A program made the translations under genes and the position numbers. The notes beneath the pieces were generated by a model, which did no database searches, was not told the origin of the DNA, and saw only the letters and a list, made by a program, of their open reading frames with translations. Below are positions 1 to 64,000 of a DNA stretch of 64,000 nucleotides, piece after piece (position 1 is the first letter of the stretch; every line of letters starts with the position of its first letter). This DNA comes from Alcanivorax sp. 24 (lineage in GTDB: Bacteria; Pseudomonadota; Gammaproteobacteria; Pseudomonadales; Alcanivoracaceae), in contig NZ_SNUA01000013.1 of assembly GCF_004360225.1 (NCBI RefSeq), forward strand, positions 1-64,000, given 5' to 3'.

Positions 1-47
1 TACCGTCGACGGCGCTGTACTCCGGTTATGACTTCGATTCTCTCCAC
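1..47 (-). CDS. Transposase OrfA, N-terminal fragment (runs off window)
   Basis: Only the first 15 codons are inside the window. A GTG at 47-45 follows an AAAGGAG ribosome binding site at about 54-60 and encodes MERIEVITGVQRRRR. That N-terminus resembles the small OrfA/helix-turn-helix proteins of IS3- and IS66-type elements, which bind the element ends and act with the integrase-domain partner. The match is from memory of such proteins; the rest of the gene lies outside the window. Confidence 0.5.
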   Translation of the reverse strand, partial: MERIEVITGVQRRRR

Positions 48-127
48 CTTGGACACTCCTTTGCACTAGGTCTATGCCTAGGCCTTTGCTTCTACCAAGG
101 TGTCCGGTTTAAATGGGGGCTACTACA
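1..127 (-). mobile_element. Insertion sequence end, probably IS3 family (partial)
   Basis: The right end of an insertion sequence that continues beyond the window start. Read on the minus strand, the element appears to begin with TG at position 127, just where similarity of the neighbouring gene to tyrosine integrases stops. A ribosome binding site and the first codons of a transposase-like frame follow. The TG terminus and the reading frame suit an IS3-like element, but the other end and the target duplication cannot be seen. Family assignment is an inference. Confidence 0.6.
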
Positions 128-958
128 GGTGGGGAGCGGGATGGAGATCGGGGTGCCCGTTTTGCTGCGGTGTTTGGGTAGGTGCCAGATGGCCTTCTCC
201 AGATCGAATTCTTCCCAAAGGGCTTCGCAAAGCTCGCTTTTCCGGACCCCGAGAACAAGAAACAAGCAGCACGCCAGGTAGTTGTCTCTTCCGAAGCTGC
301 TGATGCGGTCTCTGAAGACCTTGAATGCTATTTGGATTTCATCGTGAGTGAGGACTCGCTCTCTGCTGTTTTCCAGGCCGCCAGCATCTGTTGCCGTGAA
401 GGGCATGGCGGGATTGCTGAGGCAGAGATCCAGTTTCATGCCATGGCGGAACAGTTGCTTCAGGTACATGAGAGTATCGTTGGCGATGGTTGGCCTGCCG
501 CTTTCCACTACGCGTTGGATGATGCGCCGCACTTCGCGTGGTGTGACATCGTTGATCGGATAGGTGCCGATGACGGGATCGATCTCCTTGGTATAGATGC
601 GCTTTGGGATTCCGGGGTGTTGGAGTCGCCGGCACAGGTCGGACGTGTACCAGTCTTGGAAGAGTTCGCGGACAGTGCGGATCGGAGGGATTTCCTGTTT
701 CCGTTTTTCTACAAGAGGGTCCTGCCCGGCCCTCAGGCCTTTCTTCATTACTTCGGCTTGAAGTCGGGCTTCGGCAAGAGACATGGCCGGGTACTGGCCG
801 AGGGTGGCTTCGCGGCGTTTGCCGCCCACGCTGTAGCGCAGCATCCAATAGGGAGAGCCGGCTTTGCGGACGCAGAAGTAGAGGCCACCGCCATCGGTGT
901 GTTTCTTGGGCTCGCGTTTGGCGAGAGAGGCGACCTGGGTCGCGGTGAGCTTGGCCAT
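92..958 (-). pseudogene. P4-type tyrosine integrase, C-terminus lost to an insertion
   Basis: Site-specific recombinase of the phage P4/genomic-island type. Residues 1-90 form the arm-binding DUF4102 domain (THTDGGGLYFCV-like segment, then ATLGQYPAMSLAEAR). A SAM-like core-binding domain follows (about 95-190), then the start of the catalytic domain with the first catalytic arginine in GVRKSEL and the lysine region in SKTGTPISIPLP. The HxxR, H/W and tyrosine boxes are missing: after about residue 277 the frame enters an insertion sequence (position 127) and stops at 92-94. The remaining 288 residues compare with about 400 for the family, so it should be inactive. The ATG at 958 has an AAGGAG site. 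It lies about 200 bp from the 3' end of yicC, a known target of some genomic islands. Confidence 0.85.
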
Positions 959-988
959 GGGCGCTCCTTGTCCTGGGGTTGTGGGTGC

Positions 989-1064
989 TGCCCACCATAT
1001 GGCTGATATTTAAGCAGAATGGATGTGGATTGCCCACCAATGTGCCCACCTTTTATGGTGGGCA
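989..1064. repeat. TGCCCACC iterons between integrase and yicC
   Basis: Three direct copies of TGCCCACC (989-996, 1031-1038, 1043-1050) and one inverted copy GGTGGGCA (1057-1064) lie upstream of the integrase start. The last two form a hairpin with a TTTTAT loop, and the first sits in a small GTGGG/CCCAC hairpin. Such iterons next to an integrase could be arm-type or excisionase binding sites near an att site; that role is inferred. The rest of 959-1157 shows no gene. Confidence 0.5.
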
Positions 1065-1157
1065 GTGGCGGATTTCTTCGGACTAAAACGGAAGGGGTAT
1101 GGGTGAAATATGAAGAAAAAACAATGATTTAAGGATGGTTTTGGATGTTGAGGGACT

Positions 1158-2021
1158 CTATTCAATATTCTGGATCTGCTCCCGCATCTGCTCGATCAGA
1201 ACCTTGAGCTCGACGGCGGCGGCGGTGGTTTCGGCGTCGATGGATTTTGACGCCAGGGTGTTCGCTTCTCGGTTCAGTTCCTGCATCAGAAAATCCAGGC
1301 GGCGACCCGCCTGGCCGCCCTTCTCCACCACCCGGCGGACTTCCTTCACATGGGCCTCCAAGCGGTCCAGTTCCTCGTCCACATCCATTTTCTGGGCGGC
1401 CAGCACCACTTCCTGTTCCAGGCGATCGTGGTCGGCGGTTTCCATCACGTCCTGCACCCGTTGCCGCAGCCGTTCGCGCAGATGGTCGCGAATGCGGGGC
1501 AGGGCGGCGCGGACGATGACCACCTGTTCGCCGATCAGGGTCAGACGGTCCAGCACCAGTTTGGCCAGTTGTTCCCCTTCCCGTTCGCGCGTGGCCAGCA
1601 GGCTGTCCAGGGCCTCGTCGAGCAGCTCGACGGCCTTGCTTTGCAGGGCTTCGGGGTCCGCCTGGTTGGTTTTCAATACGCCGGGGAAGCGCAGTATCTC
1701 CAGCGGGTTGATCTGGCCGGCGTGCAGTACCAGGTCGCCGACCCGGCGGGCTGCTTCGGACAGGCGTTTCACCAGGTCTTCATTGAGTTCCAGGTTGGGA
1801 TCGGTCTCGTCCTCCTGGTAGCGCAGGGTGACATCCAGCTTGCCCCGGGCCAGACGTTTGCGGCAGCGCTCACGTACCGCCCCCTCCAGGGTGCGCAGGG
1901 TTTCCGGCAGGCGTGGGGAGATTTCCAGGTAACGGTGGTTCACCGAGCGGATTTCCCAGGCGAGGTCGACGCCGTCGAGATGCCCGTCGGTGCGGGCGAA
2001 AGCGGTCATGCTGCGAATCAT
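1158..2021 (-). CDS. yicC: YicC family endoribonuclease
   Basis: Full-length YicC/YloC-family protein of 287 residues. It starts MIRSMTAFAR, the usual N-terminus of the family, and ends EQMREQIQNIE. Family members are cytoplasmic RNA-cleaving proteins; E. coli YicC is reported to be an endoribonuclease linked to sRNA turnover. The long central helices (about 120-230) are rich in R, E and L and look coiled. It is divergent from rph-pyrE, the arrangement common in gammaproteobacteria. Its 3' end faces the truncated integrase, and the 3' end of yicC is a known integration site for mobilizable genomic islands helped by SXT/R391 elements. Confidence 0.95.
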   Translation of the reverse strand: MIRSMTAFARTDGHLDGVDLAWEIRSVNHRYLEISPRLPETLRTLEGAVRERCRKRLARGKLDVTLRYQEDETDPNLELNEDLVKRLSEAARRVGDLVLHAGQINPLEILRFPGVLKTNQADPEALQSKAVELLDEALDSLLATREREGEQLAKLVLDRLTLIGEQVVIVRAALPRIRDHLRERLRQRVQDVMETADHDRLEQEVVLAAQKMDVDEELDRLEAHVKEVRRVVEKGGQAGRRLDFLMQELNREANTLASKSIDAETTAAAVELKVLIEQMREQIQNIE

Positions 2022-2150
2022 ACGGGTGTCCCCGGCCGTTGCTTGAGCGGTCAGTGTACCATTGCTGTTCGACGAATTCGGAATGCTCGGGTGCTTGGTC
2101 GCTGAACCCGTGGCCAGTCTGTTGCTATGGGGGACACGAATTGCCGCTCG

Positions 2151-2211
2151 TATTCGCTGCCAAGGCAGCTTCCCACGGCAAGAGCGCCGCGGAGTGGCTG
2201 TGGGAAGTGAA
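2151..2211. repeat. Degenerate REP-like palindrome
   Basis: A REP of the window family (stem GCTGC, loop CAAG, stem GCAGC, tail TTCCCAC) is followed by an imperfect second head (GGCTGTGGGAAG). It lies in the 303-bp divergent yicC/rph region, which should also hold both promoters; none is clear enough to call. Confidence 0.6.
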
Positions 2212-2324
2212 CCGGCTGCCGGTCCTGAACTTGTGACCGATGCTCAGAGGCGCCTCGCAATGGGTCCGGCGGGTTCGTTACAATGGGGGCCTCCCATACC
2301 ATTATCAGCAACCAAGGAGCTACC

Positions 2325-3041
2325 ATGCGTCCCTCTGGCCGCGCGCCCGACCAAATGCGTGAAGTGTCTTTCACGCGCCAATACACCAAGCATGCCGAGG
2401 GTAGCGTCCTGGTGGCGTTCGGTGATACCCAGGTGCTCTGCACCGCCTCCGTGGAAGACGGTGTCCCGCGCTTCCTCAAAGGCAAGGGCCAGGGCTGGAT
2501 CACCGCCGAATACGGCATGCTGCCCCGTGCCACCCACACCCGTTCCGGCCGGGAAGCGGCCCGCGGCAAGCAGGGTGGGCGTACCCTGGAGATCCAGCGC
2601 CTGATCGGCCGCTCCCTGCGCGCCGCCGTGGATCTGCGCAAGCTGGGCGAAAACACCGTCTATCTGGACTGCGATGTGCTGCAGGCGGATGGCGGCACCC
2701 GCACCGCTTCCATTTCCGGGGCCTGTGTCGCGCTTGTGGACGCCTTCTCGGTTTTGCTGGAAAGGAAGCGCATAAAGGAAGATCCCTTGAACGGGTTGAT
2801 TGCGTCCGTTTCCGTGGGCATGTACAACAATGAGCCGGTGCTGGATCTGGACTACCCGGAAGATTCCAACGCCGATACCGATATGAACGTGGTGATGACC
2901 CAGCATGGGGGCTTCGTGGAGATTCAGGGGACCGCGGAGGGCGTGCCGTTCACCCGTGAACAGTCCGACACCTTGTTGGGCCTGGCGGAGAAAGGCATTC
3001 AGGACATCGTGCGCAAGCAGCAGGAGGCCCTGGGCTGGTAA
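2325..3041 (+). CDS. rph: Ribonuclease PH
   Basis: Phosphorolytic 3'-5' exoribonuclease that trims tRNA 3' ends with phosphate, releasing nucleoside diphosphates; it works as a hexamer in the cytoplasm. The 238-residue product begins [14 protein letters not shown] and has the family segments [50 protein letters not shown] and [15 protein letters not shown]. The ATG at 2325 is preferred over an in-frame ATG at 2283 because of an AAGGAG site at 2314-2319 and because family homology begins here. pyrE follows after 15 bp, the classic rph-pyrE operon. Confidence 0.97.
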
Positions 3042-3056
3042 GCGCCCGGTGACATG

Positions 3057-3728
3057 ATGAAGAACTACAAAAAGCACTTTCTGCGTTTCGCCGAACAGCG
3101 CCAGGCGCTCAAGTTCGGCGAATTCACGCTCAAATCAGGACGTGTAAGTCCTTACTTCTTTAACGCCGGCACTTTCCATACCGGGGAAGCGCTGGCGCGT
3201 CTGGGGCGTCACTACGCTGATGCCATCGTCGAATCGGGTATCGAATTCGATATGCTGTTCGGCCCCGCCTACAAGGGGATTCCGTTGGTGTCCTCGGTGG
3301 CGGTGGCGCTCGCCGAGCATCACGGCCTGGATTACCCCTGGGCCTTCAACCGCAAGGAAGCCAAGGACCACGGCGAAGGCGGCTGGCTGGTGGGGGCGCC
3401 GCTCAATGGCCGGGCGTTGATCATCGATGATGTCATCACCGCGGGTACCGCCATTCGTGAAGTGGCGGCCTTGTTTGAGCAGACCGAGGCCTTGATTGCC
3501 GGAGTGTTCGTGGCGCTGGATCGTCAGGAGCGTGGGCAAGGCGGCACCGCGGATGACGGCAAGGCAAAATCCGCGATTCAGGAAGTGCAGGACAACCTGG
3601 GAGTACCGGTGCGCAGCATTGTATCCATGGCGGACATCATCGGCTGGCTTGATCAACAACCGGACCGGGAAGCGGAACGGGCCGCCATGGACGCCTACCG
3701 GGTGCGCTATGGGGTGAGCGAGTCGTGA
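3057..3728 (+). CDS. pyrE: Orotate phosphoribosyltransferase
   Basis: Converts orotate and PRPP to orotidine 5'-monophosphate in pyrimidine biosynthesis. The 223-residue protein has [17 protein letters not shown] near the N-terminus, the orotate/PRPP loop region [13 protein letters not shown], and the PRPP-binding signature [17 protein letters not shown]. Two adjacent ATGs (3054 and 3057) are possible; the second fits the family start MKNYKKHFL. It is co-directional with rph. Its TGA overlaps the GTG start of the next gene, suggesting translational coupling. Confidence 0.96.
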
Positions 3729-4345
3729 GAGTAACGGTACTGCTGCTGGGGTTGTTGTTGAGTGTGTTGAGCGTCACCGGCATGGCGGCGAACAAGACCG
3801 GACAAGTGGAGCAGCGGCTGTACCGTTACCAGTCGGCGGATGGCGCCATGGCGATCAGTGCCACCCTCACCGAAGCGGCCATTCACGCTGGCTATCAGGT
3901 ACTCGACCAGCAAGGCCGGGTACTGGAAACGGTGGCGCCGGCGCCACCGGAGGAGCAGGCCCGCCGCCGCCGGGAACTGGCCCGCCAGGAGCAGGCCAGG
4001 GCCCAGGCGCGGCGCGACAGTGAATTGCGCCGCCTCTACGCCGGGCCGGGGGATGCTGAACGGGCCCGCGACCGGCAGCTGCAGGCGCTGCAGCTCAATA
4101 TCGACTACGCCGAGAACGCTATCCAGCAGCTGAACAAGAAGCAGGATGAAGAAATCCACAAGGCCGCCCGCGCCGAACGGGCCGGCCGGGAAGTGCCGGA
4201 CAGCGTGCGCGATGCCATTGAACGCCATGGCCGCCAGGTTCGTGAGAACCGCGAGAAAATCGAGGAATATCAGGAGGACATGGCGCGGGTGCGGGAAGAA
4301 TTCTCCCCCATCATCCAGCGCCTGCGTGACCTGGAAGCGCGGTAG
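3725..4345 (+). CDS. Exported coiled-coil protein, function unknown
   Basis: A 206-residue protein starting at a GTG that overlaps the pyrE stop. It has a signal peptide ([22 protein letters not shown]), then a short segment [32 protein letters not shown] that resembles the DUF4124-type domain of exported proteins. The rest (about 75-205) is highly charged, rich in R, E and Q, and predicted by eye to form long coiled coils. It is probably periplasmic. The partner and role are unknown; coupling to pyrE may only be positional. Confidence 0.75.
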
Positions 4346-4349
4346 CCCT

Positions 4350-4875
4350 GTGGGAAGCTTGCTTGCAAGCGAATCTTTTGATGTCAGGAACCTGTTCGCT
4401 TGCCAGCAAGCTTCCCACAGCGGCTTCGTAGCACACTCTGTGGGAGACCAGCTTGCTGGCGAAACGGCCTCCGGGGTTACTCCATTCGCTTGCCAGCAAG
4501 CCTCCCACAGCGGCTTCGTAGCATGATCTGTGGGAGCTAGCTTGCTAGCGAGTACGGCGTCCGGGGTTACTCCATTCGCTTGCCAGCAAGCTTCCCACAG
4601 CGGCTTCGTAGCATGATCTGTGGGAGCTAGCTTGCTAGCGAATACGGCTTTCGGGGTTACTCCATTCGCTTGCCAGCAAGCCTCCCGCAGCGGCTTCGTA
4701 GCACACTCTGTGGGAGCTAGCTTGCTAGCGAGTACGGCGTCCGGGGTTACTCCATTCGCTTGCCAGCAAGCTTCCCACAGCGGCTTCGTAGCACACTCTG
4801 TGGGAGACCAGCTTGCTGGCGAATACGGCTTCGGTATTGGTCCATTCGCTTGCAGGCAAGCTTCCCACAGCGGCT
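4350..4875. repeat. Tandem array of six 90-bp REPIN units
   Basis: Units begin with TGTGGGA or TGGGA at an exact 90-bp period (reference points 4351, 4441, 4531, 4621, 4711, 4801); the sixth is slightly short. Each unit holds two opposed REP palindromes: a head CTGTGGGA plus hairpin, a spacer with CGGGGTTACTCC in units 2-5, then the inverted hairpin, TTCCCACAG and CGGCTTCGTAG. First-hairpin stems differ between units (GCTTG/CAAGC, CCAG/CTGG, GCTAG/CTAGC) but keep a CTTG loop. No gene lies between 4346 and 4931. Confidence 0.92.
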
Positions 4876-4931
4876 AAAGATCAGGCTGTTTAGTCCTTCC
4901 GCTGTTACCTGTTCACTCTTCACTGCCTTTT

Positions 4932-5534
4932 TTAAAGCCCTTCCCCGTCCGCACGAAAGATCATCGGCGCGATCAGTGCCCATTGTTCGTGCCAGTCCTC
5001 GGCGGGACGGGCGCGGAAGCCGGAGCGCACGAACTGGGCGATACGCCCTTCCACCACGGACAGCAGCAGATTGGCGGTGATGCCCGGAGTGGCGCGGGTG
5101 CGCTTGCCTTCGCGGAATTCGGCGTCGCGGACCACCTGTTTCAGTTGGCTCTCCACCCGGTCGTAAAACTGCTGGATACGCTGGCGCAGCCGCTCATTCT
5201 CGCCGGTCAGGGCGTCGCCGGTGAGCAGCCGGGTAATGCCCGGATTGCGCTCGGTGAAGGCCAGAATCAGCGTCAGAATCTGCTCCACCTGTTGCAGCGC
5301 GTCCCCTTCGGAGATGATGCGATTGATGCGTGAGAACACCGAGTCCTCGATGAACTCAATCAATGCCTCGAGCATGCGTGCCTTGCTGGGAAAATGGCGA
5401 TACAGCGCGGACTCGGACACCCCCACTTCCCTGGCCAGCCCGGATGTGGTCACCCGACCCCCCGGCTCCGCTTCCAGCATGTAGGCCAGCGTTTGCAGGA
5501 TTTGCTCCTTGCGAGAAGGCTTCTTTTCGGTCAT
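4932..5534 (-). CDS. slmA: Nucleoid occlusion factor SlmA
   Basis: TetR-fold DNA-binding protein that blocks FtsZ ring assembly over the nucleoid. The 200-residue product begins MTEKKPSRKEQILQTLAYMLE and has a TetR helix-turn-helix at about 28-55 (RVTTSGLAREVGVSESALYRHFPSKARMLEAL). The C-terminal half matches the SlmA pattern (LLTGDALTGENERLRQRIQQFYDRVESQLKQ). The ATG at 5534 is chosen over an upstream frame extension to 5603, which lacks family similarity. It follows argB on the same strand, as in Pseudomonas and relatives. Confidence 0.92.
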   Translation of the reverse strand: MTEKKPSRKEQILQTLAYMLEAEPGGRVTTSGLAREVGVSESALYRHFPSKARMLEALIEFIEDSVFSRINRIISEGDALQQVEQILTLILAFTERNPGITRLLTGDALTGENERLRQRIQQFYDRVESQLKQVVRDAEFREGKRTRATPGITANLLLSVVEGRIAQFVRSGFRARPAEDWHEQWALIAPMIFRADGEGL

Positions 5535-5636
5535 ATCCTGGTTACCCGTCTTATGTGAGCCGGCCCGGCGATGCCGCCGCCGGGCCGGTGTGCTCCACCC
5601 CAATTGGAGCCAATAACAAAGCGCCGTTCCGGCGTA

Positions 5637-8716
<3,080 letters not shown>

Positions 8717-8843
8717 GGTGTCCCCCCTTGTTGTGCACTTGAACGACGATGTTCAAGCAACAACGCCGGCGGCCCCCACCGCCGACGTGCGCGCCCGGCC
8801 CGCATTGGAATAGTGTCATGCGCGGGACGGGCGGGTGCGGAGG

Positions 8844-9296
8844 TTATTGTCGGCCACTGTGGCCGAAACCGCCGCTACCCCGTTGGCTTTCTGTGAACTG
8901 CTCCACCTGCTGCCAGACCACCTGCCGCACCGGCACGATCACCAACTGCGCCACCCGCTCACCGGGCTCCAGAGTGAAAGCATTTTGCCCCCGGTTCCAG
9001 CAGGAGACCATCAATTCGCCCTGGTAATCGGAGTCGATCAGCCCCACCAGATTACCCAGCACGATGCCGTGCTTGTGCCCCAGGCCGGAGCGCGGCAGCA
9101 CCAGGCCGGCGTAACCGGGATCGGCGATGTGGATCGACAAACCGGTGGGCAGCAAAGTGGAATCCCCCGGCGCCAGGCTGATGGCTTCGTCCAGCATGGC
9201 GCGCAGGTCCAGGCCGGCGGAGCCTTCGGTGGCGTAATGGGGCAAGGGAATGGTGTCGCCCAGACGCGGGTCGAGCACTCGATATTGCAGGTTCAT
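8844..9296 (-). CDS. dut: dUTP diphosphatase
   Basis: Hydrolyses dUTP to dUMP and diphosphate, keeping uracil out of DNA and supplying dTMP synthesis. The 150-residue trimer-type enzyme shows all five motifs: [40 protein letters not shown] and the C-terminal [10 protein letters not shown]. Start [13 protein letters not shown] fits the family. It lies between coaBC and the AlgC-like gene on the same strand; a REPIN separates it from coaBC. Confidence 0.97.
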
Positions 9297-9358
9297 GTGT
9301 TATCCCGGGTTGATGACGAATCGACGAATAGCTTACACGAGACACGTTGGCACGTTGA

Positions 9359-9429
9359 CTCGCTGCCAAGGCAGCTTCCCACAGCGGCTCGGTAGCCCCC
9401 TTTGTGGGAAGCGAGCTTGCTCGCGAATG
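9359..9429. repeat. REPIN
   Basis: Two opposed REPs lie between coaBC and dut: GCTGC-CAAG-GCAGC with tail TTCCCACAGCGGC, then TTTGTGGGAA with GCGAG-CTTG-CTCGC. The two stems differ within this one element. Confidence 0.85.
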
Positions 9430-9542
9430 CAGCGTGAATTCACATCTCCAAGACCAATCGGCTGGCCACGGCATGGAGTCTGCGGTCAAGCGCCAGAGCT
9501 TCCCCATTTGTAAGGCAGCAGTGCCCACGGCCGTGATTTTCT

Positions 9543-10742
9543 TCAGTCCTTGTACCGTATCGCGATCAGTTCGATCAATTGCTTGGCGATCTGTCGTTTG
9601 GACGCCAGCGGCAGTACCTTGTGGCCGCCGGGCCAGATCACGGTCAGGGCGTTATTGTCGCTGTTGAAACCCACATTGCTGCCGGACACATCGTTGGTGG
9701 CGATCATGTCCAGCTTCTTGTTGGTCAGCTTGCCCTGGGCGTAGCTCATCACGTCCTGGGTTTCAGCGGCGAAGCCCACGGTGAAGGGGCGTTTGTCGTG
9801 GCTGGCCACCGCGGCGATGATGTCCGGGTTCTTCACCAGGGTCAGGTGAATCTCCTCGGTGGACTTCTTGATCTTGTGGTCCGCGGTCACCGTCGGCCGG
9901 TAGTCCGCCACGGCGGCGGTGGCGATGAACACATCGCAGCCCTGCTCCACCACTCCCATGCTGGTCTCGTACATATCCTGGGCGCGTACCACGTCGATAC
10001 GATGCACCCGCTCCGGCGTTGGCAAGGCCACCGGACCGGCGATCAGCGTGACCCGGGCACCCGCTTCCGCGGCCGCCTCCGCCAGAGCGAAGCCCATCTT
10101 GCCGGAACTCTTGTTGGTCAGGTAACGCACCGGATCGATCGGCTCGCGGGTGGGGCCGGCGGTGATCACCACATGCCTGCCGGTGAGCAGATCGTAATTA
10201 AAGATATCCGCTGCCCGCTGAATGATCTCTTCCGGCTCCAGCATGCGGCCGGGGCCCACCTCGCCGCAGGCCTGGCTGCCGGAACCGGGGCCGAAGATAT
10301 GGATGCCTTTCTCCTGCAGGATCAGCTGATTCTTCTGCGTGGCGCTATCCGCCCACATCTGCTGATTCATGGCCGGCGCGATGGCAATGGGCGCGCCGGT
10401 GGCCAGGCACAGGGTGGTCAGCAGATCGTTGCCGTGGCCGTGGGCCAGACGGGCGAGGAAATTGGCGGAGGCCGGAGCAATCAGGATCAGGTCGGCCCAG
10501 CGCGCCAGTTCGATGTGCCCCATCGCCGCCTCGGCGCGGGGGTCGAGAAGGTCGGTGTGCACCGGTTGTCCGGACAGCGCCTGCATGGTCAGCGGCGTGA
10601 TGAACTCACAGGCTCCCTGGGTCATCACCACGCGCACCTCGGCGCCGGCGTCCTGCAGGCGGCGGACCAGATCCGCGGCCTTGTAGGCGGCGATACCGCC
10701 GGTGACGCCGAGAAGAATTCGTTTACTAATCAAACGTTGCAT
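9543..10742 (-). CDS. coaBC: Bifunctional phosphopantothenoylcysteine decarboxylase / phosphopantothenate-cysteine ligase
   Basis: Two steps of coenzyme A synthesis: CTP-dependent joining of cysteine to 4'-phosphopantothenate (CoaB, C-terminal half) and FMN-dependent decarboxylation (CoaC, N-terminal half). The 399-residue protein starts [25 protein letters not shown], with the CoaC active-site histidine in [22 protein letters not shown] and the substrate motif PAMNQQMW. The CoaB half begins with [26 protein letters not shown] and contains LVKNPDII and ATNDVSG. The ATG at 10742 gives the family start; a LexA-type palindrome abuts it. Confidence 0.96.
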
Positions 10743-10761
10743 ACTGTATTTCCGTACAGTA
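10742..10761. promoter_or_regulatory. LexA-type SOS box between coaBC and radC
   Basis: TACTGTA, six bases (TTTCCG), TACAGTA: both seven-base arms match the E. coli LexA operator consensus, and the core is CTGT-N8-ACAG. It overlaps the leader of coaBC and lies 118 bp upstream of the radC start. Which gene it controls, and whether LexA binds, is inferred from the palindrome alone. Confidence 0.7.
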
Positions 10762-10878
10762 GTTTGGGGTGGACGCTTTCGCAGTGTATGCCCAATGCCG
10801 GGCGGTGACAAACGGGCCAGGGGGCGGCGATTGGCGTCGGCTAGCAGGGCACTAAACCATCATCACGGAGGATATCCA

Positions 10879-11553
10879 ATGGCAATAACGGACTGGCCGG
10901 AAAACGAACGCCCGCGGGAAAAGCTGCTGCAGCGGGGCGCGGCGGCACTGAGTGACGCGGAGCTGCTGGCGGTGTTGTTGCGCACTGGTCTGCGGGGCTG
11001 TTCCGCGGTGGACCTGGGGCGCAATCTGTTGAATGAGGCCGGCGATCTGCGGGCGCTTCTGGATCTGCCTCCGGAACGCATGCGGCGTATGCGGGGCCTG
11101 GGAGGCACCCGCCTGACCCAATTGCTGGCGGCGCTGGAGATCAGTAAGCGCTACATGTCTCTGGAGAAGAAAAGGGAGCTCACTCTTAGTGAACCGGAGC
11201 CGGCCGCGCGCATGTTCATGTCGGAGCTGCGCGGGGAGCCCAGCGAAGTGTTCGCGGTACTGTTCATGGACAACAAGAACCGCATGCTGGGCTTCGAGAA
11301 GCTGTTCCGCGGCACCGTGGACGCCGCCGCCGTCTACCCGAGGGAAGTGGTGCGGCGGGCCCTGGACCACAATGCGTCCAGCATCATCGTCGGGCACAAT
11401 CACCCCTCGGGCGTCGCCGAACCCAGCCGGGCGGACCGCGATGTCACCCGGCGCCTCAGCGATGCCTTGAATCTGGTGGATGTCCGCTTACTCGATCACC
11501 TGGTGATCGGCGACAACCAGTGGCAGTCCCTGGGCCGCCTCGGCTGGCTGTAG
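10879..11553 (+). CDS. radC: RadC family JAB1/MPN-domain protein
   Basis: The 224-residue protein has an N-terminal helix-hairpin-helix part (about 25-85, including [29 protein letters not shown]) and a C-terminal JAMM metalloprotease-like domain with the zinc motif [14 protein letters not shown]. The family was once tied to DNA repair; its biochemical role is unsettled. The ATG at 10879 with a GGAGG site at 10867-10871 replaces a longer frame beginning at 10702. It is divergent from coaBC, with a LexA-type palindrome in between. Confidence 0.93.
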
Positions 11554-11570
11554 CGGCGGGCTCCGCCCTC

Positions 11571-11691
11571 GCGCGCTTCCCACCGCCCCGCTACAAAGCC
11601 GCTGTGGGAACTGGGGCCCAGGATTCGCCAGCAGGCTGGCTCCCACAGATTGTGCTACGAAGCCGCTGTGGGAGCTGCCCTGGCGGCGAAT
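11571..11691. repeat. REP cluster upstream of rpmB
   Basis: Imperfect REPs: a short CTTCCCACCGCC segment, a CTACAAAGCCGCTGTGGGAA head, an inverted GCCAGCAGGCTGGC hairpin with CTCCCACAG, then another CTACGAAGCCGCTGTGGGAG head with a weak hairpin. The rest of 11554-11825 holds the rpmB promoter and leader. Confidence 0.75.
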
Positions 11692-11739
11692 ACCGGCCCT
11701 GCCAGCCCTCCCCAATGCACCGCCATCGACGCTTTCCGC

Positions 11740-11768
11740 TTGATCCCAGGGGCGGGGTCTGGTATAAA
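11740..11768 (+). promoter_or_regulatory. Sigma-70 promoter of rpmB-rpmG
   Basis: TTGATC (11740-11745), a 17-bp spacer, then TATAAA (11763-11768), 58 bp upstream of the rpmB start. Spacing is ideal and each hexamer differs from consensus by one or two bases. Confidence 0.7.
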
Positions 11769-11825
11769 ACGCGGCCTTATTCCGGGGCTGCCCCGCCCCT
11801 ATGTGATCATCACGGGAGCAAGATC

Positions 11826-12062
11826 ATGTCCAAGGTTTGCCAGGTGACCGGCAAGCGCCCGGTAACGGGCCACAACGTGTCCCACTCGAACATCAAGACC
11901 AAGCGTCGGTTCGAACCGAATTTGCACTACCACCGTTTCTGGGTGGAAAGCGAAAAGCGCTTTGTGCGTCTGCGCGTGTCCTCCAAAGGCATGCGCATCA
12001 TCGATAAGAAGGGTATCGACTCAGTACTGACCGATATCCGTGCCCGCGGCATTCGAGTTTAA
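11826..12062 (+). CDS. rpmB: 50S ribosomal protein L28
   Basis: The 78-residue large-subunit protein L28 (bL28) begins [20 protein letters not shown] and has the conserved [39 protein letters not shown]. It is highly basic and of family length. The ATG at 11826 is chosen because the longer frame from 11520 has no relation to L28. rpmG follows after 11 bp, the usual rpmB-rpmG pair. Confidence 0.98.
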
Positions 12063-12073
12063 GGAGCTGACCC

Positions 12074-12241
12074 ATGGCCGGTCCGGTTCGTGAAAAGATT
12101 CGTCTGGTGTCCTCTGAAGGCACCGGTCACTTCTATACCACCACCAAAAACAAGCGTCTCCATCCGGAAAAGATGGAAACCAAAAAGTTTGATCCGGTGG
12201 TACGCAAGCACGTGATGTACAAGGAAGCGAAGATCAAGTAA
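12074..12241 (+). CDS. rpmG: 50S ribosomal protein L33
   Basis: A 55-residue protein read directly from the sequence: [16 protein letters not shown], then [11 protein letters not shown], ending [11 protein letters not shown]. This is bL33 of the large ribosomal subunit. It has no cysteines, so it is the zinc-free form. The start follows an AAGGAG site at 12061-12065. A strong terminator follows, closing the rpmB-rpmG operon. Confidence 0.97.
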
Positions 12242-12273
12242 CGCTTCCCCAGCCTGGCACGGGGCGAACAGAT

Positions 12274-12308
12274 AAAGGCCTGGTGGCACAAGCCGCCGGG
12301 CCTTTTGT
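12274..12308 (+). terminator. Rho-independent terminator of rpmB-rpmG
   Basis: Stem AAGGCCTGGTGGC pairs through a short ACAA loop with GCCGCCGGGCCTT (two G-U pairs), followed by TTTGTTG. It begins 33 bp after the rpmG stop. Confidence 0.88.
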
Positions 12309-12354
12309 TGTGCCCGCCAATTGCCGCCATTTCCCACGGAACCAATTGCCTACA

Positions 12355-12727
12355 ACTACGAAGACGCTGTGGGGGGGGCTTGCCTGCAAGCGAATAGGGC
12401 AACGCCGGAGGCCGGAATTCGCCAGCAAGCTGGTCTTCCACAGTCTTACCACAAGGCCGCTGTGGGAAACTTGCTTGCAAGCGAATGGCCCAACGCGGCA
12501 GGGGGGGCGGGACTTGCCAGCAAGCTGGTCTCCCACAGTCTTACCACAAGGCCGCTGTGGGAAACTTGCTTGCAAGCGAATGGCCCAACGCGGCAGGGGG
12601 GGGCGGGACCTGCCAGCAAGCTGGTCTCCCACAGTCTTACCACAAGGCCGCTGTGGGAAGCTTGCTTGCAAGCGAATGGCCAATGGTCCAGAGACATTCG
12701 CGGCCAAGGCCGCTCCCCACAGCGGCT
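12355..12727. repeat. Tandem REPIN array, 95/96-bp period
   Basis: Heads GCTGTGGGAA recur at 12461, 12556 and 12652, each with a GCTTG-CTTG-CAAGC hairpin, a spacer containing CCCAACGCGG and a run of G, then an inverted hairpin and CTCCCACAGTCTTACCACAAG. The 95 versus 96 bp spacing comes from G-run length. A diverged copy precedes them at 12355-12450. The array fills the 485 bp between rpmG and the toxin remnant. Confidence 0.88.
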
Positions 12728-13019
12728 TAATAACCCGCCTCCTTCTGATGCTGGAATGCCAGCACATAGACGGTATCGTCGGCGGGTTCAAAGCGGTACA
12801 GCGCGATATAGCCAGAGTCCCCGAAAGGAATCACCAACTCACGCAATACAGGAATCGCTTCGTCCGGGCGGCCAACGGTGGGAGTTGATTCCAGTAGCAA
12901 AAAGTGCTGCTCAATGACCTGTCCGGCGCGCCGGGCCGCCTCGGGAGCCTTGTCAAGCAGGACCGGCGGCACCTCGCCGGGCCTTGAGTTGCTCGGGCAG
13001 TAACGACTATTCGTGGCAC
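12727..13019 (-). pseudogene. ParE/RelE family toxin, frameshifted
   Basis: Two frames make one toxin. From a GTG at 13019 the first frame reads MPRIVVTARATQGPARCRR; from about 12965 the next frame reads LLDKAPEAARRAGQVIEQHFLLLESTPTVGRPDEAIPVLRELVIPFGDSGYIALYRFE and ends AFQHQKEAGY. Restoring one T in CGGTCCTG (giving CGGTTCCTG, R-F-L) joins them into a normal ParE of about 97 residues. The start overlaps the antitoxin end, as in parDE operons. The toxin would cleave mRNA or poison gyrase depending on subfamily; in this form it should be inactive. Confidence 0.8.
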
Positions 13020-13279
13020 TCGGGAGTATCCTGTTCATTGTCAGTGCCCCAGGTCTTCAACCAGTCACGAACTTCCTGCCCCGTCAGATGCTGTCCTGTT
13101 TCCTGATAGGCTTGCCAGGAGGCCAGCGCTTCTTGCCGAAAGCTTTCGCGTGCTTCCTCCCGTTCAACATACTGCTGAATAGCCTCCAGCATGAGCCAGT
13201 GGGCCGAACGGCGCCGTTGATTGGCAAGGTGCTGGACGCGGCTTTTCAGTTCGTCGTCGATCTTCAGGGGCGTTGCCAT
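13007..13279 (-). CDS. CopG/ParD-like antitoxin (partner of the broken toxin)
   Basis: The 90-residue protein starts MATPLKIDDELKSRVQHLANQRRRSAHWLMLEAIQQYVEREE, a ribbon-helix-helix DNA-binding domain typical of CopG/ParD antitoxins, with an acidic C-terminal tail that should wrap the toxin. The ATG at 13279 is used, not an in-frame start at 13297, because the fold begins there. The end overlaps the toxin start by 13 bp. It probably represses its own operon. It remains intact although its toxin is frameshifted. Confidence 0.82.
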   Translation of the reverse strand: MATPLKIDDELKSRVQHLANQRRRSAHWLMLEAIQQYVEREEARESFRQEALASWQAYQETGQHLTGQEVRDWLKTWGTDNEQDTPECHE

Positions 13280-13606
13280 GATGGGCCCTCGTATCAATAA
13301 GTAATACCTGGTGATAAACTGGTCTCCACCTGATCAAATGTCCAGTCCCTGATCACGGCCGGGCGCGATTCAAGCTGCCTCATCCCAACCTTCCCACCAG
13401 TAGGTTGAAGCTCAAAATGTCACCGCATATTCATTGTCCGGGAATAAAACTGAAACCCGGCCGTCGCCTTTCCGTCCTTAAAATCCGTCCTTATGCAATC
13501 TTATGTAACGCTTTGTACGTTGCCCGCACTCTTGTGATCTGATTCTCAGCATGATTTTACATATCGAATATAGGAAATGTGACTGAGCGCACTTTTTCAT
13601 AATGAC

Positions 13607-13627
13607 AAAATGACATTATTTCATTTT
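13607..13627. promoter_or_regulatory. Palindrome upstream of flp, possible operator
   Basis: AAAATGA, seven bases, TCATTTT. An overlapping TAATG...CATTA pair (13602-13617 area) makes a nested symmetric site. No regulator is assigned. Confidence 0.35.
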
Positions 13628-13821
13628 GGGTCAGGTTTTTGCACACTCAAAACAACTCAGTGCGTATTCGGAAAATGTAAAATGCAGACGGGGAGGTGCC
13701 AAAGGAGTCGGGGGGTAAGCAAAACCACTTATCGCATGCTACCGGCCGATTATCTTAAGAGCGGATCTGTAAGTGATTGAAATTGCTACGTGTATTTACG
13801 CAGTATGCACAAAGTAGAACT

Positions 13822-13837
13822 TGTGACGAACGTCACA
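13822..13837. promoter_or_regulatory. CRP/Vfr-type binding site upstream of flp
   Basis: TGTGA-CGAACG-TCACA, both half-sites perfect with the standard six-base spacer. It lies 75 bp before the flp start. A cAMP-dependent CRP or Vfr regulator is the natural candidate; binding is inferred from the consensus. Confidence 0.65.
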
Positions 13838-13911
13838 CCGCATCTACGATTAAAACTGAAAGGTGCCCCTGTCTGGGGGGTAATTAAAAAGCCGCAAGGG
13901 AGCGCTTTAAA

Positions 13912-14160
13912 ATGAAACTGATCCAATCCATTAATACCGCCACTCAATTCCTGATGGCGCGTCTCTTTTCCCAAATGCCAACCCGTAGTAACCGCCAGCG
14001 TGGGGCTAGTGCGTTGGAGTATATTATGTTGGCTGCCGTAGTTGTTGGCTTGTTAGTGGCACTTGCTCTCGCCTTTGGTACTGATGCAACGAACCCTCTG
14101 ATCACATTCTTCAAAGACCTCTTCTCGACTGCGGGCGAGCAAATTCCCTCAGGTACCTAA
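13912..14160 (+). CDS. flp: Flp-type pilin
   Basis: Major pilin subunit of a Tad/Flp type IVb pilus, 82 residues. The leader has the prepilin site RQRG|ASALEYIML, with glutamate at +5 and tyrosine at +6 as in Flp pilins, followed by a hydrophobic helix (AAVVVGLLVALALAF). The leader is long (about 31 residues). It should be cut by a prepilin peptidase that is not encoded in this cluster. It is the first gene of the locus and has a separate AT-rich upstream region with a CRP-type site. Confidence 0.9.
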   Translation: MKLIQSINTATQFLMARLFSQMPTRSNRQRGASALEYIMLAAVVVGLLVALALAFGTDATNPLITFFKDLFSTAGEQIPSGT

Positions 14161-14189
14161 ATTCTAAATTAGAGATACAGGGTAGGACC

Positions 14190-14660
14190 ATGAGAAGAAA
14201 GTGTCGCCAAGCGGGATCAGTTTCACTTGAATTCATGATGTTGTTCCCGCTCGTAGTCGCTGTGCTATACGCAACTGCAGTGTACGGTATTACCTTTTTT
14301 GGGAAGTACCAAATGCAAGATGCGGCGGATCGTGCAGTTGCGGCGGCACTTCTCGTTGATCGGTCCGCATATGAAGATGACAAGATTGAAGATGCGATCC
14401 GGAACCAGGCTAAGTCCGCATTAGAAAAGCTCGTCACAAAGCTTCCTGCGGGCTGGCGTGATCGTTTGGATGCAGACTGTGATGTTGCTGAAAGCGGTGT
14501 GGTTGCTCCTGGCATGGTAGATGTAGAAATGCTGGAGTGCTCATTGACTTATAACGACTTTGGGAACAAGCCGATTGTTCCAGGCCTGAATTTCGGATGG
14601 CTGGGGAAATTTCCTCCCTTGCCGGCCTCCTTGGCCGTAAAGGCAAGTGTGGCCTTTTAG
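14190..14660 (+). CDS. TadE-like pseudopilin
   Basis: The 156-residue protein has a short basic leader and RQAGSVSLEFMMLFPLVVAVLYATAVYGITFF, the TadE-type pseudopilin pattern (G|xxxxE plus a hydrophobic helix). The remainder (about 40-156) should lie in the periplasm and holds two cysteines (DADCDVAES and LECSL) that could form a disulfide. It is probably a minor pilin needed for Flp fibre assembly. It sits 29 bp after flp. Confidence 0.8.
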   Translation: MRRKCRQAGSVSLEFMMLFPLVVAVLYATAVYGITFFGKYQMQDAADRAVAAALLVDRSAYEDDKIEDAIRNQAKSALEKLVTKLPAGWRDRLDADCDVAESGVVAPGMVDVEMLECSLTYNDFGNKPIVPGLNFGWLGKFPPLPASLAVKASVAF

Positions 14661-14700
14661 GCGGAGTAAGTGATCCCAATAGGAAAGCCCGGAGGGGGAC

Positions 14701-15627
14701 ATGGGAACTCGAGTGTTATACGCGCTGCCGGCGCTGTTGCTGGCGGCTTTGGCTCTGATCCTTGCCTTGGTGGGATTAAGCCGCGAACCGGAACCGGCCC
14801 CGGTGGGTGCGTCACCTTCACAGAAGGCGGAGGCAACGCGCTCCAGTTCGGCGACGAAACATCGATACTGGGCCATTGCCCGCTCGGTGCCGGCCGGGGA
14901 GCCGCTTAAGGAAGACATGCTGGTGGAGGTGTCCTCGGCATCACCACTGACGGATGGCATTGGCGCTGATCAGAACCTTGTTGGCAAGCCATTGAAGCAG
15001 GATGTTCGGGCTGGTGAGTTGCTGACCCAACGTCATCTCGATGGTAGTGGACGCCCCTTGCCAGACGTGGTTCCGGAAGGGTTTCGGGCCCTGGCTATTT
15101 CCGTTGATAACGTGGTTGGTGCCGGTGGTTTACTGCAACCGGGGGACCGAGTTGATGTGCTTTCCGCCTTTAAACGCGGTGGAGACAAGAAAGGCCCCGC
15201 AGCGCTGGTGATACAAGAGGACTTGGAGGTCTTGGCCGTGCACGGGGAGTTGGCGGATGGCCCGCCTCAAAAAGAGGAAGACCGTCGTCGTAGCTCCAAT
15301 AACACGGTGGTGTTGGCCGTGCCAGAGGAAAAGGTCACAGGCCTGCTTTTAGCCTCCACGGAAAGTACCTTGCGTTTAGCGGTAGTCGGATCCGGTGTTC
15401 GTGCTGGTGTTGACGACGACTCGCTGCCTGCCGAAGACTCGGAGCAAGTCGAGCTTGTATTGGCGAACAACGACACGGAAGCGGAACCCGCCGCAAAACC
15501 CTTCTATCTCGAAGACTTCTTCCCTAAAGAAAAGCAGCCTGCCAGAGCGCCGGTGGTGCGTCAGTCACCCGGTCATCGGGTACAGGTATTCGAGGGATCC
15601 GAAGCGAGGAGCACCTATGTACGCTAA
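14701..15627 (+). CDS. cpaB: Flp pilus assembly protein CpaB/RcpC
   Basis: The 308-residue protein has one N-terminal membrane segment (VLYALPALLLAALALILALVGLS), then an SAF-like domain (HRYWAIARSVPAGEPLKEDMLVEV ... AGELLTQRHLDG) and the RcpC/CpaB domain (GFRALAISVDNVVGAGGLLQPGDRVDVLSAF). It is periplasmic and thought to support the outer-membrane secretin channel. It begins at an ATG after GAGGGGGAC. Its end overlaps the secretin start by 11 bp. Confidence 0.9.
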   Translation: MGTRVLYALPALLLAALALILALVGLSREPEPAPVGASPSQKAEATRSSSATKHRYWAIARSVPAGEPLKEDMLVEVSSASPLTDGIGADQNLVGKPLKQDVRAGELLTQRHLDGSGRPLPDVVPEGFRALAISVDNVVGAGGLLQPGDRVDVLSAFKRGGDKKGPAALVIQEDLEVLAVHGELADGPPQKEEDRRRSSNNTVVLAVPEEKVTGLLLASTESTLRLAVVGSGVRAGVDDDSLPAEDSEQVELVLANNDTEAEPAAKPFYLEDFFPKEKQPARAPVVRQSPGHRVQVFEGSEARSTYVR

Positions 15628-16789
15628 ATACGGGCTGCGTCTACTGCTGGGCGGGCTGATGGCATTGATGACGTTGCTGGTTCAAGCCGATGACAGCTTG
15701 TCGCCGTCGACGACCTTGGCGCCGGGGGATCAGAAGGTTCTGGCTTTCCCGTCTCAAGTCACCAAAGTGGCGACCTCCGATCCGGAGGTGGCGACACTCA
15801 CCGTTAGTGGCACTCAGGAACTGCTGTTGACAGCCAAAAAGGAAGGATCGGCGGAGCTCACTGTTTGGCTGAGAGGAACTGATAAACCGTTGCGGAGTGT
15901 GGTGGTGGTTGCCACCACCCAGGGGGCTTCTCTTCCCTTTGGCACCCAAGTGCAAACCGAAATCCGGGTACTGGAAGTGAACCGCTCCGAATTGAACAGT
16001 TTGGGGGTGTACTACGCCAACTTGTTCAATGGTGGCGATACCGCCATTGGGGTGGCTCCACCTGGACAAGGGTTTCGTGGTTTCGGAAGCGCTTCTTCTT
16101 CCCAGGGCGCGCTTGGCTCCGATGGCTTCAACCTTTTTCGCATCGGCGCCAACTCTCTGACTATCATTGACGCTTTGGAGTCCGGTGGATTCGCCTATAC
16201 GTTGGCCGAACCCTCCTTGACCAGCTTGAGTGGCCAGAGTGCCTCGTTTCTAGCTGGTGGCGAGTTTCCTGTACCTACTCGCAGCAACGACAACGGCGTC
16301 CAGATCGAATACAAAGAGTTTGGTGTCGGGGTAACGCTTACTCCCACCGTTATCAATGGTCAGCAGATCATTCTAAAGGTGGCACCGGAAGTCAGCGAGC
16401 TGGATTATTCCGCTGGTGTGCAAACCGGGGGAGTTCAGGTTCCGGGGCTGCGCGTTCGCCGCTCTGAAACCACGGTATCACTGGCGCCTGGCGAGACCTT
16501 CATTATCAGTGGACTGGTTAGCCGCAGTACCGTCAACAGCAGCGACCGTATTCCGGGGTTGGGAAATATCCCCATCCTGGGAGCGTTTTTCCGATCCAGC
16601 CGTATTTCCCGGGATGACAAAGAGCTGGTTATGGTGGTGACGCCGCATTTGGTAACGCCGCGTAAGCCTTCGGACCCGCCTCTCGTTCTTCCTGGTGTCG
16701 GCTATCGGGAAAGCAGCACCGGCTGGTTCGACATGGCCACGGAACCCCGTCGTGGCTCGCGTCCCATTCGTCACGGAGTGAGTTGGTGA
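15617..16789 (+). CDS. rcpA: Type II/IV secretin, Flp pilus channel RcpA/CpaC
   Basis: Outer-membrane secretin of the Tad pilus, 390 residues. Signal peptide (LRLLLGGLMALMTLLVQA), pilus N1-type domain with KVLAFPSQVTKVATSDPEVATLTVSGTQELLLTAKKEG, then the secretin core: AEPSLTSLSGQSASFLAGGEFPVP, EYKEFGVGVTLTPTV and the C-terminal signature APGETFIISGLVSRS ... IPGLGNIPILGAFFRS, DDKELVMVVTPHLV. It is on the short side for the family. The ATG at 15617 replaces an upstream extension in another gene's coding region. It overlaps both neighbours. Confidence 0.92.
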   Translation: MYAKYGLRLLLGGLMALMTLLVQADDSLSPSTTLAPGDQKVLAFPSQVTKVATSDPEVATLTVSGTQELLLTAKKEGSAELTVWLRGTDKPLRSVVVVATTQGASLPFGTQVQTEIRVLEVNRSELNSLGVYYANLFNGGDTAIGVAPPGQGFRGFGSASSSQGALGSDGFNLFRIGANSLTIIDALESGGFAYTLAEPSLTSLSGQSASFLAGGEFPVPTRSNDNGVQIEYKEFGVGVTLTPTVINGQQIILKVAPEVSELDYSAGVQTGGVQVPGLRVRRSETTVSLAPGETFIISGLVSRSTVNSSDRIPGLGNIPILGAFFRSSRISRDDKELVMVVTPHLVTPRKPSDPPLVLPGVGYRESSTGWFDMATEPRRGSRPIRHGVSW

Positions 16790-17985
16790 GCGCTATGGCG
16801 GACAATGAGATCATCCTGTCAGTAATCGATGATGCCAGCCTCAGAACCTGGCTGGATCGGGTGGTGGACAACAGTTTTCGCATGGAATTTGTTGGCCGCT
16901 CTGATGTAGGGCGGGTGTTGCGTCTTCTGGAAGCAACCACGGCGCACGTGGTTCTGGTTGAGGTCAACGAAGAAGAGTTGAACCAGTCCCTGGCCATTAT
17001 TACGGCGCTGACCAGCGCCCGCCCCTGGCTGACTGTAATCACCGTGTGTGCTCGTTCGAACCAGGAGTTGTTGCTGCAGAGTATGAGAGCTGGCGCAAGG
17101 GATTGTCTGGTTGCCGGGCAGGATGCCACGGAGGTTCGTGATCGGCTTCGCCGTCATCAACTGGTTCGTGCGGGGCATTACGACGATGAGAATCGTTCTA
17201 CCACCGGTAATCTTATTCTGGTCACTGGGGCGGATGCTTCGGTTGACACCCGCTTTTTGACCCAGAATCTTGTAATTGAACTGAGCCGACGAGACCCGAA
17301 AAGCCGTACTCTGGCTATTGATACACAATCCGAACGTGGCTGCTTTTATCTAGACAGTCGCAGCCAATACACTTTGGAGAACTTGCTAGCGAGCCCCGAA
17401 ACGCTGGATGAAACGCTGATCAATACGGCGCTGGAGGAGTTTCGACCAGGGCTTCGTCTTCTGGCTGGAGGCCAGGCGGAGCATCATCTCGGCGGGGATC
17501 GCAGCGCGGACCTGTTCATTGCTTTGAATGGCTTGATGCAGATGTTCGATCGCATCGTGGTGAATATTGGCAACCTGCATAGTGAGCATTGGATCCGAGC
17601 GCTGGGCATACACACGCAACACCTTCTGGTGGCCATTCATCCTCTGGTGGATCACGCCCATGCTGCCCGCGGGTTGATCAGCGATTGGCGTTCTCATATC
17701 GGTAGTCAGGGACAAATGAAGGTGGTAGTGGACGGATACGTCAACGGCGTCCCCCCGTCCAGTGATGAGCTGGCGGAGACCTCGGGTGCTCCCCTTGCCG
17801 GCACCCTGCCGATGGATTGGAAATATCGCGTCCTGGCGATCAATTCCGGCCAAACCATGCAGGATCAGGCTCCACGTTCTTCTTACTGTCGTCAGATGGC
17901 GTCGCTGCTGACGAAGTTGGGAGAACGTGATTTACCACAGAATCAAAGCGGCGGCTGGTTGCGTCGGGTTATGGCCAAGGCCTAG
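16786..17985 (+). CDS. tadZ: TadZ/CpaE-like pilus localization protein without Walker A
   Basis: The 399-residue protein has an N-terminal receiver-like domain (about 5-130: EIILSVIDDASLRTWLDRVV ... SMRAGARDCLVAG) and a C-terminal ParA/MinD-like domain. In TadZ/CpaE this pairing guides the pilus machine to its place in the cell. The nucleotide loop expected after NLILVTGA is ASVDTRFL instead of GKGGxGKT, so ATP hydrolysis is unlikely; the later LAIDTQ and DRIVVNIGN strands remain. The GTG at 16786 has GGAG seven bases upstream and overlaps the rcpA stop; the ATG at 16795 is the alternative. Confidence 0.85.
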   Translation: MSAMADNEIILSVIDDASLRTWLDRVVDNSFRMEFVGRSDVGRVLRLLEATTAHVVLVEVNEEELNQSLAIITALTSARPWLTVITVCARSNQELLLQSMRAGARDCLVAGQDATEVRDRLRRHQLVRAGHYDDENRSTTGNLILVTGADASVDTRFLTQNLVIELSRRDPKSRTLAIDTQSERGCFYLDSRSQYTLENLLASPETLDETLINTALEEFRPGLRLLAGGQAEHHLGGDRSADLFIALNGLMQMFDRIVVNIGNLHSEHWIRALGIHTQHLLVAIHPLVDHAHAARGLISDWRSHIGSQGQMKVVVDGYVNGVPPSSDELAETSGAPLAGTLPMDWKYRVLAINSGQTMQDQAPRSSYCRQMASLLTKLGERDLPQNQSGGWLRRVMAKA

Positions 17986-17994
17986 GAGTAACGT

Positions 17995-19167
17995 GTGACG
18001 GGGCGCATTGACCAGGAGTATCAAACGCTCAAGGACCACACGCACAGGTGGGTGGTAGAGCGGCTTGATGAAGCAGGAATCGAAGTTGGCCGTGCCACTC
18101 GGGAGCGCTTGGCCGAATTCACTCGAGGGCAGATCTCCCACTATATTGCTCAAAATCGTGTCCCGCTTTCCACTCAGGACCTGAACCAACTGATCCGGGA
18201 TACCTTGGACGAAGTTACCGGCTTTGGTCCGCTGGAGCCGCTGCTGGCGGATGATCGTGTCAATGACATCCTGGTCAACGGACCAAACCAGGTATTTGTA
18301 GAAATAGGTGGCGTTCTACAACACGCCCGGGCCCGGTTTATCAACGACGAACATGTGTTACGAATTATCCGCCGGATGTTGGCGCCGCTAGGGAGAAGGC
18401 TGGATGAAGCCAGCCCGATGGTCGACGCCCGGCTTCCTGACGGCTCTCGCGTTAATGCGGTTATTCCCCCTTTGGCTTTGGAAGGGCCCACATTAAGTAT
18501 CAGAAAGTTCACCGGTAACCATCTCAGTGCCAAGGACCTGATAGAAAAAGGGTCCATGACCGAAGCCTGTCTTGATGTTTTGATCCGAGCGGTGGAATCG
18601 GCCCGTAATATTATTGTCAGCGGTGGTACGGGCACGGGTAAAACCACCATGCTCAATCTCATCAGCCAATACATTCCTCGCCAGGAACGAATTCTGACGA
18701 TCGAAGACTCCGCTGAGCTGGTTTTGAATCACCCTCATGTGGTGAGACTTGAGACCCGCCCGGCCAATACCGAGGGCCGGGGGCGGATTACCGCCCGCGA
18801 TCTGGTGATCAACGCTCTGCGTATGAGGCCTGACCGAATCATTCTTGGCGAGGTACGTTCCGGAGAGATCATCGAGTTACTTCAAGCCATGAACACGGGG
18901 CACGAAGGGTCGATGAGTACGATTCACGCAAACAGCACCAGGGACGCCTTGGTGCGGATTGAAACCCTCCTGGCCGTGAACGGATATGATGCCAGTGAAA
19001 AAGCAATTGGTCGGCTGATCGGATCGGCCCTGGATATCATTATTCAACTGGTTCGATTGCCGGACGGGCGCCGCCGGGTTTCTGAAGTTGTGGCGCTGTC
19101 GCCAACCAGCGACAACCCTTACAACATGGACTATCTGTACCGGAGTGAAGACCATGAGCACGTTTAA
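17995..19167 (+). CDS. tadA: Tad pilus assembly ATPase TadA/CpaF
   Basis: Hexameric secretion ATPase of the GspE/VirB11 family that powers Flp pilus extension, 390 residues. N-terminal domain (about 1-130, with [23 protein letters not shown]), Walker [10 protein letters not shown] at 210-218, Asp box [19 protein letters not shown], Walker B region [15 protein letters not shown] and His box [14 protein letters not shown]. It starts at GTG 17995 behind an AGGAG site. It overlaps tadB by 14 bp. Confidence 0.95.
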
Positions 19168-20074
19168 TTGGTTGGTGGCTTCACAGATTCTGGCGTTCAT
19201 AGCATTGGCTGTTGTTGCTTTGCAGTGGCTCTGGTTCAACTTGCGAGAGCAGCGTCAGATCAAGGAAGCGGTAGAGAGGCGCCTTGCCCTGGGTTCTGAA
19301 AATGGGGCGGCGCCACCCGTGGAGCAGGTGCTCATCGGTAAGCTGGAGCGCCTCCTGGTTCCTGCGGGCATTCGCTTATCGGACAGTCAGCTCATACTGG
19401 TTGGTGCCTTCCTTTTCGCATTGGTATTAGCAGTACTCTTCGCCAAGGGAACAGTAGCGGCGTTGGTTGCTCTGGTTTTGATGGTGATGACTTTGCTGCT
19501 CTACTGGAAGTTCCGGTTTGAGCAACAGCGCCGCCGAATCAATGAGGAATTACCCGGTATTATGGAAACCGCCCTGCGCTATATGGATGCGGGCCGGTCA
19601 CTTGAGCAGTCTCTGGTTGAATCGTTTCGCGAAGCTCATCCGGTGTTTGATCCCTTGGCTTTTCGTCTCCGCAGTGCGGTGGAAGCGGGGCGAGATTACA
19701 CTTCTCTGTTCGAAGACTTCTCTTCTCTATATAGAATTCCATCGTTGATCCTGGTTTCCATTGCGCTTAGAACTTCTGCTCGCTTTGGCTCCTCAATACG
19801 GCCTGTTATGCAGCAGGTGGCAAGCTCCCTTCGATCTCAACAGGAATTACGTCGTGAGTTTATGGCTGCCACCTCGGAAACCCGCTTTACCGCTGGAGCC
19901 TTTGCGGTCATTCCGATGGGGATGGCGGCGTATGTAATACTGATGAACGAGAGTTATTCAGAGGTTCTCCTGAAAACCAGCACCGGGAATACCATGTTAA
20001 TGCTTGCTGGCGTTCTTCAAGGCCTGGGTATTCTTGTTATTCTCAAAATGATTCAGGGGGTGGGCCGTGTCTAA
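19154..20074 (+). CDS. tadB: Tad pilus inner-membrane platform protein TadB
   Basis: The 306-residue integral membrane protein of the GspF/T2SF family forms the inner-membrane platform with TadC and the ATPase. It has an N-terminal membrane helix, two central helices (about 75-120), the T2SF domain (INEELPGIMETALRYMDAGRSLEQSLVESF) and two C-terminal helices. The ATG at 19154 lies inside the end of tadA; the longer frame from 19088 has no family similarity. The following tadC overlaps by eight bases. Confidence 0.92.
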   Translation: MSTFNWLVASQILAFIALAVVALQWLWFNLREQRQIKEAVERRLALGSENGAAPPVEQVLIGKLERLLVPAGIRLSDSQLILVGAFLFALVLAVLFAKGTVAALVALVLMVMTLLLYWKFRFEQQRRRINEELPGIMETALRYMDAGRSLEQSLVESFREAHPVFDPLAFRLRSAVEAGRDYTSLFEDFSSLYRIPSLILVSIALRTSARFGSSIRPVMQQVASSLRSQQELRREFMAATSETRFTAGAFAVIPMGMAAYVILMNESYSEVLLKTSTGNTMLMLAGVLQGLGILVILKMIQGVGRV

Positions 20075-20939
20075 CGGATGGTTTATCGCTTCCACATTAC
20101 TGGCCCTTGTGGCCGGTGGTTGGGTCATCTTGAAGAGCCGGGAGTGGGAAAGCCGGGCACGGATCAGTGGCCGCATGCGGGCTTCCCCCGAAAGCTCTGA
20201 AGATGCCGCCTCGCGTAGCGCCTTTGAAAAACTGGCCTGGCGTCTGGCCAACTCTCCGTTGACCCGTGATGACTTCATGGAAATACAGCATGCCGTTTCA
20301 GCTACGGGAAGGGGTGTCGGCAGTGCTCAGCTAATCTATTTCTTTTACTGTTGGGTATTGCCGGTTATAGGAATCTTTCTGGGGTTTGCGTTTTTCGGGA
20401 TCCTGGGTGGAATGCTATGCGCTGCAGCTGTCTTCATTCTGCCTCGACGCATCATTCGGGGAATGGGAAGGTCCGCCGAGAAGCAGCAGAATCGAGAAGC
20501 TGTCGAGCTTTGTCATATGACCCGGATGCTGATGGAGGCGGGGTTATCTCTTGAGCGAGTAATGAGAATGATTGCTGCCCAAGCCCGCCCCCTTATGCCA
20601 AAACTGATTTTTAGGATTGATCGATTCAATAGGCTTATGGAGTCTGGTGCTGAAAGAAATCAGGTTCTTGATGAGTTGGGTGAAAACCGAAATATTCCGG
20701 TTCTTCGTAGTTACGTGATGCTGATGAAACAGAGCAGCCAATTGGGTGCCGGAGTATCCTCCAGCCTGGAGCAGATCATTTCGGAAGCCCGCGATGTGGA
20801 ACGATCCAAGCTTAAAGAAGAGACCAATAAGATCGGTGCCAAGATTACGGTGGTCATGATGGTTTTCATGCTGCCGGCGCTGTTCATCATTATCGGCGGG
20901 CCGGCGGTGATCTCCATCGCCGATGCTCTGTCTCGCTAG
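20067..20939 (+). CDS. tadC: Tad pilus inner-membrane platform protein TadC
   Basis: Second T2SF-type platform protein, 290 residues, starting at GTG 20067 inside tadB. It has an N-terminal helix, two adjacent helices (about 90-130), the T2SF segment (NREAVELCHMTRMLMEAGLSLERVMRMIAAQARPLMPKL) and a C-terminal helix (IGAKITVVMMVFMLPALFIIIGGPAVI). It forms the membrane base of the pilus motor with TadB. Confidence 0.92.
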   Translation: MSNGWFIASTLLALVAGGWVILKSREWESRARISGRMRASPESSEDAASRSAFEKLAWRLANSPLTRDDFMEIQHAVSATGRGVGSAQLIYFFYCWVLPVIGIFLGFAFFGILGGMLCAAAVFILPRRIIRGMGRSAEKQQNREAVELCHMTRMLMEAGLSLERVMRMIAAQARPLMPKLIFRIDRFNRLMESGAERNQVLDELGENRNIPVLRSYVMLMKQSSQLGAGVSSSLEQIISEARDVERSKLKEETNKIGAKITVVMMVFMLPALFIIIGGPAVISIADALSR

Positions 20940-20964
20940 CCGAAACATAAAGAGAGAAACTGCG

Positions 20965-21666
20965 ATGTGTAATAGCAGATGGAAGAAAGGGATGCATAAA
21001 GCGGTGGGGGTTATAGCGGTGGCTGCGCTGGCCTCGGGATGCGCGAGCAAGCCGGTATCAGGACCTGTCACGGCGGCGGATCGAGTGGATCTGGGGCGAA
21101 TCAGCTGTGACAAGGTAGTGCAGCCGGAGCAACAGGTACAAATTGAAATGATCGATTCTCTGATGTCCAGGGATCGTGATCATGCCGCCCTGGCAAAGCT
21201 GGAGGATCAGCCTTTAAGTTCCGTGGAACATTGGCTGCGCTACGGTCAGCTCAAGGCGGCGACGGGATCCTTGGATCAGGCTGCTGCCGTCTTCAGCGCT
21301 CTTGTTGACCGCTGTGGTACCGGTGAGAGCCACCATGGTCTCGGTATGGTACTTCTTAAACAGGATGATGTTCTCGGAGCGCTCGATCATTTAAAGATTG
21401 CGAGAGATCGGGCACCAGCTTCCTCCCAGGTCCGCAATGACTATGGCTACATCTTGATGCTGGTTGGTCGTTACGAGGAAGCAGCCTATGAGCTGAGAAC
21501 CTCCATGGAGCTTTCTAATGGCCAGGGGCCGGTTCGACAAAATCTGGCAGTGGCATTTCTGTTGACGGACGATGAAGACGGTCTGCGATGGATGAAGAAG
21601 GAATACGAGTTTTCTGCAGATGAACTGGCCTATGCTGAACGTTTAGCCGGACACTTTGTGAGGTGA
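20965..21666 (+). CDS. tadD: TadD-like TPR lipoprotein
   Basis: The 233-residue protein has a lipoprotein signal (HKAVGVIAVAALASGC, lipobox LASGC) followed by tetratricopeptide-like repeats: AALAKLEDQPLSSVEHWLRYGQLKAATG, then QAAAVFSALVDRCGTGESHHGLGMVLLKQDD, then ALDHLKIARDRAPASSQVRNDYGYILMLVGRYEEAAYELR. TadD proteins act as pilotins or scaffold factors for the secretin. The ATG at 20965 gives the signal peptide. The short gap to tadC suggests one transcript. Confidence 0.88.
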   Translation: MCNSRWKKGMHKAVGVIAVAALASGCASKPVSGPVTAADRVDLGRISCDKVVQPEQQVQIEMIDSLMSRDRDHAALAKLEDQPLSSVEHWLRYGQLKAATGSLDQAAAVFSALVDRCGTGESHHGLGMVLLKQDDVLGALDHLKIARDRAPASSQVRNDYGYILMLVGRYEEAAYELRTSMELSNGQGPVRQNLAVAFLLTDDEDGLRWMKKEYEFSADELAYAERLAGHFVR

Positions 21667-21670
21667 TCAA

Positions 21671-21955
21671 ATGAAATATTTATTGATTTTTCTGATGGTG
21701 ATTCCTGGGTTGTCAACAGCCAGTGAGCTGGGCGACGAAAAAGCCAGATACCATTCTGGTATGTCCAATAACCTACATGGCGAGCAATCAAGAACCTATA
21801 CTCGTGCCATGCTCAATGACCAAGCTAAATCCGGTGGCGCTGAAAAGAGCGAGATCGCCGCTCCAGTATATGTAGATGTGCAGCGCCGCTTGGCTGAATC
21901 GTTTCGGCACCCTATTCCCGATAGCTATGGGCAGCAAACTCGAGGAGATCGATAG
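21671..21955 (+). CDS. Small exported protein of the tad locus
   Basis: The 94-residue protein has a signal peptide (MKYLLIFLMVIPGLSTASE), then a short hydrophilic region with no recognised fold. It lies four bases after tadD and directly before the TadG-like gene, so it belongs to the operon. Small exported proteins of the DUF3613 kind occur in the same place in other tad loci; membership here is not proven. Confidence 0.7.
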   Translation: MKYLLIFLMVIPGLSTASELGDEKARYHSGMSNNLHGEQSRTYTRAMLNDQAKSGGAEKSEIAAPVYVDVQRRLAESFRHPIPDSYGQQTRGDR

Positions 21956-21956
21956 C

Positions 21957-23726
21957 ATGAAGCGCCAAGGTGGAGTTCTAATGCTCACTACTCCTTTGAT
22001 CATCCTGTTAATGATGATCTTCTCCACATTGGCGTTAGATGGTGCACGTTTATATTTGGCCCGGCAAGAGATGCAAAGTATCTCCAACGCTTCCGCAACC
22101 GCTGCGGCGAACAGAGTCAAATCGTGTGGAGGTATGTACGTTGACTTAGACACTATTCGCGATACTGCCTGGAAAACGGCTGCCGAACTCGGCGAGAAAA
22201 ATGCTGCAGGGCATATCAGTGTGGATCTCGGGGTTGTTGAAAGAGGGCCTGATAAGAATCTGCTATTTCGGGAATCTGACCTAGCAACCGAGAGTAACGC
22301 AGCGAGAGTGGTGTACTCTAAAAGTAGTGATGATATTGGTTTGATTTTTCCAGCATTGTATAGCTCCTTTAAAATGGAAACTGTTTCGGTGGCCAAAAAG
22401 GAAGTTATGGCTACTATTAGTGCCACGGGATCAACTGCAATTATTGGGGGGAGTGATGAAAATGCGGGGTTATTAGGGACGTTGCTAGGGGGGCTTCTTC
22501 GTGAAGATGGTTTTTCGTTGGATCCCACTAGTGTTAAGAGTTTAGCAAACGCCACATTTTTATTGGGCGACTTTCTGGATAGTGTTGGAGTAGATGAGGT
22601 CCTTGGCAATGTAGATAAATCGCTTGGTGTGGATCAGATTTTGAGAGGCATCTTGGAAGGGCTTGATCCGCTGAGTGATGCCGCCAGAGTGATTGAGAAT
22701 ATATGCGGGTCTGATGAATGTAATTCCCCGGCGCTAGTTGATACTAACCTGAAGCTAAGTGAAGTCATAAAGCTTTTGTCAGATGTGCAATATCCTGAGG
22801 AAACCCGTGTACCTGTCTATGACACAGTCGTAGCTTTGGCGCTGAACCTGGTTTCTGGTGTTGATGGTATTACCCGGGATGTGGAATTGTCAGTGGCTGG
22901 CTTGGTTGGTGTTGATCTTAAACTATGGATTGATACGCCGCCGTCAGTTGTTGTTGGCCCAGCTCGCACCGACGGAGACGGGCAGCCTTTGGTACAATTT
23001 GAAGCTGCTGATGTTACTTTAGCACTGCATGTTTCTTCTAACCTTCTGGAGATAGCAAAGTTAGATATACCACTTCTGGTCAGAACAGGAGGAGGGGTAG
23101 GGACTCTTGAGGCCGCGGATTGTGCTGCAGGGAGCTCGAATGATGTATCTTTTCATCTGAAACTCTTTCCGAGAGTGGCTAGCGTTTCCACGGCTATTCT
23201 TCATGAGGATGGAACCCGAGTAGTGCAAGGTATAAGTGCCACTCTTTTAGAGATTGAAGGACTGAATAAGATTCTGCCTTCTTTGAAGGTCGAGGCTAAG
23301 ATTGAAGATCTTGATATTGGTTCTTCCGGAGCAGAGGGGGGGCAACTGAAGACTGTAAATGAATATAGCCTGAACCAGCAGGGTGTAGCCACTATTTACG
23401 CTGGTGCAGATGAGCCTTTAAGTATTATCAATAGCGAGATAACAAGTGACGAAGTCTTGACTATCGAATTCGGTAAGAATTGTTCTGGCCTCCTGGGTTG
23501 TTTGATCGGAAGTGTTACGCAGCTTGTCGCTGATTTGGTCTCGGGATTGACTAACTCACTTTTGAAATCGGCAGTTCTTGGGATATTGGGCGATGTTCTT
23601 AACGGATTGCTGAAGCCAATACTGGATTCGCTTGGCTTGCATCTTGGGGGAATGGAAGTGAGCGTAATTGGCGCTAATCAGGGCTCTGTTGTCTTGCTGG
23701 ATTGTGGGAAGGCGATCTGCCAATAA
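21957..23726 (+). CDS. tadG: TadG-like pilus-associated protein
   Basis: The 589-residue protein begins MKRQGGVLMLTTPLIILLMMIFSTLALDGARLYLARQEMQSISNASATAAA, the N-terminal pattern of TadG (one membrane helix followed by the Tad-domain 'DxARLYxxRQxMQ' segment). The rest, probably periplasmic, is a large beta-rich region with DUF2134-like features and a hydrophobic stretch near 525-560. The ATG at 21957 follows GAGGAG; a longer frame from 21876 overlaps the previous gene. Base composition drops sharply from here on. TadG proteins are thought to anchor or regulate the fibre. Confidence 0.82.
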   Translation: MKRQGGVLMLTTPLIILLMMIFSTLALDGARLYLARQEMQSISNASATAAANRVKSCGGMYVDLDTIRDTAWKTAAELGEKNAAGHISVDLGVVERGPDKNLLFRESDLATESNAARVVYSKSSDDIGLIFPALYSSFKMETVSVAKKEVMATISATGSTAIIGGSDENAGLLGTLLGGLLREDGFSLDPTSVKSLANATFLLGDFLDSVGVDEVLGNVDKSLGVDQILRGILEGLDPLSDAARVIENICGSDECNSPALVDTNLKLSEVIKLLSDVQYPEETRVPVYDTVVALALNLVSGVDGITRDVELSVAGLVGVDLKLWIDTPPSVVVGPARTDGDGQPLVQFEAADVTLALHVSSNLLEIAKLDIPLLVRTGGGVGTLEAADCAAGSSNDVSFHLKLFPRVASVSTAILHEDGTRVVQGISATLLEIEGLNKILPSLKVEAKIEDLDIGSSGAEGGQLKTVNEYSLNQQGVATIYAGADEPLSIINSEITSDEVLTIEFGKNCSGLLGCLIGSVTQLVADLVSGLTNSLLKSAVLGILGDVLNGLLKPILDSLGLHLGGMEVSVIGANQGSVVLLDCGKAICQ

Positions 23727-23769
23727 TAATAAATTTCTAACTCATCAAGATGCTTTTGGGTGTGCATTG

Positions 23770-24852
23770 ATGTCAGTCATTGTGAGATCCTTGAAAGAGG
23801 TGTGGGAGGCTGATGCTGAAGTGATCTCCCTATTGGTTGGAATAATTCTTTTATTCTACTGTTCGGCCGTTTTTCTGGGACAATCAGAGCACTTTTCGAT
23901 ATTGATTTACCCAAAAGTAACAGTGGTGTCTGTTCTTCTATTTTTGATAGCTCTTTTTTTGGTTTCGTCCTGTTTTGTATTGCTCTTTGTGCGACCAAAT
24001 AAGCCCATATCTTATATGGCTGAAAAGACAATTGGTATTGTAAGGACTGTTGGTTGGTTGCGTGCCGCTATTTTAATGATTCTCTTTTCCTTCTTTTTTT
24101 CGGCATTTTCGTCTTTTAAGTCACTTATTCCTTTAATTCACCCATATCAGGTGGATCCTGATTTGCATAAACTGGATATTATTCTGCATGGTGGGAAGCT
24201 GCCTTGGGTTTGGTTTCAGCCATTTATAGAGGCTGTTGAGGGAAGCTTGGTGATAAATGTATTTTATAATTTTTGGTTTATTTTGGTTGTTAATGTTCTT
24301 TTTTGGTTTGTTTGGGATGGCAGAGATCCTTTTTTAAGGAAGAGATATCTTCTTTCATATCTATTGTGTTGGTTTTTTAATGGGGCATTTCTGGCAGTTT
24401 TGTTTTCATCCGCTGGACCTGCTTTCTTTGCGAAACTTTATCCAACACTCGAGGATCCTTATAGGAGCCTTTTGGATTATTTGAGAACAGCGAATGGAGG
24501 GGAGGCTGTATGGGCGCTAGGGATACAGGAGCATCTGTGGAACTTGTATAAGGCCGGAGGGGCTGGAGTGGGGTCGGGTATATCGGCTATGCCTAGTATG
24601 CATGTTTCTATGGCATGGCTAATATTTCTTCTCGCTTGTCAAGTTCGCCGTTGGTTAGCTGCGGTGGCATTTATCTATGTTCTTCTAATTATGCTGGGAT
24701 CAGTTCATTTGGCTTGGCACTATCTTTCAGATGGGTATGTGGCAATTATTATGACTTCATTAGTTTGGTTCCTGGTTGGGGTTTGGTGCAGAAAAAAAGA
24801 GGTAAATCATGCGATGGAAAATGCTTCGGCGGAAAGTGCTACTGGATATTAA
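23770..24852 (+). CDS. PAP2-superfamily integral membrane phosphatase/transferase
   Basis: The 360-residue protein has about eight membrane segments. The C-terminal half has the PAP2 motifs: AMPSMHVSMAW (second motif, PSxH) and GSVHLAWHYLSDG (third motif, SxHxxxxxxSD-type), with an SAGPAFF segment ahead of them as in Aur1/inositolphosphotransferase-like members. Such enzymes move or remove phosphate groups on lipid-linked substrates at the membrane. It begins 43 bp after tadG and is strikingly AT-rich, unlike the flanking housekeeping genes. A role with the pilus is possible but unproven. Confidence 0.75.
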   Translation: MSVIVRSLKEVWEADAEVISLLVGIILLFYCSAVFLGQSEHFSILIYPKVTVVSVLLFLIALFLVSSCFVLLFVRPNKPISYMAEKTIGIVRTVGWLRAAILMILFSFFFSAFSSFKSLIPLIHPYQVDPDLHKLDIILHGGKLPWVWFQPFIEAVEGSLVINVFYNFWFILVVNVLFWFVWDGRDPFLRKRYLLSYLLCWFFNGAFLAVLFSSAGPAFFAKLYPTLEDPYRSLLDYLRTANGGEAVWALGIQEHLWNLYKAGGAGVGSGISAMPSMHVSMAWLIFLLACQVRRWLAAVAFIYVLLIMLGSVHLAWHYLSDGYVAIIMTSLVWFLVGVWCRKKEVNHAMENASAESATGY

Positions 24853-24919
24853 TTTACTCTAGCCTGTTGCCAGGTTTGGGGTCAAGTCTTGCCCTTTGCC
24901 TACAGCCCGAGCCTTGTTG

Positions 24920-25288
24920 TCACTCAACGAATTTCTCGATCACTGAGTCCGCACCGATCAGCGGTATGACCCGTACCAGCGCCTGCTCCAAAACGCCGTC
25001 TTCGGCTTGGGTAATAAATTTGGCTTTCCGGTCTTTCCAGGACAGCGTTTGAATCAGGCTCGCGGCGACGACGGACGGCTGATCAAGATTGGCCACCGGG
25101 ACCTCCGTCGTGCCGCCCCGGATGCTGGTGCTGATGGGGCAGCAGATAAGCAGTCCGGTTTGTTGGTTGTACCCCTTTGATGACAGCACCAGGGCGGGGT
25201 GACATTTGCCAATCTCCTTGCCTTTGGTCGGCTCGAAATCCAGCCAGACAATGTCGTTGCGTTCCGGGGTATACGTTTTCTTCGGCAT
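24920..25288 (-). CDS. mazF: MazF/PemK family toxin (module 1)
   Basis: Type II toxin, a sequence-specific mRNA endoribonuclease of 122 residues. PERNDIVWLDFEPTKGKEIGKCHPALVLSSKGYNQQTGLLICCPIST carries the basic loop and the conserved substrate region of MazF, followed by VAASLIQTLSWKDRKAKFI. Its ATG overlaps the antitoxin stop (TAATG), so the two are co-translated. It forms one of two mazEF modules set head to head. Confidence 0.92.
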   Translation of the reverse strand: MPKKTYTPERNDIVWLDFEPTKGKEIGKCHPALVLSSKGYNQQTGLLICCPISTSIRGGTTEVPVANLDQPSVVAASLIQTLSWKDRKAKFITQAEDGVLEQALVRVIPLIGADSVIEKFVE

Positions 25289-25563
25289 TACTCCCCCAAT
25301 TCACTGCCTGAAGGTGAGGCCAACTCGTCAGCGTGGGCGGTATGGGCGTCGAGACTTGTAATCAGGTCTGCCTCACTGAAGGGCAATTTGACTCGCCCGG
25401 AGGACTTTTCCGCAGCCTCAATGACAATACGGCCCTCTTCCACCCGGATCCTGATCGGGCTGGCGATGCTTAAGTGCGCCTGGGCCAGAATACGGCTGGT
25501 CAGCCGTACGGCCGCGCTGTTACCCCACTGTTTGATCTCGCTTTGCGTGATGTCATTTTGCAT
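25288..25563 (-). CDS. mazE: MazE-type antitoxin (module 1)
   Basis: The 91-residue protein begins MQNDITQSEIKQWGNSAAVRLTSRIL, the swapped-hairpin AbrB/MazE DNA-binding fold, and has an acidic C-terminal part (LDAHTAHADELASPSGSELGE) for toxin binding. The ATG at 25563 fits the fold; an upstream extension to 25641 runs through the promoter. It should neutralise the adjacent MazF and repress its own promoter. Confidence 0.88.
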   Translation of the reverse strand: MQNDITQSEIKQWGNSAAVRLTSRILAQAHLSIASPIRIRVEEGRIVIEAAEKSSGRVKLPFSEADLITSLDAHTAHADELASPSGSELGE

Positions 25564-25591
25564 GGCGAGTGCCTCTTCCTGTTTTGACGAT

Positions 25592-25661
25592 GTAGATACG
25601 TTGGTATAAACATTAGCTCTCCGGAAAGGTTGTGTCAACATTTGTATCTACTCGAGTGTCG
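25592..25661 (-). promoter_or_regulatory. Promoter and inverted-repeat operator of mazEF module 1
   Basis: On the minus strand a TTGACA (25638-25633) is followed by a weak -10 region near 25610-25615. The pair is enclosed by an eight-base inverted repeat GTAGATAC (25592-25599) and GTATCTAC (25654-25661). This is a plausible autoregulatory site for the MazE-MazF complex. Confidence 0.5.
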
Positions 25662-25697
25662 AGGTCAAGTCTCGCCTGAGGATTCATGAATACGAAA

Positions 25698-25757
25698 AGT
25701 ATATCCAGTGTAGACACTTTCCGGGTGGCATTGTAGTATATCCAATATAGACACTTT
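25698..25757 (+). promoter_or_regulatory. Promoter with twin direct repeats, mazEF module 2
   Basis: Two 23-bp direct copies (25698-25720 and 25735-25757), spaced 37 bp start to start, differ at two positions and share AGTATATCCA and TAGACACTTT. TAGACA at 25711-25716, a 17-bp spacer and TAGTAT at 25734-25739 make a good promoter, so the repeats cover its -35 and -10 boxes. Likely operator of the downstream antitoxin. Confidence 0.6.
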
Positions 25758-25772
25758 TAGGAGGGCCGTATC

Positions 25773-26033
25773 ATGCCCGTGACCAAGACTATCTCCCGTT
25801 GGGGGAATGCGCAGGCGTTGCGGATTCCGAGTGCAATCCTGCAGCAACTGGGGCTGCATGAATCCAGTCAGGTCTCCCTCTCCGTTGAAGGGGGGAAACT
25901 GGTGATCACCCCGATTAAACCGGAAGCGGAATCATTGGATGCTTTGTTGGATGGCACTTCCCCCGAGCAATTTCGGGTGGAGGAAGATGAGGTTTGGCTC
26001 GATGCTGAGCCGGTAGGAAGAGAGATCCTTTGA
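25773..26033 (+). CDS. mazE: MazE-type antitoxin (module 2)
   Basis: The 86-residue protein MPVTKTISRWGNAQALRIPSAILQQLGLHESSQVSLSVEGGKLVITP is a clear AbrB/MazE swapped-hairpin domain. Its acidic tail (ALLDGTSPEQFRVEEDEVWLDAEPVG) resembles toxin-wrapping regions of MazE. An AGGAGG site precedes the ATG. Its stop overlaps the toxin start by one base. Confidence 0.92.
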   Translation: MPVTKTISRWGNAQALRIPSAILQQLGLHESSQVSLSVEGGKLVITPIKPEAESLDALLDGTSPEQFRVEEDEVWLDAEPVGREIL

Positions 26034-26386
26034 TGGTGGAATTGACGAAGAAGCAAAAGCCTTATATTCCGGAGCGCGGTGATGTTGTGATGTGTGATTT
26101 TAACCCGGTGGCTGGGCATGAGCAGGCTCATCATCGACCTGCTCTCGTCCTCAGTCCGAGGGTTTTCAACAAGCGAACCGGCATGGCCATACTGGCACCA
26201 ATTACCAGTACGGTTAGAGGGCATGGTCTGGAGGTATCACTGGAGTCTTCTCACACCAAAGGAGTTGCTTTGATACATCAAATAAGATCGATCGATTACG
26301 TGGCTCGGGCGGTTGTGTATCGAGGGCAAGCTTCCAATGCCGTTATCACCGAGGCCTGCAATAAGGCTTCACTTCTGTTCAGATAG
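26033..26386 (+). CDS. mazF: MazF family toxin (module 2)
   Basis: The 117-residue toxin contains PERGDVVMCDFNPVAGHEQAHHRPALVLSPRVFNKRTGMAILAPITST and GVALIHQIRSIDYVARA, the MazF/ChpB-type core. It would cut mRNA at a short sequence. The ATG at 26033 overlaps the antitoxin TGA; a GTG at 26036 is also in frame. Both modules look complete and their proteins differ, so they are not a recent duplication. Confidence 0.92.
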   Translation: MVELTKKQKPYIPERGDVVMCDFNPVAGHEQAHHRPALVLSPRVFNKRTGMAILAPITSTVRGHGLEVSLESSHTKGVALIHQIRSIDYVARAVVYRGQASNAVITEACNKASLLFR

Positions 26387-26435
26387 CTGGACTTACTTTA
26401 ATTCCAGGTTTAACGGTGGCTTTCCTGTTACCACC

Positions 26436-27209
26436 CTACCGCAACTCCCCATTAATCTTCTCAGCCGTCTTCTGAAGCTCAGGCAATAACCGCTCAATCA
26501 TACCCTCCTCGTTGGCCTTACTCGGCGCCAAAGTGAGGTTGATAGCGGCGATGGTTTTGTTTTCCCGATTCTTGATCGGCACGGAGATGCCGAACATGCC
26601 TTCCTCCAGTTCCCGGTCAACGATGGACCAGCCCTTGGCGCCGTCTTCCTGAATCGCTCGTTTGAGTTTCGCTTTGTCGGTGATGGTGAAGCGGGTGTAG
26701 GGGGTGAGCTCCAGGTTGCTGAGGTAGTGGTCGAGTTCTTCGGGGGACAAGTCGGCCAGTTGGATCCGTCCCAGGGAGACCACGTGCGCGGGCAGGGTGC
26801 TGCCCACGTTGAGGGTGCTTTTGAGCAGTTTACGGGTGGGGACCCGCATCACGTAGTAGATGTCAGAACCGTCCAGCACCGCGATGGAGCAGGATTCCTG
26901 AACGCTTTGCACCAGTTCCTCCATGTAACTCTGGGCGAAGGACCAGATCTCCATTGAGGAGAGGTAGGAGAAACCCAGGTTCAGCATGCGGGGAGTGAGC
27001 CAGAACTGCTTGCCGTCGGTGTTGGCGTAGCCCAGGGCGGTGAGGGTATGCAGCAGGCGTCTGGCACTGGCCCGGGAGATGTCGGCCCGCCGGGCGACAT
27101 CGGACAGGGACTGCCTGGCGGCGCCTTCTCCGAAAGTGGTGATCACCTTCAAACCCCGCATGAATCCGCTGACCAGCAGGGACTCAGCCTTCTCTTTGTG
27201 TGCCGCCAT
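26436..27209 (-). CDS. IclR family transcriptional regulator
   Basis: Regulator of 257 residues with a winged helix-turn-helix (about 15-80: GLKVITTFGEGAARQSLSDVARRADISRASARRLLHTLTALGYANTDG) and the IclR effector domain (about 95-255, with QESCSIAVLDGSDIYYVMRVPTRK, GWSIVDRELEEGMFGISVPI). This is the PcaR/PobR-like branch by general look. The effector is probably the substrate or a product of the adjacent catabolic genes. The ATG at 27209 has GGAG eight bases upstream. It is divergent from the TRAP operon, and palindromes in between are candidate operators. Confidence 0.9.
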   Translation of the reverse strand: MAAHKEKAESLLVSGFMRGLKVITTFGEGAARQSLSDVARRADISRASARRLLHTLTALGYANTDGKQFWLTPRMLNLGFSYLSSMEIWSFAQSYMEELVQSVQESCSIAVLDGSDIYYVMRVPTRKLLKSTLNVGSTLPAHVVSLGRIQLADLSPEELDHYLSNLELTPYTRFTITDKAKLKRAIQEDGAKGWSIVDRELEEGMFGISVPIKNRENKTIAAINLTLAPSKANEEGMIERLLPELQKTAEKINGELR

Positions 27210-27234
27210 CGGTACCACTCCGTCCAGGGACGTT

Positions 27235-27264
27235 TTGACATTAACGAAAGTTTCGTCTTATCTT
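27235..27264 (+). promoter_or_regulatory. Promoter of the TRAP/CoA-transferase operon
   Basis: A perfect TTGACA at 27235-27240 is followed after 18 bp by TATCTT (27259-27264). The spacer is occupied by the palindrome ACGAAA-G-TTTCGT (27244-27256), so a bound regulator would block or reshape the promoter. Confidence 0.6.
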
Positions 27265-27268
27265 ACTG

Positions 27269-27287
27269 GTGTTCTTTTAGAGAACAC
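27269..27287. promoter_or_regulatory. Palindromic operator candidate for IclR regulator
   Basis: GTGTTCT, TTTAG, AGAACAC: seven-base perfect arms just downstream of the promoter. Placement between a divergent IclR gene and its probable target operon suggests it is a binding site of that regulator. Confidence 0.55.
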
Positions 27288-27377
27288 TATGTACGAATAG
27301 CGAACAATAATCAAGATGGGGTTGCAACACAACCCCCGAACTCGGAGAAAGCTCCACGAGAGCTTGGAGAGAGTCTC

Positions 27378-28499
27378 ATGGCTAACAACAACAGCAATCG
27401 ATTGATATCCGCGTTGCTCGGTGGCCTGGTCGCCGTGGCTTCCCTGGTGCCGGCATTGGCTTTTGCGCGTGATCTGACTTACGGCAGTTATCTGCCGCCT
27501 CACCATCCCACCAGTGAGGGGATCACCACCTTCATGGCGGCGGCGAAGACGCGGTCCGATGGCGAGGTGTCTTTCAAGTTCTTTCCTTCCGGGGCGGCGG
27601 CCTCGGGCAAGGAGATGCTGTCGGCGGTGAGCGACGGCATGATCGACGGCGGTTTCCTGGTGACCGTTTATTTCCCTACGTCCATGCCGGCGAACATGGT
27701 CATCAGCGATCTGTCGTTCTGGGACCGGGACTCGCTGGCTGCGTCCGCCGCGTCGGTGGACACCATTCTCAACGACTGTCCGCAATGCCTTGAGGAGTAC
27801 AAGGAGCAGGGCGTGCGCTTCCTCGCCAGTTACGCCACGCCGCCTTACCAGGCCATGTGCAAGGACCGGTTCGATGATGGCTTCGAGGCCGAAGGCAAAC
27901 GCATGCGTGTGGCCGGTGAAGAGATCGGTCGTTGGGTGTCGGGTATCGAGGGTATTCCGGTCAACATTCCCAATAGCGAATCCTACGAGGCCATGGAACG
28001 CAGCCAGTTGGACTGTGTCATCGGTGCCACCAGCTGGTTGAAATCCTTGTCGCTGATGGAAGTGGCCAACAGCGTCGTCGAGTTGCCCATGGGGGCTTTT
28101 CTGGGCGGTTCGTTGCTGAATGTGCGTGAGGCTGTCTGGGAGGATCTGGACGATAAAGGGCGCCAGGCCTTGATTGATGCGGCGCCGGTAGGGCTCGCGC
28201 GTACCTTGTACGCGTATCAGAAGGAAGAGCAGGACGTACGAAAGCTGGCGCGGGAACAGAACATTCACTTCGTTGAAGTATCCGATGCGCTCAAGCAACG
28301 TCGTGAGGCTTTCATGCAATCCCAGATTGAGCAATCGGCCCGGAATGCGGCCAAGCGTGGTGTCGAGCATCCGGAAAAGATCGTCGAGAGTTTCATCAAC
28401 AATCTGGAGAAGTGGGAAGGGCTGCTCGAAGGTAAGGAACTCACCGAGCAGCAGTACGCCGACCTGTTGAAGACCGAAATCTACGACAAGGCGTTTTGA
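27378..28499 (+). CDS. dctP: TRAP transporter solute-binding protein DctP
   Basis: Periplasmic substrate-binding protein of a TRAP (tripartite ATP-independent periplasmic) transporter, 373 residues. A signal peptide (about 1-30, ending LVPALAFA) precedes the DctP fold (LTYGSYLPPHHPTSEGITTFMAAAKTRSDGEVSFKFFPSGAAASGKEMLSAVSDGMIDGGFL). TRAP ligands are usually organic anions bound by a conserved arginine; the exact ligand cannot be read here. The ATG at 27378 replaces a longer frame from 27048 that overlaps the regulator. The DctQ and DctM partners lie downstream after two enzymes. Confidence 0.9.
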   Translation: MANNNSNRLISALLGGLVAVASLVPALAFARDLTYGSYLPPHHPTSEGITTFMAAAKTRSDGEVSFKFFPSGAAASGKEMLSAVSDGMIDGGFLVTVYFPTSMPANMVISDLSFWDRDSLAASAASVDTILNDCPQCLEEYKEQGVRFLASYATPPYQAMCKDRFDDGFEAEGKRMRVAGEEIGRWVSGIEGIPVNIPNSESYEAMERSQLDCVIGATSWLKSLSLMEVANSVVELPMGAFLGGSLLNVREAVWEDLDDKGRQALIDAAPVGLARTLYAYQKEEQDVRKLAREQNIHFVEVSDALKQRREAFMQSQIEQSARNAAKRGVEHPEKIVESFINNLEKWEGLLEGKELTEQQYADLLKTEIYDKAF

Positions 28500-28531
28500 T
28501 GGACCGTGCCGGTTCAGGGCTCTGGAGGTGG

Positions 28532-28657
28532 CTACAAAGCCACTGTAGGAGCTTGCCTGCAAGCGAACTCCTGGAACGGGAGATGATTCGCTGCCAAGGC
28601 AGCTCCCCACAGCGGCTCCGTGGTTTCCCTTTGTGGGAAGCTGCCTTGGCAGCGAAT
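28532..28657. repeat. REPIN cluster between dctP and CoA-transferase gene
   Basis: One imperfect REP (CACTGTAGGA with GCTTG-CCTG-CAAGC), then a full REPIN: GCTGC-CAAG-GCAGC with TCCCCACAGCGGC and a mirror TTTGTGGGAA with GCTGC-CTTG-GCAGC. It sits inside an otherwise continuous operon. Confidence 0.8.
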
Positions 28658-28704
28658 GGCGTGCTAGCGCGCCGGTTTCTTCTCACTTCACAGGTTATTG
28701 ATTG

Positions 28705-29892
28705 ATGAATACCGCTACAACGCAGTTCAAGCCGTTTGACGGGGTCCGGGTCCTGGATATGAGCCAGGGGCTGGCCGGGCCTTACGCGGCGCAGATGCTT
28801 CTGATGATGGGCGCCACGGTGGTGAAGGTGGAACCGCCTCAAGGCGACTGGGGCCGGGTAATGGGGCTGGCGCGCGGTGGGCACAGCGCTCTGAGTGTGA
28901 TCGCCAACTGGGGCAAGAAAGGCATCTGTGTGGATGCCCGTAACGAACAGGGCCGGGAGGTCATCAAACGCCTGGTCGGCTGCTCGGACGTGGTGATGGA
29001 AAGCTTCCGGCCCGGTGTGATGGAAAAGCTCGGGTTGGGGTACGACGTCCTGAAGTCCATGAATCCCGCCATTGTACTGGGCTCCATTTCCGGTTTCGGC
29101 CGCACCGGTCCCCACGCGTCGCGCGCGGGCTCGGACAGCATCCTCCAGGCGGCCACGGGCATGGCGGCGATGAACGGCACGGACGAAGGTGAGCCCCGGC
29201 GGGTCGGCATGCTGGCGGTGGACATGATTACCGGTTTGTACGCCGGTTACGCCTTGTCCGCGGCGATTCACGAGCAGCGGGCCACCGGTGTTGGCCGACA
29301 TCTGGATTTGTCTCTGCTTGGTGCCTCAATGGCTTTTCAGGCTATGCCCATGGTGGAGTCCTTTCTGCAGGGTGGTGAAAAAAGAAAACCGGTGACGGTG
29401 CCCTCGGGCAACTTCGACGCCGCCGATGGCCAGCTTTCGGTAGTGTGTTTACGCAATGAGATGTTCCACGCCCTGGCAAAGGCGCTCGGCCATGAAGAAT
29501 GGACAACAGACCCGCGTTTTGCCGATAACGAGGCGCGCCAGCGTAACGTGGATACCTTGCATGATCTTCTGGCGGGCATCTTCCCGACACAATCCCGGGA
29601 ATACTGGATCAACCGGCTCAATCAGGCGGGCGTGCTTTGCGGGCCGGTGAACAGCTACTCGTCGTTGCGTGAGGATGCCCAGGTGGAGGCCCTGCGTTTG
29701 TTGGCGGATGTGGATCATCCGGACTTCGGCGCTTTTCCTTTCCCGGCGTTTCCGGGGGCGCAGAGGGCGGCGGACGAGTTGCCGCCGGCGCCGGCTTTGG
29801 GGCAACACACCGTGGATGCCCTGCGAGGCGCGGGCTTCGCCGAGGCGGAGATCCACAACTTGCTGTCATCCGGTGCCTGCATGCAGGCGTGA
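28705..29892 (+). CDS. CaiB/BaiF (family III) CoA-transferase
   Basis: The 395-residue enzyme moves a CoA group between carboxylic acids through an aspartyl-CoA intermediate. It begins FDGVRVLDMSQGLAGPYAAQMLLMMGATVVKVEPPQGD, typical of family III, has the aspartate-bearing segment GSDSILQAATGMAAMNG, and ends with a shorter domain. It is a single-length protein, unlike the double-length DMSP-cleaving DddD. It shares an operon with the TRAP genes, which suggests it activates the imported acid. The ATG at 28705 is preferred; a TTG at 28702 is in frame. Confidence 0.9.
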   Translation: MNTATTQFKPFDGVRVLDMSQGLAGPYAAQMLLMMGATVVKVEPPQGDWGRVMGLARGGHSALSVIANWGKKGICVDARNEQGREVIKRLVGCSDVVMESFRPGVMEKLGLGYDVLKSMNPAIVLGSISGFGRTGPHASRAGSDSILQAATGMAAMNGTDEGEPRRVGMLAVDMITGLYAGYALSAAIHEQRATGVGRHLDLSLLGASMAFQAMPMVESFLQGGEKRKPVTVPSGNFDAADGQLSVVCLRNEMFHALAKALGHEEWTTDPRFADNEARQRNVDTLHDLLAGIFPTQSREYWINRLNQAGVLCGPVNSYSSLREDAQVEALRLLADVDHPDFGAFPFPAFPGAQRAADELPPAPALGQHTVDALRGAGFAEAEIHNLLSSGACMQA

Positions 29893-29912
29893 CAAAGAAT
29901 AAGGAGCAGGTG

Positions 29913-30911
29913 ATGCGAGCAGTGCTTTGTGACCGGTTCGGGTCTTATCAGGACCTGGTGTTATCCGAGGTGCCGAGTCCGGCGTTGGCGGAGGGCAGCG
30001 TGCGTATCGCCGTGCACTTCGCCAGCGTCAGTTACGCCATCTCCCTGATGGTGGCGGGGACCTATCAGCGCAAAATGACGCCGCCTTTTGTTCCCGGCAC
30101 GGAAGTCTCCGGTGTTATTACCGATTGCGGCCCCGGCGTTAACGACCTGAAAGTAGGGGATCGGGTAGCGGCCATTGTCGATTGCGGCGCCTTTGCTGAA
30201 GAGGTGGTGATCGACCGGGCCACTGTATACCCGGTTCCGGAGTCGGTGCCGTTGGAACAGGCGGTGGCCTTGCCCTTGTCGTTCGGCACCGCGACCACGG
30301 CGCTGAAACGGGCCGGCGAACTGGCCGATAAAACCGTTTTGGTCACTGGTGCGGGCGGGGCTCTTGGGCAGGCCGCCGTGCAGGTGGCGTCCCTGCTTGG
30401 TGCCCGGGTGATCGCCATGGCCAGTTCGCCAGAGAAGCTGGACGCGGCAATGAAGGTGGGCGCCTCGGAAGGGATCGATTATTCCACCGGGGATGTGGTG
30501 AAGAAGGTTAAATCCCTGACGGAAGGCCGGGGCGCCGATGTGGTGTTCGATCCGGTGGGTGGCGAGGTGTTCGCGTCGCTGATTCGGGCCACGGCGGTGG
30601 AAGGCACCATTTTGTCCCTGGGTTTTGCCAGCGGCAAGATACCCGCCGCGCCGGTGAATCTGTTGTTGGTGAAGAACATCGGTTTATTGGGAGTGAATTT
30701 TTCCGAGTACGTGGGTTGGGGAAAAGAAGACCGGCGTCATCAATTTTCCGATGAAATCCAGTCGATGATGCGCTGGCTGTTCCAGTCCGCGGCGGAAGGA
30801 AAAATAAGGCTCGCCACGCCCGAGCTGTTCCGTTTCGAGCAGGTGACGGAGGCCATCGACCAGGTGGTTCAGCGCCGTGCCGTGGGCAAGGTGGCGTTAC
30901 GTATTCGATGA
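29913..30911 (+). CDS. Zinc-free MDR oxidoreductase, quinone/enoyl reductase-like
   Basis: Medium-chain dehydrogenase/reductase of 332 residues. GroES-like N-terminal domain (MRAVLCDRFGSYQDLVLSEVPSP), Rossmann nucleotide site VLVTGAGGALGQAAVQVASLLGARVIAMASS, and FDPVGGEVFASLIRATAVEGTILSLGFASG. The zinc-ligand positions of alcohol dehydrogenases are absent, as in quinone oxidoreductases and acryloyl-CoA (AcuI-type) reductases. Gene context with a CoA-transferase favours reduction of an unsaturated acyl-CoA; this is an inference. It begins 21 bp after the CoA-transferase. Confidence 0.85.
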   Translation: MRAVLCDRFGSYQDLVLSEVPSPALAEGSVRIAVHFASVSYAISLMVAGTYQRKMTPPFVPGTEVSGVITDCGPGVNDLKVGDRVAAIVDCGAFAEEVVIDRATVYPVPESVPLEQAVALPLSFGTATTALKRAGELADKTVLVTGAGGALGQAAVQVASLLGARVIAMASSPEKLDAAMKVGASEGIDYSTGDVVKKVKSLTEGRGADVVFDPVGGEVFASLIRATAVEGTILSLGFASGKIPAAPVNLLLVKNIGLLGVNFSEYVGWGKEDRRHQFSDEIQSMMRWLFQSAAEGKIRLATPELFRFEQVTEAIDQVVQRRAVGKVALRIR

Positions 30912-30920
30912 GGTTGGGTT

Positions 30921-31421
30921 ATGAACCGGCTAATAAAAAAGACAAAGAATCTGGCCACCAATGTGGTCGGCGCGATGATCGTTTTGATGATGGTGCACGT
31001 TACCGCCGAAGTGCTGCTGAGGCTGCTGTTCGGCATGCACATTCCCGGAACCATGGAGGTCGTTGCTTACTACTACATGGTGGCGGCGGTCTTCATCGGT
31101 ATTTTCATCTGCGTCGTTGAGGACAGTCACATCCGGGTGGATGTGCTGGTTCAGCATTTCAGCAAGCGTATGCGATCCGCCACGGACATCTTCGGGCTGC
31201 TGGTAATGACGCTGTACTTCGCTCTGTTCTCCTACGGTTTGTACCTGCAGGCGGTTAAAAGCTGGGGGCGCCGGGAAGGGGTGGACGCGGTGTTTTTTGA
31301 ACTGTCGATCTGGCCGTCCCGTTGGATTGCCTGGGCGGGCGTTTTCATGGCCGCCCTGGCGGCGGTGTATCTTCTGATCCGTTTGTTGCGCGGAAAGTCC
31401 CGGCGGGAGGTTTCGTCATGA
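30921..31421 (+). CDS. dctQ: TRAP transporter small permease DctQ
   Basis: The 166-residue protein with four membrane segments (about 14-36, 46-68, 90-112, 130-152) is the small subunit of the TRAP transporter. The motif region EDSHIRVDVLVQHFSKR is typical of DctQ. Its TGA overlaps the dctM ATG. It pairs with DctP and DctM for sodium-driven uptake. Confidence 0.92.
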   Translation: MNRLIKKTKNLATNVVGAMIVLMMVHVTAEVLLRLLFGMHIPGTMEVVAYYYMVAAVFIGIFICVVEDSHIRVDVLVQHFSKRMRSATDIFGLLVMTLYFALFSYGLYLQAVKSWGRREGVDAVFFELSIWPSRWIAWAGVFMAALAAVYLLIRLLRGKSRREVSS

Positions 31422-32725
31422 GCGCGGTGCAGATCGGGTTCGCTTGTATCGCCTTACTGCTGGTGCTGTTGGCACTGCGTGTGCCGATCGGGGTGTCACT
31501 TGGGGTGAGTGCCTTTACCGGGCTGCTCTCCCTCCGTGGCCTGGATGCGGCGTTCGCCTTGATGGGCTCCACCACGTTTCAGTTCATCGCCCATTGGTCG
31601 TTGACCGCCATTCCCATGTTTATCCTGATGGGCGCGATTGCCTTCCATACCGGTTTGACGCGAACCTTGTTCGATGCCGGCAAGGCCTGGCTGGGTTTCC
31701 TGCCGGGCGGGTTGGCGATCGCCACCAATGTTTCCAGTGCCGGTTTTGCCGCCGCCAGTGGTTCCAGTGTGGCGATGGCCGGTGCCATGTCCCGTCTTGC
31801 CGTACCGGAAATGCTGAGGGCCCGGTACGATCCTGGCCTGGCCACGGGGGTGGTGGCGGCGTCTGGAACGCTGGGAGCCTTTATCCCTCCGAGTATTCCT
31901 TTTGTGCTTTATGCGGTTTTCATGGAGGCGTCCGTCGGACAGTTGCTGATGGCGGGGATTATCCCTGGCCTGCTGACCATGCTGGCCTATGCGGTATTGA
32001 TCATCACCCGAGTGAAGCTGAATCCGGACCTGGCGCCGGGTACGGCGCAGGCCTACTCCACCCGGGACCGTTGGGTATTGTTGCTCAAGTCCTGGCCGCT
32101 GCCAGTGATCGTCGCCGGTGTGGTCGGCGGGCTTTATACCGGAACGGTGACGGCCACCGAGGCAGGCGCTTTTGGTGCCTTCGTGGCGATCGTGGCCGCC
32201 TTGCTCCAGGGTTCCTTCAGCTGGACGGCGATGCAGCAGGCGGTGTCGGAAACCGTCACCAGCACCGCGTCGATTTTTCTCATTGCCATCGGCGCGGTGT
32301 TGTTCAGTCGTATGCTCACGCTCAGCCAGATTCCCATGAACATTGGTGTCTGGGTGGAAGATTACGCAGTGGCGCTGTGGATGTTCTTGCTGGCGGTCAC
32401 GGTGTTCTACATCGTTCTGGGTATGTTCCTGGATCCGATCGGCTTGATGCTGGTGACCCTGCCGGTGCTGGCGCCTTTCGTCATCGCGTTTGATATCGAC
32501 GTGATCTGGTTTGGCGTGCTGGTGGTGAAGTTCATCGAGATCGGTTTGCTGACACCGCCAATAGGATTGAACCTGTTCGTGGTCAGTGCCGGGGTGGGCG
32601 ACAAGGTGCCGTTCGGTCAGGTGGTGCGAGGCACGGTGTGGTTCCTGGCCGCGGAAGCGGTGGTGCTGATTCTGCTGATGACGTTTCCGACGTTATCCCT
32701 GCTGTTGCCTTCGCTGATGTACTAA
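31418..32725 (+). CDS. dctM: TRAP transporter large permease DctM
   Basis: The 435-residue protein with about twelve membrane helices is the substrate-translocating subunit. It contains LRVPIGVSLGVSAFTGLLSLRG, the GAIAFHTGLTRTLFDAGKAWLGFLPGGLAIATNVSSAGFAAASGSSVAMAGAMSRLAVPEMLRARYDPGLATGVVAASGTLGAFIPPSIPFVLYAVF core with the DctM proline-rich hairpin, and LLTPPIGLNLFVV near the end. The ATG at 31418 overlaps dctQ by four bases, replacing a longer frame. Confidence 0.95.
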   Translation: MSAVQIGFACIALLLVLLALRVPIGVSLGVSAFTGLLSLRGLDAAFALMGSTTFQFIAHWSLTAIPMFILMGAIAFHTGLTRTLFDAGKAWLGFLPGGLAIATNVSSAGFAAASGSSVAMAGAMSRLAVPEMLRARYDPGLATGVVAASGTLGAFIPPSIPFVLYAVFMEASVGQLLMAGIIPGLLTMLAYAVLIITRVKLNPDLAPGTAQAYSTRDRWVLLLKSWPLPVIVAGVVGGLYTGTVTATEAGAFGAFVAIVAALLQGSFSWTAMQQAVSETVTSTASIFLIAIGAVLFSRMLTLSQIPMNIGVWVEDYAVALWMFLLAVTVFYIVLGMFLDPIGLMLVTLPVLAPFVIAFDIDVIWFGVLVVKFIEIGLLTPPIGLNLFVVSAGVGDKVPFGQVVRGTVWFLAAEAVVLILLMTFPTLSLLLPSLMY

Positions 32726-32799
32726 CCAGGATGGTGCCATATTGACGAGATGATGAATTTGATGCACTGTGGCATCAATAATGATGACCGAGCGTCGAT

Positions 32800-33009
32800 A
32801 TGCGTACCACAATCACGATTGACGATGCCCTCTACGAGCAGGCATTGGAGCTGGCTGAAGCAGGCTTGGATAAACCCGCGGATATTCTTCGGGAGGCCAT
32901 CAAAACCTATGTTCGGGTCCAAGCCGCGCGCCGCCTGGCCGCTTTGGGAGGAGCCTCACCTGATATGGAGGATATCCCGCGGCGGCGTGAGGAGCCGTTC
33001 CAGGAATGA
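32800..33009 (+). CDS. vapB: VapB-type antitoxin
   Basis: The 69-residue protein MRTTITIDDALYEQALELAEAGLDKPADILREAIKTYVRVQAARRLAALGG is a ribbon-helix-helix VapB antitoxin; the C-terminal part (MEDIPRRREEPFQE) should bind VapC. Its stop overlaps the VapC start by four bases. It likely represses its own promoter. Confidence 0.92.
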   Translation: MRTTITIDDALYEQALELAEAGLDKPADILREAIKTYVRVQAARRLAALGGASPDMEDIPRRREEPFQE

Positions 33010-33386
33010 GCGTTTTGGTGGATACCTCGGTATGGGTGGCGCACTTCAGAGAAAAAAATGAGGCGCTGATCAACCTGATGGAAATGGACCGTGCCTTGGT
33101 GCATCCCATGGTCTTGGGCGAGCTTGCCTGTGGGACTCCGCCTGAGCCTCGGCAACGAACTTTGGACTACATAGGTCTATTGCGGCCGAGTAATCAGGCC
33201 AGCCTTAAGGAGGTCATGACGTTCGTTGAGCAAGAAAGCTTATACGGTCGAGGTTGTGGTTTGGTGGATATGATGTTGCTCGCTTCAACCCTCATCACTC
33301 CCGAAGGGAGGCTTTGGACGTTGGATAAACGCTTGGCCGGATTGGCGGATGAATTTGACGTGGCGTACCAGCCGCATATGCATTAG
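33006..33386 (+). CDS. vapC: VapC PIN-domain ribonuclease toxin
   Basis: The 126-residue PIN nuclease has the acidic residues of the family: D6 in MSVLVDTSVWV, the glutamate in VLGELACG (about 39), the aspartate in GLVDMMLLAS (about 90) and the one in TLDKRL (about 107). Its action depends on divalent metal and usually cuts tRNA or rRNA; the target here is unknown. It is coupled to vapB by overlap. Confidence 0.93.
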   Translation: MSVLVDTSVWVAHFREKNEALINLMEMDRALVHPMVLGELACGTPPEPRQRTLDYIGLLRPSNQASLKEVMTFVEQESLYGRGCGLVDMMLLASTLITPEGRLWTLDKRLAGLADEFDVAYQPHMH

Positions 33387-33403
33387 GTACAGCGTTGGGG
33401 GGG

Positions 33404-33474
33404 ATTCGCGAGCAAGCTCGCTTCCCACAGCGGCTTCGTAGTTCTCTCTGTGGGAAGCGAGCTTGCTCGCGAAT
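33404..33474. repeat. REPIN
   Basis: GCGAG-CAAG-CTCGC, TTCCCACAGCGGCTTCGTAG, then CTGTGGGAA and GCGAG-CTTG-CTCGC. A complete symmetric element between convergent genes vapC and the desaturase. Confidence 0.9.
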
Positions 33475-33485
33475 AGCTTTACTGA

Positions 33486-34688
33486 TCAGGCCCGGGCCGG
33501 TTGCGGCTGGTAGCCTTTCAGCGCGGTGACGAAATCCTGCAGAGCGTGAATGCCGGACTCCTCGGCTTCACGGCACCATTGTTTCAGCGCATCCAGCATC
33601 TCCGCGGAATTGCGGCTGGTCTGGCTCCAGATTTCCTGCAGACGCAGGCGGTATTCGTAGATAGTGGCCAGCGTGTGATTGTGCTCGGTCAGCCGTTCCA
33701 GACGTTGCTGATGACGCGGTTTGAAGAAACGCTGGTCGCGGTACAACAGGGCCCGGGCGCGGCGGTAGAAACCGCGAGTGGCTTCGCAGGCGCGGGCTTG
33801 CTCCTGCTGGAATACCGGTTTGATTACCGTGCGGCGGTAGTGAGCCATCACCTGGAAACGGTGTTGCACCAGGGCTCGCACGGTGTCCAGATCGATGCTC
33901 GGGCGAGTGGGGTTCAGTACCGGTTTCGGCGCCAGTTTTTTCACTTTGGCCAGGCCCAGCATTTCGAACAGGCGGATCCAGGCCCAGCCCATATCGAACT
34001 CGAATCGGCGCACCGACAGCTTGGCGGAGCTGGGGTAGGTGTGGTGATTGTTATGCAGCTCTTCGCCGCCAATCAGAATACCCCACGGCAGAATGTTGCG
34101 TGAGGCGTCCTTGCATTCGAAGTTGCGGTAGCCCCAGTAGTGGCCGATGCCGTTGATCACGCCAGCGGCGAACAGCGGAATCCACATCATCTGCACCGCC
34201 CAGATGGTTACCCCGGCGAAGCCGAACAACAGAATGTTGGTCAGTGCCATCAGCACGATACCGAGCATGGGGAAGCGGCTGTAGACGTTGCGTTCCATCC
34301 AGTCGTCCGGGCAGCCGGCGCCGTATTTGTCCAGGGTTTCCTGGTTCAGCGCTTCGGCCTGGTAGAGCTCCGCCCCTTCGCGCAGTACTTTGCGGATGCC
34401 AAGTACCTGCGGGCTGTGCGGGTCTTCCTCACTATCGCAGTGGGCGTGATGCTTGCGATGAATGGCGGTCCAGGCGCGGGTGTTCATGCCCGTGGTCAAC
34501 CACAGCCAGAAACGGAAGAAATGTTTCAACACCGGATTCAATTCCAGCGCGCGGTGGGCGGAATAGCGGTGCAGATAAACAGTGACGCTGACAATGGTCA
34601 CATGGGTCAGGGCCAGGGTGATCAGCACCAGGCTCCAGGGGCCCAGAGCCAGGAGGCCCTCGGACAGAAACATCAGGATGGTGTTCAT
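33486..34688 (-). CDS. Acyl-CoA/fatty-acid desaturase (Delta-9 type)
   Basis: Membrane di-iron desaturase, 400 residues. It has the three histidine boxes: HRYSAH, HRKHHAH and HNNHH, with four hydrophobic segments between them. It introduces a double bond into acyl chains, which helps control membrane fluidity. A long basic C-terminal tail (about 270-400: RRTVIKPVFQQEQARACEATRGFYRRARALLYRDQ...) goes beyond the catalytic core and is rich in R and Q; its role is unknown. Single gene, convergent with vapBC. Confidence 0.92.
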   Translation of the reverse strand: MNTILMFLSEGLLALGPWSLVLITLALTHVTIVSVTVYLHRYSAHRALELNPVLKHFFRFWLWLTTGMNTRAWTAIHRKHHAHCDSEEDPHSPQVLGIRKVLREGAELYQAEALNQETLDKYGAGCPDDWMERNVYSRFPMLGIVLMALTNILLFGFAGVTIWAVQMMWIPLFAAGVINGIGHYWGYRNFECKDASRNILPWGILIGGEELHNNHHTYPSSAKLSVRRFEFDMGWAWIRLFEMLGLAKVKKLAPKPVLNPTRPSIDLDTVRALVQHRFQVMAHYRRTVIKPVFQQEQARACEATRGFYRRARALLYRDQRFFKPRHQQRLERLTEHNHTLATIYEYRLRLQEIWSQTSRNSAEMLDALKQWCREAEESGIHALQDFVTALKGYQPQPARA

Positions 34689-34760
34689 AATAATCCGGCT
34701 TGCGGCGGTAGTAGTCCGTTAGAAAGCGAATGTCGCCGATTCGTTCCTTGAGCCTCGACG

Positions 34761-36770
34761 TTATAAACGGGTAAGCAATAAATGGGCCGATGGATGCACC
34801 CGGGCCTGCCAATCAGCTTCTATATAGATGGTGCCTACCGGTTCGAAGATCAATGCGGGGCCGTAGATTACCTGATCGGCTCCCAATTCGTCCCGCCGGT
34901 ATACAGGAATTTTGGTTTTGTTTCCTTCTTCGTTTTGGGCGGCTTTCTTACCATCCACGGAGCGGTAAACCGGAGCCTCCCAGGCTGGCAAGCCCTCGCC
35001 CCGTGGCGCCTGGCCGGGTGAGGGCGGTCGCGCCTCGGCCAGGCACCGGACCCGAAGATTCACCCGTCGTACCGGTAAGGACAGTCGGTGGCCATAACGT
35101 TGCTCGTGCAGATCATGGAAGGCGGCTTCGCTTTGCGCGGGATTCTCTCCCTGCCAGGGCAGGGTCAATACGGAGGACTGGCCCTGATAGCACAGGTCCA
35201 GGCCGGTTTCGGTGCGGATCCTGTCGGCGTCGATGCCTTCCGCCTCCAGTTCCGCCCGGGCCTGGCGCTCCAGTTGCCGAGCCAGAGTCAGAATATGCGC
35301 GGCCTCGGCATCCGCCGGCAGCGCCTGGATGCGTTCACGCTGGCGCGGCGCGTAGACCAGCCCCTCCGCCGACAGCACGCCGGCGCGTACTGGCACCACC
35401 GCCTGGTGCATGCCGAGGTTGGCGGCCAGGGCGCACACGTGCAGGCCACCGGCACCACCGAAACTCACCAGTGTGAAGTCCCGCGGGTCAAAGCCCTTCT
35501 GGATCGAGATCACCCGCAGAGCCTGGCTCATATGCTCGTTGGCCAGATCAATGATGCCTTGCGCGGCCTGGGGCACCGGCATGCCGAGTCGTTTCGCCAC
35601 GCGGGCAACGGCGTCGTGGGCTTGGGCCGGATCGAGACGCAGGTTGCCGCCCAGGGCAAATTCCGGCTGCAGTCGGCCCAGCACCAGATTGGCGTCGGTG
35701 ACCGTGGCCCGGGTGCCGCCCTGGCCGTAACAGGCCGGACCGGGGCTGGCGCCGGCGGATTCCGGGCCCACGTGCAGCAGGCCGGCGTCATCCACTTGGG
35801 CCAGGGAGCCGCCACCGGCACCAATGGTGTGCATGTCGACCATGGGCACCGCCACCGGATAAGGGCCGATACGGCCCTGGCGGGTCAGGCGGATGTCGCC
35901 ATCCAGCAGCGCCACGTCGGTGGAGGTGCCGCCCATATCGAAGGTCATCAGATGATCGCGGCCCAGCGCCTGGCCCAGGCGACGGGCCGCGTTGAGGCCG
36001 CCGGCGGGGCCGGAGAGCAGCAGATTCACCGCCCGTTCGGCGGCTTGATCGGCGGCGATGGTGCCGCCGTTGGATTGCATGATGGTCAACGGTGCCGGCT
36101 TGGTGTGCTGTTTCAGCCGTGCCAGATAGTCCGCCATGCGGGGGGAAAGCCAGGCGTTCAGCCAGGTGGCCATGCCGCGCTCGTACTCGCCGCGGGTCGG
36201 CAGGATGTCGCTGGACAGGCTCACCGGGTAGCCGGCTTGCCGGAGTGCCTCGCCGAGCCGCTGCTCCGTATCGGGGGCCAGATAGCTGAACAGCAGGTTC
36301 ACCGCCACGGATTCCGGATCATGGCGGCGAACCGCCTCCACCGTTTGCCGGATCATCTCTTCCGTCAGCGGGAGCAGAGTGTTCCCCTGGGCATCCAGGC
36401 GGGTATCGGCGCCGATCACCGGGGTATCGTGCAGTGCGGTATGGGTTGGCAGCGGCCGCAGATTATATAGCTCCGGCCGGTTCTGGCGGCCGATGAGGAG
36501 CAGATCCTCAATGCCAGAGTTAGTAATTACTACCGTTCTGGCGCCTTTGTTTTCAAGGGCGGCGTTGGTGGCCACGGTGCTGCCGTGGACGATGACCAAC
36601 TCCCCCCGGCTGAGGGCTCCGGAGAGCCCCATATCCTCGATGCCCCGCAGGATGGCCTGCTCCGGAGCCGCCGGCGTGGACAGGACTTTATGGATGCGCG
36701 GCTGTTCGCCGCCCAGCAGGACGAAATCCGTGAAAGTGCCGCCGGTGTCCACGCCTAGCCAGTACCGCAT
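34761..36770 (-). CDS. Hydantoinase/oxoprolinase family protein (HyuA-like)
   Basis: The 669-residue protein begins MRYWLGVDTGGTFTDFVLLGG with the ATPase-type nucleotide motif, followed by the family segments VIVHGSTVATNAALENKGARTVVITNSGIEDLLLIGRQNRPELYNL, TFDMGGTSTDVALLDG and GAGGGSLAQVDDAGLLHVGPESAGASPGPACYGQGG. HyuA/oxoprolinase A proteins hydrolyse cyclic amides with ATP, usually with a HyuB partner. No HyuB lies next to it. The start at 36770 replaces an extension to 36800. Confidence 0.88.
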   Translation of the reverse strand: MRYWLGVDTGGTFTDFVLLGGEQPRIHKVLSTPAAPEQAILRGIEDMGLSGALSRGELVIVHGSTVATNAALENKGARTVVITNSGIEDLLLIGRQNRPELYNLRPLPTHTALHDTPVIGADTRLDAQGNTLLPLTEEMIRQTVEAVRRHDPESVAVNLLFSYLAPDTEQRLGEALRQAGYPVSLSSDILPTRGEYERGMATWLNAWLSPRMADYLARLKQHTKPAPLTIMQSNGGTIAADQAAERAVNLLLSGPAGGLNAARRLGQALGRDHLMTFDMGGTSTDVALLDGDIRLTRQGRIGPYPVAVPMVDMHTIGAGGGSLAQVDDAGLLHVGPESAGASPGPACYGQGGTRATVTDANLVLGRLQPEFALGGNLRLDPAQAHDAVARVAKRLGMPVPQAAQGIIDLANEHMSQALRVISIQKGFDPRDFTLVSFGGAGGLHVCALAANLGMHQAVVPVRAGVLSAEGLVYAPRQRERIQALPADAEAAHILTLARQLERQARAELEAEGIDADRIRTETGLDLCYQGQSSVLTLPWQGENPAQSEAAFHDLHEQRYGHRLSLPVRRVNLRVRCLAEARPPSPGQAPRGEGLPAWEAPVYRSVDGKKAAQNEEGNKTKIPVYRRDELGADQVIYGPALIFEPVGTIYIEADWQARVHPSAHLLLTRL

Positions 36771-36869
36771 CGTTGCTCCGCCAGTGTTAAAGCCATTCAC
36801 CGCCTGCGCAAGGACGGCGCCGCGGGTATCATAACCGTCCTGGGCGAGGGCTGCCCATTAGCCGCTGCT

Positions 36870-36937
36870 TTCGCGAGCAAGCTCGCTTCCCACAGGGGGC
36901 TACGGAGCTGCTGTGGGAAGCGAGCTTGCTCGCGAAT
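36870..36937. repeat. REPIN
   Basis: GCGAG-CAAG-CTCGC with TTCCCACAG, then GCTGTGGGAA and GCGAG-CTTG-CTCGC, in the divergent gap between the HyuA gene and mutM. Confidence 0.88.
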
Positions 36938-36976
36938 ACGCCCGACAACTCCCATTTACCTTCCAAGGAGCCGTAA

Positions 36977-37786
36977 ATGCCCGAATTGCCCGAAGTGGAA
37001 ACCACGCGGCGGGGGATTGAGCCTCATTTGACCGGGCGCCGTCTGCGGTCGGTGACAGTGCGCGAGCCCCGATTGCGCTGGCCGGTGGACGAGCGGGTAG
37101 CGGCTTTGCGGGATCGGCCGGTGCTCGCGGTGCGGCGGCGCGCCAAATACTTGCTGCTGGATCTGGACGGCCTGCATCTGGGCATGCACCTGGGCATGTC
37201 CGGAACGCTGCGAGTGGTGCCGGAAGACGCACCGCCGCGCAAGCACGATCATGTGGATCTGGTGCTCGATTCCGGGCAGTTATTGCGCTTCAACGATCCC
37301 CGCCGGTTCGGCGCGGTGCTTTATCTGCCGGACCTGGAGCAACACCCTTTGTTCACCGGCCTGGGCCCGGAACCGCTGGATGCCGCCTTCACCGGAGACT
37401 GGCTGCACCGGCGCAGCCGTGGCCGCAAGGCATCGGTGAAGACGTTCATCATGGACAACGCCACGGTGGTGGGCGTTGGCAACATTTACGCGCAAGAAAG
37501 CCTGTTCTTGGCGGGAATTCACCCTTCCCGGCCAGCGGGGCGCATCAGCCTGGCTCGTTACCGCCTTCTGGCGGAGGCTATCCGGGAAGTCCTGGCACGG
37601 GCCATCGAGGCCGGGGGCACCACCTTGCGGGACTTCACCCGGGTCGACGGTCAGCCCGGGTACTTTGCCCAGGAATTGCGAGTCTATGGCCGCGCGGGAG
37701 AGCCTTGCCGGCAGTGCGGAACGCCGCTGCGGGGCGGGCGCCACGGCCAGCGCAGTACGGTGCACTGTCCCCGTTGTCAGCGCTGA
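36977..37786 (+). CDS. mutM: Formamidopyrimidine-DNA glycosylase
   Basis: DNA repair enzyme that removes 8-oxoguanine and formamidopyrimidines, 269 residues. The N-terminal [17 protein letters not shown] gives the catalytic proline and glutamate; the middle has the helix-two-turn-helix; the C-terminal zinc finger is [25 protein letters not shown]. The start M followed by PELPEVE is required for activity after methionine removal. Confidence 0.97.
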
Positions 37787-38095
37787 GGCGGGTTCAACCG
37801 TTTTCTCAAGTCAGTGTGATATCGTATTGTCTGAATAGGGATAAAGGTTTAGATTGTGAACCAGTAGTCAGCACGACTATTGAATTGGGGTAACAATGCC
37901 CCGGCGACTCAGAAATAAGGGGGGAGCCCGGACCATCTTCTTGTGTGTGGGGGTTGAACCTGTGGGGGATGAGTCGCCGCTCCCGCGGTCGAGGGACGGC
38001 CGCGGGGGCTCCTATTCAAAAGGCCGGGTCAAGACGGTTGGGACTGCCCGGCCATTCCTGCTATCCAACGAGAACCTGTCGAAGAGGGACTCACA
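37787..38095 (+). promoter_or_regulatory. Promoter and long structured leader upstream of 38096 gene
   Basis: A promoter-like pair TTGTCT (37827-37832), 17 bp, TAGATT (37850-37855) precedes a leader of more than 200 nt. The leader contains a CGGCGACTC/GAGTCGCCG pair (37902-37910, 37971-37979) and a CCCGCGG/CCGCGGG hairpin (37982-38006). No known riboswitch is recognised. Small frames here, including one at 37896, have no supported product. Confidence 0.4.
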
Positions 38096-38446
38096 ATGAA
38101 GCGAGCCCTGCGCCTGCTGGCGGCCGCCACCATCATCTGCACCGTATCCCAAACCGCACAAGCCCGTCCCATGGACGAAGACGCCGATCAGCCGTCGGCG
38201 CTGGCCATGTTCGGGGACGCGGTGATCGTCCGGCCGGTCATGGCCGTCGGTACGGTGGGCGGTCTGGCCGTGTATACGGTAATGTTACCGTTCTCCGTGC
38301 TCGGTGATAATGAAGGCGAAGCCGCCGAAGTGCTGGTGAAGAATCCCGCCCGCGCCACTTTTTTGCGTTGTCTGGGCTGCACGCCGACGCAACATGAGCG
38401 CAAACAGGCGGAGAAAAAAATACGAGAAGCCAACGCGGCGCAATAA
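38096..38446 (+). CDS. Small exported protein, function unknown
   Basis: The 116-residue protein has a signal peptide (MKRALRLLAAATIICTVSQTAQA), a moderately hydrophobic middle (AVIVRPVMAVGTVGGLAVYTVMLPFSVLGD) that could associate with or span a membrane, and a CxxC pair (FLRCLGC) near residue 95. Ends in a charged helix. It is probably periplasmic or outer-membrane associated. Similar small proteins are sometimes labelled multidrug transporters without evidence; that label is not used here. Confidence 0.7.
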   Translation: MKRALRLLAAATIICTVSQTAQARPMDEDADQPSALAMFGDAVIVRPVMAVGTVGGLAVYTVMLPFSVLGDNEGEAAEVLVKNPARATFLRCLGCTPTQHERKQAEKKIREANAAQ

Positions 38447-38483
38447 TCGCGCCGCTACCGATTGATCTTTCGAGGAGTCCGCT

Positions 38484-39026
38484 ATGCAACGTTGCGTGGC
38501 TGCACTGGCCGCCGTGGCCATGGGGATGGGTGTATCCGTGGCGCACGGCGAAGCCTACGTGTCCCTGGGATACGGATATCATGAACAGGATGACCGTTTT
38601 TTCGGTGATGATCGCTTCGAGACCGGCGACCTGATCGCCAAACTGGGCGGCCGCATCAACCGCTGGTTCGCGGTGGAGATGCGCGGCGGTTCCACGATGA
38701 ACAGCAACGAAGACCGCCTCAATGGCACCTCTATCAAAGGCGAGTACCGCCAGAAATATTTCTACGGCGCCTATGTAAAGCTGAGCGGCCCCAACGCCAC
38801 CATGGCCACGCCGTATCTGATTGGCGGTTATACCGAAGGCAAGGAAGAAATGGACGTGGATGGCGGCGGCAAGGTCTCGGACAAATGGTATGACTCGTCC
38901 TACGGCCTGGGGATCGATTTCGGCGTCAGCGAGCGCTTCGACGTCAACGTGGAATACATGTTCTATCGTGACAAGGACAACGTCAGCCTGAAAGGTCCCG
39001 CCCTGTCCGCTTCCTGGACGTTCTGA
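38484..39026 (+). CDS. Outer-membrane beta-barrel protein
   Basis: The 180-residue protein has a signal peptide (about 1-22, ending SVAHG), then alternating beta strands with aromatic girdles (YVSLGYGYHEQDDRF, DLIAKLGGRINRWFAVEMRGG, YFYGAYVKLSG) and a C-terminal phenylalanine (SASWTF), the signal of outer-membrane barrel insertion. Likely an eight-stranded OmpA/Opa-type porin-like barrel. Follows the small exported gene by 37 bp and may share its transcript. Confidence 0.8.
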   Translation: MQRCVAALAAVAMGMGVSVAHGEAYVSLGYGYHEQDDRFFGDDRFETGDLIAKLGGRINRWFAVEMRGGSTMNSNEDRLNGTSIKGEYRQKYFYGAYVKLSGPNATMATPYLIGGYTEGKEEMDVDGGGKVSDKWYDSSYGLGIDFGVSERFDVNVEYMFYRDKDNVSLKGPALSASWTF

Positions 39027-39044
39027 ATCCGCCATACGTGGGAG

Positions 39045-39121
39045 TTCTCCCGCCAAGGCAGGACGAAGCTCCCACAGCGGCTTCGTAGTCTTGTCTGTGG
39101 GAAGCGAGTTCACTCGCGAAT
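39045..39121. repeat. REP pair, partly degenerate
   Basis: A GCTCCCACAGCGGCTTCGTAG half with a poor hairpin is followed by CTGTGGGAA and GCGAG-TTCA-CTCGC (unusual loop). The GAAGCTCCCACAG form here is the same variant inferred for the IS110 target. Confidence 0.7.
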
Positions 39122-39179
39122 GGTATGTGCGTATAAGCGGCTGTCCCACAACAGTGGGACAGCACTGGCCCAACTCCGA

Positions 39180-42100
39180 TCAAGTCTCCGCCGGTTCCGG
39201 CAATGTCTCCGTCTCTTCGTCACCATGCCCTTCGTTACGGCCCAACAGCATGTACATGGCCGGCACCACGAACAGGGTGAACAGGGTGCCGATGGTCATG
39301 CCGGCGGCCACCACCAGACCGATGGCGAAGCGGGCGCCGCCGCCGGGGCCGGCGGCGATCAGCAGCGGAATCATCGCCAGCACCAGAGCCGCCGTGGTCA
39401 TCAGTACCGGACGCAGGCGCACGGCGGCGGCGTGTTCGATGGCCTCCCGTTTGCCCATGCCCTCTTCCTGCATCTTGTTGGCGAACTCCACGATCAGAAT
39501 CCCGTGTTTCGATATCACCCCGATCAAGGTCACCAGCCCCACCTGCGTGTAGATGTTGAGGGTGGCCAGACCCAGGCTGACGAAGATCATGGCGCCGCAC
39601 ACGGACATGGGCACCGTGACCAGCATGATGATCGGGTCGCGGAAGGATTCGAACTGGGCCGCCAGAACCAGGTAGATCACGATCAGGGCAAAGAAGAACG
39701 TGATCATCAGATCGCTGCCTTCTTTCTTGAACTGCCGAGACTGCCCGGAATAGTCCAAGCTGTAGCCGGGAGGCAGCACTTCCTGTGCGGCGCTTTCCAG
39801 AATGCCGAGCGCTTCGCCCAGCGTCACCCCGGGGCGCTGCACGCCGGAAATGGTCACCGAGTTCAACTGCTGGAACCGTTTCAATTGTTGCGGTTGCACG
39901 GTTTCTTCCAGACGCACCAGGGTGGCCAGCGGAATCAGTTCGCCGGAGCCGGTGCGAATGTAGTATTGCTGCAACTGTTCCGGCGTCAGCCGATCGCTGC
40001 GCTGAACCTGGGGAATCACCTTGTAGGACCGGTTTTCCAGGGAGAAGCGGTTGGCGTAAGCGCCGGACAACATGGCGCCCAGTTCCTGCGCCAACTGACG
40101 CATGGTGATGCCCAGTGATGCGGCTTTCTCCCGGTCGATAACGATGTTATAGCGCGGCTTGTCGATCTTCAGGTCCGTATCCAGGAAGATGAACTTGCGG
40201 CTTTCCTGCGCCTTGCCCAGGATCTGGTTGGCCAGTTCCTGCAGATTCTCGGTGGGTTCGGTGGTGCCGATAACGAACTCCACCGGCAACATGCCACCAC
40301 CGCTGGGCAGGGACGGTGGCACGAACACCGCCGATTGCAGACCGGCGACGCTGTTTACTTGCTCGGACAACTGTTGCTGGAACTCGTGAGTGGTGACATC
40401 CCGCTCATTCCAACTGTCCAGCACGAAGCCCGCTAGGGCGGTGTTGGAGGCGGCGGTACCGGCGCCACCGCCAAGGCCGTTGAGCAGGAAGATGTTTTCC
40501 ACCGCCGGGGTGTCGGCGGCGATCTGTTCCAGCTCCCGGGTGAACGGCTCCAGGTAGTCCAGCGTCACGTAAGGGTCGGCGGTGGAGGAGACCAGCACGA
40601 AGCCCTGGTCTTCCTTGGGCTCCAGTTCGCTCGGCGAGGTGACGAACAGGAAGTAACAGGACACCAGAATGATCAGACCGAACACCAGCACCGTGGGCAC
40701 GTCATTCAGGGCGCCGTGCAGTCGCCGCTCATAGCTGCCGGCCAGTTTCTCGAACTGACGGTTCAACCAGGCTTCAAAGCGATTGCCTCGATGCTCGGGG
40801 TCATGGGGCTTGAGAATTTTGGCGCACATCATCGGAGACAGGGTCAGCGCCACCACGCCGGAGAGCAGTACCGCGCCGGCCAGGGAGAAGGCGAATTCCA
40901 CGAACAGAGTGCCGGTGAGTCCGCCCATGAAACCGATCGGCAGGTACACCGCCACCAGCGTGGTGGTCATCGCCACCACCGGCCAGGCCAGCTCGCGCGC
41001 ACCCTTGAGTGCCGCGTCCTTGGGAGACAGTCCCTCCTCCACATGGCGATGCACGTTTTCCAGGACAATGATGGCGTCGTCCACCACGATGCCGATCGCC
41101 AACACCATGGCCAACAATGTCAGCAGGTTGATGGAGAACCCCATCAGCAACATCAGGAACAGAGCGCCGACCATGGAAAGTGGCACGGCGATGGCGGGAA
41201 TCAACACGGTGCGGAAGGAGCCAAGGAAAGCGTAAATCACCAGAATAACGATGAGCACCGCTTCCACCAGGGTCTTCACCACCTCGTCGATGGAGTCCTG
41301 AATATACTCGGTGCCGTCGTAAGGAATATTGCCTTCCAGACCCTCCGGCATTTGCGGAAAGATCTCGTCTTCCAGCACCTTCCTTACCTCGGCGATCACG
41401 TCCAGGGAGTTGGCGTCCGGGGCCACTTCGATACCCATGAACGTGGCCTTCTGGCCGTTGAAGGTCACCGAGGCGGCATAGGATTCCGATCCCAGTTCCA
41501 CGTCGGCCACGTCCTCGAGGCGCACGATGGCATTGTCCTGGGCGCGGATCACCAGACGCCGGAAGCCGGCGACGTCATTGAGGTCGGTTTCCGCCTTGAG
41601 GTCCAGCGCCACATTGGTGCCCTTGGTGCTGCCCACCGCGGCAAGGACATTGTTCTGCTCCAGCGCGGCATAGACATCGGAAGGAGTGATACCCAGCGCC
41701 GCCATGCGCTCAGGCTTCAGCCAGGCGCGCATGGCGAAGGTGCGGTCACCGAGAATCCGTGCCCGCTGCACACCGTTGATGGTGGCCAGTTTTGGCTGCA
41801 CCACGCGCACCAGATAATCGGTGATCTGGTTGTTATCCAGTACCTGGGAGGAAAACGACAAATACATTGCGGCGATGTCATCACCGATGGCCAGCTCCAC
41901 CGTGGGGTCCTCGGACTCCTCCGGCAGCTCGCTGCGCATCTTGTTCACCTTGGCGACGACCTGCGTCAGGGTTTCGTTGGGATCCTGGCCCAGCCGCACA
42001 TAAGCCTGGATCGAGGAGGCCCCTTGCAGGGATGTGGAAACCAGATAGTCGATGCCGTTCGCCGAAGCGATTTCCTGTTCCAGCGGCGTGGTGATAAAGC

Positions 42101-42281
42101 CCTGGATCAGGTCCGCGTCGGCACCGGTGTAAATGGTGGTGACGGTGATCACCGCGTTTTCCAGCTCGGGATACTGGCGCACGTTCAATTCCGTGGCGGC
42201 GCGCAACCCGAGAAGCAGAATAAACAGGCTGACCACCGAGGCCAGAACCGGTTTATTGATGAAGATATCCGTGAATTTCAT
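39180..42281 (-). CDS. RND efflux pump permease (HAE1 type)
   Basis: The 1033-residue inner-membrane proton-driven exporter has the usual twelve membrane helices with two large periplasmic loops. The proton relay residues are present: DD in GIVVDDAIIVLENVHRH (fourth helix) and K in GVISKHGILIVEFANKM (tenth). It has signature VFLYAF-like segments and GFSINLLTLLAMVLAIG. It works with the fusion protein upstream and an outer-membrane channel, not present here. It may export drugs, solvents or toxic lipids; substrates are unknown. Confidence 0.95.
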   Translation of the reverse strand: MKFTDIFINKPVLASVVSLFILLLGLRAATELNVRQYPELENAVITVTTIYTGADADLIQGFITTPLEQEIASANGIDYLVSTSLQGASSIQAYVRLGQDPNETLTQVVAKVNKMRSELPEESEDPTVELAIGDDIAAMYLSFSSQVLDNNQITDYLVRVVQPKLATINGVQRARILGDRTFAMRAWLKPERMAALGITPSDVYAALEQNNVLAAVGSTKGTNVALDLKAETDLNDVAGFRRLVIRAQDNAIVRLEDVADVELGSESYAASVTFNGQKATFMGIEVAPDANSLDVIAEVRKVLEDEIFPQMPEGLEGNIPYDGTEYIQDSIDEVVKTLVEAVLIVILVIYAFLGSFRTVLIPAIAVPLSMVGALFLMLLMGFSINLLTLLAMVLAIGIVVDDAIIVLENVHRHVEEGLSPKDAALKGARELAWPVVAMTTTLVAVYLPIGFMGGLTGTLFVEFAFSLAGAVLLSGVVALTLSPMMCAKILKPHDPEHRGNRFEAWLNRQFEKLAGSYERRLHGALNDVPTVLVFGLIILVSCYFLFVTSPSELEPKEDQGFVLVSSTADPYVTLDYLEPFTRELEQIAADTPAVENIFLLNGLGGGAGTAASNTALAGFVLDSWNERDVTTHEFQQQLSEQVNSVAGLQSAVFVPPSLPSGGGMLPVEFVIGTTEPTENLQELANQILGKAQESRKFIFLDTDLKIDKPRYNIVIDREKAASLGITMRQLAQELGAMLSGAYANRFSLENRSYKVIPQVQRSDRLTPEQLQQYYIRTGSGELIPLATLVRLEETVQPQQLKRFQQLNSVTISGVQRPGVTLGEALGILESAAQEVLPPGYSLDYSGQSRQFKKEGSDLMITFFFALIVIYLVLAAQFESFRDPIIMLVTVPMSVCGAMIFVSLGLATLNIYTQVGLVTLIGVISKHGILIVEFANKMQEEGMGKREAIEHAAAVRLRPVLMTTAALVLAMIPLLIAAGPGGGARFAIGLVVAAGMTIGTLFTLFVVPAMYMLLGRNEGHGDEETETLPEPAET

Positions 42282-42289
42282 GGGCGACC

Positions 42290-43444
42290 TCAGCTGTTCG
42301 CCGGCTCGGGCGTGGCTTCCGCGGAAGGCTGTACGTCATTCTCAATAGCCACGGGCGCGTCATTACGCAGCTTGAGCAGGCCACTGGTGGCGACAATCTC
42401 TCCGGGCTCCAGACCGGATTCCACCACCACCAGATCACCGCGCTGGCGTCCCAGCTTCACGAACCGCTTGCGCACGATCTTGCCGACGCCGTCCTCGCTT
42501 TGCTGTCCGGCTTGCGCATCTTCCTTCGCCGGCGCGTCCTGGATCACGAACACGGCGTTGCCGTAAGGGGCGTAGGCCACCGCCGTGCGGGGGATCACCA
42601 CCACGGGTTCGGATTGCGGCAGCTGGATGGTGATATTGGCGAACATACCCGGGCGCATACGCTGATCCGCGTTGTCGAAGGACGCCTGAATGGTGACGTT
42701 GCGGGTGGTCTCGTTGACGCCCGGCTCGATGGCGGTGATGGTGCCCTCGAACGTGTCATCCGGGTAAGCGTCCAGCGAGGCACGGGCGGTCAGACCGGTG
42801 CCGATCTTGCTCAGCGCTTGTTCGGGCAGGGCGAAGTTGACGAAGATCGGATCCAGTTGCGCCAGGCTGACCACCGGGGTGCCGGGTTGCAGGTACTGGC
42901 CGATATCCACGCGGCGGATCCCAAGGACCCCGTCGAAGGGCGCGCGAATGGTCTTGTAGCTGAGCTGCTGCCGCTGCGCGTCCGCCTGGGCCATGGATTG
43001 ATCCCTTTGAGCACGGCGGTTGTCCAGCTCGGATTGTGAGATCGACCCTTGTTTGAACAGCCGTTGATAGCGATCGTATTCCTGGGACGCCAACTGAGCC
43101 GTGGCCTGCAACGCCTTCAACTGAGCCTGGTCGGCGCGGGATTCCAGCCGCACGAGAAGGTCGCCTTTTTTCACCTGGTCGCCGGAGGTGAACTCGATGG
43201 CCGCCACTTCGCCGCCGACCTGGCTGGTGACGTCGACGCCGTTGACCGCTTCCACGGTGCCCACCGCTTCCAGTGACAGCGCCCATTCGTCCCGGGTCGC
43301 CTCGGCGGTGGAGACGTTCGCCACCGGCATGGGCATATTGTCGAAGAAGCCCGTCATCATATGGTTGATGAACGCCTTCCAGCCAAAGATGGCGCCGAAC
43401 AATACGCCAACGCAGACCAGCATAATCACCATGCGTTTTGTCAT
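42290..43444 (-). CDS. RND efflux periplasmic adaptor (membrane fusion protein)
   Basis: The 384-residue HlyD/AcrA-type adaptor links the RND permease to an outer-membrane channel. N-terminal membrane anchor (MVIMLVCVGVLFGAIFGWKAFI), then a biotinyl-lipoyl-like fold (VNGVDVTSQVGGEVAAIEFTSGDQVKKGDLLVRLES), an alpha hairpin (about 95-150), and beta domains (APFDGVLGIRRVDIGQYLQPGTPVVSLAQLD). The start at 43444 is used; a 7-residue extension is less likely. It lies eight bases before the permease start. Confidence 0.93.
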   Translation of the reverse strand: MTKRMVIMLVCVGVLFGAIFGWKAFINHMMTGFFDNMPMPVANVSTAEATRDEWALSLEAVGTVEAVNGVDVTSQVGGEVAAIEFTSGDQVKKGDLLVRLESRADQAQLKALQATAQLASQEYDRYQRLFKQGSISQSELDNRRAQRDQSMAQADAQRQQLSYKTIRAPFDGVLGIRRVDIGQYLQPGTPVVSLAQLDPIFVNFALPEQALSKIGTGLTARASLDAYPDDTFEGTITAIEPGVNETTRNVTIQASFDNADQRMRPGMFANITIQLPQSEPVVVIPRTAVAYAPYGNAVFVIQDAPAKEDAQAGQQSEDGVGKIVRKRFVKLGRQRGDLVVVESGLEPGEIVATSGLLKLRNDAPVAIENDVQPSAEATPEPANS

Positions 43445-43484
43445 GATCCAAACCCCGATGTGCAACCTGCTTGTTTAGATATTT

Positions 43485-43685
43485 TCGTTGCCTGCCAGCT
43501 TTCCACGGGCCGGACTACGAAGCCGCTGTGGGAAGCGGCCTTGGCGCGAATGCGCCTGGGCCGTTGGTCATTCGCTTGCAAGCAAGCTTCCCACAGCGGC
43601 TTCGTAGCATGATCCGTGGAAGCCGGCTTGCTGGCGAATGGCGCGCTGGAGCTTGCAAGGCAGCATACAAGCTCCTACAGCGGCC
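43485..43685. repeat. REP cluster
   Basis: Several REP pieces: a damaged half, CGCTGTGGGAA with GCGGC-CTTG-GCGC, an intact GCTTG-CAAG-CAAGC half with TTCCCACAGCGGCTTCGTAG, and CCGTGGAAG with CCGG-CTTG-CTGG, then fragments. The remainder of 43445-43892 shows no supported gene; a 91-codon frame at 43699 is not accepted. Confidence 0.75.
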
Positions 43686-43892
43686 CTGATACCTGCCGAT
43701 GGCTATGAATCATTTGGCGAACCGGCGAAACCGGAAACGGATAAAGCTGCGTCCCTGTGGTTTTGATTTTTTCTTTCCTGGCTGGGTCGCTCGGGGCAAG
43801 GGCAAATCGACAAAGCGGATCGGAATAATGAGGGCAAACCCGGCGGCCACGGCGTCCAGAATGCCCGAGTGTGCCCAGAAATCAGGCAGGCA

Positions 43893-45050
43893 TCAAGAGG
43901 CAGAGAGGGATTCCCCAATAAGCGCCAACACGGTGTTGAGGTGGCGTAATCCCAAAGCGGTGCAAACGATTTGATCCGGATCCGGTTGCAGCAGGTCGCG
44001 TTCACGCAAGGGGGCCAGCAGAGCGGCGATGCGCTCCTGATCCACGCCACAGTATTGGCTCAATGTGCATGAAGGAACGCCGTTGACCAGACGCAGTGCG
44101 TTCATCAACGCTTCGAACAGAGGATCTTCTATGGCGGTGACACTGCGGCGTGCCTGTTCCGGTGCCTGAAGATAGGCTTCCGGCTGCCGGGTTTTTTGAT
44201 AACGCAGGCGTTGCCCGTCACGGCGGGTCAGTTTGCCGTGGGCGCCGGCGCCGATCGCCAGGTAGTCGCCAAAGCGCCAATAGTTGAGATTGTGGCGACA
44301 GTGGCGACCCGGCCGGGCGAAGGCGGAAACTTCATAGCGCTCATAGTCATGGCGCTGCAGCAGGGCAAAGCCCTGCTCCTCGATATCGGCCATGGTGTCT
44401 TCGTCGGGTTGGGTCGGAGGCGCGCGATAAAAAGCGGTGTTCGGTTCGATGGTGAGCTCGTACCAGCTCAGATGAGCGGGGGATAACTCGATGGCCGCCT
44501 GCAGATCTTCCAAGGCTTGCGCCGGCGTTTGTCCGGGCAGGGCGTGCATCAGATCCAGATTGAAATTATCAAAGCCGGCGGCGCGGGCCAGGGCCACCGC
44601 GCGGCGGGCCTCCTCGGGGCCGTGAATACGCCCAAGAGCAGTGAGCTGGCCGGGATCGAAGCTCTGTACGCCGATGGACAGGCGGTTGATGCCGGCTTCG
44701 CGGAAGCCTTCGAAGCGGCCCGCTTCCACGGTGCCGGGGTTGGCCTCCAGGGTGATTTCCACGTCGTTGGCCATTGGCAGGCGCTGGCGTAGGCCATCCA
44801 GCAGGCGCCGGTAAAAATCGGCGCTCATCAGGCTCGGTGTGCCGCCGCCGATAAAGATCGAAACAACGGGCCGGTCCAACTCACCTTCCAGCCAGCGCTG
44901 GTCCGCGTCGAGATCCGCCAGCAGGGCGTCGAGGTATTGGGTTTCAGGCAGCGTGTCGCGCTGATGGGAATTGAAATCGCAATACGGACATTTGCGCACG
45001 CACCAGGGTACGTGCACATATAACGCCAGGGGCGGCCGCTCCGGGGTCAC
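43893..45050 (-). CDS. hemW: Heme chaperone HemW, radical SAM type
   Basis: The 385-residue protein resembles coproporphyrinogen oxidase III but of the HemW branch, which binds heme. Cysteines C17, C21 and C24 (CVRKCPYC) hold the radical-SAM iron-sulfur cluster. Further segments are VSIFIGGGTPSLM and GINRLSIGVQSFDPGQL. C-terminal HemN-like domain. Its start overlaps the rdgB stop (ATGA), as in many genomes. Its 3' end is followed by a gene-poor stretch. Confidence 0.94.
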   Translation of the reverse strand: MTPERPPLALYVHVPWCVRKCPYCDFNSHQRDTLPETQYLDALLADLDADQRWLEGELDRPVVSIFIGGGTPSLMSADFYRRLLDGLRQRLPMANDVEITLEANPGTVEAGRFEGFREAGINRLSIGVQSFDPGQLTALGRIHGPEEARRAVALARAAGFDNFNLDLMHALPGQTPAQALEDLQAAIELSPAHLSWYELTIEPNTAFYRAPPTQPDEDTMADIEEQGFALLQRHDYERYEVSAFARPGRHCRHNLNYWRFGDYLAIGAGAHGKLTRRDGQRLRYQKTRQPEAYLQAPEQARRSVTAIEDPLFEALMNALRLVNGVPSCTLSQYCGVDQERIAALLAPLRERDLLQPDPDQIVCTALGLRHLNTVLALIGESLSAS

Positions 45051-45649
45051 GGCAGTGGATGCTCCCGCAGTTGCGCGATCAACTGCTGCAGAGCTCGGGC
45101 GCGATGGCTGATGCGGTTTTTTTCTTCCGGCGGCATCTGGGCGGCGGTGCGGTCGTCGCCGCTGATCTGGAAATGCGGGTCGTAGCCGAAACCGAATTCG
45201 CCGCGCGGTTCAAGCACGATGCTCCCTTCCCAGCTGCCTTGGCAGACCAGCGGTGTCGGGTCCTCGGCGTGGCGCATCAGAACCAATAGCGCCTGGTAAC
45301 GGGCGGTGCGCGGAGCATCGGGCAGGTCGCCGAGCATTTCCACCAGCAGGGCATTGTTTTTCGCGTCGCTGGCGCCGACACCGGAGAAGCGGGCGGAATA
45401 AATGCCGGGGGCGCCATTCAGAGCGTCCACTTCCAGACCGGAGTCATCGGCGATGGCGGGCAGGCCGGTGTGCCGGGCCGCGTTGCGGGCCTTGAGGATG
45501 GCGTTCTCGACGAAGGTCAGACCAGTCTCTTCCGCTTCCGGCACATCGAAATCGCTCTGTGGCACGATGGTCATGTCCAGCGGCGCCAGAATGGCGTTCA
45601 TTTCCTCCAGCTTCTTACGATTGCCGGAAGCCAGAACCACGGTTGCCAT
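45047..45649 (-). CDS. rdgB: XTP/dITP diphosphatase
   Basis: The 200-residue enzyme removes non-canonical purine nucleotides (dITP, XTP) from the pool. It begins MATVVLASGNRKKLEEMNAILA, and has DDSGLEVDALNGAPGIYSARFSG and GFGYDPHFQI, the substrate and metal sites of the family. It lies between metW and hemW on the same strand, and overlaps hemW by four bases. Confidence 0.96.
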   Translation of the reverse strand: MATVVLASGNRKKLEEMNAILAPLDMTIVPQSDFDVPEAEETGLTFVENAILKARNAARHTGLPAIADDSGLEVDALNGAPGIYSARFSGVGASDAKNNALLVEMLGDLPDAPRTARYQALLVLMRHAEDPTPLVCQGSWEGSIVLEPRGEFGFGYDPHFQISGDDRTAAQMPPEEKNRISHRARALQQLIAQLREHPLP

Positions 45650-45690
45650 GATGTCTCCTTGAGTCAGGGTGTGCGGGACCCGGTGCGCGG

Positions 45691-46320
45691 TTACCGGGTC
45701 ACTCGATAGATGGCGATCTCGCCGAACAAGTTCGGCAACAGCCGGGGCAGGGTGCTGCTGCGGTGATCGCGGTTGACCACTTCGCGTTGAATGATGCGGA
45801 TGTCGTTTTTGCGGCAGTGCGTCTCGAAATCATGCACCGTGCACAGGTGAATGTTGGGGGTATCGTACCACTCGTAGGGCAGAGCGGAAGATACCGGCAT
45901 GCGCCCCTTGAAAGCGAGATAGCTGCGCACCCGCCAGTGGCCGAAATTGGGGAAGGTGATGATCGCCTCGCGGCCCACCCGCAACATTTCCGCGAGGATG
46001 CGGTCCGGGCGCAACACCGCCTGCAGGGCCTGGGTCATCACCACGTAATCGAAGCGATCGTTCTGGAAGTTGTCCAGACCATTGTCCAGATCCTGCTCGA
46101 TCACGTTGACGCCATTTTCGAAACAGGCGGCCAGATTGTCCTGGTCGATCTCCAGGCCATAGCCGCGAACCCCCTTGCTCGCTTTCAGGTGAGCCAGCAG
46201 CGCGCCATCACCACACCCCAGGTCCAGCACCGTGGCATTGCGCGGGATCCAGTCGCTGATCAGGCTCAGATCATTACGCTCGGGCATCCACTCGCGGATT
46301 CGCTGTGCATCATTGGCCAT
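45691..46320 (-). CDS. metW: Methionine biosynthesis protein MetW
   Basis: The 209-residue SAM-dependent methyltransferase-like protein is tightly linked to metX. It contains the nucleotide loop [16 protein letters not shown] and [37 protein letters not shown]. MetW is needed with MetX for homoserine acylation in several proteobacteria. The ATG at 46320 overlaps the metX stop by 11 bp; an ATG at 46335 is in frame. Confidence 0.94.
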
Positions 46321-47467
46321 CGGCGTCCACCTCATCGGCCACCCGGCGCAGGTAAGCGCCGAACAGCTTCACATACTCCGGGATCGGCAGCAGGAAAGCA
46401 TCGTGCCCCTTGGGCGTGTCGATCTCCGCGTAGCTGACGTCGCGGCCCACATGGGTGAGGGCGTTGACGATTTCACGGCTGCGCTCCGGCGAGAAGCGCC
46501 AGTCGGAATTGAAGGACATCACCAGAAAGCCGCAACGGGTACGCTCCAGCGCTTCCTCCAGGGTTCCGCCCTGTTCGCGGGCCGGATCGAAATAATCCAG
46601 CGCCTTGGTCATCAGCAGATAGGTATTGGCGTCGAAATTACGGGAGAAGGTTTCGCCCTGGTGACGCAGATACGACTCCACCTGGAATTCCACATCGAAG
46701 CCGAAATGGAAGCGGCCGGAGCGCAAGTCGCGGCCGAACTTCATGCGCATGGCGTCGTCGCTGAGATAGGTGATGTGCCCGACCATGCGCGCCAGGATCA
46801 GGCCCTGACGAGGGTAAGTGTCATGCAGATAATAGCGGCCGCCGTGGAAATTCGGGTCGGTGAGGATGGACTGGCGGGCGACTTCATTGAAGGCGATGTT
46901 CTGAGCCGACAGCTTGGGGGCCGCGGCAATGACCACGGAGTGACGCAGGCGCTCCGGGAAATCGATCGCCCATTGCAGCGCCTGCATGCCGCCGAGGCTG
47001 CCGCCGACCACCGCCGCCCACCGCTCGATGCCCAGAGCATCGGCCAGCCGGGCCTGACTCTTGACCCAGTCCTTCACCGTCATCATCGGGAAGTCCGGCC
47101 CCCAGAGCTGACCGGTCTCCGGATTGGTGGAGGTGGGGCCACTGGAGCCGTGGCAGCCACCCAGATTGTTCAGGCACACCACGAAGAAGCGATTGGTGTC
47201 GATGGGCTTGCCCGGACCGATGCAGCTGTCCCACCAGCCCGGACGTTTCTCGTCCATGCCGTGATAACCCGCGGCGTGGTGATGGCCGGACAGGGCATGG
47301 CAAATCAACACCGCGTTATTGGCGCTGGCATTGAGGTTGCCATAGGTCTCGTAGACAAGGTCGTAGGATGGCAACTGACGCCCACACTCCAGCTCCAGTG
47401 GCTGGTCCACATGGAGGGTATGGGGCTGTACCAGGCCCACGGAGTCCTGGGGGATCGATTCGGGCAT
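46310..47467 (-). CDS. metX: Homoserine O-acyltransferase MetX
   Basis: The 385-residue alpha/beta-hydrolase transfers an acyl group to homoserine, starting methionine synthesis. The nucleophile serine is in [14 protein letters not shown], and later catalytic residues fit in the [11 protein letters not shown] region (KGHDAFLL) near the C-terminus. [27 protein letters not shown] is typical of the family. In gammaproteobacteria with MetW, the preferred donor is often succinyl-CoA; the donor cannot be fixed from sequence by eye. Confidence 0.95.
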
Positions 47468-47558
47468 TTCGGGTCATCATCCAAAGGTGAGGCAAAGTCT
47501 ATCGACCCCCCCCAAGGCATGCAATGCGGCCACCCCGGTATTGTGGTCCATGCGCTGC

Positions 47559-47629
47559 ATTCGCTGGCAAGCCAGCTTCCCACGGAAGGGGCCATGAAGT
47601 CGCTGTGGGAAGCTGGCTCGCCAGCGAAT
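47559..47629. repeat. REPIN, stem variant
   Basis: GCTGG-CAAG-CCAGC with TTCCCACGG, a short spacer, and CGCTGTGGGAA with GCTGG-CTCG-CCAGC. A further compensated stem (GCTGG/CCAGC); one loop reads CTCG. Confidence 0.85.
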
Positions 47630-47707
47630 GCCTGCGTGTTGCGTTTCAGAGCGCTGTCCACGAGCCGCGAATGTTATTCTTGTCGGGTCGATCGGTGAGA
47701 AGGGGAC

Positions 47708-49033
47708 ATGATGAGCAACGGGAACGTTAATGGCACGGGGGCACGGGCAACGGTGGATCGCCTATATGCCTTGGTCGCCAATGACGAGGATGCGCGGACC
47801 TGCACGGACATCAGCGAAGAAGCCTGCCGTGAGGTGCCGGGCAATTTTTTCAAAATCATTGTCGCCAATCTGCTTTCCAAGATCGGCGATTTGCTGATCA
47901 ACCCGAAAACCGTGCTCGCCTGGCTGATCGGTGCGGTGGGGGCCCCCGGGTTTCTGACCGCCGCCTTGGTGCCGATCCGCGAATCCGGATCACTGATTCC
48001 GCAGTTGCTGATTGGCGCCTGGATGCGCCGGCATCCGGTGCGCAAGGGATTCTGGGTTCTCGGCTCGGTGATTCAAGGGCTCTGTGTGCTGGGCATGGCG
48101 CTGGCGGTGTGGCAATGGCGGGGGCTGGCGGCCGGTCTGGCTATCACCGGTCTGCTGGTGGTGTTCAGTCTGGGCAGGGGCTTCTGCTCGGTGGCGATGA
48201 AGGATGTGCAAGGCAAGTGCATTCCCAAGGCCCGGCGCGGCCGTCTTACCGGTCTCGCCGCGACGCTGTCCGGTCTGGTGACGCTCGGGGTCGGCGTGGT
48301 GCTGTTCCGCGGTGGCCAGGATCCGGGCATGGTGTTCTATTCCGTGTTGCTGGTGGGGGCCGCGCTGGCGTGGTTGCTGGCGGCGGGGGTATTCGCCTTG
48401 GTGGATGAATTCGCTGGCGAAACCGCCGGTGGTGGTCATGCCTTGAAGGATGCCTGGCGCAGCCTCGGGCTGCTGATCAGTGACGCGCCTTTCCGTAACT
48501 TCGTGATTGCCCGGGCCCTGCTGATGGCGTCCGCTCTGGGGTCGCCGTTTCTGGTGGTGCTGGCGCAGAAGCAGAATTCCGGCGCCGCGCTGCTGGGCGG
48601 GTTCCTGGTGGCGTCGAGTCTGGCCAGCACCGTCTCCGCCAGTGTATGGGGGTTCATGGCCGACGCTTCCAGCCGCAAGGTTATGATCCGTGGCGGCGGC
48701 CTGGCCTCGGCCACCTGCCTGCTGGTGGCGGTGCTGGCTCTGGCCGGCGAAGGCGCCGCCGCCTGGTTCTATCCTTTCGCCTTCTTCGTGCTGGCCATCG
48801 CTCATGCCGGCGTACGCATTGGTCGCAAAACCTACCTGGTGGACATGGCCGGCGGCACCAAGCGTACCGACTACACCGCGGTGAGCAATACCGTGATCGG
48901 CGTGCTGCTGCTGGCGGCTGGTGGCGTCAGCGCGGCGGTGTCGCTGCTGGGTACCGAGTGGGCGTTGATCAGCCTCGGTGCGATGGGCGTGCTGGGGACG
49001 CTGTGGTCATGGAAGTTACCGGAGGTGGAGTAG
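47708..49033 (+). CDS. MFS-type transporter, substrate unknown
   Basis: The 441-residue membrane protein has about twelve hydrophobic segments arranged in two halves and a cytoplasmic-type N-terminal part of about 60 residues (ALVANDEDARTCTDISEEACREVPGNFFKI). Loop motifs such as KCIPKARRGRLTGLAA and FMADASSRKVMIRGG match the intracellular loops of major facilitator proteins. The ligand is unknown. It stands alone between a REPIN and an outer-membrane protein gene; MM at the start leaves 47708 or 47711. Confidence 0.78.
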   Translation: MMSNGNVNGTGARATVDRLYALVANDEDARTCTDISEEACREVPGNFFKIIVANLLSKIGDLLINPKTVLAWLIGAVGAPGFLTAALVPIRESGSLIPQLLIGAWMRRHPVRKGFWVLGSVIQGLCVLGMALAVWQWRGLAAGLAITGLLVVFSLGRGFCSVAMKDVQGKCIPKARRGRLTGLAATLSGLVTLGVGVVLFRGGQDPGMVFYSVLLVGAALAWLLAAGVFALVDEFAGETAGGGHALKDAWRSLGLLISDAPFRNFVIARALLMASALGSPFLVVLAQKQNSGAALLGGFLVASSLASTVSASVWGFMADASSRKVMIRGGGLASATCLLVAVLALAGEGAAAWFYPFAFFVLAIAHAGVRIGRKTYLVDMAGGTKRTDYTAVSNTVIGVLLLAAGGVSAAVSLLGTEWALISLGAMGVLGTLWSWKLPEVE

Positions 49034-49180
49034 AGCGCTGTCGTGAGTGGACGGAGTGTGGATAGGGGGGTGTTTTTTGGCCCTGGCGTCACGGTGACCT
49101 GTGCTAGGATTTGCGCTTCGGTCTCGATTTGGGGGAGGCCGGATCATAATAACCAACGGGATAACAAGCGGAGGGAAACC

Positions 49181-49783
49181 GTGCAAAAATCAATTGCTCA
49201 AATACCTGTTGTTCTGGCCGCCGTCGCGGCAACGCTGTCTCCTCTCGCCCATGCCGAGGATCCGCGCCTGCTGGTCGGCGGCTCGCTGATGCGTGACGAG
49301 AGTAATCTGGATGAGGTGGTGGAAAGTATCGATCCGTTCATCCATGCCAGTGCACCCGATGCGGAATGGGGGACGGACCTCTATGTGGGGGTCGCCTTCA
49401 ATCCGTATTTCCAGGCCCGTTTCGGGTATCGCCAGTTCGGTGACGCCGAAACCCGGATTTACAGTGGCAGGATGGAGGTGGAAGCGGACGGAGTCTATGT
49501 GGCTCTGGATGGCCTGATGCCGGTGACGGAGCGGTTGTCACTGGGAGGGACGCTGGGCATACAGAGTGTGGACGTGACCCTGAAAGTCAGCGATGGCTAC
49601 AACGGCTTCAAGGACGATGACGATGCCCGCGATTTCTTCTACGGCTTACGGTTGCAGTATCTGGTAACCGACCAGCTCGCGGTGATCGCGGCCTATAACC
49701 GCTACAAGTTCGAGATCGACGCCAACGGCGTGGACGATTTGGAATACGACAGCGCGGGAATAGGCGCGCAATATCGGTTCTAG
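49181..49783 (+). CDS. Outer-membrane beta-barrel protein, GTG start
   Basis: The 200-residue protein begins at GTG 49181 after a GGAGGG site. It has a signal peptide (QKSIAQIPVVLAAVAATLSPLAHA), then strands of an eight-stranded OmpW/Opa-like barrel (LYVGVAFNPYFQARFGYRQFGDAE, GVYVALDGLMPVTERLSLGGTLGI, FFYGLRLQYLVTDQLAVIAAYNRYKFEI) and a final YRF. The upstream frame extension from 49043 is unlikely. The gene ends 35 bp before the IS110 element. Confidence 0.82.
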   Translation: MQKSIAQIPVVLAAVAATLSPLAHAEDPRLLVGGSLMRDESNLDEVVESIDPFIHASAPDAEWGTDLYVGVAFNPYFQARFGYRQFGDAETRIYSGRMEVEADGVYVALDGLMPVTERLSLGGTLGIQSVDVTLKVSDGYNGFKDDDDARDFFYGLRLQYLVTDQLAVIAAYNRYKFEIDANGVDDLEYDSAGIGAQYRF

Positions 49784-49840
49784 GCATTACAGACCGTACT
49801 ACGAAGCCGCTGTGGGAGATTCTATGGTGCCCTGCAATGC

Positions 49841-50785
49841 TTAAAAGAGCTTTGCGGGGCAATATTCTTGTTGTTGCTTCATCAGGGCGAAGGCGGTGCG
49901 GGCGATCTTTCGGGCCAGGATGACCAAGGCTTGCGTGGTGTGCAGTCCCCGGTCCCGATAGCGCTGGTAGAAGGCACGCCAGACGGGATGTCGAGAGGCA
50001 CTCATGGCGGCACAGTGCAGCAGTCGCCGGACCTCCGTATCCCCTTGCTTGGTCAGCTTGCGTTTGCCTCTGAGCGTGCCGGAGTCACGAACCCGGACAT
50101 CCAGCCCCAGGAAGGCCACGAAGGCATCGCTATTCTTGAAGTCCCCTCTCAGGAAGGCCATGACCAAGGCGATGGCGGTGATCTCACCGACCCCGTTGAT
50201 CGCGTCGCATCGCTGGACCTGAGCCTGTAAGCCGGCGGTGCTCACCGCGCCCTTGAGCCGTTTCTGAATCACAGTGTCGACTCGATCCATCTCGGCGATC
50301 AGGGCCTGCAGCGGGGCCTTGAGCTCCGGCTCTCCGCTCAGGCTCTGGCGCAACGCGGTGCGGGCCTTGACCAAGGCGGCCCGGCGACGCAGCAGGCTCT
50401 GCAGCACCCGGTACGTCTTTGGGGGCGGGCTCCACGGGCGTAACTCGTCTTTCTCCTTGTGCAGATGGCGCGCCAGCAACTGGGCATCGGCCAGATCCGT
50501 CTTGGCCCGTCCTCCAACGCCCTTGCGGTAGTTACTGAGGCGGTAACCGTCCACCACATAGACCCTATGGCCTTTGGCGTGCGCGCGCTCGGTGAGGTCC
50601 ATGTGATAGGTACTGGTCGCCTCAATGGCGATATCGCAGCCCTTGGGGAGCGTGGCCAACCATTGGCGAATGGCCTGGGGGGTGTTGTCGATGGTCAGGG
50701 TTTGGTTCCCGTTCAGCAGATAGATGACCAGATCGTCCTTGGCCACATCAATCCCGATCTCCAGGCAGTTTGCCGGCATTGCCAT
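49841..50785 (-). CDS. IS110-family transposase (DEDD recombinase)
   Basis: The 314-residue enzyme has the N-terminal DEDD RuvC-like domain: LEIGIDVAKDDLVIYL, IAIEATSTYHMDLTE and GRAKTDLADAQLLARHL. The C-terminal Transposase_20 domain contains INGVGEITAIALVMAF, AFLGLDVRVRDSGTLRGKRKLTKQGDTEVRRLLHCAAMSAS with the catalytic serine. IS110 enzymes recombine DNA under the guidance of an element-encoded RNA, without target duplication. The gene looks intact and full length, so the element may be active. Confidence 0.95.
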   Translation of the reverse strand: MAMPANCLEIGIDVAKDDLVIYLLNGNQTLTIDNTPQAIRQWLATLPKGCDIAIEATSTYHMDLTERAHAKGHRVYVVDGYRLSNYRKGVGGRAKTDLADAQLLARHLHKEKDELRPWSPPPKTYRVLQSLLRRRAALVKARTALRQSLSGEPELKAPLQALIAEMDRVDTVIQKRLKGAVSTAGLQAQVQRCDAINGVGEITAIALVMAFLRGDFKNSDAFVAFLGLDVRVRDSGTLRGKRKLTKQGDTEVRRLLHCAAMSASRHPVWRAFYQRYRDRGLHTTQALVILARKIARTAFALMKQQQEYCPAKLF

Positions 50786-50826
50786 GGGGTGCCCCTCTCA
50801 GCTAGGTTAAATGGGCTTGTCGGGGC

Positions 50827-51005
50827 GCACCGTAACGCTGGCTTGCAGAGTATCGTCGGTCTGAGTGCGTGCTCAGCCGATGGATTCCTTATCGGCGTTT
50901 GAAGGTGCGGGGTGGGGCCGTATCTCCCACAGTCTGTACCCTAGGGTCAGAAGCTTGCCTGGTCCCTCCACCCCGACAAGTCTCTTCTTTCTAAGACTTG
51001 CCGGG
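50827..51005 (-). ncRNA. Candidate bridge RNA of the IS110 element
   Basis: A 179-nt stretch upstream of the transposase, same strand, folds by eye into a series of hairpins. First: CCCGGCAAGUCU pairs with AGACUUGUCGGG (51005-50994 with 50983-50972, one G-U). Second: an internal loop flanked by GUGG/CCAC (part of 50968-50974 and 50909-50915) with GGCAAGCUUC on one side, a central hairpin (50933-50951, UCUG..CAGA), and CUGUGGGAGAU on the other. Third: a domain closed by GCACC/GGUGC (50908-50904, 50831-50827) with hairpins at 50876-50896 and 50861-50876. The second loop matches the target; the third contains GAAUC and AUAC, which agree with the element ends. Not confirmed experimentally. Confidence 0.65.
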
Positions 51006-51015
51006 TAACCATACA

Positions 51016-51077
51016 AGCTTGCTTGCGAGCGAATCTTGGGACCTGAAAGCTCATTCGCTTGCAAGCAAGCTTCCCAC
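51016..51077. repeat. Right part of the REPIN split by IS110
   Basis: AGCTTGCTTGCGAGC hairpin, a spacer, then the complete inverted REP GCTTG-CAAG-CAAGC with TTCCCACGG. Its matching left head lies at 49797-49817, so the element cut this REPIN. Confidence 0.85.
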
Positions 51078-51084
51078 GGAGGGG

Positions 51085-51801
51085 TTATGCCGCCTCGAAC
51101 AACAGATCCCAGACGCCATGCCCGAGCCGCGCGCCACGGCGTTCGAATTTGGTTTCCGGCCGCCACGCGGGGCGTTCGGAGAATTGACCGGCGCCGGCGG
51201 GATTGCGGAAGCCTGGCGCCTGGTTCATCACCGCCATCATATGTTGCGCGTAGTCTTCCCAGTCGGTGGCCATGTGCAGGGTGCCGCCTTGCTTTAATTT
51301 GCCGCGCACCAGCGCCACCCATTCCGGCTGAACGATGCGGCGTTTGTGATGCTTCTTCTTGTGCCATGGGTCGGGGAAATAGAGCTGTACCCGCGACAGG
51401 CTGTGATCGGGGATGCACAGATTAAGGATGTCCACCGCGTCATCGCAGTAGCTGCGCAAGTTGCTCAGGCCTTGTTCCTCAATTTCCATCAGCAGTGCAC
51501 CGACGCCGGGCCGGTGCACCTCCACGCCAATGAAATCCTGCTCCGGCGCAGCGGCCGCCATGGCGGCGAGGGAATGGCCCATGCCGTAGCCGATTTCCAG
51601 TACCCGGGGGGCGTCGCGGCCAAACACTGCTTCCGGTTCCAACGGGCCGCCGGCGCGTTCCAGGCCATAGCGCGGCCACAGGGTTTCCAGGGCGTGACGC
51701 TGGCCAACGGTAAGGCGGCCTTCACGCAGAACGAAGCTGCGTACCTTGCGCATCACCTTGCCGGTGGTCGGGTCTTTGTCCTGGTTGATGAAATCGAGCA
51801 T
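51085..51801 (-). CDS. trmB: tRNA (guanine-N7-)-methyltransferase
   Basis: The 238-residue enzyme makes 7-methylguanosine at position 46 of tRNA. It has a SAM-binding region ([16 protein letters not shown]), the D-containing substrate motif [15 protein letters not shown] and [12 protein letters not shown]. The ATG at 51801 gives the family start; a frame extension to 51879 runs through REP sequence. The gene is convergent in orientation with the element insertion site. Confidence 0.95.
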
Positions 51802-51854
51802 GGTGCCGGTCTTGGTGGAGTCGGGGGTGGGATTGTAGCAGAGCCCGCAGGCTG

Positions 51855-51926
51855 ATTCGCTGCCAGGGCAGCTTCCCACAGCGGCTCCGTGGCTCCTCTC
51901 TGTGGGAAGCTGCCTTGGCAGCGAAT
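51855..51926. repeat. REPIN
   Basis: GCTGC-CAGG-GCAGC with TTCCCACAGCGGC, then CTGTGGGAA and GCTGC-CTTG-GCAGC, between thiG and trmB. Confidence 0.88.
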
Positions 51927-51947
51927 GTGGTGCGATTCTCGCGGCGG

Positions 51948-52727
51948 TTACCGGCTCACGCCGTCCAGCGGCGAGGATGCGGTGGCGTAGGCCTTGCGTG
52001 GCATGCGGCCGGCCAGGAACGATTCGCGGCCGGCTTCGATGGCCTTGCGCATGGCCGAGGCCATCAGAATCGGTTTGTTCGCATGGGCCACGGCGGAGTT
52101 CAGCAGCACACCGTCACAACCCAGCTCCATGGCGATGGCGGCGTCGGAAGCGGTGCCCACGCCGGCATCGACGATGATCGGCACTTCCGCCTCTTCCAGG
52201 ATCAGGTGGATATTGTGCGGGTTGAGGATGCCAAGGCCGGAGCCGATCAGCGAGCCCAGCGGCATCACCGCCACGCAGCCCATGGATTCCAGTTCCTTGG
52301 CCACGATCGGGTCGTCGTTGGTGTACACCATCACCTTGAAGCCGTCGTCCACCAGGGTTTGGGCGGCTTTCAGGGTGTGGGTGATATTCGGATACAAGGT
52401 CTTCTGGTCGCCCAGCACTTCCAGTTTCACCAGGTCATGACCGTCCAGCAGTTCCCGTGCCAGCTTGCAGGTGCGCACCGCGTCGTCGGCATTGAAGCAG
52501 CCGGCGGTGTTGGGAAGGATGGTGTACTTGTCCGGGCTGACGAAGTCCAGCAGGTTGGGTTCGTCGGCGTTCTGCCCGATATTGGTACGGCGAATCGCCA
52601 CGGTGACGATTTGCGCGCCGCTCTCCTCGATGGCCGATCGGGTCTCCTCGAAATCCTTGTACTTGCCGGTGCCGATCAGCAGCCGGGAGGAATAGGTTTT
52701 TCCTGCGATATCGAGTAGGTCGGACAT
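51948..52727 (-). CDS. thiG: Thiazole synthase ThiG
   Basis: Builds the thiazole phosphate of thiamine from 1-deoxyxylulose 5-phosphate, dehydroglycine and sulfur from ThiS-COSH. The 259-residue TIM barrel starts [47 protein letters not shown], with a Schiff-base lysine in VKLEVLGD and the phosphate-binding [20 protein letters not shown]. The ATG at 52727 replaces a longer frame from 52985. thiS lies 50 bp upstream on the same strand. No thiamine riboswitch pattern was seen ahead of it. Confidence 0.97.
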
Positions 52728-52777
52728 GATGGCCTCGGTTGAGATGGGTGGGTTAAGGAGAAGGGGGAGCCGGAGGC

Positions 52778-52981
52778 TCACCCACCCCCTATGGCGTGCA
52801 CGATTTCCACGACATCCCCGTCGCTCAGCAGATGATCGGCGTGGGCGCTTTTGGGGACGATATCCCGGTTCACTTCCACCGCCAATCGTCGTCCGCTCAG
52901 ATTCAGGGCCTGAACCAGATCGGCCACGGTGCGGCCGGACAGGGAAAAGGGTTCGCCGTTTACGGTCAGGGTGGTCATCAT
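52778..52981 (-). CDS. thiS: Sulfur carrier protein ThiS
   Basis: The 67-residue ubiquitin-like protein ends in the required glycine pair (EIVHAIGGG) that becomes a thiocarboxylate. It begins [44 protein letters not shown]. It gives sulfur to ThiG. MM leaves either 52981 or 52978 as start; its first bases touch the DUF423 gene stop. Confidence 0.95.
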
Positions 52982-53353
52982 TCAATCCACGGAACGGAAT
53001 AAAGCCCAGGCCAGTATCAGCCAGCCCACGATCAGGGCGACACCGCCAAGGGGTGTGATCGCGCCGAGCCAGCGTTGGCCGCTGAGCACCAGTAGATACA
53101 GGCTACCACTGAACACCACCATGCCGGCAAACATCACCCAACCGGCGGTGATGGCGGCGCCGGCGGAGAATTGGCGGGCCAGCAGGCCAGCCAGCAACAG
53201 GGCCAGGGCATGATAGAAGTGGTATTGGCTGGCGGTCTCCCAGATGGCCAGATCGGCGGGACTGACCCGTGCCTTGAGACCGTGGGCGCCGAACGCGCCC
53301 AGCATCACCGCGAGGGCACCGTTGAGCGCGCCGAGAGTGAGTAACGCATTCAT
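52982..53353 (-). CDS. DUF423 membrane protein
   Basis: The 123-residue protein has four membrane segments and the family marks [50 protein letters not shown] and [11 protein letters not shown]. The family (like E. coli YgdD) has no known function. It stands directly upstream of thiS, its TGA adjoining the thiS start, so it is cotranscribed with thiS-thiG. Confidence 0.9.
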
Positions 53354-53408
53354 TGAGAGCCATCCCTCATGCGTGGGTGATCGGGAAAGGTAGTGGAAAA
53401 ACGCCGGA

Positions 53409-53414
53409 ATTATA
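53409..53414 (-). promoter_or_regulatory. Perfect -10 box ahead of the DUF423-thiS-thiG genes
   Basis: On the minus strand a TATAAT lies about 56 bp upstream of the DUF423 start. The matching -35 (CCACCT, at 17 bp) is weak and falls in the rpoH terminator stem, so the call is partial. Confidence 0.4.
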
Positions 53415-53420
53415 ACGCAA

Positions 53421-53440
53421 ACGCCACCCGAAGGTGGCGT
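53421..53440 (-). terminator. Terminator downstream of rpoH
   Basis: ACGCCACC, TTCG loop (minus strand), GGTGGCGT: a perfect eight-base stem with a stable UUCG tetraloop, followed by TTGCGTT. It lies between the end of rpoH and the DUF423 gene. The T stretch is modest. Confidence 0.7.
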
Positions 53441-53512
53441 GCAAAAGGCAGAAAAGCAAACAAAGCAAAAGTAACAAAAACAAAATCAGCGCATTACGGG
53501 TTCGTGCAACGA

Positions 53513-54376
53513 TCAGGCAGCAATGGCGTTACGCAGCTTCTTGATCGCGTTGTTCTCCAACTGGCGGATCCGCTCGGCGGACACACCGTACTCATCAGCC
53601 AGTTCCTGCAGGGTGGACTTGCTGTCCGCCAGCCAGCGGCGTTCCAGAATATCGCGGCTGCGATCATCCAGCGCCAGCAGGGCGGAGCCCAGCTTGCGGG
53701 AATTGCGGTCCTGGTCGTCCTGCTCGGCGAGCAGCTCCGCGGGGTCGCTGTTGTCGCTGTGCAGGTACGCGGCCGGTGACGGAATGGTGTTGTCCTCATC
53801 GTCATTGATGGGGCCGTCGAAGCTGGCATCATAGGCGCCCAGCCGACCTTCCATTTCCTTCACCTGTTCCGGGGTCACTCCCAGATCATCGGCCACCCGG
53901 GCGGCTTCTTCCGGCGTCAACCGGCCCAGACGTTTCTTCTGACCTCGCAGGTTGAAGAAAAGTTTCCGCTGAGCCTTGGTGGTGGCCACCTTGACGATGC
54001 GCCAGTTACGGATCACGTATTCGTGAATCTCCGCCTTGATCCAATGCACCGCGAAGCTGACCAGGCGCACGCCCTTGGCCGGATCAAAGCGTTTCACCGC
54101 CTTCATCAGACCGACGTTACCTTCCTGGATCAGATCGCCCAGCGGCAGGCCGTAGCCGGTGTAGCTGCGCGCGATATGCACGACGAAGCGCAGGTGGGCC
54201 AGTACCATATTGCGGGCGGCGTCCAGGTCTTCCTGAAAGTACAACCGCTCCGCCAGTACCCGCTCTTCCTCGGCACTGAGCACCGGCACGGCGTTGACCG
54301 CGCGGATATAAGCGTCCAGGTCATTACCCGGTACCGCCAGCGGCATGGCCTGTGCACGTTGCAGTTGTGTGTTCAT
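53513..54376 (-). CDS. rpoH: Heat-shock sigma factor RpoH (sigma-32)
   Basis: The 287-residue sigma factor directs RNA polymerase to heat-shock promoters. It has region 2 ([68 protein letters not shown]), the RpoH box QRKLFFNLR and region 4 ([27 protein letters not shown]). The ATG at 54376 replaces a 13-residue extension. It follows ftsX on the same strand, as in E. coli. A CIRCE palindrome precedes the gene. Confidence 0.97.
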
Positions 54377-54408
54377 GTATCCCTTCTCCCTTTTGGATGG
54401 GAAAGATA

Positions 54409-54435
54409 TTAGCACTCGGTCCCTTTGAGTGCTAA
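54409..54435. promoter_or_regulatory. CIRCE element upstream of rpoH
   Basis: TTAGCACTC, nine bases, GAGTGCTAA: a perfect inverted repeat, identical to the CIRCE consensus bound by the HrcA repressor. It lies 33-59 bp before the rpoH start. HrcA itself is not in this window; whether this species encodes it is untested here. Confidence 0.92.
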
Positions 54436-54580
54436 TAGGGGTTTTGGTTCCCCGCTATCGTCGGAATCAATAATGATCCCGCTCTCCCGATCGGACCCCG
54501 ATCTGGGTCAATGATTCCATGATTGGATGACGAATCGATGTAACAGGAGGTAAAAAGCAGGATCGCGAGCTCGGATATAA

Positions 54581-54674
54581 CTACAGAGCCACTGTGGGAA
54601 GCTTGCTTGCAAGCGAATGGGGTTTGATCCCAAAAGATTCGCTTGCAAGCAAGCTTCCCACAGCGGCTTCGTAG
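54581..54674. repeat. REPIN
   Basis: CTACAGAGCCACTGTGGGAA with GCTTG-CTTG-CAAGC, a spacer, then the mirror GCTTG-CAAG-CAAGC, TTCCCACAGCGGCTTCGTAG, between ftsX and rpoH. The 54436-54580 part of this gap shows no gene and no promoter sure enough to call. Confidence 0.9.
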
Positions 54675-54690
54675 TCCGGTCTTTGGGCGC

Positions 54691-55665
54691 CTAGAACTGC
54701 GGCTCGATCTCGCCCAGGTGCCGGCTCACCGCCAGCCAGGCGCCAAGCAGGCCCAGGGCGCCGCTGAACAGCGGCAGGATCAGCGCGGTTGCCGGGGACA
54801 TCCCGGTGAGCGAATATTCACTTCCATACAGGTCAAGGAGCTGATTGACTGGTTCTCCCAGCCACCACAGGGCGGTGCCAACCAGGATCAGCGCCCCCAG
54901 CCCGCCAGCGAAACCGCAGCAGAATCCGCTATAGAGGAAGGGACGGCGGACAAAACCGTCGGTGCCGCCGACAATCTTGATCACCACGATTTCCTCGCGG
55001 CGGCTCTCAATGGCCAGCCGCACCGTATTGACCACCACCAGTACCACGGCGGCGGCCAGGGCCAGGGTCAGCACGCCGATCAGGCGCTGCCCCAGCTCGA
55101 TAATGGCGTGCAGGCGCCGGACCCAGGCCACATCCAACTGGGCCAGATCCACTTCCGGCAGTTTGGACAGGCGTTGCTGCAAGGCCTCCAGCGCTTCCGG
55201 TTCATTGCTGGACGGGAACACCACGATCAATGGCGGCAGCGGGTTATCCGGCAGAGCCTCAAGCACGTCACCGAAGCCGGATTGCTCGCGGAACTCGTCC
55301 AGCGCCTGCTGGCGGGTGATCACCTCGGTGTCCGCCACGCCGTCCAGGGCCGCCCAGTCCTTGGCCAGAGCCCGCTGCCGTTCCTCCTTGATGTCCATCT
55401 TCAGGAACACGGACAGATGGGCGCGGCCATCCCAGCCCTGGGTGATCACCCGGGCGTTGTCCAACAGCACTGACAGGCCGGTGGGCAAGGCCAGGGCGAT
55501 GGCGATCACCAGAATGGTGAGCAGGGTGCTGCCGGGGGTGCCGCGCATGCGCCCGAGGGCGTCCGCCAGCGAATCCCGGTGATGGTGGCGCCAGGCGGTG
55601 AAATGATCGCCCAGGGAAGTGCGGGCGCTGCGGGCGCCGGCGGGGCGTTTTGGATTACGCGCCAT
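54691..55665 (-). CDS. ftsX: Cell division protein FtsX
   Basis: The 324-residue membrane partner of FtsE activates peptidoglycan hydrolases at the division site. It has four membrane helices: one near 38-60 (LLTILVIAIALALPTGLSVLL), then three in the C-terminal part (LIGVLTLALAAAVVLVVVNTVRLAIESRREEIVVIKIVGGTDGFVRRPFL is typical). The large external loop lies between. The ATG at 55665 overlaps the ftsE stop by 11 bp; an in-frame start at 55707 is unlikely. Confidence 0.95.
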   Translation of the reverse strand: MARNPKRPAGARSARTSLGDHFTAWRHHHRDSLADALGRMRGTPGSTLLTILVIAIALALPTGLSVLLDNARVITQGWDGRAHLSVFLKMDIKEERQRALAKDWAALDGVADTEVITRQQALDEFREQSGFGDVLEALPDNPLPPLIVVFPSSNEPEALEALQQRLSKLPEVDLAQLDVAWVRRLHAIIELGQRLIGVLTLALAAAVVLVVVNTVRLAIESRREEIVVIKIVGGTDGFVRRPFLYSGFCCGFAGGLGALILVGTALWWLGEPVNQLLDLYGSEYSLTGMSPATALILPLFSGALGLLGAWLAVSRHLGEIEPQF

Positions 55666-56356
55666 ACCAGTCTCCGGCGGCCGGGGTGGCGCTCTCGACG
55701 CCATCATGAATCAGGTTGCCTTCGCGCAGAGTCAGCAGGCGGTGGCGGTAGCGGGCGATCAGCGACAGGTCGTGAGTGGCGATCAGTACCGCCACGCCGA
55801 CCCGGGCGAAGTCGTGGAACAGGTCCATGATCTCCGCGGACAGCGCCGGGTCCAGGTTACCGGTGGGCTCGTCGGCCAGCAGCAGCGGCGGCTTGTTGAC
55901 CACGGCCCGGGCGATGCCCACCCGCTGTTGTTCGCCGCCGGAAAGCATGATCGGGTTCTGCTTCTCCTTGCTGAGCAGGCCGACCTTGTCGAGGGCGGCG
56001 CGTACCCGTTTGCCGATATCCGCCTTGGGGAAACCGGCGATCACCAAGGGCAGGGCCACATTGTCGAACACGCTGCGATCGAACAGCAACTGGTGGTTCT
56101 GGTGGACCATGCCAATCTTGCGGCGCAGCAACGGGATATGGCGGTTGCCGAAACCATTCAGGTTTTGCCGGCCGACGAAGATCTGCCCCTGGGTCGGGCG
56201 CTCGATCATCATGATCAGCTTGAGCAAGGTCGATTTGCCGGCGCCGGAATGGCCAGTGAGAAAGGTGAGCTGCCCGGCGGGCAACTCGAACGACACCCTG
56301 CGCAGGGCGTCCTTGCCACTGGCGTAGCGTTTGCTGACCCGGTCGAATTTGATCAT
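55655..56356 (-). CDS. ftsE: Cell division ATP-binding protein FtsE
   Basis: ABC-type ATPase of 233 residues. Walker [10 protein letters not shown], the signature [14 protein letters not shown] and Walker [13 protein letters not shown] are all present, with a Q loop ([11 protein letters not shown]). It works with FtsX at the septum. The ATG at 56356 gives the family start [11 protein letters not shown]; the longer frame from 56545 is unrelated. It lies 38 bp after ftsY. Confidence 0.97.
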
Positions 56357-56393
56357 GGATGCTGGTCTCGTTGAGCGTGCTGGGAAGCTTCGA

Positions 56394-57605
56394 TCAGGAG
56401 GTAACGTCCTCGAACAAGGCCTGCACGAATTCCTCCGCGTTGAAGGGGCGCAGATCCTCCAGACGCTCACCGACCCCAATGAAACGGATCGGCAGACCGG
56501 TGCGTTTGGCCAGAGCGAACAGGATGCCGCCTTTGGCGGTGCCATCCAGTTTGGTCAGTACCAGGCCGGTGACGCCGGCGGTTTCACGGAATTCCAGGGC
56601 CTGGTTGATGGCGTTCTGGCCGGTGCCGGCGTCCAGCACCAGCAGTACTTCGTGGGGCGCCTCCGGGGACAGCTTTTTCATTACCCGGGTGACCTTGGAC
56701 AGCTCTTCCATCAGGTTGCCGCGGGTGTGCAGGCGGCCGGCGGTATCGGCGATCAGCACATCCGCCTGGCGGGACTGGGCGGCCTGCACCGCGTCATAGA
56801 TGACACTGGCGGAGTCGGCGCCGGTATGCTGCGCCACCACCGGAATATCATTGCGTTCGCCCCATACCTGCAATTGCTCCACGGCGGCGGCGCGGAAGGT
56901 GTCGCCGGCGGCCAGCATCACATTGCGGCCCTCCGCCTTGAAGCGGCAGGCCAGCTTGCCGATGGTGGTGGTCTTGCCGACGCCGTTCACGCCCACCATC
57001 AGGATCACGTAAGGTTTGTGCGTGCCGTCGATGACCAGCGGCTGATCCACTGGCACCAGCAGCTTGCGCAGCTCTTCCTGCAGCGCTTCGTAGAGGGCGT
57101 CGGCGTCCACCAGTTCCTGGCGGCCGACGCGCTCGGTCAGCGCCTGGATAATCACATCGGTGGCCTCCACGCCGACGTCCGCCACCAGCAACTGGGTCTC
57201 GATCTCCTCGAAGATTTCGTCGTCGATCTCCTTGGCGCCCACCAGCAGATCCGCCAGGCCCTTGCCCAGATTCTTGCTGGTCTTGCTCATGCCCGCCTTC
57301 ATGCGGGCCCAGAAACCGGCCTTGTCTTCTTCCTCGGTCGCTACCGGTGCGCTGGGTTCAGGCTCGGGCTCGGCGGCGGCCACGGGCGTCTCCGGCTCCG
57401 CGCTTTCCATGGGCACCGGTGTGGCTTCACGCCGCTCCGCCGGAGGGGCGGCGGGGGCCGGCTCGCTGGACTCTGTCTCGTTCGCGGAGGGTTCGGCCGG
57501 GGCCGCTTCCTCGCGGTCGCGGCGGAACATGCGCGAGAAGAAACCGCCTTTCTTTTGCTCCTTCTCGGCAGGGTTATCGTCGTCGCGGGAAACTTCGTCG
57601 TTCAT
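56394..57605 (-). CDS. ftsY: Signal recognition particle receptor FtsY
   Basis: GTPase that docks SRP-bound ribosomes at the inner membrane, 403 residues. An acidic, low-complexity A domain (about 1-100, rich in E, P and A) precedes the NG domain: helical N part (GFWARMKAGMSKTSKNLGKGLADLL) then GTP motifs GVNGVGKTTTIGKLACRFKAEGR, DTAGRLHTRGNLMEEL and TKLDGTAKGG. It is the first gene of the ftsY-ftsE-ftsX cluster. Confidence 0.97.
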   Translation of the reverse strand: MNDEVSRDDDNPAEKEQKKGGFFSRMFRRDREEAAPAEPSANETESSEPAPAAPPAERREATPVPMESAEPETPVAAAEPEPEPSAPVATEEEDKAGFWARMKAGMSKTSKNLGKGLADLLVGAKEIDDEIFEEIETQLLVADVGVEATDVIIQALTERVGRQELVDADALYEALQEELRKLLVPVDQPLVIDGTHKPYVILMVGVNGVGKTTTIGKLACRFKAEGRNVMLAAGDTFRAAAVEQLQVWGERNDIPVVAQHTGADSASVIYDAVQAAQSRQADVLIADTAGRLHTRGNLMEELSKVTRVMKKLSPEAPHEVLLVLDAGTGQNAINQALEFRETAGVTGLVLTKLDGTAKGGILFALAKRTGLPIRFIGVGERLEDLRPFNAEEFVQALFEDVTS

Positions 57606-57863
57606 GATCAGTCGTATCCATCGGGTTGTCCGGCCGAGGCCGGAAGAACCCGCCCTGGTGGCGGATTCGGAAAAAGCGTCGCCCGCGTCGGCGGGCGAGC
57701 GGGTATCCTACCACTGTCGCGGAACCTGTTCATGGCCTATGCGACGCCACCGTGAACGCGGTACGGCGGTCGGCCCCCAACCGGCCGTTGGCAAAAAAGG
57801 GGGGCGCCGGCGCGGCGGTGGCGCGAGTCCGGCATTTCCGATCAGAGCATGAGAGGACGTTTG

Positions 57864-59237
57864 ATGAGAATCCTGGTGGTAGCGTTGGTGCTGGGGATGC
57901 TGTCATCCCTGGCCCGGGCGGATTTACCGACCCACGAATTCAGTCTGGATAACGGTTTGCGCGTATTGGTGCGCGAGGATCACCGGGCGCCAGTGATCAC
58001 GGTGATGATCTGGTTCAAGGCGGGCAGCATCGATGAGGCCCCCCATGAAACCGGGCTGGCCCACCTGCTCGAGCACATGATGTTCAAAGGCACCAAGCAT
58101 CTGGGGCCGGGTGAGTACTCTCGGATCGTGGCCCGCTTTGGCGGCAGCGACAACGCCTTCACCAGTTACGATTACACCGCTTATTTCCAGCAGTATGAGT
58201 CCTCGCGGTTGCCCCTGGCGCTGGAGCTGGAAGCGGAGCGCCTCAAGAACCTGGAAATTGACGACCAGGAATTTCACCGTGAGCTGCGGGTGGTGATGGA
58301 GGAGCGTCGGCAGCGCACCGACGATAACCCCAATGCTCTGGCCTGGGAGAAATTCCAGGCGGTGGCACGGCCCGGCACCGGCTATGCCCACCCGATCATC
58401 GGCTGGCGCGACCTGCTGGCCCAACTGCAACCGGAGCAGGCGCGCAGCTGGTTCCAGCGTTATTACGTGCCGTCCAACGCCACCCTGGTAATCGCTGGCG
58501 ACGTCACCGAGGAACAGGTGCGGCCGCTGGTGCAGCGCTTCTTCGGTAAGTTGCCGGCCGGGCAAACGCCGCCACGACCGAAACTCAGTCTGGAGCCGCC
58601 TGCCGGAGAACGGCGCCTGTCCCTGCGCTTGCCGGTGAAAGTGCCGGCCCTGTACATGACCTATAACGTCCCGTCACTGACCACCGCCGAGGACAAAAAA
58701 GCGTTCTATACCCTGACCATGCTGGCCGGGGTTCTGGATGGCGGTCTCAGCGCTCGCATCGAAACGGATCTGGTGCGGGGGCAGCGTCTGGCCGCCGGTG
58801 CTGGCGCCGGTTACAGCGGTTTGCAGCGGGGCAGCGGTACCTTTACGTTCACCGCCACGCCGAACCCGGACGTGACCCTGGAGCAGTTGGAACAGGCCTT
58901 GCTGGATCAGGTTCGTGCCCTGGCCGAAACGCCGCCCAGCGCGGAGGAGATGGAGCGGGTGCGCGCCAGTGTCACCGCCAGCCAGGTGTATCAGCGGGAT
59001 TCGGTGATGGGCCAGGCCATGGAACTGGGCATGCTGAGCACGCTGGGTCTGGACTGGCGACTGGCCGGCGAGTTCGAGGCCAACCTCGCCGAGGTCACCG
59101 CCGAGGACGTGCGGGATGCGGCCCGCCAGTGGTTGGTGGATGAGCGCCGTACCACCGCCCTTGTTTTGCCAAAAGAGCTGCCAAAAGAGCTGCCAGAGGC
59201 GGCGAAGTCAGAGAATGCACAGCCGGAGGAACAATAA
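57864..59237 (+). CDS. M16-family zinc peptidase, exported
   Basis: The 457-residue protein has a signal peptide (MRILVVALVLGMLSSLARA) and the M16 N-terminal domain. The zinc motif HxxEH is intact in ETGLAHLLEHMMFKGT, and the third ligand glutamate lies in ELRVVMEERRQRTDDNPNA. Likely a periplasmic protease acting with the next gene's product. The ATG at 57864 has AGAGG upstream; an alternative ATG at 57849 is possible. It is divergent from ftsY. Confidence 0.93.
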   Translation: MRILVVALVLGMLSSLARADLPTHEFSLDNGLRVLVREDHRAPVITVMIWFKAGSIDEAPHETGLAHLLEHMMFKGTKHLGPGEYSRIVARFGGSDNAFTSYDYTAYFQQYESSRLPLALELEAERLKNLEIDDQEFHRELRVVMEERRQRTDDNPNALAWEKFQAVARPGTGYAHPIIGWRDLLAQLQPEQARSWFQRYYVPSNATLVIAGDVTEEQVRPLVQRFFGKLPAGQTPPRPKLSLEPPAGERRLSLRLPVKVPALYMTYNVPSLTTAEDKKAFYTLTMLAGVLDGGLSARIETDLVRGQRLAAGAGAGYSGLQRGSGTFTFTATPNPDVTLEQLEQALLDQVRALAETPPSAEEMERVRASVTASQVYQRDSVMGQAMELGMLSTLGLDWRLAGEFEANLAEVTAEDVRDAARQWLVDERRTTALVLPKELPKELPEAAKSENAQPEEQ

Positions 59238-60649
59238 TGCGCGCGATGAAAACAGCGATTCTGGGTGTGATGTGCGCATGGTTGCTGGCCGGCTGCGCCA
59301 GTTTTCCCGCCTCGGAACGGCAGGTGCGCCAGGCGGAGCCGGCGGCGCCGGAGCTGGATATCCAGTCCTGGCATACCTCCGGCGGCGCCCGGGTGATGTT
59401 CGTCCAGAGTGAGGCGCTGCCCATGCTGGACGTGCGTTTGGTAATGAATGCCGGTGGTGCCCGTGATGGTGATCTGCCGGGGCTGGCGGCCATGACCAGT
59501 GCGCTGATTGGCGAGGGAGCCCGGGGGTTGAGCGTGGACGACATCGCCCGGGGCTTCGAGGATAAGGGCGCGCAGTTCTCTTCCGGCAGTTACCAGGATA
59601 TGGCCGTGATCAGCCTGCGCACCCTGTCCGAGCCGCAATGGCGGGATCCGGCCCTGACCCTGCTGGCGCGGGTGGCGGGCCAGCCCACCTTCCCGCCGGA
59701 CGCCCTGGAACGCATTCGCACCCAGATGCTGCAGGGGCTGAAGATGGAGCGCCAGGTGCCGGGCCCGCAGGTTCAGAAGGCCTACCAGAAGCTGCTGTTC
59801 GGCGATCACCCCTATGGGCATGCGGAGGGCGGTACCCTGGAAAGCCTGCCAGGTATTCAGCGTCAGGATTTGGTGGATTACCACCAGCGCTATTACACCG
59901 CCGGCAATACCGTCATCGCTCTGGTCGGCGATGTCAGCCGGGCCCAGGCCGAGCGGATCGCCCAGCGTCTCAGCGATGCCTTGCCGCAAGGCGGTGCGGC
60001 GCCGGCGTTGCCCCGGGCCAGGGCGCTGCCCACCCGCAAAGTGGAGCACCTGACTTTCCCGTCCACCCAGACCCATATTCTGCTCGGCAACCAGGCCACC
60101 TGGCGCGGTGATCCGGATCATGTTGCCTTGTACGTGGGCAACTACATCCTTGGCGGCGGCGGCTTTGCGTCCCTGCTTACCCAGGAGGTGCGCGAGAAGC
60201 GCGGCTACGTGTATGGCATTTCCAGCTACTTCAAGCCCATGGCCGCTGGTGGCCCATTCACGGTACAACTACAAACCGCGAACGATAACGCCAGTGATGC
60301 GCTCGCGCTGACCCTGGACCAAATCCGCCGGTTTATCGCCGAAGGGCCCAGCGAGGAGGAACTGGCCATGGCCAAGGACAACATTCTTGGCGGCATGGCA
60401 CTGGAAACCGCCGACAACGGCGATATTATCGGCCAGCTCGGTGCCATCGGCTTCTATGATCTGCCTCTGGACTATCTGCAACGGTTCAACCAGCAGGTGC
60501 GGGATCTGACCGTGGCGGACATCCAGGCGGCAATGCGCAAGGCCGTGGACCCGGACCATCTGGCGATCGTCAGTATCGGCCCGAAAGCACCCGCGCAGCC
60601 CGCCAAGCAAACGGTCGAAAGCAATGAAAGCCAAGGGAAAAACCAGTAA
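59237..60649 (+). CDS. M16-family lipoprotein lacking the zinc motif
   Basis: The 470-residue partner of the preceding peptidase carries a lipoprotein signal (TAILGVMCAWLLAGC). The M16 fold follows, but the HxxEH region reads GLAAMTSALIGEGA, without both histidines, so it should be inactive as a protease. C-terminal signature REKRGYVYGISSYFKPM is intact. In M16 pairs, one subunit is often catalytic and the other helps form the chamber. Its ATG shares an A with the stop codon of the upstream gene. Confidence 0.9.
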   Translation: MRAMKTAILGVMCAWLLAGCASFPASERQVRQAEPAAPELDIQSWHTSGGARVMFVQSEALPMLDVRLVMNAGGARDGDLPGLAAMTSALIGEGARGLSVDDIARGFEDKGAQFSSGSYQDMAVISLRTLSEPQWRDPALTLLARVAGQPTFPPDALERIRTQMLQGLKMERQVPGPQVQKAYQKLLFGDHPYGHAEGGTLESLPGIQRQDLVDYHQRYYTAGNTVIALVGDVSRAQAERIAQRLSDALPQGGAAPALPRARALPTRKVEHLTFPSTQTHILLGNQATWRGDPDHVALYVGNYILGGGGFASLLTQEVREKRGYVYGISSYFKPMAAGGPFTVQLQTANDNASDALALTLDQIRRFIAEGPSEEELAMAKDNILGGMALETADNGDIIGQLGAIGFYDLPLDYLQRFNQQVRDLTVADIQAAMRKAVDPDHLAIVSIGPKAPAQPAKQTVESNESQGKNQ

Positions 60650-61199
60650 AGGGCAGGTGCGGATCATCGGCGGCGAATTTCGCGGCCACCGTCTTCACTT
60701 CGTCGACCAGGGGGGCGATCTGCGCCCCTCCGGGGACCGTATGCGCGAAACCCTGTTCAACTGGTTGCAATGGGAGTTGTCCGGGGCCCGCGTACTGGAT
60801 TTGTTCGCCGGCTCCGGGGCCTTGGGCGCGGAAGCCCTGAGCCGGGGTGCCGGGCGCGCCATTCTGGTGGAGAAAAAAAAGGAGCGCTGTGCCGACCTGT
60901 CCCGTCAACTGCGTCCCTTGTTCGGGGAGCGGGTGATGGTACAGTGCGCCGACGCCTTGAAATGGTTGCCAAGGACAGCGGAGCGTTTCGACTTGGTGTT
61001 CATTGACCCGCCCTACGATCTGGGGCTGGCGGAACCCGCCTGCCGCGCTCTGGAGGAGCTCAAGTTGCTGATGCCCGAGGCGCTGATCTACGTCGAGTCC
61101 CGGCGTCAGGACGGAGCGTCGGAAGTGCCGGAGAATTGGCGGCTACTGAAGGAAAAAAGCGGCGGCGACGTGCTCGCCCGGCTGTTCCAGCGGGAATAA
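60624..61199 (+). CDS. rsmD: 16S rRNA (guanine(966)-N2)-methyltransferase
   Basis: The 191-residue enzyme methylates G966 of 16S rRNA. SAM motif I is VLDLFAGSGALGAEALSRGA, and the catalytic motif is DLVFIDPPYD. Start overlaps the previous gene by 26 bp. A position next to ftsYEX with M16 genes in between fits many gammaproteobacteria. Confidence 0.96.
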   Translation: MKAKGKTSKGQVRIIGGEFRGHRLHFVDQGGDLRPSGDRMRETLFNWLQWELSGARVLDLFAGSGALGAEALSRGAGRAILVEKKKERCADLSRQLRPLFGERVMVQCADALKWLPRTAERFDLVFIDPPYDLGLAEPACRALEELKLLMPEALIYVESRRQDGASEVPENWRLLKEKSGGDVLARLFQRE

Positions 61200-61239
61200 C
61201 GCGAAGAGAAACGCTTCGGGAACATGAAACCGAACAGTC

Positions 61240-61307
61240 TTCGCTGCCAAGGCAGCGTCCCACAGGGAGCTACGAAGTCGCCGTGGGAAGCGAGCTTGCT
61301 CGCGAAT
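61240..61307. repeat. REPIN, stems of two kinds
   Basis: GCTGC-CAAG-GCAGC with GTCCCACAG, then CCGTGGGAA and GCGAG-CTTG-CTCGC. Two different stems sit in one element between rsmD and the exchanger. Confidence 0.85.
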
Positions 61308-61369
61308 AGCAATGGTCCTCTTTATATAAAGAAGGGACCACGAGGTTTCGAAAACACTGAGGAACGTAT

Positions 61370-62338
61370 ATGTGGCTTGCCGTGGCGGCAGTGGTTGCCG
61401 GCCTGATTGTTCTTGTCTGGAGTGCTGACCGGTTTGTCGATGGCGCCGCCACCACGGCCCGTTACGCGGGTATGCCATCGTTGTTGATCGGCATGGTGGT
61501 GATCGGCTTTGGCACCTCGGCGCCGGAAATGGTGGTCTCCGCCCTGGCCGCCGTGGATGGCAATCCGGGGCTGGCATTGGGTAATGCCTATGGCTCCAAC
61601 ATCACCAATATCGCTTTGATCCTCGGCCTGGTGGCGGCGATCAGTCCGATCGCCGTGCATTCCTCTGTGCTGCGCAAAGAACTGCCCATACTGCTGGTGA
61701 TCACTCTGCTGTCCGCGGCGCTGATCCATGACGATCTGGTCAGCCGCATGGACGCGGTGGTGTTGCTGCTGGTCTTCGCGGCGCTGATGGGGTGGTCCAT
61801 CTATCAGGGCATGCGGGGAGAAGGCGACCCTCTGGGTGGAGATGTGGACCAGGAGGCGTTCGCCCATCCGATGAGCAAGGGACGGGCTCTGTTCTGGATG
61901 CTGCTGGGGCTGGCCTTGCTGGTGGTCAGCTCCCGTATTCTGGTCTGGGGCGCGGTGGAAATTTCCCAGGCGCTGGGGGTCAGTGACCTGATCATCGGTC
62001 TGACCGTGGTCGCCATCGGCACCTCCCTGCCGGAACTGGCTTCCAGTCTGGTCGCCATCCGCAAAAACGAGCACGATCTGGCGCTGGGCAATGTGCTAGG
62101 CTCCAACCTGTTCAATACCCTGGCGGTGGTGGGGATCGCCGGCGCGATTCATCCGGTGGCGGTGGAACCGGCGGTGCTTTATCGGGACTGGGCGGTGATG
62201 ACCGGCCTGACCCTGCTGCTGTTCGTGTTCGGGTATGGCTTCCGTGGCCGGGGGCGAATCAATCGCTTGGAAGGCTCGGTATTGCTGGTTATTTATCTGG
62301 CCTACACCGGTTATCTTGTGACCACCATGGTGCCTTGA
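61370..62338 (+). CDS. Calcium/sodium antiporter, CaCA family (YrbG-like)
   Basis: The 322-residue membrane protein has about ten helices in two inverted halves, each with the alpha repeat: GFGTSAPEMVVSALAAVDGNPGLALGNAYGSNITNIALILG and AIGTSLPELASSLVAIRKNEHDLALGNVLGSNLFNTLAVVG. The acidic residue in these repeats coordinates cations. It most likely exchanges sodium or protons for calcium. Its transport partner cannot be fixed from sequence. Confidence 0.92.
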   Translation: MWLAVAAVVAGLIVLVWSADRFVDGAATTARYAGMPSLLIGMVVIGFGTSAPEMVVSALAAVDGNPGLALGNAYGSNITNIALILGLVAAISPIAVHSSVLRKELPILLVITLLSAALIHDDLVSRMDAVVLLLVFAALMGWSIYQGMRGEGDPLGGDVDQEAFAHPMSKGRALFWMLLGLALLVVSSRILVWGAVEISQALGVSDLIIGLTVVAIGTSLPELASSLVAIRKNEHDLALGNVLGSNLFNTLAVVGIAGAIHPVAVEPAVLYRDWAVMTGLTLLLFVFGYGFRGRGRINRLEGSVLLVIYLAYTGYLVTTMVP

Positions 62339-62424
62339 CGCGGTGACGATGGCGGCGAGCAAAAGAAGGTGGGCCGCCGGGGGGCGCCCGGCCGTGAAAG
62401 CCACGGCGAAAAGAGGACAATGGA

Positions 62425-63588
62425 ATGCGTGAGCGTCTGGAGCAGCAGTCTTTTCTGGCTTTTCTGATTCTGGTGACGGTGGCCTTCTTGTTGCTGCTGC
62501 GCCCTTTTTATGCGCCGGTGTTCTGGGCCTTCGCGGTGGCACTGATTTTTTTTCCGATGCAGCGCCGTCTGTTGGCGCGCTGGCCGGGGCGGCGCAATCT
62601 GGCCGCCATGATCACCTTGCTGCTGAGCATCGTGGTGGTGGTCATCCCGGTGCTGGTGGTGGCGGCCTCCTTCATCCGGGAAGGGCTGGCGGTGTATGAC
62701 CGCGTGCAACAGGGGGAATTTGATCCGGCCAGCTATCTGCAAAAACTGGAGATGGCCTTCCCTTCCGCCCATTACTGGTTGCAACGTCTGGGGGTGGATT
62801 TCTCCGATCTGGGCGCGCAGTTGATGTCGGGTCTGAAGGCCGCCGGCCAGTTCCTGGCCAAGCGGGCGCTGGATGTGGGCCAGAATACGTTCCAGTTCTT
62901 CGTCAATCTCGGCCTGATGCTGTATCTCACCTTCTTCCTGCTGCGTGACGGCCCCGCTTTGGTGAATCTGCTGATCCGGGCGCTGCCGCTGGGTGATGAC
63001 CGGGAGCGGATGATCTTCAGCAAATTCGCCGAGGTGACCCGGGCCACGGTGAAAGGTAATCTGGTGATCGCGGTGATCCAGGGGGCGCTGGGAGGGCTGA
63101 TTTTCTGGGTTCTGGGTATGCCGGCGGCGGTGCTGTGGGCGGTGGTGATGGCGCTGTTGTCGTTGATTCCAGCCCTGGGGGCGAGTCTGGTGTGGGTGCC
63201 GGTGGCGTTGTATATGTACGCCACCGGGGATGTGACTGAAGCGGTGATTCTGGTGCTGTTCGGTGTCTTCGTCATCGGGCTGGTGGACAACCTGCTGCGC
63301 CCGGTTCTGGTCGGCCGCGACACCAAACTGCCGGATTATCTGGTGTTGTTTTCCACCCTGGGCGGGTTGACGTTGTTCGGTATCACTGGCTTCGCCCTGG
63401 GGCCGTTGCTGGCGGGCCTGTTTGTTTCGTTCTGGCAAATTTTCATTCAGGAGTTCAATGTGGACGCCGATGAAAACGGGAACCCGGCCGTCGCGGACGG
63501 GTCCATGGAAGAACAGCCGGTACCGGAGCCTGAAGTCCGGATTCCGGGGGGTAATAAGGACGACAACGGCGATAACGAGAGAGAATGA
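62425..63588 (+). CDS. AI-2E/PerM family transporter
   Basis: The 387-residue membrane protein has about eight helices, typical of the AI-2E family, with LIRALPLGDDRERMIFSKFAEVTRATVKGNLVIAVIQGALGGLIFWVLGMPAAVLWAVVMALLSLIPALGASLVWVPVALYMY and GLVDNLLRPVLVGRD-like segments. Members include proposed AI-2 exporters and Na+/H+ antiporters; the ligand is unknown. Acidic C-terminal tail. The next gene overlaps its stop. Confidence 0.9.
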   Translation: MRERLEQQSFLAFLILVTVAFLLLLRPFYAPVFWAFAVALIFFPMQRRLLARWPGRRNLAAMITLLLSIVVVVIPVLVVAASFIREGLAVYDRVQQGEFDPASYLQKLEMAFPSAHYWLQRLGVDFSDLGAQLMSGLKAAGQFLAKRALDVGQNTFQFFVNLGLMLYLTFFLLRDGPALVNLLIRALPLGDDRERMIFSKFAEVTRATVKGNLVIAVIQGALGGLIFWVLGMPAAVLWAVVMALLSLIPALGASLVWVPVALYMYATGDVTEAVILVLFGVFVIGLVDNLLRPVLVGRDTKLPDYLVLFSTLGGLTLFGITGFALGPLLAGLFVSFWQIFIQEFNVDADENGNPAVADGSMEEQPVPEPEVRIPGGNKDDNGDNERE

Positions 63589-64000
63589 TGAAATTCCTGC
63601 TGCTGCCCATGATGCTGCCATTCCTGATGGCCATGACCATGTCCGGGTGCGAGGACGAGGACGGCGATGGTGGCCGCTTCCGGTCCAGCGCCACGGTGTA
63701 CTACTACAATCAGATCACGCATAACGGCAATGCCGATCAGACCGCGCTGACCGTGGATCTGACCATCGATGATGAGAGCATCACCGGGCAGGGCTATTCT
63801 GATGAAGCCGAGGGGCCGAGCCTGCAAGTCACCATCGATGACGCCAACGACAATCAGGACAATAGCGTGCAGATGACTGGCGTCAGCGGCAGCGGTTCGA
63901 CCCTGTTCCAGCAGCGTCTGCGTCTGGCCAACGATACCGGTTACACCTTGGTGTCTTACGGCGACCTTACCACGGGTGCCGCTCAGGCCAAGCTGTTGCC
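63585..64000 (+). CDS. Putative lipoprotein, N-terminal part (continues beyond window)
   Basis: Open to the window end. From ATG 63585 (or 63588) the frame reads MMKFLLLPMMLPFLMAMTMSGCEDEDGDGG, with a lipobox-like MSGC, then an Asp/Glu-rich region and a beta-rich domain (SSATVYYYNQITHNGNADQTALTVDLTIDDESITGQGY). The start overlaps the PerM gene stop (ATGA). Surface or periplasmic anchoring is likely; the function is unknown. Confidence 0.7.
   Translation, partial: MMKFLLLPMMLPFLMAMTMSGCEDEDGDGGRFRSSATVYYYNQITHNGNADQTALTVDLTIDDESITGQGYSDEAEGPSLQVTIDDANDNQDNSVQMTGVSGSGSTLFQQRLRLANDTGYTLVSYGDLTTGAAQAKLL

What the first reader, a model, noticed from the sequence alone, without database searches (positions are those of the whole stretch)
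50827..51005. Bridge-RNA candidate whose first loop spells the REP target of its own IS110 element
Seen: on the minus strand, about 179 nt between the element end and the transposase fold into a 5' hairpin (12 bp, one G-U), a second domain with an internal loop, and a third domain. In the second domain one loop side is GGCAAGCUUC and the other CUGUGGGAGAU, separated by a small hairpin. The REP target in element orientation is GCAAG-CT-CCCACAG. The first side repeats GCAAGCT from the left half; the second side is the complement of ATCTCCCACAG, spanning the right junction. The third domain contains GAAUC and AUAC, agreeing with the element ends AGAAT-CT and GTATGG. Known: IS110 enzymes use a bridge RNA with one loop for target and one for donor. 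Inference: this is such an RNA, programmed for the REP family.
Basis: partly seen in the sequence, partly recalled or inferred. Interest (0 to 1): 0.9.

Follow-up and report, generated by a model that had tools for sequence, protein, structure and literature searches.

The report
Jumping gene's RNA address for repeats
A small mobile DNA element carries an RNA whose loop spells out the repeat it jumps into, and sister copies carry other spellings that fit other versions of the repeat; the machinery is of a known kind, but this is a clear natural case of it being re-aimed.

Summary
The element (49819-51015, minus strand, CT on both sides) is an IS110-group insertion sequence with a transposase related to IS621. 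The RNA upstream of the gene folds as 5' hairpin, target loop and donor loop; the target-loop helices covary.

Over 66 insertion sites (20 genomes, 21 left guides), guides fit their own flank at 5.25 of 7 positions (class mean) against 3.19 when permuted; 0 of 100,000 permutations reach it. Shuffling only within genomes: 1 of 200,000. The right guide pairs at 7 of 7 in 31 of 32 copies with both ends read (27 exactly, 4 with one G-T wobble). A relative carries the unbroken REP pair with one CT.

The kind is known: bridge RNA, and IS621 already targets REPs. New here: one genome holds three left-guide versions that fit three REP hairpin classes, while the right guide stays on the REP tail.

Against: L005, three G002 copies, L076, L078, L133 and two G709 copies match poorly or less well. 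Contig-end copies come from collapsed assemblies. Transcription and activity were not tested.

The parts
49819..51015 (-). IS110-group element without its two CT core copies (1197 bp)
   Evidence: ends read; empty site in a relative
51016..51017 (-). left copy of the CT core dinucleotide
   Evidence: single CT in the empty site of G001
49817..49818 (-). right copy of the CT core dinucleotide
51016..51034 (-). left part of the interrupted REP: ATTCGCTCGCAAGCAAGCT (hairpin arms and core)
   Evidence: REP family counted
49810..49818 (-). right part of the interrupted REP: CT-CCCACAG, the conserved tail
51053..51077 (-). second REP in inverted orientation next to the first (REP pair)
   Evidence: same pair without insertion in G001
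50827..51005 (-). bridge RNA, approximate extent (ends not mapped)
   Evidence: folds; covariation of its first half
50972..51005 (-). 5' hairpin
50968..50974 (-). target-loop stem, 5' side GGGGUGG (overlaps the last bases of the 5' hairpin, which compete for them)
50952..50960 (-). left target guide AGGCAAGCU, same letters as the left flank GCAAG-CT
50934..50950 (-). small hairpin between the two target guides
50924..50932 (-). right target guide CUGUGGGAG, complement of CT-CCCACAG
50922..50923 (-). AU, complementary to the last two bases of the donor end (place of the IS621 handshake guide)
   Evidence: IS621 from passages of PMC11208158
50909..50915 (-). target-loop stem, 3' side CCACCCC
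50827..50908 (-). donor-binding loop (GCACC/GGUGC outer stem)
50883..50890 (-). left donor guide AAGGAAUC (6 of 8 against ATAGAATC)
50841..50853 (-). right donor guide AU ... GCAAG(C)
   Evidence: invariant AU and GCAAGC in 14 of 14
49841..50785 (-). transposase, 314 aa; D13, E55, D97, D100, S235 at the IS621 catalytic positions
49832..49837 (-). TTGCAG in the right end, 17 bp before TATGGT of the left end once the ends are joined: possible promoter of the circle
   Evidence: no shuffle control

Best explanation
The stretch encodes the bridge RNA of an IS110-group element that inserts into REP hairpins. In the excised circle the joined ends would form a promoter for the RNA. The RNA binds the joined ends with its donor loop and a REP with its target loop, and the transposase recombines the two at the shared CT. 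The left target guide reads the 3' arm of the REP hairpin, which differs between REP classes; the right guide reads the conserved tail CTCCYAC; the core lies where arm meets tail. Sister copies carry different left guides that fit different REP classes, which is natural re-aiming by a few base changes. Shown here: anatomy, fold, guide/flank agreement, empty site. Inferred: transcription, complex formation, strand exchange, and that the guide changes caused the change of sites.
For: Transposase and catalytic residues of IS621. Fold and covariation. Left guide against flank: 66 sites, 21 guide classes, 5.25 of 7 against 3.19 +/- 0.24 permuted, 0 of 100,000; within genomes 1 of 200,000, own guide strictly best at 24 of 28 sites. 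Right guide 7 of 7 in 31 of 32 copies, 4 of them with one wobble, and its variable base goes with the flank (8, 0, 2, 7; Fisher p 0.0023). Right ends found without their left end: CTCCCAC in 22 of 22. Empty site with one CT in G001. REP family: 157 sites against 0 for the reversed pattern.
Against: No transcript or activity shown. L005 sits at a site that a sister guide fits better (6 against 4 of 7); three G002 copies fit the sister guide better by one base; L076, L078 and L133 fit at 3 of 7; the G709 copies fit only with a one-base offset. Within G677 and G002 alone the shuffle is not significant (0.50 and 1.0). Many copies of the own genome, G012 and G022 are contig ends of collapsed assemblies. 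The covariation term of the 14-sequence fold is slightly unfavourable (0.42). The last base of the left guide is A, not U, in about half of the copies (33 of 66 agree at -1). The junction promoter is not seen in 8 of 21 ends, and 2 more depart from it.
Confidence: 0.94

Rival explanations
1. The stretch is only a structured leader that regulates the transposase, and its likeness to REP is a relic of flanking DNA that was picked up once.
For: ISPpu9, another IS110-family element in REPs, was reported to have two RNAs of about 180 nt that regulate its transposase (PMC8450116, passages). The stretch lies directly before the gene.
Against: A relic would not follow the flank of each copy: permutation between and within genomes. 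The two guides lie on the two sides of one internal loop and match opposite strands, as in IS621.
Confidence: 0.03
2. The transposase recognises the REP hairpin by its shape or tail, and the guide only tunes affinity; site choice among REPs is loose.
For: Sites lie at the border of hairpin and tail; the three REP forms tried fold as single-strand hairpins; L005 and the G709 copies sit in REP-like sites with poor guide match.
Against: Copies with different guides in one genome occupy different hairpin classes. Against the REP classes among the first 100 listed sites without one tandem array (78), 3 of 4 and 5 of 6 copies in the class of their own guide have binomial probabilities 0.010 and 0.0002. 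L097 sits in a repeat with another tail and has another right guide.
Confidence: 0.03

Closest known systems
IS621 of E. coli and its bridge RNA (PMC11208160, PMC11208158; passages)
   Same: Transposase type and catalytic residues, RNA upstream of the gene, 5' hairpin plus two loops, guide order, CT core, 7-base right target, AU ... CAAG right donor guide, REP as target.
   Different: Transposase distant (phmmer E 1.4e-22); other REP; several left-guide versions in one genome.
ISPpu9 and ISPpu10 of Pseudomonas putida (PMC1525189, PMC8450116; passages)
   Same: IS110-family elements in REPs; ISPpu9 leaves a 2-bp AG repeat, CT on the other strand. By recalled REP letters the place in the REP is the same.
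   Different: Their sequences were not compared here; the ISPpu9 RNAs were described as regulators, and one lies downstream of the gene.
ISEc11 and ISXne4 with their seekRNAs (PMC11187229; passages)
   Same: Natural re-direction of an element by change of the target-matching stretches of its RNA.
   Different: IS1111 type with the RNA downstream and reversed guide order; two elements with transposases 72% identical, not sister copies in one genome.

Membership tests
IS110 group (IS621 type) | DEDD RuvC-like plus Tnp-Ser transposase | tested here: met
   PF01548 and PF02371 over cut-off, NF033542 over cut-off, five catalytic positions aligned with IS621
IS110 group (IS621 type) | Non-coding RNA region upstream of the gene, in the left end | tested here: met
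   50827-51005 lies between the left end and the start codon at 50785
IS110 group (IS621 type) | CT core shared by both ends and the target | tested here: met
IS110 group (IS621 type) | RNA fold with 5' stem-loop, target loop and donor loop | tested here: met
   covariation counted for the target loop only
IS110 group (IS621 type) | Left and right target guides that covary with the flanks | tested here: met
   exceptions told there
IS110 group (IS621 type) | Donor guides that pair with the element ends | tested here: inconclusive
   AU and GCAAGC invariant in 14 of 14, left donor guide 6 of 8; the donor ends hardly vary, so covariation cannot be tested
IS110 group (IS621 type) | Promoter across the joined ends of the circle | tested here: inconclusive
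   TTG 17 bp before TATG[GT]T in 11 of 21 ends, not in the other 10; no shuffle control
IS110 group (IS621 type) | RNA expressed, bound by the transposase, needed for recombination | not testable with these tools
   needs RNA sequencing and an assay
IS1111 group | RNA region downstream of the gene, top-strand match first | tested here: not met
   RNA upstream, bottom-strand match (left guide) first; features of the group from passages of PMC11187229
TIGR-Tas | Tas protein over the model's cut-off | tested here: not met
   NF052498 21 bits against a cut-off of 100

The most novel reading that the evidence does not exclude
The left guide is not only drifting under selection but is rewritten from REP DNA, for instance by conversion between guide and repeat arm, so that a lineage of elements follows its host's REPs while the right guide stays fixed on the REP tail. 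Room for it: in two clades of chosen distinct sequences the left guide differs more than ten times as much as the aligned segment outside guides and 5' hairpin, and about three times as much as that hairpin; some copies match their own site at 7 of 7 (L044, L003, L079; L063). Plain mutation and selection explain the same data.
Probability: 0.05. Interest if true: 0.85.

Novelty: new member of a known kind. Interest (0 to 1): 0.45.

Why it matters
It is a natural experiment on how bridge RNAs change their aim. In one genome three versions of the RNA sit with the three repeat classes that they fit, and G025, G002 and G677 hold two versions each. The split guide follows the anatomy of the REP: one half reads the arm that varies, the other the tail that hardly does. 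That makes guide evolution, mismatch tolerance and the interplay of insertion sequences with REP populations testable with ready-made pairs of guide and site.

Tried and rejected
Rfam scan of the window: 0 matches at gathering score. tblastn against plasmids at E 1e-60: none. Protein search: 8 of 46 family genomes at E 1e-40 and 6 of 390 order genomes at E 1e-60, own genome included in both; the RNA model reached 9 of 369 class genomes, own included. Four copies of about 30% identity in the genus (L045, L046, L047, L050) were looked at and left out of the counts, since their RNA is of another type. A rigid pattern missed nearly all left ends and was replaced. A free best-promoter scan chose other boxes in many ends, so the junction promoter is called inconclusive. 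A 2 x 2 table typed by hand (9, 0, 2, 7) counted one class too many; one search recounts it as 8, 0, 2, 7, with the same p to the digits shown.

Rows and readings: L075, L081 and L155 were dropped as the same genome, flank and guide. The G709 guides were read at the fixed position and counted as misses. L097 was not found by the RNA model (68 matches in 69 sources); it was added by its place from the protein search, is in the left-guide counts, and is outside the 31 right-guide rows: the fixed reading gives 5 of 7, a reading by eye two bases over gives 7 of 8. In one search, 26 loci were scanned and 22 showed the right end ATAGAAT-CT; L013 and the three unrelated L045-L047 did not. The representatives were chosen as distinct sequences, partly for their different loops, so its rates may overstate the left guide.

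Considered and rejected: plain leader RNA; recognition of REP by shape alone (see rivals).

Full report
What is there. On the minus strand an element runs from 51015 to 49819 between two copies of CT. Its one gene, 49841-50785 (314 aa), is an IS110-type transposase: PF01548 and PF02371 over their cut-offs, NF033542 'IS110 family RNA-guided transposase' 196.6 bits over a cut-off of 140, and matches to IS621 (E 1.4e-22) and ISCro4 (E 2.6e-22) in the PDB. D13, E55, D97, D100 and S235 stand at the catalytic residues of IS621 (alignment, positions, residues from passages of PMC11208158).

The RNA. An alignment of 14 relatives gives 53 pairs, 12 with a change on both sides in at least one sequence; the covariation energy term is slightly unfavourable, 0.42, and that consensus pairs part of the 5' hairpin with the 3' end instead. 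On 33 distinct RNA segments the 20 pairs of the target loop are formed in 98.4% of cells, 9 pairs are changed on both sides against 4.2 +/- 0.9 in shuffles, and slid versions pair in 37-56% of cells. That alignment was fitted to the model structure, which leans towards it.

A covariance model of the first 110 positions found copies in 10 of 46 genomes of the family and in 9 of 369 genomes drawn from the class, own included in both. With copies found by protein search, 69 copies were read and 3 dropped as the same site: 66 sites, 20 genomes, 21 distinct left guides. At the columns -4 to -7 the guide agrees with its own flank in 82, 86, 89 and 71% of sites, against 32, 24, 40 and 30% for other guides; at -8 and -9 in 58 and 65%, against 42 and 57%; at -1 in half, own and other alike; at -2 and -3 nearly always, own and other alike. 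The class-averaged match is 5.25 of 7; permuting guides among classes gives 3.19 +/- 0.24 and 0 of 100,000 reach it. Shuffling only within the four genomes with more than one guide (28 sites) gives 1 of 200,000; the own guide is strictly best at 24 of 28. Single genomes: G000 0.001, G025 0.018, G677 0.50, G002 1.0.

Exceptions. L005 carries AGGCUGGCU before a CAAG-class REP (4 of 7, a sister guide 6). The G002 copies L049, L052 and L054 (AAGCAAGCU) fit GGGCAAGCT at 5, the sister guide at 6. L076, L078 and L133 fit at 3 of 7. The two G709 copies fit at 0.5 on average in the fixed frame and otherwise only with a one-base offset. The contig-end copies of G000, G012 and G022 stop inside the element, so their loops come from collapsed repeats of the assembly.

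The right guide. In 32 copies both ends were read. In 31 the seven bases CTCCYAC pair with the guide, 27 exactly and 4 (all in G002) with one G-T wobble; the base that varies goes with the flank (8, 0, 2, 7 over 17 guide/genome classes, Fisher p 0.0023). The 32nd, L097, has another tail and another guide: 5 of 7 in the fixed reading, 7 of 8 by eye two bases over. Right ends without a left end, from the own genome, G012 and L084, begin CTCCCAC in 22 of 22 found among 26 loci scanned.

The site. All 13 genomes of the genus hold the neighbouring gene. G001 has there an unbroken pair of inverted REPs ending GCAGGCAAGCTCCCACAGCGGCTTCGTAG, with a single CT, which fixes the ends and the 2-bp repeat; G012 has an altered REP arm and G002 no such pair (six loci compared). 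In the own genome ATTCGC-N(8-16)-GCTCCCACRG occurs 157 times and the reversed pattern 0 times. Among the first 100 sites listed, 22 lie in one tandem array; in the other 78 the arm before the core is CAAG in 17, TGGG in 12, CTGG in 11, GCAG in 10, others fewer. The three guide versions of this genome read CAAG, CTGG and GCAG. The three forms fold as DNA hairpins with the core C as the last base of the arm. So the left guide reads the variable arm and the right guide the tail. Three Y1-type transposase reading frames, the kind that goes with REPs (recalled), are in the genome.

Pace of change. Among five relatives chosen as distinct sequences the left guide differs at 0.243 per pair and column, the right guide at 0, the 5' hairpin region at 0.085 and the rest of the aligned segment at 0.018; in a second clade of seven 0.293, 0, 0.088 and 0.024.

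Donor loop and promoter. AU and GCAAGC of the right donor guide are invariant in 14 of 14; in IS621 A157-U158 and C162-G165 pair with the donor. The left donor guide agrees at 6 of 8. In the circle, TTGCAG of the right end would stand 17 bp before TATGGT; TTG at that spacing is seen in 11 of 21 ends, not in the L064-L074 clade (8) nor in L133 and L135, without a shuffle control. IS621 is reported to make its promoter in this way.

What is known. [quoted passage not shown] PMC11208158 (passages) gives the structure. PMC1525189 (passages) reports IS110-family elements in REPs. PMC11187229 (passages) reports natural re-direction in another pair. So the kind is known. Library searches for IS110 or bridge RNA with REP or with guide evolution, for REPIN/RAYT with IS110 and for Alcanivorax with IS110 showed no title or abstract start on guide versions within one genome following REP classes; only the listed papers were seen, and most subscription journals are not held.

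Verdict. Observation confirmed, interpretation supported: a new member of a known kind, with a clear case of sister copies aimed at different repeat classes within one genome.

Noticed in passing
G000:C12:104619-106691 (own genome, outside the window): Tandem array of units about 89 bp apart, each with a REP arm CACG or CGCG before CTCCCAC; no guide of this genome reads it, but the guide of A. hongdengensis (AAGCACGCU) would.
   Followed up: partly
G000: C12:2883-3203, C16:66121-66375, C21:55146-55394: Three Y1_Tnp (PF01797) reading frames, possible REP-associated transposases.
   Followed up: no
L006-L011 (own genome): A second, about 88% similar RNA family with left guide TAGGCAGCU at six sites, five of class GCAG and one GCCG; the right ends L019-L023 appear to be its other end.
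   Followed up: yes
L005 (G000:C8, end of contig): Copy with the CTGG guide sitting in a CAAG-class REP: off-target, guide changed after insertion, or assembly artefact.
   Followed up: partly
L064-L082 clade, and several distant elements: The last base of the left guide is A against the core T, so pairing at the second core base is not kept there.
   Followed up: partly
L046 (G001), L045 (G003), L047 and L050 (G009): Other IS110-type elements of about 30% identity in the genus with different left ends; L046 also lies in a REP (GGGCAAGCTC).
   Followed up: no
ISPpu9 of P. putida (paper PMC8450116, passages): Its two RNAs of about 180 nt, described as regulators of the transposase, may deserve a second look as bridge-type guide RNAs, since the element lies in REPs with an AG (CT) repeat; inference, not tested.
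   Followed up: no
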